From NCBI GenBank assembly GCA_902793465.1, contig CADBDT010000005.1, positions 1 to 64,000 of the forward strand: a stretch of 64,000 nucleotides of DNA, in the 5' to 3' direction. Origin of the DNA: an uncultured Coriobacteriaceae bacterium (GTDB lineage Bacteria > Actinomycetota > Coriobacteriia > Coriobacteriales > Atopobiaceae). How positions within the stretch are numbered: the first letter of the stretch is position 1; each line of letters opens with the position of its first letter. Positions 1-64,000 of the stretch are shown here, one piece after another. The notes under the pieces were generated by a model. That model was not told the DNA's origin, did no database searches, and worked only from the letters and a program-made list of their open reading frames with translations. The translations under genes were made by a program, and so were the position numbers.

Positions 1-18
1 GGTGAAGTAAAAGATCAT
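1..18 (-). CDS. 5' end of a leftward gene, possibly EFR1/flavodoxin family
   Basis: Only the first six codons (MIFYFT) lie in the window; the gene runs leftward out of it. The start is supported by a strong Shine-Dalgarno sequence, GGAGGAATC, a few bases upstream on the minus strand. MIFYFT is how many EFR1-type flavodoxin/ferredoxin proteins begin (MIFYFTGTGNS), so that family is a guess from six residues only. Confidence 0.35.
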
Positions 19-126
19 GATGATTCCTCCCACAAATGCCTCGCTACAACACGCTCCCTGTGTCGTATGTCTCTATTATCAGAGCAAGGAGCGGCGGTTA
101 CAAATTACAAATGGTGATGTCTTGCC

Positions 127-333
127 ATGCACCGTCCGAATGGTTGGCCGAGCGCCCGCATGAGAGTGGCCAGTGCCGTTGAGGACCGCGAGTACCGGCC
201 GTTCGCCTACATCCGCGACAACTACCCCCAGTACCTCTTCACGCTCGACCCGCTGCTCCAGAGGCGGGACGGCGTCCGTCACCTCAACCTCGCGGACTTC
301 ATGGCGGATGGGGGCGAGCTCCTGGCTCCCTGA
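127..333 (+). pseudogene. C-terminal remnant of a DUF4143 AAA+ ATPase
   Basis: The open frame encodes a sequence matching the end of ATPases of the AAA_14/DUF4143 type, with the characteristic IRDNYPQYLFTLDP and a following VRHLNLADF segment. The Walker ATPase domain and most of DUF4143 (normally about 400 residues in all) are absent upstream, and no convincing ribosome-binding site precedes the ORF. It is best read as the tail of a decayed gene. These proteins are frequent, often orphan, accessory ATPases; no function remains here. Confidence 0.7.
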
Positions 334-381
334 ACTGACAGTCAGCATTGCTAACAACGCAAACGTAGCCTGGTGACGTCA

Positions 382-414
382 TGACGTCGCCCGACTTCGA
401 GTGAGGCGACGTCA
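382..414. repeat. inverted repeat TGACGTCGCC / GGCGACGTCA
   Basis: Ten-base arms around a 13-base centre; a further TGACGTCGCC-like copy lies near 436. This could be a terminator-like hairpin or decayed regulatory sequence. The rest of 334-747 shows no gene that I can recognise apart from the repeat at 614-667. Confidence 0.5.
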
Positions 415-613
415 CGGGTGCGGAAACGGTGCCTGTGACGTCGCCTTGATGTCAACAGGGAGGATAGCCAGAATCACGACGGGCAGCGTGGATACGGCAG
501 CGCATCCCAAACCACCATGAGCTCCCACAGCCACGCTCTCCTGATTGGGTAGGAATAGGACCGCTACATTATTGTTCGATTCTCCAGGCGTTCCGGACGT
601 GGTCCCGGGGCGC

Positions 614-667
614 CTTTTTGGTGCGTCTTGGGGACTCGTGTGCCTGTTAGCCTAACGCGAGCAGCTG
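614..667 (+). repeat. 55-bp dispersed repeat, copy 1
   Basis: About 54 bases starting GGGGCGCCTTTTTGGTGCG and ending near CCTAACGCGAGC. A second copy at 13689-13743 differs by a few substitutions and small indels. Both copies lie close to broken ATPase-type genes. Neither copy contains a gene. Confidence 0.75.
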
Positions 668-747
668 TATTCCCGGCCCCTACGCGTTCTCGTCAAACGA
701 CGGCTTCCTTAGAGTAGGACGGCCGCAAAACGTAGAATAATCTGTCC

Positions 748-766
748 GCATAACGCAGAGTTATGC
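748..766. promoter_or_regulatory. palindrome GCATAAC-N5-GTTATGC upstream of the surface-protein gene
   Basis: Perfect seven-base arms with a five-base spacer, 127 bases before the surface-protein start and flanked by two copies of GCAAAACG. The layout suggests an operator for a dimeric regulator. No regulator gene is adjacent, so this is inference. Confidence 0.4.
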
Positions 767-892
767 AGTCGCAAAACGACGGCTATCCGCGCCAAGCGAC
801 GCTCGTGCTACTATTGGTTTGAATGATTCCGCATTATCGATACAAGCCGCTTAATGACATTGGCATGCCACGCGCATGGATAGGAGACCAAC

Positions 893-3187
893 GTGGGGAC
901 AACTCTCGAAAGCAAACTACAAAGGCTCGCACTGAGCCTAGCTGTGGTCATCACCATGGTGCTGGGGCTCATGCCCGGCATGTGTCCGGGGAAGGCTCTG
1001 GCGGACGACGCCGGAGCCGGTCACGCTGCTCCCGCGTTGAAGCCTGCCGCCGACGAGACGTACCCACTCTGGATTGGAGAGACGCAGGTCACGAGCACAA
1101 ACAATACGGGCCAAGGCTGGAGCTTCGTACCGGCTGCGAATGGCAATCCCGCTACGTTAACGCTGAGCGGGTTCAGCTACACGGGCCCGGGCCACGTGGA
1201 AACGTTGCAGGACTACGATGGCGAATGGGACTACTATCGCCACGCTCCGATCTTTTGGAACGCCGAAAGCGAGCTGGTAGTCGAGCTTAAAGGCGAGAGC
1301 AGCGTCGTCGTCACCGCCGATTCCGCGGACGGCAGCGTTTCGGAAGGCATCGTCGGCGAAGCAGATGACGAAGATGACGAAGAAGAATACTACGACGAAG
1401 ACGAAGATCCAACCCACAACTACTGCGGCGTCTTCTGCGCGGGGAGCCTGACGATCAGAGGGGCGCGCAGCCTTACCGCAAATGCCGGCGCCATAGAAGA
1501 CGGGGACGCCGGCATCTTTGCGAAGGGCGACGTGAACATCGAGGGCGGATCGGTATCGGCGACAGGCTACGCTTACGGCATCTACTCGTACGAGGGCACG
1601 GTTGCCATCGGCGCAAATGCCGGAACGGTTACCGCCGAAACCACGGGGGCCGAGCACTCGCTTCACGGCATCAGCGCCGAATATGGTGACGTGACAATCG
1701 ACGGCGGCACGGTCACTGCCAGGGGATATCGCGGCATCTCCGTGGGAGGCGACATCGTCATCAACGGCGGCGAGGTTTCCGCCCAATGCTCCGTTCCCGA
1801 GTCCTACACCACAAGCATCATGGCTCCCTGCGGTATCGCCTGCGATTACGGCACCCTGACCGTCAACGGCGGCAGCCTCACCGCAAAGGGCCACCAATAC
1901 GGCATCTACGCTGTGCGCCATCCCTCGTCGGGCGAAACGGAGCTGGTGCCCGGCATCGTCATCAACGACGGCAGCGTCGTGGCGGAAAGCAGGGAAAGCG
2001 AAAGCAGCGCCATCGGCATCAACGGCTGCATCATGACCGTAAAGGGAGGCTCCGTTCAGGCGACTGGTAGCGGCAACAAGGCATACGGCGTGAGCGCCAT
2101 CAATTCCAATGGCGAATCCGGCAGCGCCTCGCTCGTGGTCGAAGAGGGGGTTTCGTCTTTCATCGCCCAGGGTCCAGCCGGCGCCATCAACGCGGACACC
2201 GGCGTGACGAACGCTGTTTTAGGCCTCGGCTATTCAGACGTTGCCGGCACCGAGGGCAAGACGGCCATTGCGGTCGGCACCGAGGGCGAGGTGTCCGTTG
2301 AGGCCAGCGCGGGTGGCAAGGACCTGAGCGGCTACAAGCGGGTCCTCTTCCCGGCCACCGCAGCCTCCGCCACGACGTCGCCTGCGGGGAAGAGCCTTCC
2401 CTACACTGGCCAGCCCCAGGAGTTGGTTACGGCGGGCACAGCCAGTGGCGGTACCATACAATACTCGCTCGACGGGAAGACGTACGTCGCCGAGCTACCA
2501 ATCGCGACGGATCCGGGCACATACACGATCTACTACAAGTTGGTCGGCGATGCGAGCCATGTTGACTCCCAGGTGCAGACGGTGACCTCCACCATTGCCG
2601 AGAAGGCCTATCCCGTGCCAACCATGTCCAACAGCAAAGGCTCCGCCTTCGCCTCTCAAACTGACGAGATTACCTACACCGTGAACCAGGAGGTGCCCAA
2701 CTGGGCGACGTCCGTACGCACGTGGGTCGACCTCGAGAGCGTCCTGCAATACACGATGGACGCCAGCGACGTCGCCGTAACGTGCGAAGGTGCGACGCTT
2801 AGCTCCGCCAAGGTTTCCGTCGACGGCCAGAGGCTCACCGTGGCCATAGACGATGCCACGGCACTGCGCGGAAAGACCATGCAGATTTCCTACAATGCCA
2901 AGTTGCGCTCGGGTGCGGAACTTGGGCCCTACCTCAACGCCGAAGGGAACGTCGCGTCAGTGCCTTACCAGGCGCACACCTCTTTTGACGACGAGTCCAA
3001 GGTGGTCTCGTCGCAGGTGGAGAACGTGAAGTTCAGGGTAAGCGCGGCATCGGGCAGCTCTGCTGGGGCGACCAAGTCGAGCCTTGCCAAGACCGGCGAC
3101 GCCATGTCGTACGCGGTTCCCGCAGCGCTCGCTGAGCTAGCCGCCGCGATGTTGGCGCTCGCAGCCCGCAGGCGCATGCGCGACTAG
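893..3187 (+). CDS. cell-wall-anchored surface protein with sortase-type LAKTG signal
   Basis: A GTG start is preceded by AGGAG six bases upstream. The 764-residue protein opens with a long signal peptide (hydrophobic core around residues 12-30, cleavage likely after ALA near 37). A carbohydrate-binding-like beta domain starts near residue 55. A very acidic, possibly calcium-binding run lies near 155-175. Repeated GGxVxAxGxxxGI strands (about 180-440) indicate a solenoid beta structure. An Ig/MBG-like module follows (about 500-565), then a pilin/isopeptide-like domain (about 575-720). The C-terminus is a sorting signal: LAKTGD at about 731-736, a hydrophobic helix, then RRRMRD. LAKTG departs from canonical LPXTG by Ala for Pro. 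It probably acts as an adhesin or surface display protein; no sortase gene is nearby. Confidence 0.85.
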   Translation: MGTTLESKLQRLALSLAVVITMVLGLMPGMCPGKALADDAGAGHAAPALKPAADETYPLWIGETQVTSTNNTGQGWSFVPAANGNPATLTLSGFSYTGPGHVETLQDYDGEWDYYRHAPIFWNAESELVVELKGESSVVVTADSADGSVSEGIVGEADDEDDEEEYYDEDEDPTHNYCGVFCAGSLTIRGARSLTANAGAIEDGDAGIFAKGDVNIEGGSVSATGYAYGIYSYEGTVAIGANAGTVTAETTGAEHSLHGISAEYGDVTIDGGTVTARGYRGISVGGDIVINGGEVSAQCSVPESYTTSIMAPCGIACDYGTLTVNGGSLTAKGHQYGIYAVRHPSSGETELVPGIVINDGSVVAESRESESSAIGINGCIMTVKGGSVQATGSGNKAYGVSAINSNGESGSASLVVEEGVSSFIAQGPAGAINADTGVTNAVLGLGYSDVAGTEGKTAIAVGTEGEVSVEASAGGKDLSGYKRVLFPATAASATTSPAGKSLPYTGQPQELVTAGTASGGTIQYSLDGKTYVAELPIATDPGTYTIYYKLVGDASHVDSQVQTVTSTIAEKAYPVPTMSNSKGSAFASQTDEITYTVNQEVPNWATSVRTWVDLESVLQYTMDASDVAVTCEGATLSSAKVSVDGQRLTVAIDDATALRGKTMQISYNAKLRSGAELGPYLNAEGNVASVPYQAHTSFDDESKVVSSQVENVKFRVSAASGSSAGATKSSLAKTGDAMSYAVPAALAELAAAMLALAARRRMRD

Positions 3188-3244
3188 GCGAAAGCCGTGC
3201 TCAAAAGGCAAGAGGCCACGAGGTACCATGTATAGGACGCGGCG

Positions 3245-4435
3245 TCATGCGCAGAGGTAAGCCGTAAGCTGGTCGACCTGCTCGTCGGTCATGCCCGCGG
3301 CTTTCAGGTAGTTGCGGGCGCTGGCGGAAAGGTCGGCGTTTGCGAGGTCGGTACCTTTCTCCGTCCCGACGACGTCGCGGAGCATACTGTCCAGCCTCTG
3401 CTCCTTTATGATATTGAACCTCTCCGCATCGCTGTCCGCATTGATCCCGTAGTAGTTGTCGTAGGTGATCATGTAGTCGTTGACGATCTGCTGGTAGTTT
3501 GCCCCGGCGAGCGCCTCGAGCAACATGCAGACGAACCCGGTGCGGTCTTTGCCCGCGGTGCAGTGGATGTAGACGGGGCCGTCATGCTGCACAAGCTCTA
3601 CCAATCCGGCAGCCAGCTTCTTGCCGTACCCTTCGGATCGATAGGCGGCATTCAGATCGATTGCGACCACGTTGCCTACGCCGCGGAGGCCCTCGAAATG
3701 CGAAACGTCGATGTCCGTTTCGGCGTCTTCTTCGAGGAAGTCCTCTATTTCGTCGCTATTGTCGGCCAAGTCGAAGTCCACCTGCACGCCTGCATCGGCG
3801 ATGAGGGCGTTTGCGCAGGCGGCACGGCTGTGCTTGTTGTTCACCGGCGACGCCCCGCGAAAGAACTTGCCGAGCTTGAGGTTGCCGCCCGAGAGCTCAC
3901 GGAAGTTCGCGAAGGCAATGTCGCTTGGGTAATCGGAGCGCTCGTCCGTGTAGGATAGGTCGAGTGCCTTCTGCAGGTCTGCGAACGCGCCTTGTTCGGC
4001 GAGCGTGACGGTCGCGGTGTCGCCGTCCGACAGGCCGGCCGTCGCCCACAGGTCGTCACCGTAGAACACGCCTGCTTCAATGCAGGGGAGGTTCGAAAAA
4101 CCGACGAGCAGGGGCTCGCCCGGCTCAACGAGAGTGTCGCTGTAGTAGGGGAGGCCCTTGAGCGTATAGCCGTTCGAGAATGCGACGTCCACGCTGTCGC
4201 CGAACGTGAACCCAAGCGCGTTGAAGTCCTCGACCGAAATCTCGATGAAGACGCCGTCGGACTTAGGACTGTGCGATACGGGGCAGTCTGCGAGCGTAGG
4301 AGCCGCATCGGCGGCAGAGCTTTCCGCCGGACAGGCCGGCGACGCGCCAGGTGCTGCAGTGCTACCCCCGCAACCTGCCAATATGGTGCAGATGCACAAT
4401 GCTAAAACAACGCGGAAGAGCTTCTTTGCAGACAT
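3245..4435 (-). CDS. lipoprotein tyrosine/serine phosphatase (Y_phosphatase3 type)
   Basis: I choose ATG at 4435 because AGAGGTGA lies about six bases upstream; the GTG at 4444 overlaps that site. A signal peptide ends in a lipobox (ILAGC), so the 396-residue protein should be tethered outside the membrane. The N-terminal half (about 60-145) resembles the small beta-barrel of SAM hydroxide adenosyltransferases, a domain I recall being fused to such phosphatases in Gram-positive bacteria. The C-terminal half carries FFRGASPV and the catalytic P-loop HCTAGKDRTG. Expected activity is dephosphorylation of phosphotyrosine/serine or phosphoinositides at the cell surface. It is convergent with the surface-protein gene, with a short gap between them. 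Confidence 0.85.
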   Translation of the reverse strand: MSAKKLFRVVLALCICTILAGCGGSTAAPGASPACPAESSAADAAPTLADCPVSHSPKSDGVFIEISVEDFNALGFTFGDSVDVAFSNGYTLKGLPYYSDTLVEPGEPLLVGFSNLPCIEAGVFYGDDLWATAGLSDGDTATVTLAEQGAFADLQKALDLSYTDERSDYPSDIAFANFRELSGGNLKLGKFFRGASPVNNKHSRAACANALIADAGVQVDFDLADNSDEIEDFLEEDAETDIDVSHFEGLRGVGNVVAIDLNAAYRSEGYGKKLAAGLVELVQHDGPVYIHCTAGKDRTGFVCMLLEALAGANYQQIVNDYMITYDNYYGINADSDAERFNIIKEQRLDSMLRDVVGTEKGTDLANADLSASARNYLKAAGMTDEQVDQLTAYLCA

Positions 4436-4440
4436 GGTGT

Positions 4441-4893
4441 TCACCTCTTGGCCGATCGTTTCGTCTTAGGGGGGATTATATATGCGCTCGGCGGTCTTCG
4501 CCCTGCAGGCTTCCGCGAGCGAACAGCATATAACCAGAAGGCCACCGACTGGATCACGCATACAACCTTGACTTCCTCGTTGAGGAGAAGAGAGCCCCAT
4601 TCCTTGCAGACGCGCATCGCAGGGTGAATGCTCCTACGGTGAACGGCATACACGCGCCCCATACCGTCCTTGTCTCGGTAGTCGTAGAATTCCCCGCGTG
4701 CGCTCATCCAGTCGTCCCAGGACCTAATCCAGGGCTCCATGTCATCCAGGGGAAGGACAAACCCGAGCTTGCGAAGGTAATCCTTCACATGCTCCGGCAC
4801 CCAGTATTCATCGAGACCATTAGCGCCCATGCCAACACCTCCGATAGTCCAGCCGATAAGGTCAGGTGAAGCATCCGCCCGCGTCACAAACAC
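4441..4893 (-). pseudogene. phage portal-like N-terminal remnant, copy 1
   Basis: The frame opens with GTG at 4893. It contains a stretch typical of SPP1-type phage portal or minor head proteins: an aromatic W-rich segment (WIRSWDDWM), YDYRDKDGMGRVY, then VCKEWGSLLLNEE. Portal proteins are about 400-500 residues; here similarity stops after roughly 115 residues and the reading continues into basic, low-complexity sequence, so the gene is truncated or frameshifted. The first residues (LIGWTIGG) are repeated at 6941-7003. No other structural phage gene is present. Portal assignment is from remembered motif resemblance. Confidence 0.5.
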
Positions 4894-4921
4894 CCGCGTG
4901 CCTTAAAATGCCAAGAAGAGC
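4837..4921. repeat. direct repeat flanking the 4.9-6.9 kb block, copy 1
   Basis: This begins with an 18-base identical core (ACCTCCGATAGTCCAGCC). A diverged middle of nearly the same length follows, and it ends in AATGCCAAGAAGAGC. The partner is at 6944-7027. The pair represents two copies of the promoter and 5' end of the portal-like gene. Confidence 0.7.
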
Positions 4922-4953
4922 TTTGGTGAAGGTTTGGAAGGTGAAGAGGGGCA

Positions 4954-5454
4954 TTGGCGAACGCGCTCACCATATGCAGGATCGTGCTTTGCGTCGCGCT
5001 GCTGACAACGGAGGCCTTCTCGCCAGAGTTCTTCTTGGTCTACGCTCTTGCCGGGCTAACGGATATGCTCGATGGGCATGTGGCGAGAAGGACCAACTCG
5101 GAAAGCGAACTCGGGGCCAGGCTCGACAGCATCGCCGACCTTGTCCTGGTTATCGTCTGCCTGGCAAAGCTGCTCCCCACCATCGACGTGCCCACATGGC
5201 TGCGGGTGTGGGTTGCCGCGATAGTCCTTTTGAAGGTGGCGAACGTGGCAAGCGGCCTCGTGGTGGAGAAGCGCCTTGTCATGCCCCACACCATCGCAAA
5301 CAAGGCCGCAGGGCTCGTGGTGTTCCTCGTTCCCTTTGCCATCCCTCTCTTCGGCATCACCGCGCCTGCCGTCATCGCGTGCGCGGTGGCTACGTTCGCC
5401 GCAGTCCAGGAAGGGCATCTCATAAGAACAGGCTCTCTTGATCCGGCAGCGTAA
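4954..5454 (+). CDS. CDP-alcohol phosphatidyltransferase family protein
   Basis: The family motif D-G-x2-A-R-x8-G-x3-D-x3-D is complete, starting DGHVARR near residue 41 and closing at D-S-I-A-D. The aspartates bind the metal and the CDP-alcohol. The 166-residue protein is almost entirely membrane-spanning (about five or six helices), as in PgsA/PssA-like enzymes that swap CMP for an alcohol head group. The TTG start at 4954 follows GAAGAGGGG; no in-frame ATG is better placed. The lipid product cannot be told from sequence. It lies with the next gene inside a block bounded by two portal remnants. Confidence 0.85.
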   Translation: MANALTICRIVLCVALLTTEAFSPEFFLVYALAGLTDMLDGHVARRTNSESELGARLDSIADLVLVIVCLAKLLPTIDVPTWLRVWVAAIVLLKVANVASGLVVEKRLVMPHTIANKAAGLVVFLVPFAIPLFGITAPAVIACAVATFAAVQEGHLIRTGSLDPAA

Positions 5455-5659
5455 GAATCAGTCGACAAGGGCGAGAAGAGCCTGCGCAACGCGCCTCTTT
5501 ACGCGGTCTCCCGCGGGGGTCTCTGGGTGTGCAAAGACGTTGCGTTTGGCTAAACTATTTCAAAAGCATCTATGCGGGAAAAGAGGAAGGTGCCATCGGC
5601 AGCCGAAAGCAACTACTGTTACGTGAAATCTAACTTGGCGCGCAATAGGGGGGTCCGAC

Positions 5660-6967
5660 ATGGAGTTCTATATAAACGTCCCGTTTTTCCTCATACCACT
5701 TATAACTATCGCAGCCTGTGCAGTTGTCGCACTCATTGTGGAGACTATTGCACGGGGCAACGGCGGGAAGGTCACGTATGTCATCACGTTCCTCTTCGCC
5801 CTCGTTGGTGCATTCATGGCTATCCACTGGGACTACTTCGGCAAGCGGGACATCGGCGACCTCGTCTTGCACGGCGCGTTGGCCTCAACCATCGTGATGG
5901 GGCTTTTTATCTCTGCGCTGGGATCATCTGCGGGTAAATGGATATATGAGAAAACGTTCAAGTTGTTTATGACTCCCGTTTGGTGCAAGGACGACGACGA
6001 GGCCGCAATCAAAGCCGCCCAGCGAGAAACGAACACCAACAAGCTTCATGAGATGGCGACCAATGCCACCTCGTATCGCGTGAGGTCGATTGCCAGCGAA
6101 AAGCTGGGGCTTCATCAGGCGGCACGGTACGAGGTGGCGCTTCATGGCGATGACGAGGCGGAATGCCTTGCTGCGCTCGATGCGGTCGATTGGGCTGGCT
6201 GGAATTATCTCCTCGGCGAGGTCGCCAAACTCTCGCCGAGAGAAACGGTGGCTCTCAAGGCCGTCGGGAAGATGCAGAACGGCAAGGAGCTTGCCGATGT
6301 CGCCGTCAAGACGGAGAACGCGAACGTCGCCCTGAAGGCGGTCGAGACGATAGCGGATGACGAGGCGCTTGCCCAAGTCGTCGCCAAGGCGACGGATGAG
6401 CAGGTGGCGGCGAAGGCGTTCGCCAAGATGGAGGATTCCTCTGTCCTTAAAGGAGTCTTCGCCCAAACCGGTTTCAACCCGGACCGCGCGTCGTTTCTTT
6501 TTGAGGCGGGAGTGCGTGCCGGTGATCCGGAGGCCTGCATCAAGGCCCTTGATACGGCCTTGGCAATGAGGCCGACAGCCGTTGCTGCCCTGATGGCCTC
6601 CGCCGACGATCCCGCCTTTCTCAAGAGCGTCATCTCGCAATGGCTCGGTGATGACAAGCATGCGTCGGCTATCGTCGAAAAGCTCAAGGGAAGTTCCATC
6701 CTGCAGCCACCCGTCGACGAGAGTCTGGGAGACTATTGCTGCCCAGATGGCCGTCTTCACGACCTTCAGGACCACATAGTGTACGAGGGCGCAGATTCAG
6801 ACGAGTTTCACGGCGTGGTAACCTGCAAAAACTGCGGGTATATGTACACGGTCGATCAGCACACCTATAAGTTCCGCTCGTACGGGCTTGGGTGCGATAG
6901 CAGGCAGGTAATATGCAAGTCGGGAGGCTATGTGTGCCCGTCAACCTCCGATAGTCCAGCCAATTAG
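5660..6967 (+). CDS. membrane protein with HEAT-like repeats and C-terminal zinc-ribbon-like domain
   Basis: No named family is recognised. Of 435 residues, the first 105 hold three or so membrane helices. Residues about 115-360 are short alanine-rich helical repeats (LKAVGKM, LKAVETI, AAKAFAKM and so on) like HEAT/Armadillo-type scaffolds. The C-terminus has Cys pairs (CCPDG, CKNCGYMY, further Cys) that could bind zinc. The start follows a G-rich Shine-Dalgarno sequence. The last residues (STSDSPAN) are encoded by the direct repeat that holds the second portal remnant, so the natural C-terminus may have been replaced. A cytoplasmic membrane-tethered scaffold is a reasonable guess. Confidence 0.7.
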   Translation: MEFYINVPFFLIPLITIAACAVVALIVETIARGNGGKVTYVITFLFALVGAFMAIHWDYFGKRDIGDLVLHGALASTIVMGLFISALGSSAGKWIYEKTFKLFMTPVWCKDDDEAAIKAAQRETNTNKLHEMATNATSYRVRSIASEKLGLHQAARYEVALHGDDEAECLAALDAVDWAGWNYLLGEVAKLSPRETVALKAVGKMQNGKELADVAVKTENANVALKAVETIADDEALAQVVAKATDEQVAAKAFAKMEDSSVLKGVFAQTGFNPDRASFLFEAGVRAGDPEACIKALDTALAMRPTAVAALMASADDPAFLKSVISQWLGDDKHASAIVEKLKGSSILQPPVDESLGDYCCPDGRLHDLQDHIVYEGADSDEFHGVVTCKNCGYMYTVDQHTYKFRSYGLGCDSRQVICKSGGYVCPSTSDSPAN

Positions 6968-7003
6968 CCCATGAGCAGTGACCGCCGCCGTCGAAAACCG
7001 CAC
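6941..7003 (-). pseudogene. phage portal-like N-terminal remnant, copy 2
   Basis: GTG at 7003 opens a 20-codon frame ending LIGWTIGG and then a stop. The final eight residues are identical to the start of the remnant at 4441-4893, and the upstream DNA is also related. Everything downstream of this N-terminus is missing. Confidence 0.5.
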
Positions 7004-7027
7004 GTGACGTATAATGCCGAGAAGAGC
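6944..7027. repeat. direct repeat flanking the 4.9-6.9 kb block, copy 2
   Basis: Partner of 4837-4921: identical 18-base core, similar total length, ending AATGCCGAGAAGAGC. Its left edge lies inside the end of the preceding coding region. Confidence 0.7.
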
Positions 7028-7333
7028 CTAGCGGCCCAAGATGCCCTTGGCCCGCGATGGTCTCCAATACTGTCCACCATGTAGTATATGTCAGGAGCTC
7101 ATTTCTTGGCAGGTTAAGCACATATTTGCGGAATCGACTGCTCCCATACTGTTAGTTCTCGGTAGGAAACCACATGGCTTTCTATTCCTGGTGATACTTT
7201 CGCCTACATCTGGGCGTCCATTTGAGTGCAGCTATCACTTATGAGCCGTTTACCAGATGATTCATACAAGAGCTGCCAATCCTTCGATATTATTAGATGA
7301 TATAGGGCCATCGAGCACCTGCCGGAGGAACGG
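7028..7333. other. intergenic region without recognised gene
   Basis: About 300 AT-richer bases ahead of the EAL/GGDEF gene. I looked for a c-di-GMP riboswitch and for small ORFs with good ribosome-binding sites and saw neither. The only clear signal is the GGAGG serving the next gene at 7324-7328. Confidence 0.5.
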
Positions 7334-10300
7334 ATGGGAAACAGCTCTTCTGATGCCGTTGTTGGGCACCACTCACTCAATCTGGAGATAGCTCCTGGCG
7401 GAGCCATGGTCTTTTATGCCGATGGCGAGACGGAGTTCGTCCACATGAATCGTCATGCCGCCGAGTTGCTGGAGTGCGATTCGGTCCAAGAGGCCATGGA
7501 GTTCTACACGGGCGGCTTTCGCTCGATCGCCCACGAAGAGGACCTATCCATGGTCGACGAGTTCATGTACCGTCTTTCGCGTGATCCCGACGAGGCTTCC
7601 TACATCTATCTGCGCGTACGTACGGCACGCGGGCGCATTGCCAACGTGGCCGTGCACGGCAAGTACGTGCCGCAGGAAGGCAGTCGTGCCATCTGCAACG
7701 CGTTTATCGTGGAGCTCATGCGCAATAGGACCGTCGATTGGCTCACGGGCCTTCCCACCATGGATCGCTTCTATCAACTTGCGGGTGCCCAGTCACACGC
7801 CTACAAGAAACAGGGCAAGCGACCCGTGGCAGTGGCCTTCAATCTTACTGGCTTTAAAAGCTACAACGACCGCTATGGTCGGATTGGGGGCGACGAGCTA
7901 TTGCGCCTGTTTGCGCAGCTTTTGAGCGATGCCTTTGGCAGGAATGCCTGCGCACATTTTGACGGGGACCACTTCTATGCCATTGGCGAGGAAGCGACGG
8001 TGGAGGATGTGGTGCTGGGCCTGCTTGCGAACTACGAGCGCGAGAGCTTGGATGCGAAGCTGCCCGTTCGCGTTGGCCTGTATGCCTGCGAGTCCGATGA
8101 CGACATTTCTGCCGTGGGCTTCGACAGGGCAAAGACTGCCTGCGACAGAGAGCGCGGAGTCTGGAGAACGCACGTCGCTTGGTTTACCAACGAGATGAGC
8201 CAGGGGGAGCGGATTCGCGTCCACGTTTTGGAAAGCCTTGACACGGCAATAGCCAAAGGTTGGGTTCGTCCCTATTATCAGGCCATAGCGCGATCGGCCA
8301 CCAACGACATCTGTGGCGAGGAGGCGCTGGCACGCTGGATAGACCCTCAGTACGGGTTCCTCTCTCCCGGGGAGTTCATACCCGTTCTCGAGAAGGCGGA
8401 AATCTCGTATAAGCTCGACCTGCATATGGTCGACTGCGTGCTTGACGACATATGCACCAAGCAGGATATGGGCATTCCGGTCGTGCCCGTGTCGGTTAAC
8501 TTCTCGGTAAACGACCTCGTTCAGATCGACATAGCCGCCGAGGTGTCGCGGCGGGCTGACGAACGAGGTATCGACCACAAGCTATTGGTCGTGGAGCTAA
8601 CCGAGTCGGCTGCGTCCTCCAATCCCGAGCTCCTAAAAGAGCAGGTGCGCTCTTTGCACGAAGCTGGCTTCGACGTGTGGATGGACGACTTTGGCAGCGG
8701 CTACTCCTCCCTTAACACGTTGCAGGAATTCGATTTCGATCTCATAAAGCTCGACATGGAGTTCGTGCACGGCCTTGAGGGAGATTATGGGGAGCGTGCG
8801 CAGGCCGTTGTGTCCAGCGTCTTGTATGGAATGAGCAGGATGGGTCTCGACACTCTGGCCGAGGGGGTGGAGACCAACAGCCAAGCGCAATTCTTGCAGA
8901 ACGCAGGCTGCAACATGCTTCAGGGCTATCTGCTCTGCCGTCCGACATCCCTTGAAGACATCCTCAAGTCAACGGCCAAAAACCCGCGTGAGCACTACGA
9001 GGAGTTCGCATACTGGGACTCCGTCGGGCGCGCCAACCTCGTTGACCTCTGTGAGGTAAAGAGCGCGGACATAGTTGGCTCCGCGTCTTTGGCGGAGCGC
9101 CCCATGGGCGTGGTGGAGCTGCGGGAAAACGAATGGCGCGTGCTCCGTGCCAACGATTCCTATCGTGTCTTTTTGCGCGGGATGGGCATTGCGTTCGATG
9201 ACGGAAAGCGCATGCTGGCTACAACGTTCAACGCAGACCTGCTTGATCCCGAGTTTCCAGAGGCAGCCGAGCGCTCCGTTGCCAGCGGGGCATGGGAGCG
9301 GATTGCGGGAAGCTTGGAGAGGGGAACGGGGTACCAGTTCTACGTACGGCACATTGCCTCCTCTATGTACGCCAAGGCCTTTGCGGTCTCGTCCGTGCCC
9401 ACGTTGCTTGGGAATGCCTTGGGTGGGTTTGGCGACGTACCCGTGGCGTACTCCGTATGCCGTGCGGTGTTTGACGACGCTCGCGAGCGGATTGTGGACG
9501 TGGCGTATGCCTATGCCAACCAAATGTATCTTGATGCGGTTGGTGCCAAGGAAAGGGAACTGGTGGGACACTCCATCCTCGAGCGCATTGAGAATGTCCA
9601 GAAGGCCAAAGAGCGGTGGTACCCTTACTGCCGTCGAGCTATTCTGTTGGGCGAGACCGTCCACGACGTTGTGTACAGCCCCGAAATCGACCACTGGCTG
9701 AGCTTTAGCATCGCTCCATGTTCCGTCGAGGACTACTACGTGTTCGCGTTCACCATGGCCGACGCCGAGCAGCGCGAACGCGAGAAGCTAACCGTGAGCC
9801 TCGACACGGCCGACCTCATCATAGACATCGCCGACGCCTTTAGCGGAGAGGCAAGCTACGATGTTGCCATGAGCCAGCTGCTTGCGGCGTTGAGTCGCAT
9901 TGCCCATGCCAAGCGGGTTTCTCTTATAGAGAGGGAGCCAAATGCCTTGGGCGTGGCCTTCGAGTGGTGCGACGAGGACGTCGAGCCGCTCATAGGCGTT
10001 ATGCAAGGACTTAAGGACGTAGAGTTCGATGTCTGGGATCGATTGACCGCAAGTGGCCCCCTCATAGTGCCCGACGTCTACAATTCGGAGGGCATCGACA
10101 GGGGCGTGCTCGACATGCTTGCTGCGCGCGGTATTACGTGCATGATGGTGGTGCCCGTAAAGAGCGATAACGTATCGTTGGGCTACCTTGTAATCGACAA
10201 CTATGAGCTCGACGACGATCTGGACGTAATCCGGCTTATGGAGTCAGTTGCATCGTTTGTGGCTACTCGCATGGTTAACCATCGCCTTGTGGGGGAGCTT

Positions 10301-11230
10301 AGGCGGAATAGTCAGCGAGACGCGCTTACGGGCATATTGAACCGTCGCGGCATCGACCTTGCCATTAGCAAGCAGATGGCGGACCGGCCTGGCGAGCGCT
10401 TCGTGCTGGCGTTGATGGACATAGACGACTTTAAGGCCGTCAACGACGTCCATGGGCACGACGTGGGTGACGAGGCGCTGCGTTCGCTAGCGCAAGCAAT
10501 CCTGGAATCGTTCCCGTCCGACGCCATTGTAGGACGCAACGGCGGCGATGAGTTTCTTGTCATGCTGTATGGCTATGGAATGGATGAGGCCGGGAGGATG
10601 ATCGGGGACCTTCTAGCCCGCAACCTTTCGTGTACGCTCAACGGCAAGTGCTGCCACCTGTCCATGTCGGCTGGCTATGCTTCTTATCCCGACCAGGCAA
10701 ACGATCTTATGGGTGTCTACAGAAAGGCCGACCAGGCGCTCTATGCCGTAAAGCTCAAGGAGAAATCGGGGTGCAGGGCATACTCGCCCGACGTCGAGGG
10801 CCAGTATCGCATGCAGCTGGGCTTTACGCCGCGCGACATAGCGGCGAGCGTTCCGGGAGCGATTGTTGTGAGCCGCTATTCCCACGATTGGGAGACCCTG
10901 TTTGTCAACGAAGAGGCTCTGCGTCTTTTTGAGTGCGATGATTTCGCTGATTACATGAGGCTTTCGGGAGGCACGTTCGTCAGTGTTATGCATCCCGATG
11001 ACATACAGCGCGTGCACGAGGAGCTCGATGCGCAAATAGGAACAGAGGACAACGAAGGCAAGTCCTTTGTGACCTATCGCGTTGTTACCAAAAACAAGGA
11101 AGTGCGCAACGTGCTTGGTAGCGGACGCCTTGTTGACGTGGAGGGCTTGGGACGCGTGTACTACGAGCTCATTGTGAATATCGACGAATGCCGTCAGGCG
11201 GGCGCATGCATGGGGAACGTTCCCGAATGA
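7334..11230 (+). CDS. multidomain c-di-GMP protein: PAS, degenerate GGDEF, EAL, PAS/GAF, GGDEF, PAS
   Basis: The start follows GGAGG. This is a 1298-residue protein without membrane helices. Approximate order: PAS (1-130); degenerate GGDEF (135-285) with FDGDH in place of GGDEF (D210); EAL phosphodiesterase (about 300-545) with E330-A-L, NFSVND, VVELTES, DDFGSGYSSL, IKLDM, AEGVET and the terminal LQGY all present, so c-di-GMP hydrolysis is predicted; PAS-like (about 580-810); GAF (about 830-980); GGDEF (about 990-1150) with canonical G1070-G-D-E-F and no RxxD inhibitory site; terminal PAS-like (about 1165-1285). It likely integrates cytoplasmic signals to make and break c-di-GMP. Having the first GGDEF inactive and a second intact one after the EAL is an unusual order. 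Confidence 0.9.
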   Translation: MGNSSSDAVVGHHSLNLEIAPGGAMVFYADGETEFVHMNRHAAELLECDSVQEAMEFYTGGFRSIAHEEDLSMVDEFMYRLSRDPDEASYIYLRVRTARGRIANVAVHGKYVPQEGSRAICNAFIVELMRNRTVDWLTGLPTMDRFYQLAGAQSHAYKKQGKRPVAVAFNLTGFKSYNDRYGRIGGDELLRLFAQLLSDAFGRNACAHFDGDHFYAIGEEATVEDVVLGLLANYERESLDAKLPVRVGLYACESDDDISAVGFDRAKTACDRERGVWRTHVAWFTNEMSQGERIRVHVLESLDTAIAKGWVRPYYQAIARSATNDICGEEALARWIDPQYGFLSPGEFIPVLEKAEISYKLDLHMVDCVLDDICTKQDMGIPVVPVSVNFSVNDLVQIDIAAEVSRRADERGIDHKLLVVELTESAASSNPELLKEQVRSLHEAGFDVWMDDFGSGYSSLNTLQEFDFDLIKLDMEFVHGLEGDYGERAQAVVSSVLYGMSRMGLDTLAEGVETNSQAQFLQNAGCNMLQGYLLCRPTSLEDILKSTAKNPREHYEEFAYWDSVGRANLVDLCEVKSADIVGSASLAERPMGVVELRENEWRVLRANDSYRVFLRGMGIAFDDGKRMLATTFNADLLDPEFPEAAERSVASGAWERIAGSLERGTGYQFYVRHIASSMYAKAFAVSSVPTLLGNALGGFGDVPVAYSVCRAVFDDARERIVDVAYAYANQMYLDAVGAKERELVGHSILERIENVQKAKERWYPYCRRAILLGETVHDVVYSPEIDHWLSFSIAPCSVEDYYVFAFTMADAEQREREKLTVSLDTADLIIDIADAFSGEASYDVAMSQLLAALSRIAHAKRVSLIEREPNALGVAFEWCDEDVEPLIGVMQGLKDVEFDVWDRLTASGPLIVPDVYNSEGIDRGVLDMLAARGITCMMVVPVKSDNVSLGYLVIDNYELDDDLDVIRLMESVASFVATRMVNHRLVGELRRNSQRDALTGILNRRGIDLAISKQMADRPGERFVLALMDIDDFKAVNDVHGHDVGDEALRSLAQAILESFPSDAIVGRNGGDEFLVMLYGYGMDEAGRMIGDLLARNLSCTLNGKCCHLSMSAGYASYPDQANDLMGVYRKADQALYAVKLKEKSGCRAYSPDVEGQYRMQLGFTPRDIAASVPGAIVVSRYSHDWETLFVNEEALRLFECDDFADYMRLSGGTFVSVMHPDDIQRVHEELDAQIGTEDNEGKSFVTYRVVTKNKEVRNVLGSGRLVDVEGLGRVYYELIVNIDECRQAGACMGNVPE

Positions 11231-11272
11231 GGGAGCTGCTTGCGAGCGTTTGGCCATGTGTCGGAGGTAGGC

Positions 11273-12085
11273 ATGGTTGATTACGGATTGAAGGACAGAG
11301 TCGCGATCGTTACCGGCGCGAACAATCCGCAGGGGATTGGCGCGGCAACAGCCATCGCCCTTGCCCGCGAGGGCGCCAAGGTGGTATTGACGTACAAGAA
11401 GGTTCTGTGCGAATACGACGATGCGAAGGCTGGCGAGAACGGGGTCGACCGCTACTACAGGGCTAATGCGGGCGATGCGTCGGAAGTGGAGAAGATGCTT
11501 GGCGGCCTGAATGCGCAGTATCTCGTTTTGGAGAAGGACATCTCGGACGAGAACCAGGTGAGGGAGATCTTCGACGAGGCGATCGGGCGTTTCGGACACG
11601 TCGACATCCTCGTGAACAATGCCGCCACCGACGACGAGACCGGCAAGGACACCATCGAGGCCGTCACCCCCGATGTCATCGACGAGACCTTTGCCGTCAA
11701 CGTTCGGGGCAGCCTGCTCATGGCAGCCGAGTTCGTGCGCCGCCGCGGCGACTACGGGAGAATCATCAACCTCTCCACCGACTCCGCCCAGGTCTTCGCC
11801 GGCCAGATAACCTACGGTGCGAGCAAGGCGACGCTCGAAGCCCTCACGCGCAGCATTGCCATGGAGGTCGGGAAGTACGGCATCACTGTGAACAGCGTCG
11901 CGCCAGGCCCAACGCAAACTGGCTGGATTGACGAAGAACTCGAAGAGGCCGTTATTCCGCTCATGCCCATGGGTAAGCTTATTCAGTCGGAAGACATCGC
12001 AAACACGATCGTCTTTCTCGCAAGCGAGCAAGCGAGGTTTCTAACGGGTCAGGTCATCAAGGTCTCGGGTGGCCACGCCCTTTAG
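11273..12085 (+). CDS. short-chain dehydrogenase/reductase
   Basis: A 270-residue SDR. The Rossmann motif is the extended TGANNPQGIG; NNAA follows, then catalytic Ser in NLSTDS and YGASK. I start at ATG 11273 because GGAGGT lies five bases before it; the frame stays open further upstream without a site. It resembles 3-oxoacyl-ACP reductase/FabG-like oxidoreductases, with an insertion around residues 45-75. The substrate cannot be inferred. It starts 42 bases after the c-di-GMP gene and may be co-transcribed. Confidence 0.85.
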   Translation: MVDYGLKDRVAIVTGANNPQGIGAATAIALAREGAKVVLTYKKVLCEYDDAKAGENGVDRYYRANAGDASEVEKMLGGLNAQYLVLEKDISDENQVREIFDEAIGRFGHVDILVNNAATDDETGKDTIEAVTPDVIDETFAVNVRGSLLMAAEFVRRRGDYGRIINLSTDSAQVFAGQITYGASKATLEALTRSIAMEVGKYGITVNSVAPGPTQTGWIDEELEEAVIPLMPMGKLIQSEDIANTIVFLASEQARFLTGQVIKVSGGHAL

Positions 12086-12329
12086 GAGAAAGGTCTGCCA
12101 GGAAGAACGAGAAGGACGACCGTCGAAGTAGCATATGTTGCCGCACCCACGCCAGTGGACGCGCTGGCCCATCGCTTGGCATGTTTGGCGGGAGACGCAG
12201 AGCAACCGTTCTCTGCGGGCGATGCGCCGCGCCCGCCTCGAAGTACATCCAGTACTCCTTCGCCGGCCGTGGCACGAATCCGCCTCGGGAGGACCACGCA
12301 TACCGCCCAGTTATTTACGAAACGCTCCA

Positions 12330-12698
12330 CTAGCCCAGCGCAACCCGCTCGATCGTGCACCCGTGCTCGTCGGTGCCCTCGCGGTAGGTGATCCCCACCA
12401 GCACGCACTCTCCGGCAAGACCTGCGAGAGCCGCGGGGTAGTTGCGTGCGCGGATCTGTCCGATGGCGGCGTCCACGGGCCTGTCCCACTTGAGCTCCAC
12501 CACAAGGGGTGGCAGCTTGGAGCCTGGCCTGGGCACGAACGCGAGGTCGGCGTAGCCGCGCCCTCCCGGCAGCTCGTCCACCCGCAAGTAGTCGTCCACG
12601 CTCCAGATGTAGGCGCCGAAGAGGAGGGGCCCGCGTCCCTGGCCTGCGGCCCTCGCGAAGAGTGCCTTGCACACCACGTCGTTTGTGGGTGTCTTCAT
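12330..12698 (-). pseudogene. C-terminal PD-(D/E)XK domain of an AAA ATPase-like protein, truncated
   Basis: The encoded segment has the nuclease-like core GRGYADLAFVP followed by PLVVELKWD, with conserved IRARNYPAAL after it. This is the C-terminal domain of the abundant AAA-ATPase_like/PDDEXK_9 accessory proteins (500-600 residues). The ATPase half is missing and upstream sequence does not match, so this is a remnant, although ATG 12698 could still express a 122-residue piece. Nothing recognisable lies between 12086 and 12329. Confidence 0.65.
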
Positions 12699-12806
12699 GT
12701 GCGTGCCTCGCTCCGATGAGCGCGGGGCAGCCCCTGCCTTACCGCTGGCGTCATTGCTTTCTAGCATTCTATACGCATCGTCGGGGTGCCCTGTCCCAGC
12801 TTTCAC

Positions 12807-13166
12807 AGTTTTTCTGTTAGCGCGACCTCAGGCACGTCAACGAGCGTGGCGCAGGTACGAGGCACACCTCCCACCCTCGCCATGCGGGGTCGAGGCTGGG
12901 GCCAGCGCTTCATGGGGCAACCCAGGGCCCTTGCCGCAAGGGCTGATAGCCCCGTCGTGTCCATGGCGATTGAGCCGGGCGATCGAGGCCTCGTCCGGCC
13001 CTGCGGGTCGCAGGACCACACCCTGGGGACACGCTGCGCTGCGGCGACGTGCATTCGTGCCTTACGGGACGACGCGGGAACGGTCCTTGGCGCCGCGAGC
13101 AACGCCTGCGGCAAGCTCGGTTCTTCGGCGGCGTCAAGATGAGTCGGGCGCTGGCGCCTGGCGGGT
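12807..13166. other. GC-rich stretch downstream of the orphan Nif11 peptide, no intact gene
   Basis: About 360 bases lie in the transcribed direction of the Nif11 peptide gene. Frames stay open on several strands because of high GC, but none shows a recognisable domain or a good start. It could be the decayed remains of a maturase or transporter gene; I cannot show this. Confidence 0.4.
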
Positions 13167-13367
13167 TTACCGGCCGATGCCGTAGACGCCACATTTGTCG
13201 GCAGGGCAGCCCCATTCGTGCTCCGAGCACCAACCGCCAGAGATGCCTTCGAGTTGCTCGTCGGGAATCTCCATGCCCTCCTCCTTGGCGAGCTCGAACA
13301 GCTCCTCGGTTGAGCCACACGCACGCGCCTTCTCCCGCAGCTCGGGAGACAAGCCGTTGATGTCCAT
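13167..13367 (-). CDS. Nif11-like leader peptide, orphan RiPP precursor
   Basis: A very strong ribosome-binding site (GGAAGGAGAGGG) precedes the ATG. The 66-residue product has a Nif11-type leader: LSPELREKARAC near residues 6-17, ELFELAKEEG at 22-31, and a double-glycine site ISGG at 42-45. The predicted core is W46-R66, with Cys at 47, 54 and 59 and two Trp. Peptides of this design are normally cut after GG by a C39-type protease and modified by a radical SAM or LanM-type enzyme. No such enzyme is adjacent; the nearest maturase is 22 kb away at 35238-36803, and it might act in trans. Confidence 0.85.
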   Translation of the reverse strand: MDINGLSPELREKARACGSTEELFELAKEEGMEIPDEQLEGISGGWCSEHEWGCPADKCGVYGIGR

Positions 13368-13688
13368 TCCCTCTCCTTCCAGTCATCGGATGCGTCTTGA
13401 CTATGCCGACCCGCTTCCGACGGCGTTGCAGGCCGGCGGGTTTTCCGCGCGCCTCCTGTCGACGCGCGCTGCCTTTCTCTTCTCACAATATAATACGCGC
13501 GGCCCTTTCTCGTGTCTCGCGGTTTTCGAGTAATTGCAGGTCGGGTACAAGAGGGGTCTCATTTCGCGCTCCGAGCGAACCTAATGCCGCATGGTTCCAG
13601 CATAGAATTCCATGACGAGCTACCACGAGCGTTTGCCGATCACGCTGGTACGGCGCGTAGCACGATTGTTCCGAGATTCTTACACGTG
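13368..13688. other. intergenic region upstream of the Nif11 peptide
   Basis: The part near 13368-13500 should hold the leftward promoter of the Nif11 peptide; no clear -35/-10 pair stands out. The remainder to 13688 shows no recognised gene or repeat. Confidence 0.4.
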
Positions 13689-13743
13689 GGGCGCCTTTTG
13701 GTGCGCTGGGGGGACTCGTGTGCCTGTAAGCCTAACGTGAGCG
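13689..13743 (+). repeat. 55-bp dispersed repeat, copy 2
   Basis: GGGGCGCCTTTTGGTGCG through CCTAACGTGAGC, matching 614-667. It lies about 70 bases upstream of a broken AlbA-type gene, which may indicate that both copies are ancestral upstream regions of related accessory genes. Confidence 0.75.
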
Positions 13744-13814
13744 CTCGTGTTATCGGTCGCAAAAATTTACGACCGCAATTACGACCGCTCGTCTGGAATT
13801 GAGGCATAGCGAGG

Positions 13815-14175
13815 ATGAAAGGGGAGAGGCCGTTGAGAGAGTCGAAAAGTCTTGAGTTCAAAGAGAAGGTGACGAGCACTTTCTTAAAGACCGTCAGTGC
13901 GTTTGCAAACTATGGCACGGGGAGGTCTTGATCGCAAGTACTACCAATACGATAAGGTCGAGGGCGCAACCAGAAAGACGTACGAGCTCATCCCGGAGAG
14001 CGCCTTCAGGGAGACACTTGCCAACGCGATTGTCCATAGGACCTGGGACGTGAGTGCCCACGTTCGGATCTCGATGTTCCAGGACCGAATCGAGATCTCC
14101 TCTCCAGGAGATGGCCTGCACGCGCGAGGCGTGGGCCGACTGGATCGAGTGCGACAACGAGTACGCCGCGGGTGA
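13815..14175 (+). pseudogene. internally deleted AlbA/RecG-like ATP-binding regulator
   Basis: ATG 13815 starts an N-terminus typical of AlbA_2-domain proteins (ESKSLEFKEKV, then VSAFANYGTG), and that frame stops at once. A shifted frame from 13897 continues with the C-terminal part of the same family (LIPESAFRETLANAIVHR, then MFQDRIEISSPG). The normal middle region of 100 or more residues is deleted and the end is garbled. A further open piece to 14245 (ending VRLRRR) is of unknown origin. This is a decayed accessory regulator. Confidence 0.7.
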
Positions 14176-14375
14176 CCGCGCGGCCGTCGAGGCCGGCGCG
14201 CTCGATCACCTCAGCACCATCGCCGTGAGGCTCAGGCGCAGGTAGCGACAAAACCCCAGCTAGAGGGCGATGACACGGACCGTGTCGCTGATGTGACGAC
14301 GCGGCTCTTTTGCGGTGGTCCCACGGCAGGTACCCTCACCTTGCCATGGGGCCACCAACTGAGGGGAGAATCGAA

Positions 14376-15062
14376 GTGAGAGAGATGGAAAAGGCAAGAA
14401 GGGACCTCGCAGCGGGGTTGTCGCTGCTCGCCGCCTTTGCGCTCTGGACCGGGCTGATTCAGTGCGTCGACGTGCAGCCGGTGGGCCAGAGCGGGACGGA
14501 CGTAGGCTTCGCGACGTTCAACGTGTGGTTCCACGAGCTCACGGGCGTGCACATGGGAATCTACACGGCCACGGACTGGCTCGGCCTCGTGCCGATAGCC
14601 GTCTGCATGTGTTTCGCCGTATTGGGAGCCATGCAGCTGGTCGGGCGCAGGAGCCTGTTCCGGGTTGACGCCGACCTTCTGCTGCTCGGCGCCTACTACG
14701 TCGTCGTCATTATCTGCTACCTGCTTTTTGAGATGGTTCCGATCAACTACCGCCCCATACCCATAGACGGAATCATGGAAGCGTCGTATCCTTCTTCCAC
14801 GACGCTTTTGGTACTGAGCGTCATGCCGACGCTTAAGTTCCAGGTGGGTCGAAGGGCAAAATGCCCTGCCGCCAGGCATGCCGCCACGGCGTTTGTGGTC
14901 GCGTTCTCGGCGCTCATGGTGCTCGGGAGGCTGGTTTCGGGCGTGCACTGGGCGACCGACATCGTGGGGGCGGTCCTGCTGGCGGCAGGGCTGTTTATGC
15001 TGTATGCGTCGGCGGTCGCGCTCGCAGACCAGAAGAGAACCGAACCACGCACGGAGGGATGA
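14376..15062 (+). CDS. PAP2-family membrane phosphatase
   Basis: GTG 14376 follows GAGGGGAGAA at ideal distance; ATG 14385 is an alternative. The 228-residue protein has about six membrane helices. PAP2 motifs are visible: YRPIP, YPSSTT (in place of the more usual PSGH), and R-x5-H-x3-D in GRLVSGVHWATD. Expected role is dephosphorylation of a lipid phosphate such as undecaprenyl pyrophosphate or phosphatidate at the outer membrane face. The Ser/Thr variant of the second motif occurs in a Gram-positive PAP2 subgroup, as I recall. It is followed after 2 bases by a regulator gene, so the two form an operon. Confidence 0.8.
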   Translation: MREMEKARRDLAAGLSLLAAFALWTGLIQCVDVQPVGQSGTDVGFATFNVWFHELTGVHMGIYTATDWLGLVPIAVCMCFAVLGAMQLVGRRSLFRVDADLLLLGAYYVVVIICYLLFEMVPINYRPIPIDGIMEASYPSSTTLLVLSVMPTLKFQVGRRAKCPAARHAATAFVVAFSALMVLGRLVSGVHWATDIVGAVLLAAGLFMLYASAVALADQKRTEPRTEG

Positions 15063-15064
15063 GA

Positions 15065-15667
15065 ATGGAATTCAGCGAGAAGCTGCAGGAGCTGAGGAAG
15101 GCGAGGTCGCTCACGCAGGAGCAGCTCGCCGAGGCGCTCTACGTCTCCAGGACGGCCGTATCCAAGTGGGAGTCCGGCAGGGGTTACCCGAGCATCGACT
15201 CGCTCAAGGGGCTGTCACGGTTCTTCTCTGTCTCGATTGACGAGCTGATCTGCCCTGACGAGATCATCGAGGCGGCCGTGGACGAGAGGAGGGCGTTCGC
15301 ACAAAGGTACCGTACGCTCATTTGCGGTGCGCTCGACGCGCTCCTCGCCATACTGCTGCTCGTCCCCGCCTTCGGAAGCGGCGCAGGCTCAACCACCACG
15401 GTCGCCCTGTTTGAGCTGACAGGAGTCAGTTCCTGGCTCAAGGTCACGTTCGTCGCCCTTATCTGCGCGATTGTTCTGGAAGGGACCTGCAGCCTGGTCC
15501 TTGTCAAACTCGACAGGCAGGCTTGGGGCAAACGCCTCCTCGTTGCGGGCATGGTCCTGTCTGTCGCTGCCGTCGTGGTGTTCATCGTTTCTAGGCAGCC
15601 ATACGCCGGGCTCATCTCCTTTGCCCTGCTAACGATAAAGGGCTTCCTCGTCTCCCAGGGGAAATGA
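15065..15667 (+). CDS. XRE-family regulator with C-terminal membrane domain
   Basis: The N-terminal helix-turn-helix (about residues 1-65, ALYVSRTAVSKWESGRG) is typical of XRE/Cro regulators. It is followed by about four membrane helices (about 90-198). Membrane-anchored XRE proteins usually sense a membrane or ligand signal and control the gene next door. Here the start is coupled to the PAP2 stop, which suggests that it senses or controls the same process. Confidence 0.85.
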   Translation: MEFSEKLQELRKARSLTQEQLAEALYVSRTAVSKWESGRGYPSIDSLKGLSRFFSVSIDELICPDEIIEAAVDERRAFAQRYRTLICGALDALLAILLLVPAFGSGAGSTTTVALFELTGVSSWLKVTFVALICAIVLEGTCSLVLVKLDRQAWGKRLLVAGMVLSVAAVVVFIVSRQPYAGLISFALLTIKGFLVSQGK

Positions 15668-15755
15668 GCGAGGCATAACACCCGCCCGCTTTGCGGCCAT
15701 GTTTGCCAAAGGCCGTGGGGGAGTCGCCACGCCAACCGCCACGTTCCAACAGCGA

Positions 15756-15878
15756 ACTACGCACATCGCAAAACAATGTGCGTAGTTTATCGAAAAAGAC
15801 CAGTTGGCCAAGCGTCGCAGATGCCCAATTACGCACATTGCACTGCGTTGTGCGTAATTCGGCGCGCTGGACCAACTG
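15756..15878. repeat. alternating-word hairpin locus (word ACTACGCACAT)
   Basis: The same 11-12-base word occurs four times in +,-,+,- order: 15756-15766, 15776-15786, 15827-15838 and 15848-15859. It makes two adjacent hairpins. Between them is CGAAAAAGACCAGTTGGC, and CCAGTTGG (15800) pairs with CCAACTG (15872). Related organisation, with different words, is found at 30921-31075 and 63189-63340. It sits between convergent genes. The rest of 15668-15924 shows nothing else. Confidence 0.7.
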
Positions 15879-15924
15879 AGGGGCCTCGCCCCAACGGACA
15901 AAAGGGCCTCGCGTAGGCGAAGCG

Positions 15925-16680
15925 TCAGGTGGCGTACTCCTGCGCGATGATGCCGGCAATGCATTCCAGCTGATAGGGATGGCCGGCGCGGTCGTGGTCG
16001 GACGCGAACCGCAGGTGGTCGTGCACGAAGGCGGGCAGAGGCCCCGCGCCGCCGCTCACCATCCATATGCGTGGCCGGTCGCTCCTGCGCAGGGCGTTTG
16101 CCACGTCGCAGGAGTCGAAGTACGTGCCTGTGTAGGAAAACACGATCACGAGCTCGTCGTCGCGGGCGGCGGCGATGCGGCGCGCCTGCTCTGCGGGCGT
16201 GGCGCACGTGCGTACGTATTTGCCCTGCATGAGCAGGTCCACCTGCAGGTCGATGGCCGCGGCGTTGGCCTTAAGAAACCCGTAGGCGCTCACGTGCTCA
16301 TACGCGTGCAGGTCGGCGACCAGGCGGGCCAGCGCGTCCGCATCGACGCTCGCGGCGGCGCGGGCCACGGAGAGCGCGACGTGGCGGGCGAGCGCCTCCG
16401 CCCGCTGGCCGACGCTGTCCCCGGGCATCTGGTCAAAGTCCGCGCGCGTCTCCGCGCAGGCGGCGCAGAGGTCGGCGAAGCTGGCGAAGCCGGCGTCCTT
16501 GGCAAAGCGCGACACGGTGCCCGTGCCTACGCTGCACGCCTGCGCAACCGCCTTTACCGAGAGCGTGTCCGGTCGCCCCGCGTGCGCCAGCAGGTATTGC
16601 GCGATGAGCGCGTACGGGGATCCGGCCTTCTCGAAGAGCAGCGTCGAGAGCAGGGCGACTTGCAGTCTGTCGTAGATCAC
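15925..16680 (-). CDS. MurR/RpiR-family transcriptional regulator with degenerate SIS domain
   Basis: GTG 16680 follows GGAGGAATC. A 251-residue protein: N-terminal HTH_6 (about 25-75; the recognition segment around VGTGTVSRFAKDAGF) and a C-terminal SIS-type sugar-phosphate-binding domain (about 105-240). In the latter, VIVFSYTGTYFD replaces the usual S-x-S-G-x-T loop, so ligand binding may differ. It is the third gene of a leftward operon after two DJ-1/PfpI genes (38-base gap) and most likely regulates that operon. Confidence 0.85.
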   Translation of the reverse strand: MIYDRLQVALLSTLLFEKAGSPYALIAQYLLAHAGRPDTLSVKAVAQACSVGTGTVSRFAKDAGFASFADLCAACAETRADFDQMPGDSVGQRAEALARHVALSVARAAASVDADALARLVADLHAYEHVSAYGFLKANAAAIDLQVDLLMQGKYVRTCATPAEQARRIAAARDDELVIVFSYTGTYFDSCDVANALRRSDRPRIWMVSGGAGPLPAFVHDHLRFASDHDRAGHPYQLECIAGIIAQEYAT

Positions 16681-16718
16681 GATTCCTCCTTGGTGCCGTG
16701 TCGCTCGGGCGACGTCGG

Positions 16719-17279
16719 CTAGCGGCCGTCCGCCTTGGCATAGAGCAGGCGCCCCTTAATAAAGCTCGGGTCGATGCCGAGCGCCTCCATGATCTTGAAC
16801 GCAAAGGGGTAGGGGGTCGCCGGCCCCTGAGACGTTACCACGTTTTTGTCCCACACGGCCACCTCGTCGGCCGCGAACGCGCGTGCGCTCAGGAGCTTTT
16901 GGTCGTATCCGGTGTAGCCGGTCACGCGCTTGCCGGCCAGCACGCCGGCCGCCTCGAGCACCGTGGTGCCCGAGCACATGCCGCACACGAGCTTTCCCTG
17001 CTCGTTGAACCACCTGAGCATGTCCATAACCTGGCCGTCGTTGATGAGCGGCGTCGCCGCAGCGCGCCCTCCGGGCACGACGATCGCGTCGTAGTCGCGC
17101 ACCTCGTTCGAGAAGACCTCGTCGGACTTCACATACACGCCCTGCATGGAACGAACGAACGGGTCTTCTTGAAAACGGAAGGTGTGCGTTTCTACCTCTG
17201 CGCGGCGCAGCAGGTCCACGATCTGCATCGTCTCGCTTTCCTCGTAGCCCTCCACCATGAGCACTGCTGCCCTTGCCAT
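16719..17279 (-). CDS. DJ-1/PfpI family protein (second of a tandem pair)
   Basis: A 186-residue protein with the DJ-1 fold signature. An N-terminal acidic residue lies in EGYEESE, VVPGGR forms the oxyanion region, and the nucleophile elbow CGMCSGTTVL carries the reactive Cys. DJ-1/PfpI members act as glyoxalases, deglycase-type enzymes, chaperones or amidases; the exact activity is unknown. It begins two bases after the stop of its paralogue, so they are translationally coupled. Confidence 0.85.
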   Translation of the reverse strand: MARAAVLMVEGYEESETMQIVDLLRRAEVETHTFRFQEDPFVRSMQGVYVKSDEVFSNEVRDYDAIVVPGGRAAATPLINDGQVMDMLRWFNEQGKLVCGMCSGTTVLEAAGVLAGKRVTGYTGYDQKLLSARAFAADEVAVWDKNVVTSQGPATPYPFAFKIMEALGIDPSFIKGRLLYAKADGR

Positions 17280-17280
17280 G

Positions 17281-17850
17281 CTACTCGCCCCTCTCTACGT
17301 CGAATGCGTTGTAGTACACCATGCGCTGCTTTACCGGCTCGCTGTCCAGGCCCAGCGCGTCCACCAGCGCGTAGGCAAAGGCGTAGGCCGTTGCCGGGCC
17401 CTGGCTGCAGACGAGGTTGCCGTCGCGAACGACGACCTCGTCCACCCACGTCGCCTGCGGGTCGCAGATCTTGGGGGCGGTCTCGGGGTAGCAGGTGAAG
17501 CGTCGGCCTGCCAGGATGCCTGCGCGGTCGAGCGCGATGGGCGCCGCGCAGATGGCGCAGATCCACTTGCCGGCGTCGTTCATGGCGCGCAGCTCCCGCT
17601 GCAGGCGTTCGTCGGCGCGCATGGCGTCCGCGCCACCGTAGCCGCCGGGCAGCACCACCATGTCGTAGGCGTCCAGCGAGCCGTTAAACGTCACGTCCGT
17701 GCGCACGACGATTCCGTGGCCGCCCGTCACCTCCTGCGACTCGAGTCCCACCATGTCGCACGCTATCTCTGCCCTGCGAAAGATGTCGACGAGGGCAAGC
17801 GCCTCGCCCTCTTCGAACCCCGGTGCGATAATGACCGCAACCCTTGTCAT
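17281..17850 (-). CDS. DJ-1/PfpI family protein (first of a tandem pair)
   Basis: A 189-residue protein. Of two adjacent ATGs, 17850 has GAGGAGG at proper spacing; ATG 17856 abuts it. Motifs: the acidic residue in GFEEGEAL, VLPGGYGGA, and nucleophile elbow AICAAPIALDRAG. It is close in design to its neighbour at 16719-17279 but clearly diverged, so this is an old duplication. The adjacent RpiR-type regulator suggests control by a sugar phosphate or glycation-related metabolite (inference). Confidence 0.85.
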   Translation of the reverse strand: MTRVAVIIAPGFEEGEALALVDIFRRAEIACDMVGLESQEVTGGHGIVVRTDVTFNGSLDAYDMVVLPGGYGGADAMRADERLQRELRAMNDAGKWICAICAAPIALDRAGILAGRRFTCYPETAPKICDPQATWVDEVVVRDGNLVCSQGPATAYAFAYALVDALGLDSEPVKQRMVYYNAFDVERGE

Positions 17851-17882
17851 ATGCATCTCCTCCTCTTGTCTGTGTGACCACA

Positions 17883-17938
17883 GCATATGCGGCGCCGCAG
17901 CATGTGTCATGCAATTTCCCGTTTTTGGAAATGTTGCG
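17883..17938. promoter_or_regulatory. two palindromes upstream of the DJ-1/RpiR operon
   Basis: One palindrome is centred on GGCGCC with CATATGC and GCAGCATGTG flanks (17883-17906). A second has arms GCAATTTCC and GGAAATGTTGC (17911-17938). They lie 30-90 bases before the first DJ-1 start and are natural candidates for operators of the operon's RpiR regulator. Confidence 0.5.
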
Positions 17939-18050
17939 TTTGTCCGTTTGTCGTTTGGGAGAAGGTGCCTGCGATGATCGTGCATGTATAAATAGAAGAG
18001 GACGGAGGAGAGGTGCCCAGGCGCATATCGGGGTCAAGGATGAGGGGACC

Positions 18051-18512
18051 ATGGAATTCTGCATCGAAAACGGGGTGTTGTGGGACTTCAAAGACGATGA
18101 GTTTGATCGCCACACAAGGATCGCCGTTCCCCATGGGGTGAGGGTCATAGGAGAGGCGGCCTTCGCGGACAACGAGTTTATCTACCATGTGGTTCTGCCG
18201 AACACGGTGGAGCGAATCGAGCGGGACGCCTTTTATAACTGCTACTCGCTCACACGGGTGACGATTCCGGACGGCGTTACGTACATCGGCCCCTATGCCT
18301 TTGCGGACTGCGTGAGTCTTGGAAGCGTGTCCATTCCGGAATCGGTCACGGAGATTGACCCTTCCGCCTTTTGGCTGCACAAGGATTGGGACGAGTATCT
18401 TACCGGAGGCCCTTTTTATATCTATGGCAAGCGGGGCAGTGAGGCGGAGCGCTTCGCGCGGGAGCATCCCTTCGTCTTCAGGGATGTTGCCGAGGGCGGG
18501 CAGCGCGCGTGA
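18051..18512 (+). CDS. small BspA-type leucine-rich repeat protein
   Basis: ATG 18051 follows TGAGGGGACC. The 153 residues contain LRR_5 repeats of the treponemal/BspA type (VIGEAAFADNEFI, IERDAFYNCYSLTRVTIPDG, YIGPYAFADCVSLGSVSIPE) and a short C-terminal tail. There is no signal peptide, so this is either cytoplasmic or a fragment related to the larger surface-exposed BspA proteins. The last codons overlap the end of the convergent chimeric pseudogene. Confidence 0.8.
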   Translation: MEFCIENGVLWDFKDDEFDRHTRIAVPHGVRVIGEAAFADNEFIYHVVLPNTVERIERDAFYNCYSLTRVTIPDGVTYIGPYAFADCVSLGSVSIPESVTEIDPSAFWLHKDWDEYLTGGPFYIYGKRGSEAERFAREHPFVFRDVAEGGQRA

Positions 18513-19791
18513 CTGAACCGCCCATTGCCAGCACCTTGCGTACGCGTGGCACCGCCTCGGTTAGCGTTCCGGTCTTATCGAAAACGATGGTGTCGGCCTG
18601 TGCGATCTCCTCGAAGTGGCGCGAGCCCTTTACCGTAAACCCGTGGCGGGCACCCTCGCTCATGGCCGAAAGGACCGAGACCGACCCTGTGAGCTTGAGC
18701 GCGCACGAGTAGTCCACCATAAGGCTGGCCGCAGTCTTGGTTATGTCGCGCGTGGTAAGAGCCACCACGGCCGCAAGCAGGAAGTTCCAGGGCACGATGG
18801 AGTTGGCCAGCCTCTCGCGCCGCTCCTCCGTTTGGCTGCGCCGTCCTTCGGATTGCTCCACAAGCGACACGATAGAGCGCAGGCGGGTCTTGTCGGCGCG
18901 ACTGTCCACACGAACGAATATCTCGCCTGCGTCCACAGCCGTGCCTGCATACACAGAGTCCCCCGTCGTTCTTTCCACGGGCAGGGGCTCGCCCGTGAGT
19001 GCGGCCTGGTTGACCATGGCGATGCCCTTCGTCACGGTTCCGTCTATGGGAACGGGTTGCCCGGTTCGCACCACAACGAGGTCACCCTCTTCGAGCTCGT
19101 TTGCAGGGACGCAGGTCTCCTGTCCGTGCTCGATTCGTGCTGCCGTGTCGGACACGGAGAGCAACGAGTATATGAGCTCGTTCTCGGAGCGGGCGCGTGT
19201 GTAGTCCTCCATCAGCTCGCCTGCGTCGAGCAGAAACATGGTCTCGCTTGCCGTGGTCGCATCGCCCTGCACGAACGCTGCCGCTATGGCCGCAGCGTCG
19301 AGCGTGGGCACATTGACGCGTCTGCCCGACAGCGTTACGGCGTCGCCTACCGATAGGTGGTGGTTCTCGCAAAACACGCGGTCGAAGGCCACCTCGTCTA
19401 AGGCCTCGGGTGCACGGCCTTGCGCGTAGGCGGGGAGGTTGACCTGTGTTCGATTGGGGTATACGCGTGCGGTAATGGCGTCGGACGGTGTGCTTGCACC
19501 CTCGTCCAACGTGAGCTCCACCTGCTTGTAGAAGTCCGGGTACAGCGTGACTCCAAGGTCGCGCACAGCGTCTAGTGCCTTGTCTGTGGGCTCGAAGTCG
19601 CAAGCAAAGCGACCGTCCTCTATGCAATAGGTCTCTTTCATGTCTAGAACAATGCGTTCGATGCTGCCAGCGGCAAGCAAAAAGCCGCTGGTAAACGAGA
19701 CGGCAAACACCATCATCAAAAAGAGTCCCAGGTACTTGCCCAGGTTGTTGCGCAGCTCGCGCGGGTAGCGGTGGTACAGTGGATTGCGCAT
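18478..19791 (-). pseudogene. in-frame chimera: FtsX-type permease N-terminus fused to a truncated P-type ATPase
   Basis: ATG 19791 begins directly after the ABC ATPase stop. Residues 1-160 are the N-terminus of an ABC permease of the FtsX/MacB class (one membrane helix at about 20-44, then extracytoplasmic sequence). From about residue 160 (near 19311) the sequence becomes a heavy-metal P-type ATPase: actuator loop with TGEP in QAALTGEPLPVERT, membrane helices, and the phosphorylation site DKTGTLT. It ends shortly after that site and lacks the nucleotide-binding and C-terminal parts. The frame is uninterrupted, so a deletion has joined two genes. Neither activity can be intact. Confidence 0.8.
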
Positions 19792-19792
19792 G

Positions 19793-20500
19793 CTACCACT
19801 CCAACTGCGAGGCCGGCCACACGTCGCTGTTGCGCGTGTCCTCAACCAGCTGCCCGTCGCGAAGGCGCAGTATACGGTGGGCCATGTGTTGGATGGCGTC
19901 GTTGTGCGTAACTATTACGATGGTGCAGCCATACTGCTTGTTTACCCGCTCCATGAGCTCCAGGATTTCCTTGGAGGTGTTGTAGTCCAGCGCTCCGGTT
20001 GGCTCGTCACATAGCAGTAAGCCTGGATTCTTTACCAGAGCTCGTCCGATGGCGCAGCGCTGCTGCTGGCCACCCGATACCTGATTGGGAAGCTTGTCGC
20101 GATGCTCCCATAGTCCAAGGCTTTGTAGGAGGTCGTCAACGGGAAGCGGGTTGGCAGACAAGTACTCGCACACCTCGATGTTCTCGCGTATGGTAAGGTC
20201 CGATACAAGGTTGTAGAACTGGAACACGAAGCCCAGCTGGCGCCGACGGTACTCAACGAGCTCGCGGTCTGCCAAAGTGGTAAGTTCGGTGTCCCCAATG
20301 GCCACGGTTCCGGCGTCGGCCGGCTCGAGTCCTCCCAACAAGTTGAGGAACGTGGACTTTCCCGAGCCGCTGGGGCCAAGCAGCACGCAAACCTCGCCCT
20401 GCGCTATTGAGGTGGTAATGCCGCGCAGTACCTCGACCTTTGCCTCGCCTTCGCCATAGTGCTTGCGTAAGTTATGAATGCGTACGAATTCGCCGCTCAT
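19793..20500 (-). CDS. ABC transporter ATP-binding protein (MacB/LolD type)
   Basis: A 235-residue ATPase with Walker [11 protein letters not shown]-loop VFQFYNLV, signature VSGGQQQR, Walker B LLLCDEP, the D-loop and the H-loop (VIVTHN). This is the subclass that pairs with long FtsX-like permeases for export of peptides or lipophilic drugs or for extracting lipoproteins. Its own permease partner is broken just downstream, so the transporter is probably non-functional unless a permease elsewhere is used. Two TTAGTTA-type operators lie upstream. Confidence 0.9.
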
Positions 20501-20520
20501 TCGTTCTCCAATTATTCAAT

Positions 20521-20580
20521 TAGTTAGTTAAAGCTAACTATACATCAGTCTGCGAACAAATGTTAGTTACGTCTAACTAA
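20521..20580. promoter_or_regulatory. two TTAGTTA...TAACTAA operators
   Basis: Operator 1 is TAGTTAG-N6-CTAACTA (20521-20540). Operator 2 is TTAGTTA-N4-TAACTAA (20563-20580). This is the kind of palindrome bound by TetR-type dimers, placed just ahead of the leftward ABC ATPase and also upstream of the rightward channel gene. No tetR gene is adjacent; it may have been lost along with the permease and ATPase parts. Confidence 0.65.
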
Positions 20581-20709
20581 TCTTGGCATCTTTGCCAACA
20601 TGCCCTAGTCGGCCTGGCCAATGCGCGACTGTTGTCTCCGCGTATTGGCAAGATGCTACAATTGGCTTTGGTTTGTGTGGTGGGCGGAGCCAGAATGGGG
20701 GAGTGCGCT

Positions 20710-21414
20710 ATGCCCGAGTGGCTCGATTTGTCGGCGGCCGTGGTGGGCGCGTTTGCGGGCGTGCTTGTGGGGCAAAAGTACAAGCTCGACCTCGTGGGAT
20801 TCGTGGCCATGTGCCTAATCTGCGCGCTGGGCGGCGGCTTGCTGCGTGACGCTATTATGCAGGTGGGCAGCGTTTATGCCCTCGATTCCCCGTGGCCCAT
20901 CCCGTTGTGTGTTATTACGGCGCTCATTGGCTTTTGCTTCCCCAGCTTTGTATCCCACTTTCCGAATCTCTACGAGTGGGTCGACATGATCTCGGTGGCG
21001 CTCTACGTTATTGCCGGCACCGACAAGGCAATAAACCACGAGCTCTTTGCCTCATCGGTTGTACTCATGGGCACCATTACGGGCGTGGGCGGCGGCATGC
21101 TGTGCGATGTGTTTCTTGGCGAGGTGCCGCGGGTGTTCCGGCGCTCGAACTACTATGCGCTGTGCGCGGTACTCGGGTCGATCTGTTACTGCCTGCTTGT
21201 GAGCTACTTGGAGCTGGACCGCACCGTTTCGTCCATCGCCACCATCGTGGTCATGTTGCTGCTCAGGCAACTTTCCCTGCGGCTCGACCTCAAGTCGCCT
21301 TCGGAGGTCGACCTCGAGCCAACGGTTATGAGAACGGGCAGGCGGTTTGTTTCGAAGGCCCTGGAGCATCGGCGCTCGAGCGACGACGACCAGGATAAGG
21401 ATACAAAGAGGTAG
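20710..21414 (+). CDS. TRIC/UPF0126-type membrane channel protein
   Basis: About 234 residues with seven hydrophobic segments and two glycine-rich inverted halves (the ALGGGLLRDAI and TGVGGGMLCDVFLGEVP motifs). This is the signature of the TRIC (trimeric intracellular cation)/YicG-YadS family, where GG-containing kinked helices line a monovalent-cation pathway. The start could be ATG 20710 (after GGGGGAG) or ATG 20695. The C-terminal 45 residues form a charged cytoplasmic tail. Confidence 0.8.
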   Translation: MPEWLDLSAAVVGAFAGVLVGQKYKLDLVGFVAMCLICALGGGLLRDAIMQVGSVYALDSPWPIPLCVITALIGFCFPSFVSHFPNLYEWVDMISVALYVIAGTDKAINHELFASSVVLMGTITGVGGGMLCDVFLGEVPRVFRRSNYYALCAVLGSICYCLLVSYLELDRTVSSIATIVVMLLLRQLSLRLDLKSPSEVDLEPTVMRTGRRFVSKALEHRRSSDDDQDKDTKR

Positions 21415-22033
21415 GCCGTAGGCAGCCCTGCATGCGATGCCTTACAGGCTGCCATGGGCAGTCTGCCAAACGCGTAGCTCCTTGTTACAGTAGCAAGTGC
21501 GCAGTTCTGTGACCTAGCCTGCTATTCCTGCAAGGGGTAGTTTCGGTGGGCCTCTAACGCCCTGAATTACGCGAAGACCTCACGTAAACTATGGTCGGTT
21601 TACGTGTGCTTACGTGTGGATTTACGTGTGAGGTGTAGGTAAACAACTGGTAAAAGGCGTTGTTGAAGGTTGTTAGTTTGCGTGTCGTTACGTGTGATTC
21701 GATAGAAAACACTGGGTAAGAGCACGTATGGTAATGCGGCGCTTGCTAGACGATGCTTCTTCACGAAACCTAAGCTATAACCGCGATTAGGCTTTCCTCA
21801 CAGGATGGCGTATTACGGTTTTCATCTTTTCTGGGTTCGCCCGACGTGGGTCGGAGAGGTAGATTTCGTGGTGTCGGCGCACACGGCATGTTTGTATCCA
21901 TTCGGCTCGTATTGGATCCTCATATGTAAATCATACTCCGATAGCCGGGCTCTAGCAGTAAATTGACTGGCTCGGGCAACGCGTGTGTTCTGCGGTTATT
22001 GCTCTGCCCTTATCAGTTGCGAAGCAGTATGAT
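21415..22033. other. 650-bp intergenic region with TTACGTGTG repeats
   Basis: No ORF with a recognisable domain. The only obvious structure is the run of TTACGTGTG copies listed separately; the remainder to the AbrB promoter shows nothing that I can name. Confidence 0.5.
21581..21696. repeat. TTACGTGTG direct repeats
   Basis: Perfect copies at 21600-21608, 21610-21618, 21622-21630 and 21688-21696. There is a near copy (TTGCGTGTC) near 21679 and an inverted CACGTAA at 21581-21587. Spacing of the first three is 10 and 12 bases, about one helical turn. This looks like a multi-site binding region for a DNA-binding protein rather than a coding feature. Confidence 0.6.
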
Positions 22034-22053
22034 AAGTATGATTTGTAATACTT
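22034..22053. promoter_or_regulatory. inverted repeat AAGTAT-N8-ATACTT in the abrB-like promoter
   Basis: The palindrome lies 15 bases before the AbrB-like start and overlaps -10-like sequence (TATGATAAGTATGAT). This position fits autoregulation by the AbrB-type protein. Confidence 0.5.
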
Positions 22054-22067
22054 ACAAGGAGGAAGCA

Positions 22068-22271
22068 ATGCCCATCACAGAAGGCAAAGGTGCCTGGACG
22101 GCAACCGTGGGAACCAAGGGGCAAATAGTCGTCCCCAAGGAGGCACGCGATATGTTTGGCATTAAGCCGGGCGACACGCTCGTAATACTGGGAGATGTTG
22201 AGCGCGGTCTTGCCATCCCTCCAAAGGAGCAGTTTAACGATTGGATTAGCGCGGTGTTCGATAGGAGTTAG
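22068..22271 (+). CDS. AbrB/SpoVT-fold DNA-binding protein
   Basis: ATG 22068 follows AAGGAGGAAGC. The 67 residues form one swapped-hairpin AbrB domain (TVGTKGQIVVPKEARDMFGI, then KPGDTLVILGD). It ends two bases before the glycosyltransferase start. Such proteins are either antitoxins or transition-type regulators; here the partner is an enzyme rather than a toxin, so an autoregulating operon repressor is more likely. Confidence 0.9.
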   Translation: MPITEGKGAWTATVGTKGQIVVPKEARDMFGIKPGDTLVILGDVERGLAIPPKEQFNDWISAVFDRS

Positions 22272-22273
22272 CC

Positions 22274-23452
22274 ATGAGAGTGCTCTGGTTTTGCATACCT
22301 GCCTATGGCCACACCAACCCGACCATTGAGGTCGTGCGTCAGCTTGTTAGCCGTGGTCACGAGGTCCGTTACTATTCGTTCGAGGAGTTCCGCCAGAAGA
22401 TCGAGGATACGGGTGCGCAGTTTGTGGCCTGTGATGCCTATCTGCCTCCCGTTAGCGCCAAGGTAGAGCGGAAGCTTCGCAACGTATCCACCACCGAGAT
22501 GAGCGTGCAATCCTTCCGCACAGTTGCCAACCTCGATCCGATCTTGTCCGAAGAAGTGGCATCCTGGCAACCCGACGTGGTGGTTACGGACTCGGCGTGC
22601 TTCTGGGGAAAGCTGACCGCCGCCAAATACAGCCTGCCCTGGGTGTGCTCCACCACAACGTTCGCATTCAACGAGCAATCGTCCAAGTACATGAGCCACA
22701 GTGCTGCCGAGATTGCCGACATGGTTTTGGGCATGCCGCGCTTGAACCGCGAGATTCGCAAGCTGCGGCCGCTGGGCTACAAGGTAAAGAGCGCGCTCGA
22801 CATTGTGACCAACAAGCCCGACGACAACACCATCGTATACACGTCGCGATTGTTCCAGCCGTGCTCCGAGACGTTTGACAAAGAGCACTATCGCTTTGTT
22901 GGCCCTTCCGTTTGTGATGTGGCCCCAAAGGACAAGAGCGGCCGTCCACTCGTATATGCCTCGCTCGGAACGGTAATCAACGATCGTCCCGGCTTCTACC
23001 ATGCACTCGTTGCCGCGCTGGGCGGCTCAGACGCGGACCTTCTTATCTCGTGCGGGAAAGCCTTTGACCCCGTGCGGCTGGGGGAGGTTCCTGGCAACGT
23101 GCGCGTTGAGCATTACGTGGACCAGATGGAGGTGCTCTCGCGGACGAGCTTGTTCGTTACCCATTGCGGCATGAATAGCGCGTCGGAGGGTATGTGGATG
23201 GGCGTCCCCGAGTTGCTCTTCCCGCTCACTGGCGAGCAGCGAGCAGTGGCAAGGCGTGTTGCGGAGGTCGGTGCAGGCAAGTTGCTCGAGGAGTCGGTGG
23301 CAAAGGACAGCCTTGCGCTGCGCAATGCGGTTTTCGCCGCCTTGGCAGACGAGCAGCTGCGCGACGGCGCCGCAAAGATGCGTGACAACCTGCGATCGTG
23401 CGCGGGACCTGCGGATGCCGCCGACTTTATTGAACAGGTGGCTGGCGTGTAA
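22274..23452 (+). CDS. MGT-family (macrolide-type) glycosyltransferase
   Basis: A 392-residue GT-B enzyme. The N-terminal half has PAYGHTNPTIEVV, with the catalytic-type His. The C-terminal donor-binding half has the family signature HCGMNSASEGMWMGVP followed by LLFPLTGEQ. Relatives (OleD, MGT, YjiC-like) transfer sugar from a nucleotide sugar to small hydroxylated molecules, often to inactivate macrolides or decorate lipids. Co-transcription with the AbrB-like regulator suggests an inducible detoxification or decoration step (inference). Confidence 0.9.
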   Translation: MRVLWFCIPAYGHTNPTIEVVRQLVSRGHEVRYYSFEEFRQKIEDTGAQFVACDAYLPPVSAKVERKLRNVSTTEMSVQSFRTVANLDPILSEEVASWQPDVVVTDSACFWGKLTAAKYSLPWVCSTTTFAFNEQSSKYMSHSAAEIADMVLGMPRLNREIRKLRPLGYKVKSALDIVTNKPDDNTIVYTSRLFQPCSETFDKEHYRFVGPSVCDVAPKDKSGRPLVYASLGTVINDRPGFYHALVAALGGSDADLLISCGKAFDPVRLGEVPGNVRVEHYVDQMEVLSRTSLFVTHCGMNSASEGMWMGVPELLFPLTGEQRAVARRVAEVGAGKLLEESVAKDSLALRNAVFAALADEQLRDGAAKMRDNLRSCAGPADAADFIEQVAGV

Positions 23453-23485
23453 GCGCGTAAGGGCCTTGCGTCAAATGCGGAATCC

Positions 23486-24811
23486 TTACGACAGCTGGGC
23501 GGACTCAAGAAGATTATTGAGAAGGGTCTCGTTCTGGCCAAACAACCGGTCGAGCTCGCGAACGACGGAATCGGGTAGGTCCTGTTGCAGGAACTCGTCT
23601 ATGAGCCTTATGTTTGCTCGCGCATCGCATATGGCACCCAGGTCGTCTTGGTGTGCGTTCATGTTCCTTGCAACGTCCACGGCGTCTGTCCCAAGAACGC
23701 TTGCGGCGCGCTCCGCCACATACCGCACGCGCTTTGTGCGCTTGCGTACGTCGTGTGTTAGTTCGGCGTCAAACAAATCCAAGCTGACAAGGTCGTCCTT
23801 AACCGACTCGACCATGGCATCAAACCTTGCCTGGATCTCGCTCTTAGGAAGTCCGTGCTTTATGTAGCGCCTCTTCCACACAACGCTTTTGCAGAGGAGC
23901 ATGGCTCGCGTGAAGGACTCCGTTAGGCGCGGTGACGTGAGGGCCTTAAGGACTTCGCTGCGCTCGACAGATGCCTCCTTCTTGCAGAGTTCAATAAGCT
24001 CGTTGGAGGAATCGGGATCGGAGCGCACCTGGTCCTCAAAAACGTCCAATTCGCGCAGACGCGAGGTATAGCCAACGATCTCCTTGAGGATTTCTTTTAT
24101 CTCGGTATTTTGCTCCTTGTTCTGCCATGGCTTTATAAACGACACGAGGCTGCGCAAGGCGCGGGTGTTAGTGCGAAATCGGTGGATTGTCTCAACGTCT
24201 TCGGGGTTTGCGATAAAAGCCCCCCGACGCTCCTCTATGGCCTCAGCCGTCTGCATAAGAGCCGCTTGGAGCCTTACGAGCGTGTTCCAATACCTGGACC
24301 TGGGACCCTGGACAAACCATAGGAGCCGTGCTTTGCCACACATTATCGACCTATCCCGCTCATCCATATCGGGGAAGTCAACTTCCAGGCAACCGAGGCC
24401 GCCGGTCGCAAACGACGGCGACGCACCCGCAAGCTTTTTTACTACTCTCTCCAAAAACGGCACGTGACCAACGGCAAAGATTGTCTCTTCGCAGCTGTCG
24501 TACAGTTCGGCAAGGAAGTCGGCGAGGTTTTGTCTCCAAAGGCTTTCGTGTTGCTCAATATCCTGGGCAAGAACAACGTTACGCTCCGTTAGGACCCGGT
24601 GCAGGAGCCTGGCGGTTTCGTTTGTCCGTTTTGTTGGGCTTGCCCATAGTGCCACCGTGTCTGACGTTGTCTTATAGAGGCGTAGCATGCGGGGCAATTG
24701 CGCTTCGAGTGCCATAACGCCGGCCTCGGAGAGCGCTCTGTCGGCATCCTGCTGGCCAGCCTCGGCACGCATTGCCTTGCCATGTCGCATTACGATAAGA
24801 GTCTTCTTCAT
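23486..24811 (-). CDS. SixA-type histidine phosphatase fused to CHAD domain
   Basis: ATG 24811 follows AGGGGGAAC. In the 441-residue protein, residues 1-160 are a branch-1 histidine phosphatase (MRHGKA, SPTKRTNETA, second His in VGHVPF). Residues about 185-440 are a CHAD domain, an alpha-helical bundle with conserved His and basic residues (THDVRKRTKRVRY) that binds polyphosphate. The fusion suggests a phosphatase directed to polyphosphate granules or to another anionic polymer. No polyphosphate kinase gene is nearby. Confidence 0.9.
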   Translation of the reverse strand: MKKTLIVMRHGKAMRAEAGQQDADRALSEAGVMALEAQLPRMLRLYKTTSDTVALWASPTKRTNETARLLHRVLTERNVVLAQDIEQHESLWRQNLADFLAELYDSCEETIFAVGHVPFLERVVKKLAGASPSFATGGLGCLEVDFPDMDERDRSIMCGKARLLWFVQGPRSRYWNTLVRLQAALMQTAEAIEERRGAFIANPEDVETIHRFRTNTRALRSLVSFIKPWQNKEQNTEIKEILKEIVGYTSRLRELDVFEDQVRSDPDSSNELIELCKKEASVERSEVLKALTSPRLTESFTRAMLLCKSVVWKRRYIKHGLPKSEIQARFDAMVESVKDDLVSLDLFDAELTHDVRKRTKRVRYVAERAASVLGTDAVDVARNMNAHQDDLGAICDARANIRLIDEFLQQDLPDSVVRELDRLFGQNETLLNNLLESAQLS

Positions 24812-24900
24812 GGTGTTCCCCCTGCTCGCCCAGGAAAAGCGTGCCTCCAATTTGACCAAGCTCATCATATCATGCGTGCGAGTCTGCGTTGTTGCTGTTG

Positions 24901-24932
24901 GCCTATCAAGAGGGAGTACCCCTTTGAGAGGT
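24901..24932. repeat. imperfect palindrome related to 60385-60419
   Basis: Read on the minus strand it is GACCTCTCAAAGGGGTACTC followed by CCTCTTGATAGG. This is almost the same as the inner palindrome of the 60.4-kb element. It overlaps the promoter region of the Nif11-like gene. Confidence 0.6.
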
Positions 24933-24950
24933 CAATCCATACGCTATAAT
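24924..24950 (+). promoter_or_regulatory. putative promoter of the Nif11-like gene
   Basis: TATAAT at 24945-24950 with TTGAGA at 24924-24929 (15-base spacer, slightly short). The -35 element lies inside the 24901-24932 palindrome. Confidence 0.45.
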
Positions 24951-24991
24951 GAACGGCCAATACGTGTTCGAGCAATAGAAGGAGAAGTACT

Positions 24992-25174
24992 ATGTCCAAG
25001 AGGGAGTACAAGAAGTTCATGCGTGCCATTAGCGACGACGTGCAGCTTGGCCAAAAGCTTCGCGAGCGCGTTGCCGAGGCAGGCGACACCAATGCCGTTG
25101 ACGCGACCGTGGAGTTTGCGCGCCGTCACGGCTTTGATGTAGACGCCATGGACGTGCGCAGCGCACGTAACTAG
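24992..25174 (+). CDS. core-less Nif11-domain small protein
   Basis: ATG follows AGAAGGAGAAG. The 60 residues are a single Nif11-type helical domain (KFMRAISDDVQLGQKLRERV, then a DATVEFARRHGFDVD tail). Unlike the precursors at 13167 and 37782, there is no double glycine and no Cys-rich core, and the chain ends at VRSARN. It may be a leader-like scaffold, a decoy or a precursor that lost its core. It is 79 bases upstream of an unknown protein whose apparent relative also sits beside a Nif11 precursor at 36-38 kb. Confidence 0.7.
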   Translation: MSKREYKKFMRAISDDVQLGQKLRERVAEAGDTNAVDATVEFARRHGFDVDAMDVRSARN

Positions 25175-25253
25175 TCTGCCCGCCACTTACAATGGTGCGG
25201 CGAGGATACGGGGCAAAGTCGCTGCGCGTCTGAATACAAACGAAGGCGTACGC

Positions 25254-26273
25254 ATGAGAAAACCCGGACAGATGGAGGCGTTTGACGCCCTTTACACCAT
25301 TGCGGCCAAAGACGGCCGAGAAGAGGCGTTGTTTGGCAACAGCTTTGGGTTGGCGCGGGGCGTGTACGAACGCACGCTCATAGGGAGCGGCTATCCTACG
25401 GCATACCTCGAGTTCCCCCTTTTGGGCGAACCATGCTTCGACTTGCTGTCGGTACACGCCAGCGTGGAGACTGGCTCGCGGTTTGCGCCCGGGGCGGGCT
25501 TTGGGTATCAAGGCATGTTCGACTGGTTTGCGGGCATTCCCAAACAGGGCAAAAGAGCAAGCTGCGGGATAGAGCTCGACACCTCGACGGGCGAGACGGA
25601 GCGTGCGGGCGTCTATCTGCAGCAGCGCGATCGCCAAGAGCTGGTGGCGCCGTTTTTAGGGAGCATTGGCGAGGCCGCACGTGCGCAGTCGTACCAGGAT
25701 GTGCTCTCTCGCATGCCCGAGGCATGGCCGCCTTCCTATGTGGGACTGTTCCCAGGGCGACCTGGCACGCCGATGCGGATTGGCGGCTACATGGCCGATC
25801 GTGAGCTGATGCGCTGCGCAAACGACCCTGCGTATCTGGGCGATTGCTTCCGCAAGATCGGCTTCGACTCCTTCGATGAGCCCATGCTCGAGCGCTGCGC
25901 CGAGTTCATGCGGCTTGCCCCTTCGATCGACTTCCAGTTCGACATTATGCCGGATGGCTCGCTGAGCGACACGTTTGGCTTGTCTCTGTCGTTCAACGAG
26001 ACCATACCGCGCGAGGCCCATGCATGCATGGATTCCGGCTACGGCGCAACGGTTATGCGGGCACTCCAGAACTGGGGGCTTGTCGACGATCGCTGGAAGA
26101 TGATCGCCGGTGCCGCGTTTGCCCGGCATGTTGGCTACGAGCGCGATGACGGTACGGAAGGACGCTTTGCTCTGTGCATTCTGTTCAACTATGCCAAGGT
26201 GAAGTTCTGTGCCTGCGAGCCGCAACCTGCCAAGTTTTACCTCACCTGTGCCGCCGGCGACGTGGAGGCGTGA
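25254..26273 (+). CDS. unknown protein, apparent relative of the RiPP-locus protein at 36856-37785
   Basis: A 339-residue soluble protein with no recognised domain and no signal or membrane segment. Features: alternating beta-type segments, PSYVGLFPGRPGTPMRIGGY near residues 160-180, DFQFDIMPDGSL near 226-237, and a terminal AKVKF...PAKFYLT near 318-333. By eye the order and spacing of these segments match the protein at 36856-37785 (QIGAMARPG, GVNLDLDERG, YKLGFENG...AKAYL). Both adjoin Nif11-domain genes. The antiparallel strand pattern brings ABBA-type prenyltransferases to mind, but that is a weak impression. The start follows GAAGGCG. Confidence 0.6.
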   Translation: MRKPGQMEAFDALYTIAAKDGREEALFGNSFGLARGVYERTLIGSGYPTAYLEFPLLGEPCFDLLSVHASVETGSRFAPGAGFGYQGMFDWFAGIPKQGKRASCGIELDTSTGETERAGVYLQQRDRQELVAPFLGSIGEAARAQSYQDVLSRMPEAWPPSYVGLFPGRPGTPMRIGGYMADRELMRCANDPAYLGDCFRKIGFDSFDEPMLERCAEFMRLAPSIDFQFDIMPDGSLSDTFGLSLSFNETIPREAHACMDSGYGATVMRALQNWGLVDDRWKMIAGAAFARHVGYERDDGTEGRFALCILFNYAKVKFCACEPQPAKFYLTCAAGDVEA

Positions 26274-26339
26274 GGTTTTCCGTGGATGGCCATAGCTCTC
26301 TTTGCACCGGCCTTCACCGATTCTAGTCCGTGGTTCGGG

Positions 26340-26864
26340 CTAGCCAGACACGACCTTTTCGAACTTGAACAGGCCGCCATCCTCGCCAGGGTAGTCCCCG
26401 GCCTCGTCCTGAGGGAATTGCGGGTCGGAGTGGCGGTCGTTGTAGTACTCGGTAATGTGGAAGCCGCACTTGTTTATGTAGAAGTGGATGTTGCGCCTCT
26501 CGTGGTAGGGCGTGACGAGCTCCCATCGCTCGGCGTCGGGATACCGCGCCTCGATTGCCTGCCAGGCGGCATACCCAAGGTGCTCGTTCTGGTGCTCGGG
26601 GTCCACGAAGATGAAATCGAGCAGCTTGCTGGGACCCTCTCCGGTAACGATGGCTCCGCCGATGAGCTCGCCGTCGCACATGATATGCAGAGCCTCGGCC
26701 CCCGAGGTGGCAAGGGACTCGTCCATGTCACGCTCGGGCGGGATGACCTCGGGAAAGTCGGGAAATGCCTCGGTTGCGGCCAGCGTGAACGCCCGTTGTA
26801 GGTGCTGCTTGAACGCGGATATGTCATTCGGATGGACTGGTTCGAGCGTAACGTTGCGTGCCAT
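26340..26864 (-). CDS. GNAT-family N-acetyltransferase
   Basis: ATG 26864 follows AGGAGGCC. 174 residues. The acetyl-CoA-binding core is visible as LLDFIFVDPEHQNEHLGYAA (R/Q-x-x-G-x-A-type loop) with conserved NIHFYINKCGFHITEYY toward the C-terminus. The substrate is unknown. It is convergent with the 25254-26273 gene, so no shared operon. Confidence 0.85.
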   Translation of the reverse strand: MARNVTLEPVHPNDISAFKQHLQRAFTLAATEAFPDFPEVIPPERDMDESLATSGAEALHIMCDGELIGGAIVTGEGPSKLLDFIFVDPEHQNEHLGYAAWQAIEARYPDAERWELVTPYHERRNIHFYINKCGFHITEYYNDRHSDPQFPQDEAGDYPGEDGGLFKFEKVVSG

Positions 26865-26978
26865 GTGGCCTCCTGCCAGGCGTTGGTGTGCGTGGAGAGA
26901 TTATACCTTGACCGACGTCACGAGAACGTGTTCTTGGGGTAGTGTTAAAGGGCTGCGATTCGACTGCGGAGGGAAGAC

Positions 26979-27188
26979 ATGCGCATTAGATGGGTTGACG
27001 GGTGCGAGGTAAGCGTCATAGCTCGTGACGGCCAGACGACAATATCTGCCAACAGGGAGGGCATGCTCACTTTGGCCAACATCCTCACGGACCTCGCGGA
27101 CGAGCAGCCCGGTGCCCACGTTCATCTGGACGAGCACAATTGCCTCGAGGATGGCTCAAACGAGCTGGTTGTCGAGCACATTCCCTGA
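26979..27188 (+). CDS. Imm32-like immunity protein
   Basis: ATG follows GGAGGGAAGAC. The 69 residues match the Imm32 pattern: TTISANREGMLTLANIL, then AHVHLDEHN and a closing GSNELVVE. Imm32 proteins are predicted immunity factors for polymorphic toxins. There is no toxin gene next to it, so it is an orphan immunity gene or has been recruited to another role. Confidence 0.65.
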   Translation: MRIRWVDGCEVSVIARDGQTTISANREGMLTLANILTDLADEQPGAHVHLDEHNCLEDGSNELVVEHIP

Positions 27189-27249
27189 GGTCACGGTTTT
27201 CGGCGCTTTTACCGGTTTCCGCCATGCAGGAGCCTCTGCCGCACGCTCA

Positions 27250-27777
27250 CTACAGGACTCGCTCCATTACCACAAAGGGAACGCATGGGTCGTCCTCCAG
27301 ACCCGCGTCCAGCACGTCCTCGCCAACAATCACAAAGCCCTCGCTTTGGTAGAGCGCTATGGCGGGCAGGTTGTTGGCCGTTGCGTCGAGCCTGGCGCAG
27401 CGCATGCCGCGCTCGCGTGCCATGCTTAGGCAGGCGCGCAGCAACTGACGAGAGAGGCCCTTTCGGCGCCAGCCGTCGCGTATTACCAGCAGGTGGATGA
27501 CCGCCACGAGCTCGTCGGGAACGCTAACTTGGTACGACAGGCTGCCGTAGTCGTGGCCAAGGTCGTGGTCGATTCCCACGCAACCCAACAGCATGCCGTC
27601 CTTCTGGGCCACAAGCATGCCCCCGTCTTGGACTAGGCCGCAAACGAACTCGGGCGTGGGATGGCCGCCCGACCGCCAGCGACAGTCGTATGGTGTGCCT
27701 ACCATCGCGTCGGCCGTCGAGCGATAGAGCGCAATAATGCTGCTTAGGTCTTGGTCCGTGGCTTGTCGAATGCGCAT
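27250..27777 (-). CDS. GNAT-family N-acetyltransferase
   Basis: A 175-residue GNAT protein. Acetyl-CoA loop RDGWRRKGLSRQLLRA, followed by LDATANNLPAIALYQSEGFV and a C-terminal VMERVL. This is the RimI-like single-domain form. It begins after GAGGAG and is followed 44 bases from its own start by the end of the leftward DUF362 gene, with which it may be co-transcribed. Confidence 0.85.
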   Translation of the reverse strand: MRIRQATDQDLSSIIALYRSTADAMVGTPYDCRWRSGGHPTPEFVCGLVQDGGMLVAQKDGMLLGCVGIDHDLGHDYGSLSYQVSVPDELVAVIHLLVIRDGWRRKGLSRQLLRACLSMARERGMRCARLDATANNLPAIALYQSEGFVIVGEDVLDAGLEDDPCVPFVVMERVL

Positions 27778-27821
27778 TTAGACTCCTCTTCCCAAAGCTA
27801 GTGGGTCTTCCGAGCTCCAAG

Positions 27822-28889
27822 TCATTGCTCCAACAGTGCCTTCGCTATGGCTTCGGCCGTGGGCGGGCATCCCCTAACGCACGTGCTGGCTCCCGCGCAG
27901 CAGCGTCCGATTCCCAGTCCGTCAAGCTCACGACCCCGCCACCCCTGACCGATGTATATGCTGTTGCCCGATGTTTCACCGCTTGCGTACAGTGCGCGGA
28001 CGAGCGAGGCAAAGCAGGCCGAGCACGCCTGGCGCTCATGCACCCCGTGCGTAAGGCGGGCGACGGTACCGGCAGGAGGGGAGTAGGGCTCTGCGTCGGT
28101 CGGCTCGTTGAGCATAACAAGGTCGTCCTCGGACCAGTGGGCCTTGCCAGCTCCATACTCTTGGGCCAAACGAACGTAGGGCACCTCGTCCAGGCCCAGT
28201 CCCATGAGCGCGCACCCATAGGCGTCAATTTGCACGGCATCTGTCCCGGCAAACATGCGATTGGTCTGCACGGGCGTTCCGCCTTCCTCGAAGCAGAGGT
28301 CGCCGCAAATGCTGTCCACCACCACGAGGCCGGGGCGCAGCGCGGCGCCAAGGGCGGCTATGGGCTTGGTGAGGCCCATGGCGTGGAAGCGGCGCTTCTC
28401 TCGGTCGGGAATGCATCCCTTGAGGTTCTTGAGCGCGCAGGTCATGCGCGTCTGACAATGGCCCTTGAGCACGGGAAGATCCACCAGCAGGCTGGCATCC
28501 AGCGCCCTTGCGCATAGTGACATGGGACCCACTGCCGTCTGCACCGCTCGGGCCTTGTCTGCCTTGAGGTCATAGAACGGCACGTCGTAGCGCTTGCAAA
28601 CCTCATCGTAGCCCGCCGTGCGCATGGCGCGCAAGGTCTTGTCGCCAATCCAGCTGCTCTCTATTACGCTTATGTCTTGCACGCCGCACGCGCGAAAGTA
28701 CTCTATGCAGCCACTCAAGACGCCGGGATGCGTTACTGCGCCGGACTCGGGTGCGCTGGAAAGCACGAGGTTGGGTTTGAGTGCAACCGACCCATTGCAC
28801 GGCACGAGTGATATGGCGTCGCATGCCTGGAGCAGTCGCATGGTCATGTAGTGCGCGTCCGTGCCGTATATTTGCCAAATCGCTCCCAT
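27822..28889 (-). CDS. DUF362-domain protein with Cys-rich C-terminus
   Basis: I place the start at ATG 28889, after GGAGG; the frame stays open for 79 more codons upstream without a site. The 355 residues are a DUF362 domain (KPNLVLSSAPESGAVTHP, PVLKGHCQTRMTCALKNLKG, FAGTDAVQIDAYG). Several Cys near the end (CSACF, GIGRCCAG, TCVRGCPP) could hold an iron-sulfur cluster. Many DUF362 proteins are ferredoxin-like; their chemistry is not well established. Confidence 0.8.
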   Translation of the reverse strand: MGAIWQIYGTDAHYMTMRLLQACDAISLVPCNGSVALKPNLVLSSAPESGAVTHPGVLSGCIEYFRACGVQDISVIESSWIGDKTLRAMRTAGYDEVCKRYDVPFYDLKADKARAVQTAVGPMSLCARALDASLLVDLPVLKGHCQTRMTCALKNLKGCIPDREKRRFHAMGLTKPIAALGAALRPGLVVVDSICGDLCFEEGGTPVQTNRMFAGTDAVQIDAYGCALMGLGLDEVPYVRLAQEYGAGKAHWSEDDLVMLNEPTDAEPYSPPAGTVARLTHGVHERQACSACFASLVRALYASGETSGNSIYIGQGWRGRELDGLGIGRCCAGASTCVRGCPPTAEAIAKALLEQ

Positions 28890-29216
28890 GCGAATGCCTC
28901 CGCTCCTCAGGTTCCCACGCATTGGAATCATAGTATAAAAGGACATCATGGACGGGGTGTCGTTCCCAAGGCGTGATTGTCGCGCCTTTATCACGTTCTT
29001 CTTGGAAATAACAGTCTTGCATTGCACGTGTTTGGACTGTTGCTCATGTTTAGCATTCCCATGCCAGCGGGATTCGACATATTCCATTTCCTGGGAGGGA
29101 ACTAGTCGCCCCTGCTCAAACGACATTTGGCTCGTGGAGGCCGCTTGGGAGTTTGCTAGCGATGCACGCTAGTCGTGCGTGCTACCATAAAAAGCAACCG
29201 AGTCGAAAGGAGTCAC
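28890..29216. other. divergent intergenic region without recognised gene
   Basis: About 330 bases between the leftward DUF362 gene and the rightward phosphatase gene. It should contain both promoters. A short palindrome (GCACGCTAGTCGTGCGTGC) ends near 29182. No small ORF here has convincing support. Confidence 0.4.
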
Positions 29217-30686
29217 ATGAAAAAGAGCAGGTACGGTATATTTTTGGCCACCCTGCTGGCCATTCTTCTGGCGTTTGGCCCGCTCGTAGGGTGCTCCTCG
29301 CAGGTGGGTAGCGCGTCTGGGGGCAGCCAGGCTGCGTCTGCCGCAGGCAGTGCGTCTGCAGATGGCCAGAGCACGCAATCCGCGGGAGCTACCGCCAAGA
29401 CCTCCGAATACGCGGACGCTTGGAAGCCACGCGATGGCTACACGCTCAAGAAGGTCGTGGCCGTGAGCCGGCACAACCTGCGCGCCCCGCAGGAGAAGGA
29501 CATGGAGGAGCTAAGCAAGTCCACGACGCACAACTGGATCTCCTGGTCCTCCAACGGCAGCGAGCTAACCGTAAAGGGTGGGGTCGCCGAGACCATAATG
29601 GGCGAGTTCTTCCGCAAGTGGCTGGAAAACGAGAAGCTCATTCCACAGAACTACATGCCCGCCGAGGGAGAGGTGCGCTTCTATGCGAACCCACGCCAGC
29701 GCACGCTCGCAACGGCGCAGTTCTTCTCCACAGGTCTTCTGCCCGTGGCGAACGCTACCGTTGAGTACCACGGAGAGTACGATTCCCGCGACCCGACCTT
29801 CATGCCCCGCTTTGGGTACGTGAGCGGCAGCTACACGGATGCGGCGTCCAAGGAGATCGCGGCGCAGGGTGGCGACAAGGGCCTCGCCGGAGTCGACGCC
29901 GACCTGCAGGAGAGCTACGACCTTATCCAAGAGGTTCTCGACTACAAGAACTCGCCGGCATACAAGGCCGGCGAGGCCAAGGACCTAAAGGTCGGAGATG
30001 CAAAGTATACGATCGAGCTCGACAAGGAGCCGGCCGTGTCCGGTTCCCTAAAGACGGCAAACAGCCTTTCCGACGCCCTTACGCTGCAGTACTACGAGGC
30101 CGACACCATTGCCGACGCGTCCTTTGGCAAGGAGCTCTCCTACGAGCAGTGGCAGAAGATCGCGTCCGTAAAGAACGCGTACGGCGACCGTCGCTACAAC
30201 TCCAAGCTTGTGGGCGTGGACTGCGCGCGCCTGCTTGTTTCCGAGGTCTCGAGCGAGCTGGGCAAGGACAACCTCCGCTTCTCGTTCCTGTGCGGTCACG
30301 ACTCCAACCAATCGAGCTTCCTGCATGCGTTGGGCGTAAAGAGCTACGACTTGCCCAGCACCATCGAGACGAAGACCCCCATTGGCGGCAAGATTCTGTT
30401 TGAGGTATGGGAAAACGCCTCGGGCGAGCAGTTCTGCAACATTCGCTACGTGTATGCCACAGCCGATCAGGTGCGCAACCTCGACCTGCTTTCTCTTACA
30501 AACACTCCAGCTTCGTACGACCTCGAGTTTGAGGGCATTAGCCGCGGCTCCAACGGGCTCTACGCGCTTGCCGACGTCAAGAAGCTCCTCTCCGACACCG
30601 TGGCTGCCTACGACAAGCTTCCGACCGACTACCCCGACCAGTCTGGCCAGGCCGACCAGGTCCAGCAACTGGACCAAGCCGCGTAG
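29217..30686 (+). CDS. histidine acid phosphatase-type lipoprotein
   Basis: ATG 29217 follows AAAGGAG. A lipobox (GPLVGCSS) shows export and lipidation, then a Ser/Gly/Ala linker. The 489-residue protein has the branch-2 histidine phosphatase motifs: VSRHNLRAP (RHGxRxP with Asn for Gly) near residue 84 and a C-terminal CGHDSN proton-donor motif near residue 361. Family members are phytases and glucose-1-phosphatases, so a surface phosphatase that scavenges phosphate from organic phosphates is expected. It ends with an LDQAA tail. It is a single-gene unit. Confidence 0.85.
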   Translation: MKKSRYGIFLATLLAILLAFGPLVGCSSQVGSASGGSQAASAAGSASADGQSTQSAGATAKTSEYADAWKPRDGYTLKKVVAVSRHNLRAPQEKDMEELSKSTTHNWISWSSNGSELTVKGGVAETIMGEFFRKWLENEKLIPQNYMPAEGEVRFYANPRQRTLATAQFFSTGLLPVANATVEYHGEYDSRDPTFMPRFGYVSGSYTDAASKEIAAQGGDKGLAGVDADLQESYDLIQEVLDYKNSPAYKAGEAKDLKVGDAKYTIELDKEPAVSGSLKTANSLSDALTLQYYEADTIADASFGKELSYEQWQKIASVKNAYGDRRYNSKLVGVDCARLLVSEVSSELGKDNLRFSFLCGHDSNQSSFLHALGVKSYDLPSTIETKTPIGGKILFEVWENASGEQFCNIRYVYATADQVRNLDLLSLTNTPASYDLEFEGISRGSNGLYALADVKKLLSDTVAAYDKLPTDYPDQSGQADQVQQLDQAA

Positions 30687-30762
30687 GGAGCTTTGGGCCA
30701 CTGAACCCATTGCGATGCACATAGGTCAATACTGCGCTAGACCTTCCGAAAACGAGGTGGAC

Positions 30763-30853
30763 AAAGGGGATACTCCTTCCAGTGTGCGTCGCTCATAGCG
30801 CGCTCATGATGTGATGGGTTGCTCGCGACATACGCTGGAGGGAGTATCCCCTT
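30763..30853. repeat. hairpin element with GGGGATACTCC arms, divergent member
   Basis: Arms AAAGGGGATACTCC and GGAGTATCCCCTT lie at the two ends of a ~91-base element, with further pairing (CCAG...CTGG, GTCGC...GCGAC). The end sequences match the 43.9/49.7/51.9-kb elements but the interior is different. Confidence 0.65.
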
Positions 30854-30920
30854 CGTGCACCCTACGCCACCAAGCGGTGCCGCGCGGCCTGTCCAAGGCT
30901 AGGCCGCACGACACAAAAAA

Positions 30921-31075
30921 GTGTACATTCTTTGGGCTGGCGATTGCTGCCAACAGGCCTTTTGCAAAACGAGGTCCAAAGAATGTGCACCTCGTATTTT
31001 ATGAGGTGCACATTCTTCGCGTCGAATATTGCAAAAGGCCTGTTGGTATCCAGAGACGGGCAAAAGAATGTACAC
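30921..31075. repeat. alternating-word hairpin locus (word GTGTACATTCTTTG)
   Basis: Copies in +,-,+,- order at 30921-30934, 30977-30990, 31006-31018 and 31061-31075. The spacers also pair (GCCAACAGGCCTTTTGCAAA with TTGCAAAAGGCCTGTTGG), so the whole 155 bases can fold into one long branched hairpin. Both strands give similar open frames only because of this symmetry. Confidence 0.75.
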
Positions 31076-31306
31076 ATTTTCCGAGCCTCCCTCACGGGCT
31101 AGGCTCCCTAGAGGTCGACCTTGCTAAAACCTTCTGCTAGATTATCCAAATACGCCTTGAACTTAGGGCGAGACTCCTGTTTCCACCTCACGCAGTGTGC
31201 TTTCTTTCAGCCAGGCGGTTGTTCCCGCAGCAGCGCAAGCCGTGGCGTTGCGCTACACTGGTAACAAACGTCGCAACGTTTACTGCTGGAGCGAGGCAGG
31301 CCTGCT

Positions 31307-33619
31307 ATGACCTATTCCATCATTGGCATACTTGCAGCTATTATCCTGGTAATCATGAACAGGGATGTGCTTTGGGGCAGCGACGAGCACAACCAGAGCG
31401 TTACGAGGCGCAACTATCGCAACTTTTTGGCTGGCGTTCTGGGCTACTACATTACCGATCTGCTCTGGGGCATCTTGGAATCCAACCAGCTGATTTCGAT
31501 GCTCTATGCCGATACCGTTATCCACTTTGTGGCAATGGCGCTAGCGGTAATGCTCTGGACGCGCTATGCGGTTTCGTACCTTGAGGACACGAGCTTCTTT
31601 GGGGTGCTGCTCAATCGAGTGGGAACGATCTTCGTGTGCTTTGAGGTTGCGGTCGTGTGCCTCAACTTCTTCCAGCCCGTCCTGTTTTGGTTCGATGGGT
31701 CGGGCGCGTACCATGCGGAAGTCGCGCGCTACATTACGCTTGTGGTGCAGATCCTTCTGTTTCTCCTGACCTCTGTCTATACGCTGCGCGTGACGTCGAG
31801 GACACAGGGAACAACGCGACGTCGCAACTTTACCATTGGGCTCTTTGGCATCGTAATGATCGCCCTTATTGGCATCCAGGTTGTATACCCGCTTTTGCCA
31901 TGCTATGCCATGGGCTACATGTTGGGCACGTGTTTGCTGCACAGCTATGTTGTGGAGGACGAGAAGGACGAGTACCGCTTGGAACTCGAGGAGTCACTTA
32001 AGCGAGAGCGCCAGCAAAGGGAGGAGATCCACGAGAGCAGGGAGGCCCTCAAAGACGCGCTGGCCACGGCGGAGGAGGCAAACAAGGCAAAGACGGCTTT
32101 TCTCTCCAACATGAGTCACGAGATTCGCACACCTATGAACGCGATTATTGGCCTGGACAACATTGCCCTTGCAGACCCGACCATAAGCGAATCCACCCGC
32201 CAAAACCTGCAGATGATAGACACCTCGGCGCATCATCTGCTGGGCATCATAAACGACATCCTGGACATGAGCCGCATCGAGAGCGGCCGCATGGTGGTTA
32301 AGCAGGAGGAGTTCTCGTTCGTTCACGTGCTCGACCAGGTAAACGCGATTATTGGCGGGCAGTGCAACGACAAGGGCCTGCATTACGAATGTCACGTTCC
32401 AACCAACATGCACGACTGCTACGTGGGAGACGACCAAAAGCTGCGCCAGGCGCTCATTAACGTGCTGGGCAATGCCGTAAAGTTTACGCCTGAGGGAGGC
32501 TCTGTAACCCTTTCCATCCAAACGACCATGCGCTACGGGGGCAAGTCCACCCTTCGCTTTACCATCTCGGACACGGGCATTGGCATGAGCGAGGAATACC
32601 TGCCCATGATCTTTGACCCGTTTAGCCAGGAGGACGCATCTGCCGCAAGCGCATATGGGAGCACGGGCCTTGGCATGCCCATTACCAAGAGTATTGTGGA
32701 GCTCATGGGCGGCACCATAGAGGTGGAAAGCCAAAAGGGAAAGGGAACGACGTTTGTTATTACAATAACGCTAACCGAGTCTTTGCCACGGGAGCAGGCG
32801 GAAGGCGAGGAGCTGGACCTCAAGAGTCTGCGTCTGCTGGTAATAGACGACGACAGCATTGCCTGCGAGCATGCGAAGCTTGTGTTTGAGCAGGTGGGTA
32901 TGGTTTGCGAAACGGTGCTTTCTGGCGCGGAGGGGCTGGAGCAGGTAAAGATGTGCCGCGTGCGCCGCGAACCGTACAACATTATTTTGCTGGATCGCAA
33001 GATGCCCGGCATGGACGGCATAGAGACGGCCCGTCGGATTCGCGAGGAAGTGGGCGAGCGAGACGCCGTTGTTATTCTTACCACTTATAACTGGGAGGAC
33101 ATCGTAGACGAGGCGAAAGCCGCGGGAGTGGACGCGTTTGTGTCCAAGCCGCTGCTCGCGGAGCGCGTGCTGGACGAGTACAGCAAGGTTCGCTCGCGTA
33201 AGGGTTCGCATGCCCCGAAGCAGAGTGTAGACCTTGCTGGGCGACGAGTGCTGCTTGCGGAGGACGTGGACGTAAACGCCCAGATTATGGAAATGATGCT
33301 CTCCATGCACGGGATAGAGGTGGAGCATGCGGAAAACGGCCGTGTGGCCGTAGATATGTTTGCAGCTCACGAAGCAGGGTATTACGACGCCATTCTTATG
33401 GACATACGCATGCCCGAGATGAACGGCCTGGATGCCACCAAGACCATCCGCGCTATGAGTCGCTCCGACGCGCAGGAGATTCCCATAATTGCCCTAACGG
33501 CGAACGCCTTCGACGAGGACGTGCGCCACAGCATGCAGGCGGGCCTTAACGCGCACCTGAGCAAGCCCGTGGAGCCCGACGTCCTTTTGCAGACGCTCAA
33601 GGAGCTTATTTCGACGTAG
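31307..33619 (+). CDS. hybrid sensor histidine kinase with two receiver domains
   Basis: A 770-residue protein. Residues 1-215 hold about seven membrane helices, the probable sensor. A coiled coil lies at about 218-260. HisKA has the phosphoacceptor H271 in FLSNMSHEIRTPMN. HATPase_c has DTGIGMSEEY and STGLGMPITK. Receiver 1 carries D563 in LLDRKMPGMDG and receiver 2 carries D699 in MDIRMPEMNG. There is no HPt domain, so phosphate must pass to a separate protein or the receivers act locally. No DNA-binding response regulator gene is adjacent. Confidence 0.92.
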   Translation: MTYSIIGILAAIILVIMNRDVLWGSDEHNQSVTRRNYRNFLAGVLGYYITDLLWGILESNQLISMLYADTVIHFVAMALAVMLWTRYAVSYLEDTSFFGVLLNRVGTIFVCFEVAVVCLNFFQPVLFWFDGSGAYHAEVARYITLVVQILLFLLTSVYTLRVTSRTQGTTRRRNFTIGLFGIVMIALIGIQVVYPLLPCYAMGYMLGTCLLHSYVVEDEKDEYRLELEESLKRERQQREEIHESREALKDALATAEEANKAKTAFLSNMSHEIRTPMNAIIGLDNIALADPTISESTRQNLQMIDTSAHHLLGIINDILDMSRIESGRMVVKQEEFSFVHVLDQVNAIIGGQCNDKGLHYECHVPTNMHDCYVGDDQKLRQALINVLGNAVKFTPEGGSVTLSIQTTMRYGGKSTLRFTISDTGIGMSEEYLPMIFDPFSQEDASAASAYGSTGLGMPITKSIVELMGGTIEVESQKGKGTTFVITITLTESLPREQAEGEELDLKSLRLLVIDDDSIACEHAKLVFEQVGMVCETVLSGAEGLEQVKMCRVRREPYNIILLDRKMPGMDGIETARRIREEVGERDAVVILTTYNWEDIVDEAKAAGVDAFVSKPLLAERVLDEYSKVRSRKGSHAPKQSVDLAGRRVLLAEDVDVNAQIMEMMLSMHGIEVEHAENGRVAVDMFAAHEAGYYDAILMDIRMPEMNGLDATKTIRAMSRSDAQEIPIIALTANAFDEDVRHSMQAGLNAHLSKPVEPDVLLQTLKELIST

Positions 33620-33651
33620 TAGCTAGGACGGCCGACTACGTTCATCCCCAT

Positions 33652-33680
33652 TTGTGGTCTAACGAGCATAACTGTATAAT
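33652..33680 (+). promoter_or_regulatory. promoter of the 33715 lipoprotein gene
   Basis: TTGTGG (33652-33657), a 17-base spacer and TATAAT (33675-33680), 35 bases before the start codon. Confidence 0.65.
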
Positions 33681-33714
33681 CAATTAGTAGTGATGAGCGG
33701 ACGAAAGGACGACC

Positions 33715-34236
33715 ATGGGTAACATATTTGGAGCCAGTGGCCTGCAAAAGGCACATAAGGGGATGTTTGTTGTGCTCGTCGTTCTTGTTCTTGCCGGAGT
33801 GTTGTGCTCGGGCTGCGCAAAGGCGTCGGACTCAACGCAGAGTGCGGCGGGTAGCCAGTCGACGAGTGGCAGCCAGTCCGCTAGCAGCGACCAGTCGGCA
33901 AGCGTCGGCAGTCCGCAGGTGCCATCGGATGCAATATCTTGGCAGGAGGCGTCGAAGTACGTCGGACAGGTAGTTACCATCTACGGACAGGTCGTTAACG
34001 TTACGATTGACACCGAAGACTCGAAGAATCCTACCTACTTTGATATGGGAGCGGCTTATCCCGACACAAATCGCTTTACGATGATCGTTTACGGCGAGGA
34101 CAAGCTCGAATTTCCCGAATCTCCCGACACGATGTATGAGGGCAAGACAATTGCCGTGAGCGGCGAAGTATACGAGCACGACAACGTCTGCTACATTAAG
34201 GCCACTTCGCCCTCGCAGGTGGAGGTGCTCGACTAG
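33715..34236 (+). CDS. small lipoprotein with OB-fold-like domain
   Basis: The start follows GAAAGGACG. The signal peptide ends in VLCSGC, a lipobox, followed by a Ser/Gln-rich linker (about 38-65). The remaining ~105 residues (YVGQVVTIYGQVVNVTI, then GKTIAVSGEVYEHDNVCYI) have the strand pattern of an OB-fold like those of small secreted nucleic-acid-binding-like or YgiW/BOF-type proteins. The role is unknown. A strong terminator follows. Confidence 0.7.
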   Translation: MGNIFGASGLQKAHKGMFVVLVVLVLAGVLCSGCAKASDSTQSAAGSQSTSGSQSASSDQSASVGSPQVPSDAISWQEASKYVGQVVTIYGQVVNVTIDTEDSKNPTYFDMGAAYPDTNRFTMIVYGEDKLEFPESPDTMYEGKTIAVSGEVYEHDNVCYIKATSPSQVEVLD

Positions 34237-34251
34237 CGCTGCCGTCCCCGA

Positions 34252-34300
34252 CCCTAAAGAAGCGTCGGATAGCCTCACGGATCCGACTCTTCTTTAGGGG
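34252..34300. terminator. bidirectional hairpin terminator
   Basis: Arms CCCTAAAGAAGCGTCGGAT and ATCCGACTCTTCTTTAGGG lie between convergent lipoprotein genes. There is no long T run; the symmetry would serve both strands. A partial copy of one arm (CGCTTCTTTAGGGACAGG) recurs near 35164. Confidence 0.6.
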
Positions 34301-34322
34301 CAGACCAAGTTGTGGCTACCAT

Positions 34323-34970
34323 CTACGTATTGCGTCGGCTGGCATACATCTCTGCAAACGACTTGCCCTGGTCGTCGGGGTCTAAGTCGACACTCTGAGC
34401 GCTTTCGCGCCACGAGCTGTCAACGGGGAGCAACTCAAATGCAATGTTGTGCTGTTGCCACTCGTATGCCATGTCTTGGGCGTCCCTAAACGACTCCATG
34501 TCGCTGCCGTGGATGGGGTGCTCGTCCAAGAGCGCCTGGCAAATAAGAACGATGTCGTCGTGGTTCGTAATCTTGTATGAGTCGTACACCTTCCAGGTGT
34601 CGGGCTCGTAATATGCGTCAAACGCCTCGTTGCCGTAGGTAAACGCGTAGTATTGGCCTTCGTCGTCCAACGCATGGAGGCCAATGTCGGCGGATGACGT
34701 GAGCAGCGAAGTGGACTGCTCTTGCCCCTCGCTTTGTGTCTCGCTCTGGGTCGACTCGGTTGGCTGGGACTCTAAGTGATCGGACTCTGTGGGCTCAGGC
34801 TCTTGTTGCGATGCGGAGGAAGCGGGCTTGTCGTCAAAGCTCTCGACCGACGTAATGGGGTGGGAGCACCCCGCGAGCCCGCATGGAAACTGCAAGGCAA
34901 GGAAGAGAGCGCAGGCAGTTGCGAGGCCGCGCTTACTGCAACTGTGCCATGGGTTCCGTGCGTCGTGCAT
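34323..34970 (-). CDS. lipoprotein of unknown function
   Basis: 215 residues with a signal peptide ending in the lipobox GLAGC, a Glu/Ser/Gln/Thr-rich low-complexity linker (about 45-90), and a C-terminal globular part rich in Asp and Tyr (about 95-215). I recognise no family. The region upstream to 35237 (about 265 bases) contains its promoter area and nothing else that I can name. Confidence 0.65.
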   Translation of the reverse strand: MHDARNPWHSCSKRGLATACALFLALQFPCGLAGCSHPITSVESFDDKPASSASQQEPEPTESDHLESQPTESTQSETQSEGQEQSTSLLTSSADIGLHALDDEGQYYAFTYGNEAFDAYYEPDTWKVYDSYKITNHDDIVLICQALLDEHPIHGSDMESFRDAQDMAYEWQQHNIAFELLPVDSSWRESAQSVDLDPDDQGKSFAEMYASRRNT

Positions 34971-35237
34971 GCGCCTAGCCCTTCATGAGTGTTTGTGCTT
35001 GTAAAGATATTATAAACACGTTATGCGTTACTAGCTTGATTGGCATTGTTAACCTGCAGAAGCTTCGCTATCCTTGTCCATCGATTTTTATGTCCTGCTA
35101 CTCCCGCACAAGAAAAAGCTCTTTGGATACGTGGATAAAGAGACAAGCGCGAAGGATTTGACGCTTCTTTAGGGACAGGAAGTCGCTTGACGTAACAGGG
35201 CGCCTCGGATGGAACCCAAGGCAAATAGTAACAAGAA

Positions 35238-36803
35238 CTACTGTGACTCCGGATATTCCTTCGTGCGCACAAGCTCCGTCTGCCGAAGAAGCTCTACGGC
35301 CCTTTTGCCAGAGGTCGTAGTCATAAGCTCATTGCGTTCCTCTGGTGTCATCCGAGAGAGGGGTCCATACAGAGATACAGAAAGCTCGTCGTTACCGTCC
35401 TTCTCCCAGCGCCTGCCCATTACGCGAGGGGCAACATAGGCAAATATCTCTGGGAACTCTCCGCAGTGTTCGTGGAAGAGGGAGCCGGATTCCCTTCTTG
35501 CGTCCGAAGCGCAGCCACCGCGGCACAAGAACACGTACGGGCAAACCATGCACGCCTCCATCCTGGTCGATGTTCGCAGGCGCCACCTAGCCTTGGCGAA
35601 GCCGTACGCGAATCTCTTGGACTCCTCGTCCACGTACCCGACGGAATCTACGTCCATACCCACCAAGTCCCAACAGGCGTGCACCTTGCCCTCGGGATCG
35701 ACGACCAAAGCACCCGACTCTGCACCGCAGTAGGTGTTGTGGCAGATGGGATAGCGCTCCTTAGTCGCCATCTCCTCCAGATTGCCCATGGCCATACTGT
35801 ACTGGCTCTGGAGATCCAGCGCCTCGATGGGTGGGATGCCCGTGGCAACAATCGCGTCCATCACCTCCTGCTCGGTTACGCGGGTAGGGGAGCTCGGATC
35901 CTCCGAGACTGCCTTGAAGTAGTACGAGAAGCTGCCCCGCCTCTCCTCAGTGTCGCTGCCCTCGTATTTGGAATCCGTAAGTCCACGTGCGGTGAGGTCG
36001 GCAATCAAGTCTGGGATGCCGTTTATATTGTCGCGGTTGACATTTACACGCAGCTGCACGTTTACGCCCCGGTCCAGGGCAAGGCGGACGTTGCTCATAA
36101 TACGGTCGTAGGTGGGCACGCCATCCCGGTGACGCCGTCGGCAGTCGTTCTGCTCGCCAACGCCATCCACTGTGACTTGCAGGCGGCTGAACTCAAACTC
36201 CTCCAGCAAGTCCAGGTATCCCTCCAGGTCGTAGCCGTTTGTTACCGCCGTTATCTTAAGGCCCATCTGGTGCGCGTGCGCGCAGATGTTGCGAACGACG
36301 TCCTCGTTGCCCTCCATGAGTGGCTCCCCACCATAGAGCATGCACGCGTTTATGCGGTACCCCTCGTCTTGCATCTTTTGGAGGCCCCCGAACGTGGCCT
36401 CCACCATTTCTGGCCTCATCCTGCGGCTCAGCCATTCCTGCCCGCGTGCGAGCCGATGGCTCTCAAAGCAGTAGGGGCAACGAAAGTTGCAGTCGTAGGT
36501 CGGCAGGATTGCAAGGGTCGTTTCGCTCCTTGCCAGAGTCCTGTCGTAGACGTTGCCGAGCAGGCTAACGTCATCTTGCTCCTCCTGAGGGGTCTTGCGC
36601 GTAATATGCCCTCGTGCGGCAAGTCTCTCCCTCGCGGGGACGGGCAGCTCGTCCAGGTTGTTGCCAAGCAGCCGTGTGGCCGTGCTCTCGTCCACCACGT
36701 CGACAGACCCGTACAGTCCGTTGACGAGGAGCCTTTTTCCCTCAATCGGTTGCTCGTCCGAACCGATGAGCGGCAGGATGATCTCGTACGTGCTTACCCT
36801 CAT
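35238..36803 (-). CDS. radical SAM/SPASM peptide maturase
   Basis: ATG 36803 follows GAGGAGG; the longer open frame is not used. 521 residues. Residues 1-90 form a small N-terminal domain of the kind that often binds the precursor leader. The radical SAM cluster motif is C105-x3-C109-x2-C112 (CNFRCPYC). YGGEPLMEG and VTVDG are SAM/core motifs. A SPASM domain follows (about 370-470) with CHNTYCGAESG, HACW, CMVCPYVFLCRGGC and HC, enough Cys for two auxiliary clusters. Such enzymes install thioether, C-C or related crosslinks in RiPP precursors. It is the last gene of a leftward operon whose first gene encodes a Cys-rich Nif11 precursor, so a ranthipeptide- or sactipeptide-like product is expected. 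Confidence 0.9.
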   Translation of the reverse strand: MRVSTYEIILPLIGSDEQPIEGKRLLVNGLYGSVDVVDESTATRLLGNNLDELPVPARERLAARGHITRKTPQEEQDDVSLLGNVYDRTLARSETTLAILPTYDCNFRCPYCFESHRLARGQEWLSRRMRPEMVEATFGGLQKMQDEGYRINACMLYGGEPLMEGNEDVVRNICAHAHQMGLKITAVTNGYDLEGYLDLLEEFEFSRLQVTVDGVGEQNDCRRRHRDGVPTYDRIMSNVRLALDRGVNVQLRVNVNRDNINGIPDLIADLTARGLTDSKYEGSDTEERRGSFSYYFKAVSEDPSSPTRVTEQEVMDAIVATGIPPIEALDLQSQYSMAMGNLEEMATKERYPICHNTYCGAESGALVVDPEGKVHACWDLVGMDVDSVGYVDEESKRFAYGFAKARWRLRTSTRMEACMVCPYVFLCRGGCASDARRESGSLFHEHCGEFPEIFAYVAPRVMGRRWEKDGNDELSVSLYGPLSRMTPEERNELMTTTSGKRAVELLRQTELVRTKEYPESQ

Positions 36804-36855
36804 GGAGCCTCCTCGTAGGCGCGCCCTTGCATCTGTGCGGCGATAGGGTCTAAAA

Positions 36856-37785
36856 CTAGTCTTTTGGATAGAGCCGGTGCAGGGGATATGGGGTCTGCTG
36901 CAGGTAGGCCTTTGCCTCCGACACCTTACCGTTCTCGAAGCCCAGTTTGTAGTGGCTGATGGTTGTCTGGATAAAGGGGTCGGCATCCGGCGGGATTCGG
37001 ACCCAGCGGTGCAGTGCGTCGCCCTTCTGCGGCAGGCAGAGGCCGGAACGCTCCAAGCGATAGACCATCCTGTCCACGAGCCTAGGGTGTCGCCACCTGG
37101 GCCCGAGCTCGACGCTCGTCTTTTGTCGAATGCCCCGCTCGTCCAAGTCGAGGTTCACGCCCATCCACTCCATGTCCGCGTAAGCGGCGAGCGTGGTGGC
37201 CAGCGCCTTTGTGTCGCCGGGCCAGCAGATGGTCTGCATGGTCTCGGGGACTTGCTCCCAGTCCAAGAACATGAGCACGATGCGCAGGCTGTTTTCTTCC
37301 CCAGGTCGTGCCATAGCGCCAATCTGCTTAACGCACACACCCTGAGGCAACCGCTCTATCACGTCCAGGAGTCCTTGCCTTAGGCGACTCGTCCTGCCCA
37401 CGCCTGCAACAAATTCGAGGGCCTGGTCCCACCACGCAACGGGATACTCCTCGTCGGAGGCCGCCCAGGTGTTGAGGAACAGGCAAGGAGAGACTTCCCC
37501 TGGCTCGCAAAATGCCTGGTAGTCCATCTCAAACCAGATGGCGGACCCAGGAAAGGGGGAGCCGTCGGTTGTGCATAGGATGTAGTCCACGTTGCGCTGC
37601 TGGCTGCCGAGGCGAACCTCCAACCCAGCCCTAGAAGACCGTAGCTCGCCGTACTGTGCCTCCACGTTGTCCAACGCAGCTAGGCACTCCTCGTCTACCA
37701 GCTCGTGGATGGACGAGGAGTGCTTGCGAAGGTGATTAAGGTACTCCTTTGCTGGCAGCCAACGCTCGTAGGCATTGATTATCAA
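36856..37785 (-). CDS. RiPP-locus protein of unknown family
   Basis: The proposed TTG start at 37785 overlaps the precursor stop (ATTGA), a layout for translational coupling; there is no separate ribosome-binding site. The 309-residue product has no membrane helix or known motif. Recognisable segments are QIGAMARPG (about 150-160), GVNLDLDERG (about 206-215) and YKLGFENG...AKAYL near the C-terminus (about 281-296). The same segment order is present in the protein at 25254-26273, also next to a Nif11 gene. It may be a second tailoring enzyme or a leader-binding partner. The strand-rich pattern weakly recalls ABBA prenyltransferases of the cyanobactin type; this is speculation. Confidence 0.7.
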   Translation of the reverse strand: MIINAYERWLPAKEYLNHLRKHSSSIHELVDEECLAALDNVEAQYGELRSSRAGLEVRLGSQQRNVDYILCTTDGSPFPGSAIWFEMDYQAFCEPGEVSPCLFLNTWAASDEEYPVAWWDQALEFVAGVGRTSRLRQGLLDVIERLPQGVCVKQIGAMARPGEENSLRIVLMFLDWEQVPETMQTICWPGDTKALATTLAAYADMEWMGVNLDLDERGIRQKTSVELGPRWRHPRLVDRMVYRLERSGLCLPQKGDALHRWVRIPPDADPFIQTTISHYKLGFENGKVSEAKAYLQQTPYPLHRLYPKD

Positions 37786-38102
37786 TCGCGGGTCCAGTCT
37801 TTTGTCTGACAGGGATTGTCGGCCTCTGTCCGGCATGGGACCTTGTTCCCGCATTCGAACCCTTGGTTGCTCGGGCACTTTACGATGCCGTAGCATTCCC
37901 TGCAGAACCCACCGGCGGCTGAGTCCAGGTCGTCTAAGGTGAGCGGCTTGCTGGAGAGCTCGTCCAAATATGCCTGTGCCTCCTCGGCGGTAAGATCTAT
38001 GTCGTTTTCTTTTGCCAGTGCGAGGAGCTCCTCCACACTCTCGCAGGCCTCTGCCTTTTGGATAAGCTCCGGGGTCAACTCCTTGCCGCTGTAGTCTGCC
38101 AT
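37782..38102 (-). CDS. Nif11-leader RiPP precursor with six-Cys core
   Basis: ATG 38102 follows GAAGGGAGAAC. In the 106-residue peptide, the leader (1-65) is Nif11-like: LTPELIQKAEACESVEELLA, an acidic helix, then SAAGG at 61-65, a double-glycine cleavage site. The core F66-D106 has Cys at 67, 70, 76, 84, 90 and 98 and ends KDWTRD. The spacing (x2, x5, x7, x5, x7) is suited to multiple thioether links. It is the first gene of a three-gene operon with an unknown protein and a SPASM maturase. There is no transporter or protease in the operon; the nearest C39-like protein is at 53987-54517. A TTGACA at 38141-38146 (minus strand) may belong to its promoter. Confidence 0.88.
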   Translation of the reverse strand: MADYSGKELTPELIQKAEACESVEELLALAKENDIDLTAEEAQAYLDELSSKPLTLDDLDSAAGGFCRECYGIVKCPSNQGFECGNKVPCRTEADNPCQTKDWTRD

Positions 38103-38393
38103 AGGACTGTTCTCCCTTCATATGTGGTTGAGTTTTTGGCTGTCAACCTACGTTCCTTCCGCATTGCGCAAAAAACGAAATGCACTACATGGAGCAAGCG
38201 TGGTAAATCTCCCGTCTAAGGTACCATATGCGTGCATGTTCGTGGAGGGCAGTTCGTCTTTGGGCAGCTCGTAGACGTGTGAGGGGCTCTCGATACGGGT
38301 CCGTTTTGTTATCCGGGTGTAGCGCAAATACTATCCGCCTCAGTCGCGAGCCGCGTATAATAACTGCAATATCGTTGCCAGGAGGTGACAAAC

Positions 38394-38870
38394 ATGGATG
38401 CTGAGCGAGCCAACGTAGCCGACACAGACGAGCTTGTGGAGCTGAGGGTCGCGTATCTTACCGAGGATATTGGTGTGCTCGACGGAGCCGACGAGGCTGC
38501 CATAAGGCGCGGCCTCCCAGACTACTTTGCGGCGCATCTTGGCCGCGACCTCCACGTGTACGTGGTCAGGGAGGGAGGGCGCATTGCCTCTTGCGCCTTT
38601 TTGGTAGTAATCGAGAAGCCCATGAGCCCCGCCTTTATGAGCGGCCGGACGGGCATCGTGCTCAACGTATATACCCAGCCCGACTGCAGGCGAAGGGGAT
38701 ATGCCAAGCAGGTTATGGAAGCATTGCTAGACGATGCCGTCGAGTTGGGTTTATCTGTGGTGGATCTTCAGGCAACCGACGATGGCTACCCGCTCTACCG
38801 GTTGGTCGGGTTCGAGGACGACAAGACGGGCTATCCCCATATGAAATGGTTCAATCGCTGTAGGACTTAA
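38394..38870 (+). CDS. GNAT-family N-acetyltransferase
   Basis: ATG 38394 has AGGAGGTGA at ideal distance; GTG 38385 lies inside that site. 158 residues with IVLNVYTQPDCRRRGYAKQV (acetyl-CoA loop) and a C-terminal LYRLVGFEDD. Its stop is four bases before the metallo-hydrolase gene, so the two form an operon. TATAAT at 38356-38361 is a likely -10. Confidence 0.85.
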   Translation: MDAERANVADTDELVELRVAYLTEDIGVLDGADEAAIRRGLPDYFAAHLGRDLHVYVVREGGRIASCAFLVVIEKPMSPAFMSGRTGIVLNVYTQPDCRRRGYAKQVMEALLDDAVELGLSVVDLQATDDGYPLYRLVGFEDDKTGYPHMKWFNRCRT

Positions 38871-38873
38871 GCT

Positions 38874-39674
38874 ATGAAGCTCACGATGCTCGGAACCGGA
38901 AACGCGCTTGTTACTGAGTGCTATAACACCTGCTTTGTCCTGGACGATGGGGAAGAGTGCCTTATGGTGGACGGGGGAGGTGGCAGTGGCATCCTGGCCC
39001 AGCTCAAGCACGCAGGCTTTGACTGGATGGACATGCGCCACATTTTTGTTACGCACAAGCACATGGACCACCTGCTCGGCGTCGTGTGGATGGTTCGCAC
39101 GATCTGCCAATTTATGGAGCACGGCGCCTATGAGGGCGAGGCTTGGATCTACTCGCACGCCGAGGTGCTAGACCTCTTGCGCGACATTGCGGGCAAGCTC
39201 CTGCGGGACAAGGATGCGGCTCACATTGACGAGCGACTACACATGGTGGAGGTTAGTGACGGAGAGACCCTCAACGTCATTGGCCACCGGACTACGTTCT
39301 TCGACATCGGCTCTACCAAGGCAAAGCAGTTTGGCCTCTCGATGGAGCTGGACGAGGGCCGTCGCCTCGTGTGCTGCGGAGACGAGCCGCTAAGCGACGC
39401 CGGTCGCCCCTTTGCCAGAGACGCCGAGTGGATGCTCCACGAGGCCTTTTGCCTCTACTCGCAGGCTGACTTGTTTGACCCTTACGAGAAACATCACTCC
39501 ACTGTCAAGGACGCCTGCAAGATTGCGGAGGAGCTTGGCGTAAGAAATTTGCTGCTTTACCACACCGAGGACAAGACCCTCGCTCGGCGTAAGGAGCTCT
39601 ACGCCGCCGAGGGCAAGCCGTACTTCTCGGGAAACCTGTGGATCCCCGACGACCTGGAGTCTGTCGAGCTATAG
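38874..39674 (+). CDS. metallo-beta-lactamase-fold hydrolase (RNase Z-like)
   Basis: 266 residues with the MBL metal-binding motif THKHMDHLLG near residue 60, the further His/Asp ligands (CCGDEPLS, LLYHTEDK) and an N-terminal LGTGNALVTECYN. This is the RNase Z/phosphodiesterase-like branch. It is probably a phosphodiesterase; the substrate is unknown. It shares an operon with the acetyltransferase upstream and is followed by the 73-bp repeat array. Confidence 0.85.
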   Translation: MKLTMLGTGNALVTECYNTCFVLDDGEECLMVDGGGGSGILAQLKHAGFDWMDMRHIFVTHKHMDHLLGVVWMVRTICQFMEHGAYEGEAWIYSHAEVLDLLRDIAGKLLRDKDAAHIDERLHMVEVSDGETLNVIGHRTTFFDIGSTKAKQFGLSMELDEGRRLVCCGDEPLSDAGRPFARDAEWMLHEAFCLYSQADLFDPYEKHHSTVKDACKIAEELGVRNLLLYHTEDKTLARRKELYAAEGKPYFSGNLWIPDDLESVEL

Positions 39675-39692
39675 AGCTTGTTGTCGGCCATT

Positions 39693-40256
39693 GCACGCAA
39701 TGGCGTGCATTTCCGCTTAGCCTGGCCTCCCAAACGCACGTGGGTGCGTGGTGTATTGCCCGACTGCACGCAACGACGTGCGTTTCCGCTGCGCCTGGCC
39801 ACCCAAACGCACGTGGCTGCGTACAGTGCCGCCTGACTGCACGCAACGACGTGCATTTCTTCCGCCGGCGGCTGTCGAAACGCACGTAACTGCGTGTAGT
39901 GCCGCACCACACCACGCAACGACGTGCATCTCGTCCACTGGCGGCTGCCCAAACGCACGTGGGTGCGTGGTGTTGTCAGCTATTACACGCAATGGCGTGT
40001 ATTTCCGCTTAGCCTCGCCACCCAAACGTACGTAGCTGCGTGGTGTATTGCCTGACTACACGCAATGGCGTGCATTTCCTCTGCCGGCGGCTGCCCAAAT
40101 GCACGTAGCAGCGTGGTGTATTACCTGACTGCACGCAAAGACGTGCATTTCCTCTGCCGGCGGCTGCCCAAACGCACGTGGCTGCGCGGTGTTGCCAGCC
40201 ATTGCACGCAACGACGTGCATTTCCTCCACTGGCGGCTGTCGAAACGGCATACCCC
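39693..40256. repeat. tandem array, exact 73-bp period, eight hairpin units
   Basis: Units start at 39693, 39766, 39839, 39912, 39985, 40058, 40131 and 40204 (the last truncated). Each has a word like GCACGCAACGACGTGCATTT and, 39 bases on, its inverted copy like AAACGCACGTGGCTGCGTGG, giving a ~20-bp stem, a ~19-base loop and a ~14-base linker. Units are 75-95 percent alike by eye; loops fall into about three types (TTAGCCTGGCC, GCCGGCGGCTG, CCACTGGCGGCTG) and linkers into two. The period is not a multiple of three, so it is not coding. It fills the gap between convergent genes. Confidence 0.9.
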
Positions 40257-40819
40257 TAGTCGTTATCCCGATCAATCGCCAGATAGCAAGCAGGTATGTG
40301 GTCCGCGAGCCAGGTGGAGTCGTTGCCGCAATAGAATGCGATTCCGTCGCGAGCCGCGCGCGAGGCGTCTATGGTAAGGATAACGGTTTGGCCGCCATGG
40401 CGTGCGCCCACCTGGTGTGCCGTGGGAACGTCGGTAGAAAGGTGTACCTTTTGCCGTCCCATGGGTTGCAGTCCCTCGCGCATTATGGATTCGAGCCGCA
40501 CTTTGGTTGTTCCGTGATAGAGAACGGCGGGCGGCTCGCTGCGGTCATAGGCCTCCCGCACAGGAATGGAGTGCCCGTAGCGCGCCCTTATGCGTCCGTT
40601 CTCCACGGCAAAGCGCTGCTTTGAGCCATGCTCTACCACCTGCATAATGTCGTCTTCATCCAGCATGCGGGGCCATCCACCGCGGCTGTTGAGGGCATCG
40701 ATAAGCGTCTGCAGCTCTACGCTGCCGTCTGATGCCAACGCAATGCCAATGCGCTCCGGTCGATGCCTAAGCGCCTTGGACATCGCCTTGCTCAGGCTCG
40801 TGTAGTTAACATCGACCAT
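40256..40819 (-). CDS. kptA: RNA 2'-phosphotransferase (KptA/Tpt1)
   Basis: ATG 40819 follows GGAGGGATTG. At 187 residues it is the normal length. The N-terminal winged helix has SKAMSKALRHRPE (catalytic Arg/His). The C-terminal ADP-ribosyltransferase-like half has LYHGTTKVRLESIMREGL, VHLSTD and a later Arg. The enzyme removes a 2'-phosphate using NAD+; in bacteria without tRNA introns its natural substrate (perhaps RtcB-independent repair ends or ADP-ribosylated RNA) is unclear. The stop codon touches the edge of the 73-bp array. Confidence 0.92.
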   Translation of the reverse strand: MVDVNYTSLSKAMSKALRHRPERIGIALASDGSVELQTLIDALNSRGGWPRMLDEDDIMQVVEHGSKQRFAVENGRIRARYGHSIPVREAYDRSEPPAVLYHGTTKVRLESIMREGLQPMGRQKVHLSTDVPTAHQVGARHGGQTVILTIDASRAARDGIAFYCGNDSTWLADHIPACYLAIDRDND

Positions 40820-40891
40820 CAATCCCTCCAACCGCACCCTTAGTAGATAAGTCCTTACACCATTTGGCCAACGACGCCCAGCGGGGCGAAT

Positions 40892-40920
40892 CACAAATAG
40901 GGGACTGTCCCTTATGTGTG
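40892..40920. repeat. palindrome CACAAATAGGGGAC / GTCCCTTATGTGTG
   Basis: A hairpin just beyond the sdhB stop (leftward), so it can act as its terminator. It resembles the palindromes at 48601-48637 and 50255-50292. Confidence 0.55.
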
Positions 40921-40933
40921 TTTCGCAACGATT

Positions 40934-41605
40934 CTAACGGTTGAGCTTTGCCATCGAAGCGATGGTGGGAATATCCATGGGGCAAACGTCCATGCAGGTG
41001 AGCGACTTGGAGCAGGTGTTTCCAAAGTGGTGCGCGTACACCTTTTTTATGTCGCGCGACTTCTGGCGGTTTCTTGCGTATACCAAATAGCAGTCATTGG
41101 CAAACACCGCACCAAAAAAGCTGTTGCCGTTTGTGTAGTTGGGGCATATTTCCAGGCACAGGCCGCATTTAAGGCACTTGGCCGCATCGTACTGGTGAGA
41201 GAAGCTCTGGTTGCCCAATGGTTGGTAGGCGCCAATATAAACGTCACACCGCTTAAGGTTGTGGTGGATGGAGGTGCGGTCCACCGCGAGGTCGCGGATT
41301 ACAGGGAACTTGGTTAGCGGGCGAAGCACCACCTCGTTGCCCTCGAGGTCCTTCAAAAAGGTGTCGCACGCAAGGGCTGGCATTCCGTTTATAACCATGG
41401 CACAGGCGCCGCACGCACCTTGAAGGCAGGAGCATTCCCATGCTATGCGCCGCGTCTTTTGGCCAGCATCGTTTACGATGTCGTCGCTGTAGTTAAGGTG
41501 GTCGAGCATCCCAGCCACAGATGCGTCCTGTGGTCCGTCGTATTCGAAGGACTCCCAATACTGCTCACTGGTGGGGGACTCCTGTCGCAGGATCCTAACT
41601 TTCAT
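40934..41605 (-). CDS. sdhB: succinate dehydrogenase/fumarate reductase iron-sulfur subunit
   Basis: ATG 41605 follows AAGGAGCGGG. 223 residues with the three cluster motifs of the family: [2Fe-2S] CSCLQGACGACAMV with a later Cys, [4Fe-4S] CLKCGLCLEICP, and [3Fe-4S] CSKSLTCMDVCP. It passes electrons between the flavoprotein and the membrane cytochrome. The start overlaps the end of the flavoprotein gene by 11 bases. Confidence 0.95.
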   Translation of the reverse strand: MKVRILRQESPTSEQYWESFEYDGPQDASVAGMLDHLNYSDDIVNDAGQKTRRIAWECSCLQGACGACAMVINGMPALACDTFLKDLEGNEVVLRPLTKFPVIRDLAVDRTSIHHNLKRCDVYIGAYQPLGNQSFSHQYDAAKCLKCGLCLEICPNYTNGNSFFGAVFANDCYLVYARNRQKSRDIKKVYAHHFGNTCSKSLTCMDVCPMDIPTIASMAKLNR

Positions 41606-43229
41606 ATTCCCGCTCCTTGTCCAGCCACACGTTATAGGCCCCGTCGTTATACGAGACCAACGTGGCGTAGGCGTAGTCGTCCAGTGTTTGCGGCGCATCG
41701 CTGCGCCAATGCGACCCGCGGCTTTCCCTCTGTGCAAGAGCGCAGGAAAGGGAGGCGTGGGCGGTGGCAAGAATGCCTGCCAGGCTGTAGTTCTCGTACG
41801 CCGACACGCTGGTGTCGTAGTTAATCTGTCCTGCCACCGACTGGTAGTACTCGACATCCACCAGCCCTTGAGTCAGGCTCTCCTCTGTTCGGGCAATGCC
41901 CATGTGTGCCCTCATGGTGTCGGCTAGCATGTCGCGCATGTAGGCTACGGGAAAGACGCTCTTGCTTTCCGATGCGGCATCAAGGAGTCTCTGCTCACGC
42001 GCTCGAGTACGTGCAAAGTCGGGATGTCGCGGCGCGTCCTCCCTCGCGCAAAGGTCGTCGGCCGCAACGCGTCCGCCATAAAGCGCCGCGAGCAGCGAGT
42101 TTCCACCCAGGCGGTTGGCACCGTGATACATGGACGCGCATTCGCCGACGGCATACAGACGCTCGATGTTGGTTTCGTGGTTAAGGTGCACGGCCAGGCC
42201 GCCCATAAAGAAGTGAACAGACGGCGCAACCGGAATGGGCTGTTTGGAAACATCGATCCCGCGGTACTTACGGCACAGGTCGCGGACCTCCTGAAGCCGC
42301 TGGGAAATAAGGCGGTCGCTAAGAAACGATATGTCGAGGAACACGTTTTTGCCCGTGGCGTAGATCTCGCGCGAAACAACGTCGCGGGTCATAAGGTTGC
42401 CCTTAGGACCGTACTTGTCTTCCATAAAGTAGACGCGTTGGCCATCGTCCTCGTAGAACAGCCGCCCGCCCTCTCCGCGTACGGCCTCGGTTATGAGTAT
42501 CCGCTTTTGGTCGGTCTCCAGGGTGGTGGGATGGAACTGTATGAACTCCAGGTTCTTGAGCAGCGCCCCCTGCAAAAAGAGCCGGCCCGCGGCATAGCCG
42601 TCGCAGAGGACCGACCCGGTGGTCTTGCTAAAAAGCGCGTTCTGACCGCCAACGGCCATAACCACCGCACTCGCATATACGGGAACAAGCCCGCGTGCCT
42701 GCTCGTCGTAGAGCAGCGCGCCATAGCATTCGCCGCTCTCTATGAGCGCGGAGTGGAAGTGCATGCGAAGCCTGCGCTCGATGGAGCCAGCTGCCTCGTG
42801 GCGTCGCACCTCCATAACAAGTGCAGAGACTATCTGCTTGCCGGTGGACGACCCGCAGAAGTAGGTTCGTTTGTGGGACTGCCCGCCAAAGGCCCTGCGC
42901 AGCGGACGCCCCTCTTGGTCCAGCGAGAACACCGTCCCAATGCTCTCCAAATACGCCAGCGTGTCCTTTGCGCTCGAGCAGAGTCCCGTTACGGCGTCCT
43001 TGCCCCCAATCCAGCAGCCGCCCTTGAGCGTATCCTCTATGTGGCTGGCCACCGAGTCGCCGTCCTCGCACTGCTCGGTTACGGCGTTTATGCCACCGGC
43101 TGCCATTACGGACTGAGATCTCTCGGACGGATAAGGGGACACAAGCGTAACGTGTGCACCCTGCTCTGCGCAGCGTACCGCGCAGGCCATGCCTGCTATG
43201 CCGCTCCCTATGACCAATACCTCTTTCAT
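41595..43229 (-). CDS. sdhA: succinate dehydrogenase/fumarate reductase flavoprotein subunit
   Basis: 544 residues, FAD-binding GSGIAGMACAV at the N-terminus, FIQFHPT, LITEAVRGEGGRLF, NLMTRDVVSREI, SVHFFMGGLAV and the closing CASMYHGANRLGGNS. All substrate-site regions are recognisable. The residue that normally carries covalent FAD is not His: the segment reads RSQSVMAAGG, with Gln39 where HS-x-x-AQGG is expected. This predicts non-covalent FAD. In a fermentative/anaerobic host, fumarate reduction is the likely direction (inference). Confidence 0.93.
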   Translation of the reverse strand: MKEVLVIGSGIAGMACAVRCAEQGAHVTLVSPYPSERSQSVMAAGGINAVTEQCEDGDSVASHIEDTLKGGCWIGGKDAVTGLCSSAKDTLAYLESIGTVFSLDQEGRPLRRAFGGQSHKRTYFCGSSTGKQIVSALVMEVRRHEAAGSIERRLRMHFHSALIESGECYGALLYDEQARGLVPVYASAVVMAVGGQNALFSKTTGSVLCDGYAAGRLFLQGALLKNLEFIQFHPTTLETDQKRILITEAVRGEGGRLFYEDDGQRVYFMEDKYGPKGNLMTRDVVSREIYATGKNVFLDISFLSDRLISQRLQEVRDLCRKYRGIDVSKQPIPVAPSVHFFMGGLAVHLNHETNIERLYAVGECASMYHGANRLGGNSLLAALYGGRVAADDLCAREDAPRHPDFARTRAREQRLLDAASESKSVFPVAYMRDMLADTMRAHMGIARTEESLTQGLVDVEYYQSVAGQINYDTSVSAYENYSLAGILATAHASLSCALAQRESRGSHWRSDAPQTLDDYAYATLVSYNDGAYNVWLDKEREYES

Positions 43230-43237
43230 GCCGCACC

Positions 43238-43801
43238 TCATTTGGGAAGGAACATGCTCAGCTGGCCCACGGTAATTGCAATTGCGGCAACCAAAAACAG
43301 ACAGGCACAGAGGACGTACATAACACGGTCTATTTTGGCCTGCGTATCTCGGCTGGTCAGAAGGCCAAGCGTTATGAGTGCCCGCGAGAAGGAGGTTGCC
43401 ACATGCATGAGCACCGCCGCATAGAACGCAATCTGGGCAAGCAACACGAGGCCGAATACGACCCACGAGCCGCTTTCTGCCGAACCCTTGAGTATGCCAA
43501 AGGTGTTCAGGTGAACGATAAGGAGCGGGAAGATAAGCGCGGCGCTTACGCGTTGGATTATCGTCCGTCGATTCTGCTTCTGGTAGGGATCAACGCGCGT
43601 TCCGTCGCCAAGCAAGAAGACGGAGCACATTCCCGTAATCGCGTGCAGGCACAGGAAAACGATTACGGGCAAGGCTGTAAGCGTCTTTAGCATTGGGTTG
43701 TAGTAGAACGTAATGTAGGAAAACACGTTGTACACCATGTGCGTAACCAGAGCGAATATGGTTAGCAAGCCAAGCGCGGCATTCCACTTCTTTAGTCCCA
43801 T
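43238..43801 (-). CDS. sdhC: succinate dehydrogenase/fumarate reductase cytochrome b subunit
   Basis: 187 residues with five membrane helices and conserved histidines in helices (ALVTHMVY, FLCLHAITG, LIVHLNTFG, AVLMHVATSF) suited to ligating two b hemes, as in the type-B sdhCAB/frdCAB complexes. It exchanges electrons with menaquinone. The start at 43801 is after GGAGGACGGAAG; an upstream in-frame TTG is less likely. It is the first gene of the operon (sdhC, sdhA, sdhB). Confidence 0.9.
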   Translation of the reverse strand: MGLKKWNAALGLLTIFALVTHMVYNVFSYITFYYNPMLKTLTALPVIVFLCLHAITGMCSVFLLGDGTRVDPYQKQNRRTIIQRVSAALIFPLLIVHLNTFGILKGSAESGSWVVFGLVLLAQIAFYAAVLMHVATSFSRALITLGLLTSRDTQAKIDRVMYVLCACLFLVAAIAITVGQLSMFLPK

Positions 43802-43851
43802 GGCTTCCGTCCTCCCGTCGTGGTATGGCAATTATACAAATCTGTGCGCAT

Positions 43852-44028
43852 TGGAGATACTCCCATCGGGTGCACCGTTCCGTGTGGGAGGGGTGCCTAG
43901 AGGGGATACTCCCCATCGGGTACATCGCGGATAGTCCACTCATAAAGAGACGGGTTTCCCGCGATGTACCCGTAGGGGAGTATCCCCTCTAGGCACCCCG
44001 CTCGTACCCGATAGGGAGCATCCCCTCA
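43852..44028. repeat. nested hairpin element: intact GGGGATACTCCCC element inside an older copy
   Basis: The core at 43891-43999 is a near-perfect hairpin: arms GGGTGCCTAGAGGGGATACT and further CCCCATCGGGTACATCGCGG, with matching right arms and interior CTCATAAAGAGACGGG. It sits between GGAGATACTCCCATCGGG (43853) and CCCGATAGGGAGCATCCCC (44008), which are themselves the two arms of a diverged member. It overlaps the upstream region of sdhC. Confidence 0.8.
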
Positions 44029-44089
44029 GTTCCACTACGTGTGCGCCCCATGCAACCGGTCCTTTGTTCCCTACACTGCGACCTCCACG

Positions 44090-44573
44090 CTAAAGTGCCG
44101 ACTCGTAGATGGCGCGGGCATCGCCCATCGTAAGCGGCATAAAGGCGCCAAACGGCTCGCCCTTGTTTATTGCAGGCACTCTTCTATGGGCTGCTTGTTT
44201 GCAAAGAAGTCCCACACGTCGCCCTGGTACGGCACGCCAAACGACACAGCCTTGGCCGCGTCTATGGTATTGCCGCCGCCCACGGCAAGAATGGCGTCTA
44301 TCCCGCTTTCGCGCGCGAGCGCTATGGTCCTGCGCACAAAGGCAACTCGGGATTCGGGCGTGTTCCGCCGGCCTCCACGTACTCGATTCCCGCCGCGTCG
44401 AGCGAGGCGAGCACGCGAGCGCGCGTACCGGTGCGAACCGCCGACCCTTGTCCGTATACCACAAGCACCTTGCTAAAGCCAAGCTGGGCCATCTCCGATC
44501 CCACACTGTCCACGTATCCGCGCCCAAACACGAACTTGGTGGGGGAGTTATAAATAAAGTCGTTCATAAACAA
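44090..44573 (-). pseudogene. frameshifted and truncated iron-containing alcohol dehydrogenase
   Basis: Starts with a good N-terminus (NDFIYNSPTKFVFGRG, then VLVVYGQGSAVRTG, GGTRPNPE) and shifts frame near 44345. It continues in another frame with the NAD-binding region (an AVGGGNTIDAAKAV-like sequence) and ends by about 44170, where a stop follows IEECLQ. A complete enzyme of this BDH/YqhD class has about 390 residues; only the first ~150 are represented. The intact iron alcohol dehydrogenase at 61761 is of a different subgroup. Confidence 0.75.
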
Positions 44574-44717
44574 GTCCTTCTCAGAGGATGCATAAACTAT
44601 AGCACGTGGATAATAACGTCTTACGATGGCTGTTGTAACTGCGTAAGAATGTGTCTATTGAGCACTTTTGCCCATCATAAAACTGTTGCTCCAAATGCGC
44701 TACGATGGTGGTGCGCT

Positions 44718-45383
44718 ATGGTCGCTTACAACAACTCTGGGACGGTTTGGATGAACGCATACGACTTCGATGGCACAATTTATCCGTCTAACTGCACGCT
44801 CGACTTTGCCTTGTGGTGCACGAGGCGCAACCCAAAGCTCTTGCGCACCTACTTTCCGCGCGCCATAAGGAGTATGTTCCAATACAAGACGGGAAAGATA
44901 AAGAGCTACCGCCTGCTGCGCGAGCTGTTTGTCTTCCTTGTGGACATAGATGACTTTGACGTCCAAATAGAGCGCTTTTGGGACAAGAACGCGCGAAAGA
45001 TATCCTCATGGTACCTTAGGCAAAAGAAGCCAGACGACCTTATTATTAGCGCCTCGCCCACCTGTCTAATAGAGCCCATTGCGCGTAGGCTGGGTGTAAC
45101 CTGCGTGGGGACCGATTACGACCGCGAGCTAGGCGTTCTATTAAACAACCTCATGTATGCGCGGGGAAAGTCGCGCTACATTATTGACCACGGCTTTCCC
45201 GTAATCGACCACTTCTATTCCGACTCGCTTTCCGACACTCCGCTTGCGCTCTGCGCAGAGCATGCGCATTTGGTTACCAAGCGGGCAAAAAAGGTTACCG
45301 ACTGGCCAAAGCTCGACGAGCTAACCAAGAAAAAGGTTCGGCATAAGATAGACACCGGCTGGACAATACACTTGGAAGACTAG
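44718..45383 (+). CDS. HAD-superfamily phosphatase (SerB/HAD-IB-like)
   Basis: 221 residues if ATG 44718 is used (ATG 44751 is possible). Motif I is DFDGTIYPSN, motif II SASPTCLIEP, and motif III/IV YSDSLSDTPL with a preceding basic segment (RGKSRYI). The helical cap between about residues 25 and 95 is typical of phosphoserine phosphatase-like HAD-IB enzymes. The substrate is unknown; it could act on a lipid- or sugar-phosphate. It is a single-gene unit. Confidence 0.85.
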   Translation: MVAYNNSGTVWMNAYDFDGTIYPSNCTLDFALWCTRRNPKLLRTYFPRAIRSMFQYKTGKIKSYRLLRELFVFLVDIDDFDVQIERFWDKNARKISSWYLRQKKPDDLIISASPTCLIEPIARRLGVTCVGTDYDRELGVLLNNLMYARGKSRYIIDHGFPVIDHFYSDSLSDTPLALCAEHAHLVTKRAKKVTDWPKLDELTKKKVRHKIDTGWTIHLED

Positions 45384-45492
45384 GCCGTTTGCCAGGACAA
45401 AGGGGACGGGGGCGTTTGTCCGTAACGTGTATACTATTACCGACCAGTTTGGTCTGCAATTGGGTATACGGTCGAGGTACGAAGGAGCGAGT

Positions 45493-45852
45493 ATGGATAA
45501 GGTATTGTTCGACTACACCGCAAAGAAGGTCGACGAGCTGTTGGCCGCAGCGTCGAGCTCACAGCAAACGCGCGATGCTGCGCAGGGTTGGAAGGATGCC
45601 ATTGCCGCAGGCGAAGACAAAGACGCCGCCACCGCCAAATTGCTCGATGCTCTTGACGAGCATCACACCACGATAGACGAGGTTCTCGCATTTGCTCAGG
45701 GTGCTGCCAAGCAGGTTTTGGGTGCGGAGGCAGCGGCTGCCATGCTGGTACGTCAGACGCAGCGTAAGAAAGAGGGCGCCAAGTTCTGTGACTGCGCGGC
45801 ATGCGTTGCGGCGCAGAAGCTGCTTGCCAAGCACGGCCGCCCGGTCCTGTAG
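45493..45852 (+). CDS. conserved small protein with C-terminal Cys motif
   Basis: ATG 45493 follows GAAGGAGCG. The 119 residues are mostly helical and alanine-rich (KKVDELLAAASSS, LLDALDEHHTTIDEVLAFAQ) with a C-terminal CDCAAC that could bind metal or form disulfides. I do not recognise a defined function. TATACT (45430-45435) and the palindrome GACCA-GTT-TGGTC (45442-45454) lie upstream. Confidence 0.6.
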   Translation: MDKVLFDYTAKKVDELLAAASSSQQTRDAAQGWKDAIAAGEDKDAATAKLLDALDEHHTTIDEVLAFAQGAAKQVLGAEAAAAMLVRQTQRKKEGAKFCDCAACVAAQKLLAKHGRPVL

Positions 45853-45876
45853 ACCCTTCAAGGGGTTGTCCAAAAA

Positions 45877-45953
45877 CCCTTTGCAACGAAGGGGTGCCCC
45901 CTTTGGTTAAAGCGAGGTTTTAACCAAAGGGGGTACCCCTTCGTTGCAAAGGG
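45877..45953. repeat. long hairpin with CCCTTTGCAACGAAGGGG arms
   Basis: Arms of about 35 bases, almost perfect (CCCTTTGCAACGAAGGGG ... GGTTAAA, loop GCGAGGT, then the complement). It is placed between convergent genes and may serve as a terminator for both. Confidence 0.75.
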
Positions 45954-45974
45954 CGACGCACCTTCCGGTCTGCC

Positions 45975-48557
45975 TCAGCTCAATGGCTGCGTGCGCAGAA
46001 GTCCGCCCATGGTCTCGAGCGTGCAGGTTCTTACGTTCTTCCACTCCTTTGGAAACGCCTTACGCAGCTCGTCCTCACAGAATCTCTTGTCTAGTAGCAG
46101 CACCACGCCGCGGTCCTTCTCGCTACGTATTAGGCGTCCTGCAGCCTGCAACACCTTTACCATGCCTGGATAGGTGTAGGCATAGGCAAAGCCCTTGCCG
46201 CCCCGCGCGTTAAAGTAGTCCTTTATTATCTCTCGCTCGTTGGAGATTCCGGGCAAACCCGTTCCCACCACTACGACCCCTACGAGCGCCTTGCCAGGCA
46301 GGTCGATACTCTCGCCAAAGATCCCGCCCAAAACGCAGAGCCCAACGAGGCTCGTTTGCACACCGTGGGGTTTTCGGAACTCGTTTACAAAGCTATCGCG
46401 CTCGCTCTCGTGCATGTTTGGCCGCTGCCTAAGCACCTTGGTCGTGCTGCCTACAAGCGGGTCTAGGGCCTTCGCAGTTTCTTCCACCATGGTATAGGAG
46501 GGGAGGAACACGAGGTAGTTGCCTGGGCGTGCGCGCACGAGCTGCACAAGGTATGCGGCTACGCGGGCATAGAGCTTGGGGCCACGCTTGGAAAAGCGGG
46601 TGGTTACGTCTGTGCCAACAAGAACCTGCTGACGGCTGTAGTCAAAGCTGGACTCCGCATAGATGGACGCGTCTTCCTCCTGTGCCGCAAGCAGCTTGCG
46701 GTGGTAGTCCATGGGCAAGAGCGTCCCCGAGAAGAACACGGTTGCCTTTGCCTGCTCCAGGCGATCTGCCAAGTCGTGGCTTGGGTCAACGCAGTAGATC
46801 ATGAGCTTTCTGCCGTTATTGGCCCGCGAAAGAAACATAACGTAGCCAGCCTCGGCCCTCTGCAAGGCGCCAAGAAACGCGCGAACGCTAAAGTTTGCAT
46901 CTTGCAGGGCAAGGAAGGTCTCTATGTTCGCTTGGCCAAGCGCGCTCGGTCGTTGCCCGTTCCCATGCGCCACACCTGCGGCGGGAAGGAGCTTTTCCAG
47001 AGCTACATCCATGTGTGCAAGAAGCGCAGAGAGCGCATCCGAAAACGCCTCGCTTACGTGGACCACCGCATACTGCGGTCGCGCCTGCACCTTGCCCGGG
47101 CCCTTGTGCGTGGCATCCGGCAGGGCAGTGTCCCAAGCGGGGAATGTGGCCACTACGGCGTGCAGGGCATTTGCCAGCTGATCGAAGCCGCTGGTTGCTC
47201 GGACGAGCCGCTCGATCTCCTTGAGCTCGGCGACGGCAAGCTCGGCGCTGTACATGCAGCGCATGCGTTCCACAAGGTTGTGCGCCTCGTCGACCAGCAG
47301 GACGGTGTCGGCTCCTCCCAGCTCGCTAGAAATGCCCAGGAGGCCAGCGGACGGGGAGAAGGCAAAGTGATAGTCGCAAACTATAACGTCCGCCCACCGC
47401 GCCACCTCGCGCTGAAGCTCGTAGGGGCAAACGTGGTAACGCGCCGCTACCTCCCGTATGCGGTCGAAGTCCAAAACGTCGTGCGTGGTTATCGCTTCGT
47501 ACAGAGCATCGTTAACTGCGTCAAAGTGGCCGCGGGCAAGCGGGCATTCTACGGGGTTGCAGAGCGATGCCAAAGGGCGGGCGCGCATGGCTGCCGTACG
47601 ATTTGCGCTGCGAAGTGGGCAGATCTTGTTACGCGCCGTTACCACCAGTACGTTTGCGGCCAAGCCGTTTTGCCTTAGCAGGTCCAGGCACTCGAGGGCG
47701 GAGCGACGGGTTGTGGTCTTGGCGGTAAGATAGGCAATGTGCTCCGCAACGCCTGCGCCCATGGCCTTGAGCGCGGGATACATGGTCGCAATCGTTTTGC
47801 CAGAGCCGGTGGGTGCCTGTGCGTAGAGGCGTCCGTCCGCGTGTATGGCTGTTGCGACGGCATCCATTATCTGTTTCTGGCCGTCTCGCGCCTTGAGGGG
47901 AAACGCAAGCGCTGCGAGAGATTTTGCTCTAAGCTCGTCGTGGTGGACGCGCCATGCGGCCCAGCGCTGGGCCTTTGCGAGCAGGGAGAAGAACCACGAC
48001 TCTATGGCGGCAATGCTATGCGAGCGCTCGATCTGGCGCACCTCTCCAGTGGTCATGCTCGCATACGTGAGCCTTACCACCACTTGCTCGTTGTAGGCTG
48101 TGGAAAGCGTCGCAGACCCGCGCGTGCTGCGCAGGTACAGGTAGGCATAGCAGAGTGCCTGTGCCTCGTGAACGGGGTCGGGCTCCGCAATTGCTGCTAC
48201 ATCGCGCGAGATGCCCTTTATCTCGTCTACGGTAAGCAGGTGTGCAGCGTCGTCGATAATGCCGTCGGCCCGCCCCTCTACGTGGAGGAAAAAGCCTGGC
48301 TGGTCGCTTACGGCGTCCTCGCCAATCTCTAGGCGAGCAGCGTATGGGTCAAAGGAGCCGTTGGGAAAGAATACGGAGCCTGCGACCGATACCTCGGCCT
48401 TATAGGCTTCGCCAGCTGCCGCCTGCAGCATTCGGTGGATGTTGCTGCCCGCCTGCATGGCCTCAACACTTCCGCGCAAGTCGCTGGTGGAGCCAATGTC
48501 TCCCGTGCGCAGCAGGAACTCCACGAGCCTGCGCACCGATATCCGCAGCGTTCGCAT
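45975..48557 (-). CDS. XPD/DinG-type helicase with N-terminal PD-(D/E)XK domain
   Basis: ATG 48557 follows AGAGGAGGCC. In the 860 residues, a PD-(D/E)XK-like nuclease module comes first (EGRADGIIDD, then VDEIKG near residue 118). The superfamily 2 helicase follows with Walker A QAPTGSGKT (near 247), four Cys around CPLRSANR...SLCNPVECPLARG and VCPYE placed as in iron-sulfur XPD helicases, DEAH box VDEAHN, and C-terminal motifs FSGTLLP and QAAGRLIRSEKDRG. It likely unwinds and cuts or processes damaged DNA. This nuclease-helicase fusion occurs in Firmicutes and Actinomycetota. Confidence 0.9.
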   Translation of the reverse strand: MRTLRISVRRLVEFLLRTGDIGSTSDLRGSVEAMQAGSNIHRMLQAAAGEAYKAEVSVAGSVFFPNGSFDPYAARLEIGEDAVSDQPGFFLHVEGRADGIIDDAAHLLTVDEIKGISRDVAAIAEPDPVHEAQALCYAYLYLRSTRGSATLSTAYNEQVVVRLTYASMTTGEVRQIERSHSIAAIESWFFSLLAKAQRWAAWRVHHDELRAKSLAALAFPLKARDGQKQIMDAVATAIHADGRLYAQAPTGSGKTIATMYPALKAMGAGVAEHIAYLTAKTTTRRSALECLDLLRQNGLAANVLVVTARNKICPLRSANRTAAMRARPLASLCNPVECPLARGHFDAVNDALYEAITTHDVLDFDRIREVAARYHVCPYELQREVARWADVIVCDYHFAFSPSAGLLGISSELGGADTVLLVDEAHNLVERMRCMYSAELAVAELKEIERLVRATSGFDQLANALHAVVATFPAWDTALPDATHKGPGKVQARPQYAVVHVSEAFSDALSALLAHMDVALEKLLPAAGVAHGNGQRPSALGQANIETFLALQDANFSVRAFLGALQRAEAGYVMFLSRANNGRKLMIYCVDPSHDLADRLEQAKATVFFSGTLLPMDYHRKLLAAQEEDASIYAESSFDYSRQQVLVGTDVTTRFSKRGPKLYARVAAYLVQLVRARPGNYLVFLPSYTMVEETAKALDPLVGSTTKVLRQRPNMHESERDSFVNEFRKPHGVQTSLVGLCVLGGIFGESIDLPGKALVGVVVVGTGLPGISNEREIIKDYFNARGGKGFAYAYTYPGMVKVLQAAGRLIRSEKDRGVVLLLDKRFCEDELRKAFPKEWKNVRTCTLETMGGLLRTQPLS

Positions 48558-48600
48558 GTGGCCTCCTCTGCAAATACGTCGTACACCCATAATTACACAC

Positions 48601-48637
48601 GGACCACGAATAGGGAACAGCCCCTTAGTTGTGGTCC
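48601..48637. repeat. palindrome GGACCAC ... GTGGTCC
   Basis: Arms GGACCACgAATAGGG and CCCCTTAgTTGTGGTCC between divergent genes, so it is not a simple terminator. It shares sequence with 50255-50292 and 40892-40920. A -10-like TATACT for the next gene is at 48654-48659. Confidence 0.6.
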
Positions 48638-48685
48638 GCCATGAGCTTCAGTGTATACTTTGCGCAACGACTAAGGAGGCGCTCC

Positions 48686-49609
48686 ATGAAGACCATCCTC
48701 TTGCCATCGGTCCTTACCGCTTTGTTTGCGCTCTGCCTGCTGGTCCTTGCCGCCTGCTGCAAGACCAATGAGGTCGAGACTGCCGCCGGCTCGGTCGGCG
48801 CGCTGGAGTCGGGCCGCACGAATGCTTCCGGCAGTGCGCTGGCCTCAACGTCGACTTTGCGCGTTGCCGTAATGGATGTGGGAAAAGGCGACTGCATCCT
48901 TATCCGTTCGGGGGAGTCGGCCGTTCTTATAGACACGGGCTACAAGAGCACCGCACCAAGCGTTCTCTCGCAACTTAAGGCCCAAGGCGTGAGCAACCTT
49001 GACGCCATAATAATTACGCACTACGACCGCGATCACGTAGAGGGCATGCGCGCGATAGGGGAGGGCGTAAGCGTAGGCACTATCTACCTGCCCGAATACG
49101 AAGGTGCCGACAAGAACTACGACATATGCATCTCGGCCGTTGAGGCGCTTGGCGCGCCGGTACAGCGCGTGGCACAGGAGCTTGCCCTTGGCATTGGTGG
49201 CGCTCGCCTTACCGTCTTTCCGTCTGGCGTTGCGTACGAGCCCGGAACGGGCAAGGAGGAGGGAAACGACAACGACATGTCGCTCGTGGCCGCCCTTGTT
49301 AACGGGCGCGATTCCTTCCTCTTTGCGGGCGATTTAGAAGAGGCAGGGATCGATGCGTACCTTGCTGCCAACCACGGGCAGTTTGACGTGCTCAAGATGC
49401 CGCATCACGGGCGGCGCTCGTCAAACACCGAGGATTTGTTGGATAACGTGCGTCCCAAGCTTGCCATTATTACCGACTCGGAAAAGGACCCGGCCGACAA
49501 GAAGACGCTCAAGTTGCTCAAGTCCGCCGGCATAGAGACGTACCGCACGAGCGAGGATGGCACCGTAGTTGTGGAATCCGATGGCAACGGCAACTATTCG
49601 GTAGCGTAA
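48686..49609 (+). CDS. secreted ComEC-like metallo-beta-lactamase hydrolase
   Basis: ATG 48686 follows AAGGAGGCG. 307 residues. An N-terminal signal/lipobox (VLAACC) shows export. The MBL domain starts at VMDVGKGDCILIRSG and carries the ligand motif THYDRDHVEG, FAGDLEEAG, KMPHHGRRSSN and TDSEKDPADK, the pattern of the C-terminal domain of ComEC (a DNA-processing nuclease). A soluble extracellular homologue may degrade nucleic acid or other phosphodiesters. Confidence 0.87.
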   Translation: MKTILLPSVLTALFALCLLVLAACCKTNEVETAAGSVGALESGRTNASGSALASTSTLRVAVMDVGKGDCILIRSGESAVLIDTGYKSTAPSVLSQLKAQGVSNLDAIIITHYDRDHVEGMRAIGEGVSVGTIYLPEYEGADKNYDICISAVEALGAPVQRVAQELALGIGGARLTVFPSGVAYEPGTGKEEGNDNDMSLVAALVNGRDSFLFAGDLEEAGIDAYLAANHGQFDVLKMPHHGRRSSNTEDLLDNVRPKLAIITDSEKDPADKKTLKLLKSAGIETYRTSEDGTVVVESDGNGNYSVA

Positions 49610-49665
49610 GAGTAGGGTGGCGAGTAGGGGCAGCACCTCAGAGGCGGCATATCGCCTAAGAACGA

Positions 49666-49771
49666 GGTGTCCCTTGGGGATATTCCCCTACGGGTACATC
49701 GCGAGTTGCCCATTGCACTATGAAAGAACTACCCGCGATGTACCCGATGGGGAGTATCCCCAAGGGGCACC
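49666..49771. repeat. hairpin element with GGGGATACTCCCC-type arms
   Basis: Arms GGTGTCCCTTGGGGATATTC / GAGTATCCCCAAGGGGCACC with further pairing of CTACGGGTACATCGCG and CGCGATGTACCCGATG. The loop (TTGCCCATTGCACTATGAAA) differs from the 43.9- and 51.9-kb copies. Confidence 0.8.
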
Positions 49772-49787
49772 AAGCCGTACCGCAGCG

Positions 49788-50177
49788 TTATCCCACCTTC
49801 CACCAGGGCTTTGTGGAGGCAAAGGCCTCCAGGGGCTCGAGATACAGCCGTTCCTCGTCGTCCAACGCGGCGCGAGCGAGCGAGAACAGGTGGTCCTCCC
49901 ATGCCTGCAGCGTTTTGCCATACACAAGGCCATCGCGGCCATGCGTCTGAATCTGCACTATGCCGTCCTCTACGTCAACCTCCGAAAGAGGCCAGGCTCC
50001 GCGCGTTTTTGCCGCATCGGGGCTTACGCCCAAGGTCTTCTCGATAGCTTGGAGCGAAGCCTCCGAATAGAAGAGACCCTTTATAAGGGCGGCATAGCCC
50101 AAAATGCAATCCTCGGGCAGACTGTCGGCTGGCCGGATTTCCACAAAGAGCTTAAGTCGCACATCGGGCCAGAACAT
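49788..50177 (-). pseudogene. C-terminal fragment of a glutamate-cysteine ligase family protein
   Basis: The 129-codon frame carries the GCS2-type C-terminal pattern: FWPDVRLKLFVEIRPADSLP, GYAALIKGLFYS, then a helical tail. The catalytic N-terminal two-thirds (normally 400 residues or more in total) is missing and there is no ribosome-binding site. This is the remnant of a glutathione- or gamma-glutamyl-peptide-forming enzyme. It ends beside a hairpin element, which may mark the deletion point. Confidence 0.65.
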
Positions 50178-50254
50178 GGAGGTAAGGTGCTCGATTACAG
50201 ATACGCATAGGGATTGTCAACGGTGACGTCTTGTGGATAAGCACGCGCCAGACT

Positions 50255-50292
50255 AGGACCACAACAAAGAGACTGTTCCCTACTTGTGGTCT
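50255..50292. repeat. palindrome AGGACCACAA ... TTGTGGTCT
   Basis: The right arm contains the last codons and stop of the leftward IIB-ROK gene (LDHK, stop), so the palindrome doubles as coding end and probable terminator. Same family as 48601-48637. Confidence 0.6.
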
Positions 50293-51710
50293 AGCTCATG
50301 TCGGCAGCGGGCAAGCATGCCTACCAGGATGTGCTCGTCGTAGTCGCACACGTGCACGAGCTTGGGCTGCTGCTCGCGGTCGACGTACTTGGAAAGCTCG
50401 TCGGCGACCTCCTCCATGTTGGGCAAGAGGTCGCAGCGCAGCGCAATTACCTCGGGGTCAAAGGTCGCGCAGTCCATTGCGAGCACCTGTCCCACCACCT
50501 CGAGTACGTCGGCGGGGTCGAAGGCGTTGTAGTGCAGCGGATTGGACACGGAAAACCTGTTTACGATAAGGCGTATCTCTCCGGCGTTGCCACTCGCTCC
50601 TTCCACCAGCCTTCCTCCGACCACATGGCCTTGTCCGCCCATCGCCCAGCCGGTTGCCTGCGAGTAGAAGGTAACGTCGCTATACTCGGGATGTGCCTCT
50701 CGCCAGCCCAGTGCCGCAGCATTGGCGTTGTTGCACAGGAAGATGGGCACGTCGTAGCGCTCGGAGAGATAGCTTCCCATAACAAAGCCATCCGTTCCAT
50801 CGGTAAGGTCGACCTCCCTGGTTTTCTTTAGGTGAACATAGCCGTTGCGCACCGCACCTGGAAGCGCCACGCCCACGGCATCAATGCATCCGCCCGACCT
50901 ACACGAGCATAGGCGCGTGTCTATAACGTCGGTTATGTCGGCAAGGGTAAGGCGGCATTTAATAACGCGACCCTCTGCCACAATGCTGCCATGGTCGTAG
51001 ACCCTGTGGTGGATGGTGGCCTTGCCCGATGCGGCATGTGCGGCAATCACAAGGATCCTGCCGTCCGCGCCGGTGCACTGGCTGGCCTCGGTGTTTGCCT
51101 GGCCGGCCGCCTCCTTTGCGCGCGAGTCGAGCTCGTGGCGAACCCACTCAAGGCAGCCCGCCGCGTCGTAGGCGGCAAACGTGGCGGTGGGAATCTGAAG
51201 CACTGGAATGTTGCCCATTACCTGCTGTACCCGCTCTGCCTGGTAGCCAATCTGCGGAGCTATGAGGATGGCGGCTTTGTTGTGCCCGTGCTCATATGCC
51301 TCGGTAACGCTTACGGCCGAAAAGACCCAGTCCAGCCCCATTGCCTCGGCCACCTGATTGAGCTTTTGGGCAAAGAAGGACGTTGTCATTCCCGCCGTAC
51401 AGCACAGCAGGATCTCGGTTTGCTGGTGGCTTTGGATTGAAAGAAGCGTTTGGACCATCTCGCCAAAGAGCTGGATGGAGTGCTCGCGATCCACGGGGTG
51501 GAAGTGCAGGAAGAACTTGGCATCCCCTGTGGCGGTCTCCTCTATGTTCAGCTCAACGATTTCGGGGTCGGGGGCCATGTTGTAGAAGCTAATCGTGGCC
51601 GTGGCATAGTCGGTTGCAAGCTCAAAGCGGTCATAGTCTTCCAGTTTGACTTCGTATCCCTTGTGGGGCTGCGAACGTATCCAGCTGCGGAGATCAAAGG
51701 TCTGTGCCAT
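50280..51710 (-). CDS. PTS IIB-like domain fused to ROK-family sugar kinase/regulator domain
   Basis: ATG 51710 follows GAGGAAC. In the 476 residues, about 1-90 are of unknown type. Residues about 95-190 are a lactose/cellobiose-type EIIB domain with the phosphorylatable Cys in LLCCTAGMTTSF. Residues 225-476 are a ROK/hexokinase-like fold with VIAAHAASGK, GVALPGAV, NNANAAALG and the end of the substrate site (EGASGNAGEI). No HTH domain is present. The fusion could sense PTS phosphorylation and phosphorylate or bind a beta-glucoside-derived sugar. There is no PTS permease gene nearby. Confidence 0.75.
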   Translation of the reverse strand: MAQTFDLRSWIRSQPHKGYEVKLEDYDRFELATDYATATISFYNMAPDPEIVELNIEETATGDAKFFLHFHPVDREHSIQLFGEMVQTLLSIQSHQQTEILLCCTAGMTTSFFAQKLNQVAEAMGLDWVFSAVSVTEAYEHGHNKAAILIAPQIGYQAERVQQVMGNIPVLQIPTATFAAYDAAGCLEWVRHELDSRAKEAAGQANTEASQCTGADGRILVIAAHAASGKATIHHRVYDHGSIVAEGRVIKCRLTLADITDVIDTRLCSCRSGGCIDAVGVALPGAVRNGYVHLKKTREVDLTDGTDGFVMGSYLSERYDVPIFLCNNANAAALGWREAHPEYSDVTFYSQATGWAMGGQGHVVGGRLVEGASGNAGEIRLIVNRFSVSNPLHYNAFDPADVLEVVGQVLAMDCATFDPEVIALRCDLLPNMEEVADELSKYVDREQQPKLVHVCDYDEHILVGMLARCRHELDHK

Positions 51711-51829
51711 TTTAGTTCCTCTCGTGTTGGGTCGTCCTCTATTGTACGGTATGATGCTGCATCGAAAGTCACGCTCGTTGGCTATGCGACAAGTTTGGGT
51801 ACGGGAGTGCGAGGGGATGTCCTAAAAAG

Positions 51830-51937
51830 CCGTGCCTCATGGGGATACTCCCCATCGGGTACATCGCGGATGACGCTCTCATAAAGAGACGGGTTTCCCG
51901 CGATGTACCCGTAGGGGAGTATCCCCATGAGGCACGG
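51830..51937. repeat. hairpin element with GGGGATACTCCCC arms
   Basis: Arms CCGTGCCTCATGGGGATACT / AGTATCCCCATGAGGCACGG, then CCCATCGGGTACATCGCGG with its complement. The interior (CTCATAAAGAGACGGGTTTC) is identical to that at 43.9 kb. Pairing extends outward through CCTAAAA (51820) and TTTTAGG (51951). Confidence 0.85.
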
Positions 51938-51978
51938 TGTAGCCGCGAGTTTTAGGAAGGACACACGAGGGGATGGTT

Positions 51979-52524
51979 ATGAGCAAAGAGAACATGCAGG
52001 ATGGGCACGGGTCGCACCACGATCACCAGCACCACGACCATAGCGAAGAGCCCATGACGCAGCAGGAGGTCGTACAGTCGCTCCTCGTATTGGGTCAAGT
52101 GGCGCTCAACGCAGGCGATTATGAGTCTGCGGTGGAGGCCTATGCGAGCGCTCTGCAGCTCGAGCGTAACGACGTGGCGCTGTACAACCTCGCGAGCCTC
52201 TATGCCCGCGGACTTGGGGTAAGGCAGGACTTTAGGGAGGCTGCCAGGCTGTTCCACGAGGCAGAGTTACTGGGCAACGTCCGTGCTGGCAAGCTCTGCG
52301 CAAAGTGCATGTTTGACTACATAGACGCCAATATACAGAGCGCCACGCCTGCAAAGGTCTATGCCGCCATGGCCGTGTTCGTTGCACAGGTATATCCAGA
52401 GGCCACGGACCAAAAGCAGGAGGTCGGCAACGGCCTTACCGCGATTGGCAACACCTACCTTAGCAAGGGCGATCAGGACGCGGCCAACAAGGTCTTTGCC
52501 GCGGTGGACGAGTTCTGCGATTAG
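51979..52524 (+). CDS. His-rich N-terminus plus TPR/Sel1-like repeat protein
   Basis: ATG 51979 has GAGGGG at six bases; ATG 51973 abuts it. 181 residues. An HGSHHDHQHHDH stretch near residues 11-22 could bind Zn, Ni or Cu. It is followed by TPR/Sel1-type repeats (VALNAGDYESAVEAYASALQ, NLASLYARGLGVRQDFREAA) and a C-terminal repeat (NTYLSKGDQDAANKVFAAV). It is a cytoplasmic, protein-binding adaptor with a possible metal-handling role; no metal transporter gene is adjacent. Confidence 0.7.
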   Translation: MSKENMQDGHGSHHDHQHHDHSEEPMTQQEVVQSLLVLGQVALNAGDYESAVEAYASALQLERNDVALYNLASLYARGLGVRQDFREAARLFHEAELLGNVRAGKLCAKCMFDYIDANIQSATPAKVYAAMAVFVAQVYPEATDQKQEVGNGLTAIGNTYLSKGDQDAANKVFAAVDEFCD

Positions 52525-52525
52525 C

Positions 52526-53983
52526 TCATCCCTTGAGTAGTTCCCTTACGACCTCACGGTCGTCGAAGCGAACGGTCTTGTTGCCCGTGGTCTGTGTAGA
52601 CTCGTGGCCCTTTCCTGCGACGAGCACCACGTCGCCGGGGCGCGCCCAGTCCAAGGCATCCTGAATGGCTTTGTATCGGTCCAGCTGGACGTGCGCTCGG
52701 GCGGCGTCGGCCCCCATGCCCGCAACCGTCTGCTCTGCGATGGCAGCTGGGTCCTCGGTGCGGGGATTGTCGTTTGTGACTACCACGAAGTCGGCCTGAG
52801 TCGCAGCCTTGCCCATCATCGGACGCTTGCCCTTGTCGCGGTCCCCGCCGCAGCCGAAGACGACCGCCACCCTTCCCGTGGCGCCTTCCCTAACTGCACG
52901 GAGCGCATGCGCAAGCTCCTCTGGCGTGTGGGCAAAGTCCACCACGACCGAGAAGCCCCTGCTTCCGGTGTCGATGCGCTCCATTCGCCCGGGAACGCCG
53001 GGAAAGGATGCAAGTGAGGCAGCAGCGCTGGTAGGGTTTAGGCCCACCTCGTGTACCGCAGCAAGCGCCACGAGGGCGTTCATAGCGTTGAAGTGGCTCG
53101 GTAGCGGCAGCTCGAAGCGCAACGCCCGACCGAATGCATCGGCACAAACCACGCTTCCCGCCAATCCGTTGGACAAAACCTCCCTCAGGTTCACGTCTGC
53201 CGCATGGTCGCACGACACCTCAACGAAGTCTCGATGCGCTTCGCCCAGCATCCTTGCAAGACGCTCGCCCCATGGCGAAGACGTGCAAACCACGCGTGAC
53301 GCGACGTCCTCCTCTAGGAACAGACGCGTTTTGGTGGCAAAGTAGTCCTCCATGTTGTTGTGCAGGTCCATGTGCTCGCGCGAGAGGTTGGTAAACGCGG
53401 CAACGGCAAAGCGCGTGTGGGCGCAGCGGTGCGTAAGAAGGGCGTGGCTGGATACTTCCATGGCTACCGCCCGCGCGCCCATGCCTTCCATGAGACCGAA
53501 GATCTCCTGCAGGTCGCGAGACTCCGGCGTTGTGTAGCGATGCGAGAACACGCGGTCGCCCATGCGGTTGCTTATGGTTCCCAACACCCCGCACTCCATG
53601 CCAGACGCACGCAGCATGTGCTCAACAAGCAACGTGACGGTGGTCTTTCCAGCGGTACCCGTAACTCCCACAACCTGCATGTGCTGCGTGGCGTTTCCAA
53701 AGAAGTTCGCGGCTGTTTGTGCAAGCACGTCGCGCGCGTCGGAGACAATTACCTGTGGAACCGCGAGGTCGAGCTCGCGCTCCACAACGAGTGCGGCCGC
53801 CCCCCTTTGCACGGCGGACGGAGCAAAGTCGTGCCCGTCGAACGCCGCGCCTGGCACGCAGGCAAAAAGCGACCCTGGCTCGACATTGCGCGAGTCGTAT
53901 GCCACGTCCGATATCCAAATGTCGTCGGACGCGCCCCGAGCAAGGGAGCAGTCCACGTCTTGCAAAACCTCTCCGAGTAACAT
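52526..53983 (-). CDS. murE: UDP-N-acetylmuramoyl tripeptide synthetase (MurE), mDAP type
   Basis: 485 residues with the three Mur-ligase domains. The ATP loop is VTGTAGKTTVT (Ala for the usual Asn), the UDP-MurNAc region is TTPES, and the central motif reads EVSSHALLTHR. The C-terminal DNPRTE motif is the signature that selects meso-diaminopimelate. It adds the third residue of the peptidoglycan stem peptide. It is the last gene of an eight-gene operon, three bases after the C39-like gene, and not in a division/cell-wall cluster. It may be the housekeeping enzyme or a specialised ligase making a peptide product. Confidence 0.88.
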   Translation of the reverse strand: MLLGEVLQDVDCSLARGASDDIWISDVAYDSRNVEPGSLFACVPGAAFDGHDFAPSAVQRGAAALVVERELDLAVPQVIVSDARDVLAQTAANFFGNATQHMQVVGVTGTAGKTTVTLLVEHMLRASGMECGVLGTISNRMGDRVFSHRYTTPESRDLQEIFGLMEGMGARAVAMEVSSHALLTHRCAHTRFAVAAFTNLSREHMDLHNNMEDYFATKTRLFLEEDVASRVVCTSSPWGERLARMLGEAHRDFVEVSCDHAADVNLREVLSNGLAGSVVCADAFGRALRFELPLPSHFNAMNALVALAAVHEVGLNPTSAAASLASFPGVPGRMERIDTGSRGFSVVVDFAHTPEELAHALRAVREGATGRVAVVFGCGGDRDKGKRPMMGKAATQADFVVVTNDNPRTEDPAAIAEQTVAGMGADAARAHVQLDRYKAIQDALDWARPGDVVLVAGKGHESTQTTGNKTVRFDDREVVRELLKG

Positions 53984-53986
53984 GTG

Positions 53987-54517
53987 CTATCTCTCCGTTC
54001 CTTCCGCGAATCGGAACACGCGAAGCTCATGTGGCTGGTCGTATGAGCTGAGCCTTGCGACCCCCTCGAGTGGGTCGTATATCTTCGCGTCGCTCTTCAG
54101 GACGCGCAGCAAAGTGGTAAAGTGCTTGCTTGCCTTCTTTCCCGGTACGGCAACAAGGCACGGCGAACCGTCTGTTGCAACCTTGGCCAAGGCGTCATGC
54201 GTGCAGGGCACTTTTCCCACGTACTCCAGCGGATACAGTCGCCCTACGCTCTCGAGCTCCAAGTCTGCCGCGGAATCGAACGCTCCACAGTCGACGAGTC
54301 TCTGGTTGAGGACCCATGGGTCAAAGATGCCCTCGTCCGATTCCTTTTCCAAAGAGCAGTGCCTGAGCATTACCGCAAGGGCGCATACCAGGCAACCGCA
54401 GTCCCTAAAGTAGTGGTACGTGGCATTCGGAAAGCTCGACGTCGGCCACGCCTCCGCTTGGTTGAGGCGCGCGTCATCCTGCCTCCACCTCAAATACGGC
54501 TGCACCATACCTTCCAT
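53987..54517 (-). CDS. C39/papain-fold cysteine protease-like protein
   Basis: ATG 54517 follows AGAAGG. 176 residues. A catalytic-type Cys lies in GCLVCALAVML (about residue 42-44), His in KKASKHFTTLL (about 130) and Asp in KIYDPLEGV (about 147), the order of papain-fold C39-like peptidases. There is no signal peptide or ABC domain. It could cleave a peptide or link gamma-glutamyl/amide bonds. Its place between a MATE exporter and MurE suggests a role in maturing the operon's product. Confidence 0.65.
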   Translation of the reverse strand: MEGMVQPYLRWRQDDARLNQAEAWPTSSFPNATYHYFRDCGCLVCALAVMLRHCSLEKESDEGIFDPWVLNQRLVDCGAFDSAADLELESVGRLYPLEYVGKVPCTHDALAKVATDGSPCLVAVPGKKASKHFTTLLRVLKSDAKIYDPLEGVARLSSYDQPHELRVFRFAEGTER

Positions 54518-54531
54518 CTTTTGCCTTCTGC

Positions 54532-56301
54532 CTAAGTCGCTTCGGGGGCAACGAGGTGCAGCGATATCCTGTTGAGGTCAAGCACCCTGTCGTAATCCAC
54601 TTCTTCGGAATAGCCGAGGAAAATCCTCGTCTCTAGCACGCCGGATTTAGTAATGTCTCGCGTGGTGGTTTCCGCCAATGGGTTGTAGGGTCGGCCGCTG
54701 TCGGTAATCATTACAAGCAAGCCGTTTTCCTCCTGTTTTACCCCGACGTCTACATCTATTGAAGAGCCTGTGTTTTGCTGCGCGATGTAGCTCAAGCTCT
54801 CCTCGACCACGAGCGATACCCTGGAGCAAAGCTGGTAGGGGTATTCTTTGCTGGGTAATATCTGGTCCAAGTTGCTGCGTAGTGCCTCGATCTGATCGGG
54901 CTCAAGGCAAATGGAATAGCCAACAATCTCTGCGGGGTTGCTCTTGGGCACGAACCAATGCTTGTTGCGTACCAACATGAAGGTTGCTACCAGCGAGGTA
55001 ACGACTACGGCAATCACATACACTAGGAAGAAGACCGCCACCCCAGATGAGGCCCCAATTGCAGCGGCGACTATAGCCAGGCAGTGCTCGAGAAACACCA
55101 GACGCCCCGCCAGCTTTGTTTCGTTTACGCTTGGAAGGTATATGGTCAGTACGTTTAGAAAGACGATTGCGGGAAAGGCAAGGCATCCTATTCGAAGGCA
55201 CTGAGCGCCGAGCGTCTGGATCTCCGGATCGATTTTATAGATGTCGGCAAGCGGGCTAGCAAACATCAGCATGATCTGCATACTTGCCATGGCAAGCAGG
55301 AGGGCGGTCCTGATACCCGAGCGCACCGAGTACCTTACGCCGTCGTAGTCCTTTTGGCCAAACAGCAGACCCGTATGGACCGAGACGCTTGCCGAGACCC
55401 CGTTGCCAGCAGATATTACCACTCCACGCAGCGACTTGAACACCGTCCATATTGCGAGTCCTCCAGGCCCGCCAATGGCACCAATGGCGGCGGTCTGCGC
55501 GCTGATTGCCATGCTGTCCATAACCTCGTCCAAGGTGGCAGAACTACCCAAACGCATGTCCTGCTTCACGTAGCCAAGCAGTTCCTTGCGAGAGCGGATG
55601 ACAGAGAAGTCGGGCGAGACCGTACGCTTTTTGCTAAAGAAGTGGCTAAGGGTAACGGTGTACCCAAGCATGACGCTTATGACCGAGGCCAAGGCAAGGC
55701 CGGAAATACCCAGGTTAAAGACGCTAACCATAAGTATGTCGAAGACAATGTTCGCGATGTTGGTAACGATGCTTCGCATGGAAAACAGCTTTGCCCGCCC
55801 GTCGATGCGAAAGGCCCTCTCTATGCACAGGAGCGTCTCGGAAAAGGCCGCGAAGATTAGCAGGGGTGCGGTATAGCGAACTGTCATATCCACGAGCGGC
55901 GAATCTCCCATGATTGCCCGAAGAAGCGGTCGCTGGATAATGAGGAGCACCCCGCACGCGAAACCATAGACAACGAGCACCGCAATTAGAATCGCGCCAA
56001 AGATCCGGTCGGCCTTTTTGTGATCTCCCTCGCCGATTGCCTGGACCATGAGCTTCTCGATGCCAAAGCCCAGCATGCAGTGGAGAATCTGGTCTATCGA
56101 GAGCAGGGGACCGGCGGCCGCGATTGCCGCCAACGCCTCCTGTCCTATGCTCACGCCTGCGATTAGGGAGTCGACTACGGCTATGCTTGCAGCGCATACG
56201 GCACCAAACACATAGGTTAGCGCCATCTTCTTTGTGGCGCCTGCGATGAGCGATGGCTTGCGAAACACGCCGTCTGGCTGTTTTTCTTCCAAAGCAATCA
56301 T
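54532..56301 (-). CDS. MATE-family exporter fused to HATPase_c-like domain
   Basis: 589 residues. About 1-445 form 12 membrane helices of the MATE multidrug/oligosaccharide-lipid/polysaccharide exporter superfamily (GAIGGPGGLAIWTVF, a family-like repeat). Residues about 455-589 resemble an RsbW-type GHKL ATPase: VSLVVEESLSYIAQQ (the N-box is degenerate) and MITDSGRPYNPLAE (G1 box). The C-terminal domain could phosphorylate a partner or sense nucleotide to gate transport. The start is two bases after the PgeF stop. Confidence 0.85.
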   Translation of the reverse strand: MIALEEKQPDGVFRKPSLIAGATKKMALTYVFGAVCAASIAVVDSLIAGVSIGQEALAAIAAAGPLLSIDQILHCMLGFGIEKLMVQAIGEGDHKKADRIFGAILIAVLVVYGFACGVLLIIQRPLLRAIMGDSPLVDMTVRYTAPLLIFAAFSETLLCIERAFRIDGRAKLFSMRSIVTNIANIVFDILMVSVFNLGISGLALASVISVMLGYTVTLSHFFSKKRTVSPDFSVIRSRKELLGYVKQDMRLGSSATLDEVMDSMAISAQTAAIGAIGGPGGLAIWTVFKSLRGVVISAGNGVSASVSVHTGLLFGQKDYDGVRYSVRSGIRTALLLAMASMQIMLMFASPLADIYKIDPEIQTLGAQCLRIGCLAFPAIVFLNVLTIYLPSVNETKLAGRLVFLEHCLAIVAAAIGASSGVAVFFLVYVIAVVVTSLVATFMLVRNKHWFVPKSNPAEIVGYSICLEPDQIEALRSNLDQILPSKEYPYQLCSRVSLVVEESLSYIAQQNTGSSIDVDVGVKQEENGLLVMITDSGRPYNPLAETTTRDITKSGVLETRIFLGYSEEVDYDRVLDLNRISLHLVAPEAT

Positions 56302-56303
56302 GT

Positions 56304-57092
56304 CTATTCCATCCGTTGCGTTAGTACGATGCCCGAAAACGTCTGTCGGTGGGCATCCAGGTGGGTGCCAGCCCTTCGACAGGACGGATAGTCCAGGCGC
56401 TCGTACGAGCAGATTCGTGTGTCATGAATCCTCTCCGACGTCACACCTGTGCGCCGGAGCTCCATCGTGACTGCCTTTCTTAGGTCGAGAAGAAACTTCT
56501 CTCTTCGCCCTTCCCTAAAGAGCTCTTCGACCTCCCGCGTCGAAAACCGCCTTGCGAAGGCCTCCTTTAGCTCACCACCAACCTCGTAGCACTTGCCACA
56601 GATGCAGGGTCCAAAGGCAGCCACGACGTGCTTTGGGTCTGTGTCAAAGCATTCGGCCATCTTGCCAACGGTGTTCGGTACAATTCCGTCGCAGATGCCC
56701 CTCCATCCGCAATGGGCGATTGCGGCAACCTCCCGCACTGGGTCGTAGAGAAAGAGCGGAAGGCAGTCGGCCGTGCAAATGCACAGCATGATGTTGGGCA
56801 TTGCCGTTACCATGGCGTCGTATCCGCCAAATCGCTTTGGAATCTGGGTCTTGTCCATTCCCGCAAGCTCCGCGGCGCTTTCTTCTGTCAACACCAAAAC
56901 GTTGCCCGAGTCGACCTGGTATGCATGGAATACGTGGTGTATGGGCGTGCCAAGGCACTCCTGGAACACAGCGTTTCTCTTTTCGATACGCTGCCATCCC
57001 TCATTGCGCTGCCAATCCGAGTTGTCCGTATAGACCGTCTTTACGGGAAAGCGGTCGTCAAAGAAGGAAACCGACCTCACGCCACTCTCCAT
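56304..57092 (-). CDS. pgeF: peptidoglycan editing factor PgeF (laccase-domain, YfiH family)
   Basis: 262 residues. Signature motifs: CTADCLPLFLYD, VAAIAHCGWRG, FGPCICGKCYEVG. The conserved His/Cys/His metal site is complete. PgeF homologues remove L-Ser-type errors from UDP-MurNAc peptides and pair functionally with MurC/MurE. Its coding start at 57092 overlaps the end of the asparagine-synthetase-like gene by 35 bases; GTG 57080 is an alternative start. Presence in a murE operon is coherent. Confidence 0.9.
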   Translation of the reverse strand: MESGVRSVSFFDDRFPVKTVYTDNSDWQRNEGWQRIEKRNAVFQECLGTPIHHVFHAYQVDSGNVLVLTEESAAELAGMDKTQIPKRFGGYDAMVTAMPNIMLCICTADCLPLFLYDPVREVAAIAHCGWRGICDGIVPNTVGKMAECFDTDPKHVVAAFGPCICGKCYEVGGELKEAFARRFSTREVEELFREGRREKFLLDLRKAVTMELRRTGVTSERIHDTRICSYERLDYPSCRRAGTHLDAHRQTFSGIVLTQRME

Positions 57093-58191
57093 CCTGGGAG
57101 TCGAGCCATCGGATTAATGCGAACATCTCCCACACCTGTTTCCAAACGTCGTCATCTTTATTCAAATAGTATGCCGCAAGGATTCCCTCTACGTCCACAC
57201 ATGCAAGGGCGTCGCGTGCGAGCGAGCTCATGAGCGTTTCCCGAATCCGTGCCTCGTAGGGCTCCAGGCGCATCCACTTGCGAATCGGCACGGGAAATCC
57301 CCTCTTCTGGCGAAAGGCAATTCTGTGTCCGACGTACTTCTGGGCTGCCTCGCGAAAGAGCAGCTTTCCCATCGATTCGTTTGCCTTGAGGGAGGGAGGG
57401 AGCGCGAGGGCAAAGTCCCACAGCTTTTTGTTCATGTAGGGCGTGCGGATGGCGATTCCCGCCCCCCTTGCCGCTGCCTCCACGTTGGGGAGTATGTTGT
57501 TCTGCATCCAAATGCTTAGGTCGAAGGCGTTCATCTTTAGGAATCCGTCGCCGCCGTAGCTGGGCAGCTTGGGAATCTGGCCCACGTCCATTATGGTGTT
57601 CGCCTGCAGCCAAAAGTCCTCGGTGGGATTCTCGAAGTACGTGTTGTAGCAGGGGTATCCGCAAAACAGCTCGTCTGGACCTTCTCCGGAGCACACGACG
57701 TCCGTGTGCAGGGCAGCCTCTTTTGCCGCAAGGAACAGTGCGATGTACGACGCGTCTCCCGTGGGAGCAGGGCGGCTTGCCATGGCCTCGTCCACGGCCT
57801 CAAGGTATTCGGCAGGGCCGATCTTCGCCACATGGTGTTCGCTGCCAAGCTCTTGCGCCGCCTGGACTGCCAAGTTGGACTCGCTGAACTCCTGGTCGTC
57901 GTATGCCACGGAGAAGGTCTTTCTCGCATGGATTCCAAAGGCGAGAAGCGACGAGTCCACGCCCGAAGACAAGAACGTGGCGTCGCAGAGCTCCCGTTCG
58001 GCCTCGAGCATCGTATCCAGTATTCCAAGCAGCTCCTCCAGGTACTCTTCCTTGCTGCGATCCTTGTCGGAATCGAAACGAATCTCGGGACACTGCGTCC
58101 TTTTTCCACCTTGCAGCACGGTGCCCGATGGGGGATAGGAAAAACGCAGGTATTGCTCTATGGCTTTTGGATCCAGGTTTTGCGTGGGCAT
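57058..58191 (-). CDS. asparagine-synthetase-like ATP-dependent ligase lacking the glutaminase domain
   Basis: ATG 58191 follows GGAGGAG. 377 residues comprising only the synthetase half of AsnB: ATP-pyrophosphatase motif LSSGVDSSLLAFG (about residue 77), GEGPDELFCGYP and TPYMNKKLWDFALALP, the substrate region. Typical AsnB is over 500 residues with an N-terminal Cys-glutaminase, absent here, so the nitrogen donor must be ammonia, an amine or another enzyme. Related enzymes amidate mDAP (LtsA/AsnB), close beta-lactams or cyclise lasso peptides. The neighbours MurE and PgeF favour an amidated or cross-linked cell-wall-type peptide. Confidence 0.85.
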   Translation of the reverse strand: MPTQNLDPKAIEQYLRFSYPPSGTVLQGGKRTQCPEIRFDSDKDRSKEEYLEELLGILDTMLEAERELCDATFLSSGVDSSLLAFGIHARKTFSVAYDDQEFSESNLAVQAAQELGSEHHVAKIGPAEYLEAVDEAMASRPAPTGDASYIALFLAAKEAALHTDVVCSGEGPDELFCGYPCYNTYFENPTEDFWLQANTIMDVGQIPKLPSYGGDGFLKMNAFDLSIWMQNNILPNVEAAARGAGIAIRTPYMNKKLWDFALALPPSLKANESMGKLLFREAAQKYVGHRIAFRQKRGFPVPIRKWMRLEPYEARIRETLMSSLARDALACVDVEGILAAYYLNKDDDVWKQVWEMFALIRWLDSQDGEWREVGFLL

Positions 58192-58227
58192 GTGCTTCTC
58201 CTCCGACCTTGGTTGCCGTCCGGCTGC

Positions 58228-58653
58228 CTAAAAGATCTTGTGGAACCAGAAGGCGGACTTCTCGTACCCCAGCTTCTTTAGCAGCGCTTGCGAGCCTTCG
58301 CGCCCAAAGCTCGTGGCACATCCCACGGAAGAGGCGCCTCGCTTGCGGGCTTCCTCCTCCACGCGTTCCATAAGTTGGTGCGCAATGTTGCGATGTTGGT
58401 ATTCCGGAAGGACGGCGATGCCGTTTAGCTTCATGTAGCCGTCCGGGTCGTCAAACGATATGACTTCGACGAACGTAATGAAGCCAACAACCCTTCCGTC
58501 CTCTACGGCAACGTAGGTTCCGTAGCGATCGTCCTCGTCCATTCTTTGTATGGTACTTGCCGCGATCTCGTCCGTCGTATTGGGGACGTCTAGCAGCTCG
58601 CGCCACATCCTTGCAACGATTGCGGCATCCTGCCGTCTAACCGGTCGAATCAT
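58228..58653 (-). CDS. GNAT-family N-acetyltransferase
   Basis: ATG 58653 follows AAAGGTGCACC. 141 residues with LNGIAVLPEYQHRNIAHQLM (acetyl-CoA loop region) and a C-terminal ALLKKLGYEKS. It resembles RimI-like single-domain acetyltransferases. Position in the operon: third, 44 bases after the membrane-protein stop and 36 before the ligase start. It could acetylate an amine of the operon's product. Confidence 0.85.
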   Translation of the reverse strand: MIRPVRRQDAAIVARMWRELLDVPNTTDEIAASTIQRMDEDDRYGTYVAVEDGRVVGFITFVEVISFDDPDGYMKLNGIAVLPEYQHRNIAHQLMERVEEEARKRGASSVGCATSFGREGSQALLKKLGYEKSAFWFHKIF

Positions 58654-58697
58654 AGGTGCACCTTTCGGTCTAAGCGATGTCTTCTTGCCCTTGTTTG

Positions 58698-59171
58698 CTA
58701 GCGTGCCGAGAGATCGCGCAAGTGGCCCAGATGGATGCCAATGTGGCCGATGCCCAGGATGACTGCGGCAATTACCGCTATTGGCGACTGGTGCCAGATG
58801 CCCAGAAGGGCAAAGGCCACAACGGGCAGGCTCGCTATGGGCACCGGGATGGGGCCAAGAGGCCGATACATGTCCTCGAGCTTCTCCCCACCTTTGAAAT
58901 ACCTTATCCAGGCTGCTTCGTAAAGGAGCATGAGTAGGATGCCGATAAGAAGCCATAGAAGCCATGGAAGCGAGAATCCCTGCGGACAGACGAACACCAC
59001 AGCCGAGCAGGTGGCAAGTACCTGGCCAACTCTCTCGAACAAGAGGAGGACCTTGTTCTCGTTTCTGGAGATCTCCTCGTATCCCGGAGGCCGGCTCTTT
59101 GCCCACCTGATATTCGGCACGAACAGCATCGCAAGGAAAGCGACACCTACTATGGAGAAGCCGAACTGCAT
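58698..59171 (-). CDS. conserved four-helix membrane protein
   Basis: 157 residues with four predicted helices and the sequence MLFVPNIRWAKSRPPGYEEI after the first helix. This is a small conserved hypothetical family that I have seen in Gram-positive bacteria; no function is known to me. It begins after GGAAGAG and belongs to the leftward operon. Confidence 0.7.
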   Translation of the reverse strand: MQFGFSIVGVAFLAMLFVPNIRWAKSRPPGYEEISRNENKVLLLFERVGQVLATCSAVVFVCPQGFSLPWLLWLLIGILLMLLYEAAWIRYFKGGEKLEDMYRPLGPIPVPIASLPVVAFALLGIWHQSPIAVIAAVILGIGHIGIHLGHLRDLSAR

Positions 59172-59201
59172 GTTTCTCTTCCTGTCCCTCGTTAAGGTTC
59201 G

Positions 59202-60167
59202 CTAGTCTCGATTCCGCTGGTCAAGCCACGCCTCTGCGCGCACGCGGGCGTTCTTTCGGATGTTAAGGAAGAAGAACGAGTAGTCGCACCCGTGATAGCT
59301 CGCCGGACCAAAGACCGACTCGAGCCTCTTGAGTCCCGGAATCGCCGTAATTGCGCACTTCTCTAGCTTTGGATTTGCGACCACGACGGTTCCCCGCTCC
59401 AGGTCAATTGTGGCGTCGGCGTTTACGGGCAGCTTCTTTAGTCTGGGCAGCAACAGCGAGGGCATGTAGGACCCCAGGTTGAATGCCGCGGCTGCAGGGG
59501 TGTCATCCGTGCGCCAGTTCAGCGGGTTGATGGAAATCGCCCCAGGCGCGACCACAAGGGAGTCGTGTCCCTTGTTGGCTGGCCCCTCCGTGTTCCACGA
59601 GACCACGACGCCCAGGTCGTCTTCCGCCTGCGCCGCCCGCACATGAGGGTTTTCCTCGAGGTACTTGTGCGTAAGGGAGTCGCCCAAGCAGTAAGCCGCA
59701 ATCATGTTGGCGTAGTGCTCGGGATGCTCCTTCATGTACTCCGACAAGACCATGTAACTCAGGCGCGACCCCTGCGAGTGTCCTGCCAGGAAGTACGGCC
59801 GCCCTTGGTTGAGGTGCTCGAAGTAGTAGTCGAGTGCGGCGTAGACGTCCGTCCGTGGCTCGGCCCACTCTGCCGCGTCCACCTCCTCAAAGCTCATCTG
59901 CGATAACTTGGTGCCGTTTACCTGTCGCCAGCACGGCGCGAAGATGTTGGCGACTGGCTCGAACGCAGAGGCCTGCTGGGCAAGGTTGCGTTTTGCAAAC
60001 ATTACCATGGTTGGTTCGTCCACCGCGCATATGGTTCCCGCCATGGGGTTCTCGCAGCTCGACGGATACAGGAACAGAAGGTCAACGTCCTTGTTGGGGT
60101 TGTTCGGGCAGGCCAGCCAGTGCTTTGGATCGGAGTAGTCCGTTGGCGTGCCCACGAATGGCTTCAT
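59202..60167 (-). CDS. DUF3089-type alpha/beta hydrolase
   Basis: ATG 60167 follows AAAGGAAC. 321 residues. Nucleophile elbow LAGHSQGSRLSYMV, with the rest of the fold and a distal His likely in YHGCDYSFFF. The DUF3089 pattern (LLFLYPSSC near the N-terminus, FAPCWRQVN) is visible. It is lipase/esterase-like; there is no signal peptide, so it is cytoplasmic. It opens the eight-gene operon; an esterase would fit trimming or releasing an ester intermediate. Confidence 0.75.
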   Translation of the reverse strand: MKPFVGTPTDYSDPKHWLACPNNPNKDVDLLFLYPSSCENPMAGTICAVDEPTMVMFAKRNLAQQASAFEPVANIFAPCWRQVNGTKLSQMSFEEVDAAEWAEPRTDVYAALDYYFEHLNQGRPYFLAGHSQGSRLSYMVLSEYMKEHPEHYANMIAAYCLGDSLTHKYLEENPHVRAAQAEDDLGVVVSWNTEGPANKGHDSLVVAPGAISINPLNWRTDDTPAAAAFNLGSYMPSLLLPRLKKLPVNADATIDLERGTVVVANPKLEKCAITAIPGLKRLESVFGPASYHGCDYSFFFLNIRKNARVRAEAWLDQRNRD

Positions 60168-60332
60168 GTGTGATGTTCCTTTCTGGCCGGGGCAAAAAGA
60201 CGCCCCGCTGGCATCCCGCAAAGTTGACCTGGCTGCTTCTTATGCTCGCGAAATTGCAGTGCCAACATTATAAAGTACTAACAAGGCCACGCTATTTTCT
60301 CCTCCGCACTTTGGATGCCCCTCGACAGCTTT

Positions 60333-60457
60333 TTTGGTTGCTGTTCACGGGCTGGCCACAAGCCACGTAAATCGATGGTCGGCGGTAACCTCTCAAAGGG
60401 GGTACTCCCCCTTGAGAGGTTGGCATATTCTGGCCGGCCCGTGAACAGTAACCTTTT
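60333..60457. repeat. long hairpin with inner palindrome shared with 24901-24932
   Basis: Outer arms GGTTGCTGTTCACGGGCTGG and its complement (GTGAACAGTAACC, end near 60453) enclose the palindrome AACCTCTCAAAGGGGG ... CCCCCTTGAGAGGTT (60385-60419). The T runs outside suggest terminator activity on both strands. It is located between the divergently transcribed operon and the azlCD genes. Confidence 0.75.
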
Positions 60458-60538
60458 TTGCATGCGGCTGGTTCCAATCCGCTGAGCTTTGGGGTAGCAT
60501 CCCCCTGTACGGACTCGCTTCTGTGGCTAGGGGGTTGG

Positions 60539-61306
60539 ATGGCCCGAAATGCTACCGGTGTTTTTGCACGGCATGGCAAGGCGATAAAAGAGGGCTTTCG
60601 CGACGGCGTGCCCATTGGGGCGGGCTACTTCGTGGTGGCCTTCTCGCTGGGCATCGCCGCAAGGAGCGCTGGCCTTACCCCATGGGAGGGCTTTGTTGCA
60701 AGCTTGCTCAACAATGCCTCTGCTGGCGAGTATGCCGCGTTTACCCTTATTGCCGCCCATGCCTCCTACCTGGAGCTCGCGGTGGTAACGTTTATTACCA
60801 ACGCGCGCTACCTGCTAATGAGCACGGCGCTTAGCCAGCGGTTCTCTCCCAAGACGGGGACGCTGCACCGCGTGCTGGTTGGCTTCGACGTTACCGACGA
60901 GCTCTTTGGCATTGCCATTGCCAGGCCCGGCATGGTCGATCCCTTCTATTCGTACGGCGCGTTTGTCCCTGCGCTCACGGGCTGGTCCACCGGTACCGCC
61001 CTGGGCATCGTTATGGGCAACGTCCTGCCAACGCGTGCGGTAAGCGCGCTCTCGGTGGCACTCTTTGGCATGTTTCTGGCAATTATCATTCCTCCCGCAC
61101 GGCAGAACCGCGTCGTGCTCGGGTGTGTGGTCGTTAGCTTTCTTGCGAGCCTCGTCTTTACGGTCGCGCCGGCTTTCGCGAGCATCTCGGCCGGGACCCG
61201 CACCATTATCCTAACGGTGGCCATATCCTCGCTGGCGGCGCTGCTCTTTCCCGTGTCGGACGAGGAGCTGAGGCATGGGGAGGGGGAGGATGCCGATGCA
61301 GCATAG
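60539..61306 (+). CDS. azlC: branched-chain amino acid exporter subunit AzlC
   Basis: ATG 60539 is preceded by TAGGGGGTTGG. 255 residues with about six to seven helices. AzlC pattern: GVPIGAGYFVVAFSLGI, NNASAGEYAAFTLIA, TNARYLLMSTALSQRF and FDVTDELFGIA. With AzlD it forms a LIV-E type exporter of branched-chain amino acids or analogues. The stop overlaps the azlD start. Confidence 0.92.
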   Translation: MARNATGVFARHGKAIKEGFRDGVPIGAGYFVVAFSLGIAARSAGLTPWEGFVASLLNNASAGEYAAFTLIAAHASYLELAVVTFITNARYLLMSTALSQRFSPKTGTLHRVLVGFDVTDELFGIAIARPGMVDPFYSYGAFVPALTGWSTGTALGIVMGNVLPTRAVSALSVALFGMFLAIIIPPARQNRVVLGCVVVSFLASLVFTVAPAFASISAGTRTIILTVAISSLAALLFPVSDEELRHGEGEDADAA

Positions 61307-61604
61307 CAACCTCATATACATTGCCGTAATGTCGGCGGTCACGCTATCCGTAAAGATCCTGCCTCTCACGCTTATCCGTCGTCCCATAAAGAGCCGCTTC
61401 GTGCGCTCGTTCTTGTACTACGTTCCCTACGTGACGCTTGCGGTCATGACCTTTCCGGCCATCGTGCAGGCCACCGACGTGCCGCTTGCGGGCGCCATTG
61501 CCCTTGTTGCGGGCATCGTTGCAGCTTGGTTTGGGGCGAGCCTCTTTAAGGTTGCGGCCACGTGCTGCATCCTGGTGTTTGTTATCGAGCTCATTATGCT
61601 CTGA
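61296..61604 (+). CDS. azlD: branched-chain amino acid exporter subunit AzlD
   Basis: ATG 61296 has GGGGGAGG six bases before it (ATG 61290 abuts that site). 102 residues with three or four membrane helices and the AzlD pattern SVKILPLTLIRRP, VPYVTLAVMTFPAI. Its start lies inside the end of azlC (11-base overlap), so the two are coupled. Confidence 0.9.
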   Translation: MQHSNLIYIAVMSAVTLSVKILPLTLIRRPIKSRFVRSFLYYVPYVTLAVMTFPAIVQATDVPLAGAIALVAGIVAAWFGASLFKVAATCCILVFVIELIML

Positions 61605-61690
61605 GCGGGAAAGCGTCTTTGCCGAGGATTGCGACTGTCGCATTACGCGCTGCTGCGTTTATTTGCGCCTATCGCCCATGTGCGCCCTCT

Positions 61691-61718
61691 TTGTGTCGTG
61701 CAAATGGAGTAGGATAAT
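61691..61718 (+). promoter_or_regulatory. promoter of the iron alcohol dehydrogenase gene
   Basis: TTGTGT at 61691-61696, a 16-base spacer and GATAAT at 61713-61718, about 43 bases upstream of the start codon. Confidence 0.55.
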
Positions 61719-61760
61719 GCGACAGCGTGAACGGTTTAATCCGAGAAAGGACAAGAGCTT

Positions 61761-62975
61761 ATGGGACGTTTTACCAACCCGCGTGACCTGTACTTTGGCG
61801 AGGGTGCTCGCCACGAGGTAAAGAACTTCAAGGGCAGCCGTGCCATGATAGTTTCGGGCGGCTCCAGCATGCGCCGTGGTGGCTTCCTCGGCGAGCTCGA
61901 GGACGACCTCAAGGCTGCCGGCATGGAGGTTGCACTGTTCGAGGGCGTGGAGTCCGACCCCAGCGTGGAAACCGTAATGAAGGGCGCTCAGGCCATGGCC
62001 GAGTTTAAGCCCGACTGGATTGTTGCCATTGGCGGTGGCTCGCCCATCGACGCGGCAAAGGCCATGTGGATTAAGTACGAGTACCCCGAGACCACCTTCG
62101 AGGACATGTGCGTTGTGTTTGGCCTGCCCAAGCTGCGCACCAAGGCCAAGTTCTGCGCCATTAGCTCCACCAGCGGCACGGCTACCGAGGTAACCGCGTT
62201 CTCGATTATTACCAACTACGAACAGGGCATAAAGTATCCCATCGCAGACTTCGAGATTACCCCCGACGTCGCAATCGTGGACCCCGAGATTACCTATACC
62301 ATGCCCGCCAAGCTCTGCGCCCACACCGGCATGGACGCGCTCACCCATGCAATCGAGGCCTATGTGTCCATCGCCGCCAGTCCTTACACCGATGCCAACG
62401 CCCTCTACGCTATGCGCGAGATCGTTGAGTGGCTGCCCAAGAGCTACACCGGCGACAAGGAGGCTCGCAAGCACATGCACGACGCGCAGTGCATCGCAGG
62501 CATCGCGTTCTCCAGCGGCCTTCTGGGCATCGTTCACTCCATGGCTCACAAGACCGGCGCCGCCTTTAGCGGTGGCCACATTATCCACGGTTGCGCCAAC
62601 GCCATGTACCTGGGCAAGGTTATCCAGTTTAACGCCAAGGACGACCGTGCGCGCAGCCGCTACGCATACATTGCCAAGGAGGTCTTCCACCTGGACGGCG
62701 AGACCGAGGAAGAGCTCGTACAGGCCCTCGTGCAAATGATCCGCGACATCAACGACAAGATCGACATTCCGCAGGGCATCAAGAACTACGGCCAGGGTGG
62801 CGTAAAGTCCGACACCTCGATCATCGACGAGAAGGAGTTCTTCGACAAGGCTCCCGAGGTTGCCGTAAACGCCATCGCCGACGCCTGCACCGGCTCCAAC
62901 CCGCGCCAGCCGACGCCCGAGGAGATGGAGCGCCTGCTCGACTGCGTCTACAACGATAAGGACGTGGACTTCTAG
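61761..62975 (+). CDS. iron-containing alcohol dehydrogenase
   Basis: ATG after GAGAAAGGACAAGAGC. 404 residues. NAD(P)-binding AIGGGSPIDAAKA (near residue 95), the metal-binding region GMDALTHAIEAYVS and HSMAHKTGAAFSGGH, the typical His ligands of Fe2+ enzymes. It is probably a butanol/ethanol-type dehydrogenase that reoxidises NADH in fermentation. Codon use is strongly biased (AAG, GGC, ATC), as for highly expressed genes. A terminator follows. Confidence 0.92.
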   Translation: MGRFTNPRDLYFGEGARHEVKNFKGSRAMIVSGGSSMRRGGFLGELEDDLKAAGMEVALFEGVESDPSVETVMKGAQAMAEFKPDWIVAIGGGSPIDAAKAMWIKYEYPETTFEDMCVVFGLPKLRTKAKFCAISSTSGTATEVTAFSIITNYEQGIKYPIADFEITPDVAIVDPEITYTMPAKLCAHTGMDALTHAIEAYVSIAASPYTDANALYAMREIVEWLPKSYTGDKEARKHMHDAQCIAGIAFSSGLLGIVHSMAHKTGAAFSGGHIIHGCANAMYLGKVIQFNAKDDRARSRYAYIAKEVFHLDGETEEELVQALVQMIRDINDKIDIPQGIKNYGQGGVKSDTSIIDEKEFFDKAPEVAVNAIADACTGSNPRQPTPEEMERLLDCVYNDKDVDF

Positions 62976-63008
62976 GATATTTTCAAGCAATCAGTTGGCT
63001 TGTGGCTA

Positions 63009-63050
63009 AAGGGGGGACGCAGCTCGATGAGGCGCGCCCCTCCTTTTCTT
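63009..63050 (+). terminator. intrinsic-like terminator after the alcohol dehydrogenase gene
   Basis: GGGGGGACGC, a ten-base loop, then GGCGCGCCCCTCC followed by TTTTCTT. It lies 34 bases after the stop codon. Confidence 0.55.
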
Positions 63051-63188
63051 AGGTTGCCGCTTTTTGTACGTGTTCATACGATAGACGGCCATAATCGAAC
63101 GTTGCTACGCTCGCTAACAAATGCACGGAGTGCACAAATACATAAATATTCGAAAAAGCCCAGTTGGCAACAGAGCACAAAGGGCCGT

Positions 63189-63340
63189 TTTTGTAGTTGT
63201 GTTCTGGAGAACTGTTTCACGAGAACACAACTACAAAATCAGTACATCAAAAACGGTAAAAAGCCAGTTGTTTTGCTTTCAAGAACACCGTCAAGTGTAG
63301 TTGTGTGCGCTTCATTTTTCTGAAAGAGTTCACAACTACA
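63189..63340. repeat. alternating-word hairpin locus (word TTTGTAGTTGTGTTCT)
   Basis: The word occurs in +,-,+,- order at 63189-63205, 63222-63238, 63296-63305 and 63331-63340 (the last two shorter). CCGTTTTT at 63185 and AAAAACGG at 63249 extend the first hairpin. CGAAAAAGCCCAGTTGGC (63151-63168) and AAAAAGCCAGTTG (63258-63270) flank it. The first is nearly identical to the motif at 15791-15808. No gene was found in 63051-63527. Confidence 0.7.
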
Positions 63341-63527
63341 AATCGGGGCATACGTGAGGTTCTAAGCTATCGCGAATGCGGGTACTTTATGTTAAATACA
63401 TTATAAGAATTCTCAAAGTGGCCGCGACGAAAGTGTCTTGGCCCGCTCGCTGTGCCTCACGTGTCCAAAAGCGTGGCAGGCACTTTCGAACAGCCTCGGG
63501 CAAGGCCCCGCCGAACCCCGTCTTTCG

Positions 63528-63533
63528 TATAAT
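63528..63533 (+). promoter_or_regulatory. -10 element TATAAT of the last gene
   Basis: TATAAT lies 37 bases before the start at 63571; no clear -35 hexamer is seen. Confidence 0.45.
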
Positions 63534-63570
63534 GGCACAAGAAATACCAACCGCTTGTAAGGAGAAGACC

Positions 63571-64000
63571 ATGCCGGCTATACCCTTGGACTACCAGGCA
63601 GACGTTTTGCGCGTGGACTTGCGAAAGATGGGCTGCACGCGAATAATCCTGCTTGGCAACGACGCTCACATGGCTTCCGGTGGCCTGCGGACGGCGCTCG
63701 CTAAGTGGGGCCTGCAGGTGTTCGTGCCACCCGAGGGGAAGCGCGCATGGATTGCCAGCCTCGCGGACGCGCCAGTCGAGGTCGCGGACTCAGCAGACGT
63801 AGACCGACTGCGAACGCTGTTGGCAGACGGCATCGACCACGGAGTGGAGGCAATCGTTGCCGTAAGCAAGCAGCTTGCCGCTGTGGTGGAGGCGTGCGAG
63901 CTTCCCGTTCCCATGCTTACGTACAATCCACGGGGGAGTGTTGTTCCACTTAAAAATGTTGTTTTCGATATGGGCGGGGTTCTGTTTAGGTGGGATCCCC
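63571..64000 (+). CDS. racemase-like domain fused to a HAD hydrolase, partial
   Basis: ATG 63571 follows AAGGAGAAGACC and the gene runs off the window. The first ~125 residues look like half of an Asp/Glu-racemase-type fold (RIILLGNDAHMASGGLR, LQVFVPPEGKRAWI) without the catalytic Cys motifs I would expect (SKQLAAVV where a GCT-type motif should be). From about residue 130 a HAD domain starts: NVVFDMGGVLFRWDP with the nucleophile Asp in the D-x-G-x-V pattern. A degenerate sensor domain on a phosphatase is possible. Confidence 0.6.
   Translation, partial: MPAIPLDYQADVLRVDLRKMGCTRIILLGNDAHMASGGLRTALAKWGLQVFVPPEGKRAWIASLADAPVEVADSADVDRLRTLLADGIDHGVEAIVAVSKQLAAVVEACELPVPMLTYNPRGSVVPLKNVVFDMGGVLFRWDP

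Follow-up and report, generated by a model that had tools for sequence, protein, structure and literature searches.

Prenylation alters the way in which peptides interact with membranes. Peptide prenyltransferases guided by a leader are a recent finding, made with lanthipeptides. In Moorena producens, the mpp cluster (MppE/MppM/MppC) yields a Nif11-led lanthipeptide that MppC, an ABBA prenyltransferase, geranylates at Trp82; MppC requires the whole leader, both its structured part and its L(X)4L motif, with Trp336/Phe340 as the leader-contacting residues (PMC12715784). NctPC, a prenyltransferase–cyclase fusion, is likewise a Trp-acting ABBA prenyltransferase, with low similarity to the cyanobactin enzymes (PMC13290415). 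Radical SAM enzymes with a SPASM domain crosslink ribosomally made and modified peptides (RiPPs) by several chemistries; those that group with QhpD and PapB, and not with the known sactionine synthases, form thioethers to non-alpha carbons (PMC11002830).

Here we analyse a three-gene operon within a window of 64,000 nucleotides (the whole stretch of DNA that was analysed). As in the mpp cluster, a Nif11-type precursor with an L(X)4L motif is combined with a crosslinking enzyme and a single candidate target Trp, and the middle protein is predicted to be an ABBA prenyltransferase, as MppC is. The mpp cluster, in contrast, is cyanobacterial and relies on LanM for crosslinking where this operon has a radical SAM/SPASM enzyme, and MppC was compared by its published description. 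The likeness to NctPC would consist of a predicted ABBA enzyme distant from the cyanobactin ones and a Trp of a ribosomal peptide as the candidate target, whereas NctPC is fused to a terpene cyclase and no terpene cyclase is present in this operon. On balance, we lean towards a Cys-rich RiPP that carries both thioether crosslinks, made by the SPASM enzyme, and a prenyl group, added by a leader-dependent transferase of the ABBA type; such a pairing would be new. More tentatively, the locus might stand for a RiPP class in which a SPASM-crosslinked six-Cys core is lipidated by a shortened leader-guided ABBA prenyltransferase, outside cyanobacteria.

Precursor and operon layout

The operon lies on the minus strand, with all frames intact, and encodes a precursor (P0001), a middle protein (P0002) and a SPASM enzyme (P0003):

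38112–38117, minus strand: AGGGAG, ribosome-binding site of the P0001 precursor, read from the sequence
37908–38102, minus strand: Nif11-like leader, P0001 residues 1–65, ending in AGG and carrying L54-TLDD-L59, an L(X)4L motif
37785–37907, minus strand: P0001 core, residues 66–106, FCRECYGIVKCPSNQGFECGNKVPCRTEADNPCQTKDWTRD, with six Cys and a single Trp at 103
36856–37785, minus strand: middle protein P0002, 309 aa, predicted shortened ABBA-type peptide prenyltransferase, with a TTG start and its stop at 36856–36858
36808–36814, minus strand: GAGGAGG, ribosome-binding site of P0003, four bases 5' of the ATG
35238–36803, minus strand: radical SAM/SPASM maturase P0003, 521 aa (PF04055, E 1.2e-19; TIGR04085, 50 bits, cut-off 27)

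The initial annotation described a 106-residue precursor with a double-glycine leader and a six-Cys core, and the gene agrees in each respect. P0001 (37782–38102, minus strand, 106 aa) has a leader closed by AGG at residues 63–65, followed by a core of 41 residues whose Cys stand at 67, 70, 76, 84, 90 and 98 (C-x2-C-x5-C-x7-C-x5-C-x7-C); this 2-5-7-5-7 spacing can be taken as two units of 14 residues. Ten other proteins of the window have a Cys frequency of 2.0%, at which at least six Cys among 41 residues would be expected with P ~1.5e-4. The single Trp (W103) stands three residues from the C-terminal end, and P0001 thereby combines the two precursor features that go with MppC, L(X)4L in the leader and a Trp in the core. 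Its description as a Nif11 precursor holds for the layout, with a structured leader, a double-Gly motif and a variable core, and fails for membership of the NCBIfam family TIGR03798, against which the leader scores 22.6 bits (E 9.2e-5; curated cut-off 32.3); because of this score, 'Nif11-like' is the safe wording. PF07862 likewise stays under its cut-off (18.7 against 23.8 bits).

A homology search with the precursor returned one close relative, a leader in the congener genome G004 that is 73% identical (E 6.5e-24) and is followed by an entirely different core, cut to eight residues. Differences between the two leaders number 10, 10 and 28 over the three codon positions; this concentration at third positions, together with the identity, argues that the P0001 gene is real and that its leader is, by this comparison, conserved at the protein level in one congener. 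GGGAG, resembling a ribosome-binding site, stands 5' of the P0001 ATG. No core related to that of P0001 turned up in the 140 family genomes searched.

The annotated overlap of a 309-residue protein with the precursor also stands, as the P0002 TTG start (37785–37783) shares two bases with the P0001 TGA stop (TTGA). GC3 across the operon is normal and the operon matches the rest of the genome around it in base composition, leaving a foreign origin, considered on the basis of GC, unsupported. Downstream lie a hybrid histidine kinase and two lipoprotein-like ORFs without an assignment, and upstream a GNAT, a beta-lactamase-fold protein and a Tpt1/KptA homolog; none of these neighbours, on either side, seems to be related to RiPPs. 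The operon indeed encodes no transporter or protease, as had been remarked, and this is less odd than first suggested because four C39-peptidase proteins, candidate exporters, are encoded elsewhere in this genome, on other contigs. Taken together, we regard it as near certain that this is a real RiPP locus.

SPASM maturase and crosslink chemistry

P0003 matches its annotation as a radical SAM/SPASM enzyme: its CxxxCxxC motif is CNFRCPYC, its seven-Cys SPASM pattern (C-x12-G-x4-C ... C-x2-C-x5-C-x3-C ... C) is complete, and PF04055 and TIGR04085 exceed their cut-offs, with PF13186 below (14.2 against 21.5). The reading of the whole as a compact RiPP operon is thus upheld, with a maturase outside the curated families. 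P0003 falls below every curated maturase cut-off, the best families being CefB (131 bits, cut-off 600), TIGR04463 (123, cut-off 525) and Clo7bot (104, cut-off 600), followed by geopeptide, FlmE/OhkG and PapB (85, cut-off 340) and, lower, by the QhpD type (59 bits); its best 25 family matches include no known sactionine synthase family. The CefB and TIGR04463 maturases, the closest curated ones, act on Cys-rich substrates, but P0003 is far under their cut-offs and P0001 does not share the spacing of the CefB substrate, with a Cys at every fifth position. PapB-type ranthipeptide synthases are SPASM enzymes that offer a six-thioether precedent, freyrasin, but their cut-off is likewise unreached and their C-x3-D pattern occurs in the P0001 core at the last Cys (C98) only.

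Because SPASM enzymes that group with QhpD and PapB form non-alpha thioethers, a ranthipeptide-type product is our best guess for P0003. A less probable, still considerable alternative is that P0003 forms alpha-carbon thioethers, as in sactipeptides, or carbon–carbon crosslinks. It draws on the chemical breadth of SPASM families (PMC11002830), on the absence of a match above any curated cut-off and on the irregular residues that follow the core Cys and would be the acceptors, and it is countered by the nearest curated families, which are Cys-rich-peptide maturases and PapB/QhpD-type enzymes, and by the six Cys of the core.

No P0002-like protein is encoded next to the closest SPASM enzymes on plasmids of Rhodococcus, Muribaculaceae and Sarcina. 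A second SPASM enzyme of the same genome, 35% identical to P0003, lies ~35 kb away (C5:71284–71988; L003, L026); no Nif11-like ORF was detected beside it, and its relatives in G002 and G004 adjoin a Nif11-like Cys-rich precursor (GGMMWGDVCVGVACKVCRGYKGCKCY).

The middle protein and its family

P0002 had been annotated as a protein of unknown family. This stands in so far as it has no Pfam or NCBIfam match, and searches of PDB sequences with P0002, its profile and its Nostoc relative gave nothing useful, with one weak match to adenylyl-sulfate kinase; its status as an orphan does not stand. A weak tblastn match among plasmids (E 0.01) identified a first relative in Azospirillum sp. B510, and the Azospirillum protein, used as a query, retrieved further plasmid-borne relatives in Pseudanabaena, Nostoc and Acaryochloris, such that all four relatives found sit in RiPP clusters:

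Azospirillum relative: between NHLP precursors and a TfuA/YcaO pair
Pseudanabaena relative: in a Nif11/LanM cluster, its domain fused to a 2OG-Fe(II) oxygenase domain
Nostoc relative: in an NHLP/radical SAM cluster
Acaryochloris relative: in a Nif11/radical SAM C-methyltransferase cluster, split over several frames; this copy may be decayed

With a profile built from three relatives (Azospirillum, Pseudanabaena and Nostoc), from which P0002 was held out, P0002 scored 67.5 bits, with 6.7 bits for the best of 2000 shuffles, and P0002 keeps all 37 invariant alignment columns. By profile and alignment, P0002 is a shortened member of an uncurated, RiPP-associated family of Azospirillum and cyanobacteria. 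It lacks ~45 residues of its relatives between hairpins 1 and 2 and ~16 before hairpin 5, and because of these two missing segments it may have lost activity or may bind the leader differently. In Azospirillum and Pseudanabaena, an uncurated protein of ~600 aa adjoins the P0002 relative (L085 3848–5638 and L093 10691–12484; 43% identical); we considered it as a terpene cyclase and dropped the assignment, as it has no Pfam, NCBIfam or PDB match. No homolog of this partner is encoded in the present genome.

We consider P0002 to be probably an ABBA-type prenyltransferase, its likeness to MppC coming from cluster comparison and not from the sequence of MppC. The Pseudanabaena cluster, with a Nif11 precursor, LanM and a P0002 relative, has the gene set and layout of the mpp cluster, and three cores, those of both Azospirillum precursors and of the Pseudanabaena precursor, end in Trp. 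The alignment and the strand order of an AlphaFold2 single-sequence model, itself too poor for fold claims at pLDDT 39, suggest five beta hairpins between helix pairs, an arrangement that fits an ABBA barrel; in the same alignment and low-confidence model, conserved R, K and K-x-Y fall on successive predicted hairpins, as in ABBA barrels. Foldseek with this model gave no meaningful match, and hhalign against bacterial Trp_DMAT sequences, one row of the five being out of frame, detected nothing. The relatives also conserve W-P-x-x-L (W316, W319, W333) in the segment that P0002 lacks before hairpin 5; this site resembles MppC Trp336/Phe340 by residue number only and serves as a lead.

A less probable but still substantial alternative is that P0002 is instead some other leader-engaging RiPP protein, either a substrate-binding partner or a non-prenyl transferase, in which case the crosslinked, Cys-rich product would bear no prenyl group. 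Such a role would accord with the missing direct link in fold or sequence to a characterised prenyltransferase, with the Nostoc precursors, whose cores are without Trp and so speak against prenylation of Trp, with the fusion of the Pseudanabaena domain to an oxygenase domain and with the reduced length of P0002. Against it weigh the mpp-like architecture of the Pseudanabaena cluster, the three cores with C-terminal Trp in the clusters of P0002 relatives and the hairpin and K-x-Y pattern, with the strand-borne charged residues all retained in P0002.

With P0002 as a prenyltransferase, we infer a route with the following order of steps. The Nif11-like leader would dock the precursor to both P0002 and P0003. 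P0003, via 5'-deoxyadenosyl radical chemistry, would join core Cys to neighbouring residues by thioether bonds, with ranthipeptide-type linkages to non-alpha carbons as the likeliest outcome. P0002, as a leader-dependent ABBA-fold transferase, would move an isoprenoid from a prenyl diphosphate onto the core, with the sole Trp, residue 103, as the most likely acceptor, and a C39-peptidase exporter encoded elsewhere could then cleave after AGG and secrete the product.

The proposal that the mature peptide could be new is borne out in part: no counterpart operon occurs in the sampled relatives, and neither a product for this locus nor a pairing of prenylation with a SPASM enzyme was found in the related genomes or the open literature searched, with an earlier mention elsewhere being possible; on the other side, the predicted peptide combines known chemistries. 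Since P0002 is related to a RiPP-associated family, what is new is probably the combination of Cys thioether crosslinks with prenylation, and not a wholly unknown enzyme. If the prediction is right, leader-guided prenyltransferases also work with radical SAM crosslinking, and in a third phylum. P0002 is the valuable part of the locus in that it ties it to an uncurated RiPP-associated family and, via the cluster comparison, to leader-dependent prenyltransferases; this family, including its fusion to a 2OG-Fe(II) oxygenase, offers a hook for mining lipidated RiPPs.

Distribution and related loci

Beyond its own genome, P0002 has no relative in 140 genomes of the family or 346 of the class; a profile search of 396 genomes of the phylum also found none beyond its own genome, and none were found in viral contigs and phages. 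P0003 has one close relative among the 140 family genomes, a G015 maturase that is missing its middle part, with no precursor or P0002 nearby, and the G004 leader, the one close relative of the P0001 leader, has no maturase nearby. The sampled Actinomycetota genomes thus hold one decayed maturase and one leader-only relic, and no intact counterpart operon. As, among the family genomes, only this one has P0002, and the relatives of P0003 and of the leader are decayed, the operon seems to be a rare survivor; other Nif11-like peptides abound in the genus. A step further, the operon itself might be decaying and yield no product, as the broken G015 maturase, the G004 precursor reduced to a leader and the single intact operon copy could hint; with all three frames intact, good ribosome-binding sites and normal GC3, we hold this to be improbable.

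Nif11-like leaders followed by unrelated cores are numerous in the genus (loci L031–L077), and because some of these cores end in zinc-ribbon-like CPxCG motifs, not every Nif11-like ORF in the genus is a RiPP precursor. The frequency of such CPxCG endings is what could favour reading the P0001 core as an unmodified metal-binding or disulfide-bonded Cys domain in a coincidental neighbourhood, the least probable of the alternatives and a very remote one, given that the motif is absent from the P0001 core, that the gene overlaps P0002 in the same operon as a SPASM enzyme and that P0002 relatives sit in RiPP clusters.

Within the window, a second Nif11-like ORF (13167–13367, minus strand; 66 aa, four Cys) has no obvious maturase adjoining it and is near-identical in G012 (L032 1123–1323). 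For loci L107 (G253 C42) and L113, the short ORFs of a stretch of a class-level genome proved identical to those of a Rhodococcus qingshengii plasmid, which suggests that this assembly is contaminated. Window positions 39606–40320, which lie between the genes for the beta-lactamase-fold protein and the Tpt1/KptA homolog, hold a degenerate repeat in seven overlapping copies, with a period of 73 nt and inverted arms of 47–92 nt, and similar-looking repeats occur at L003 3100–3700 (C5, about 72.9–73.5 kb).
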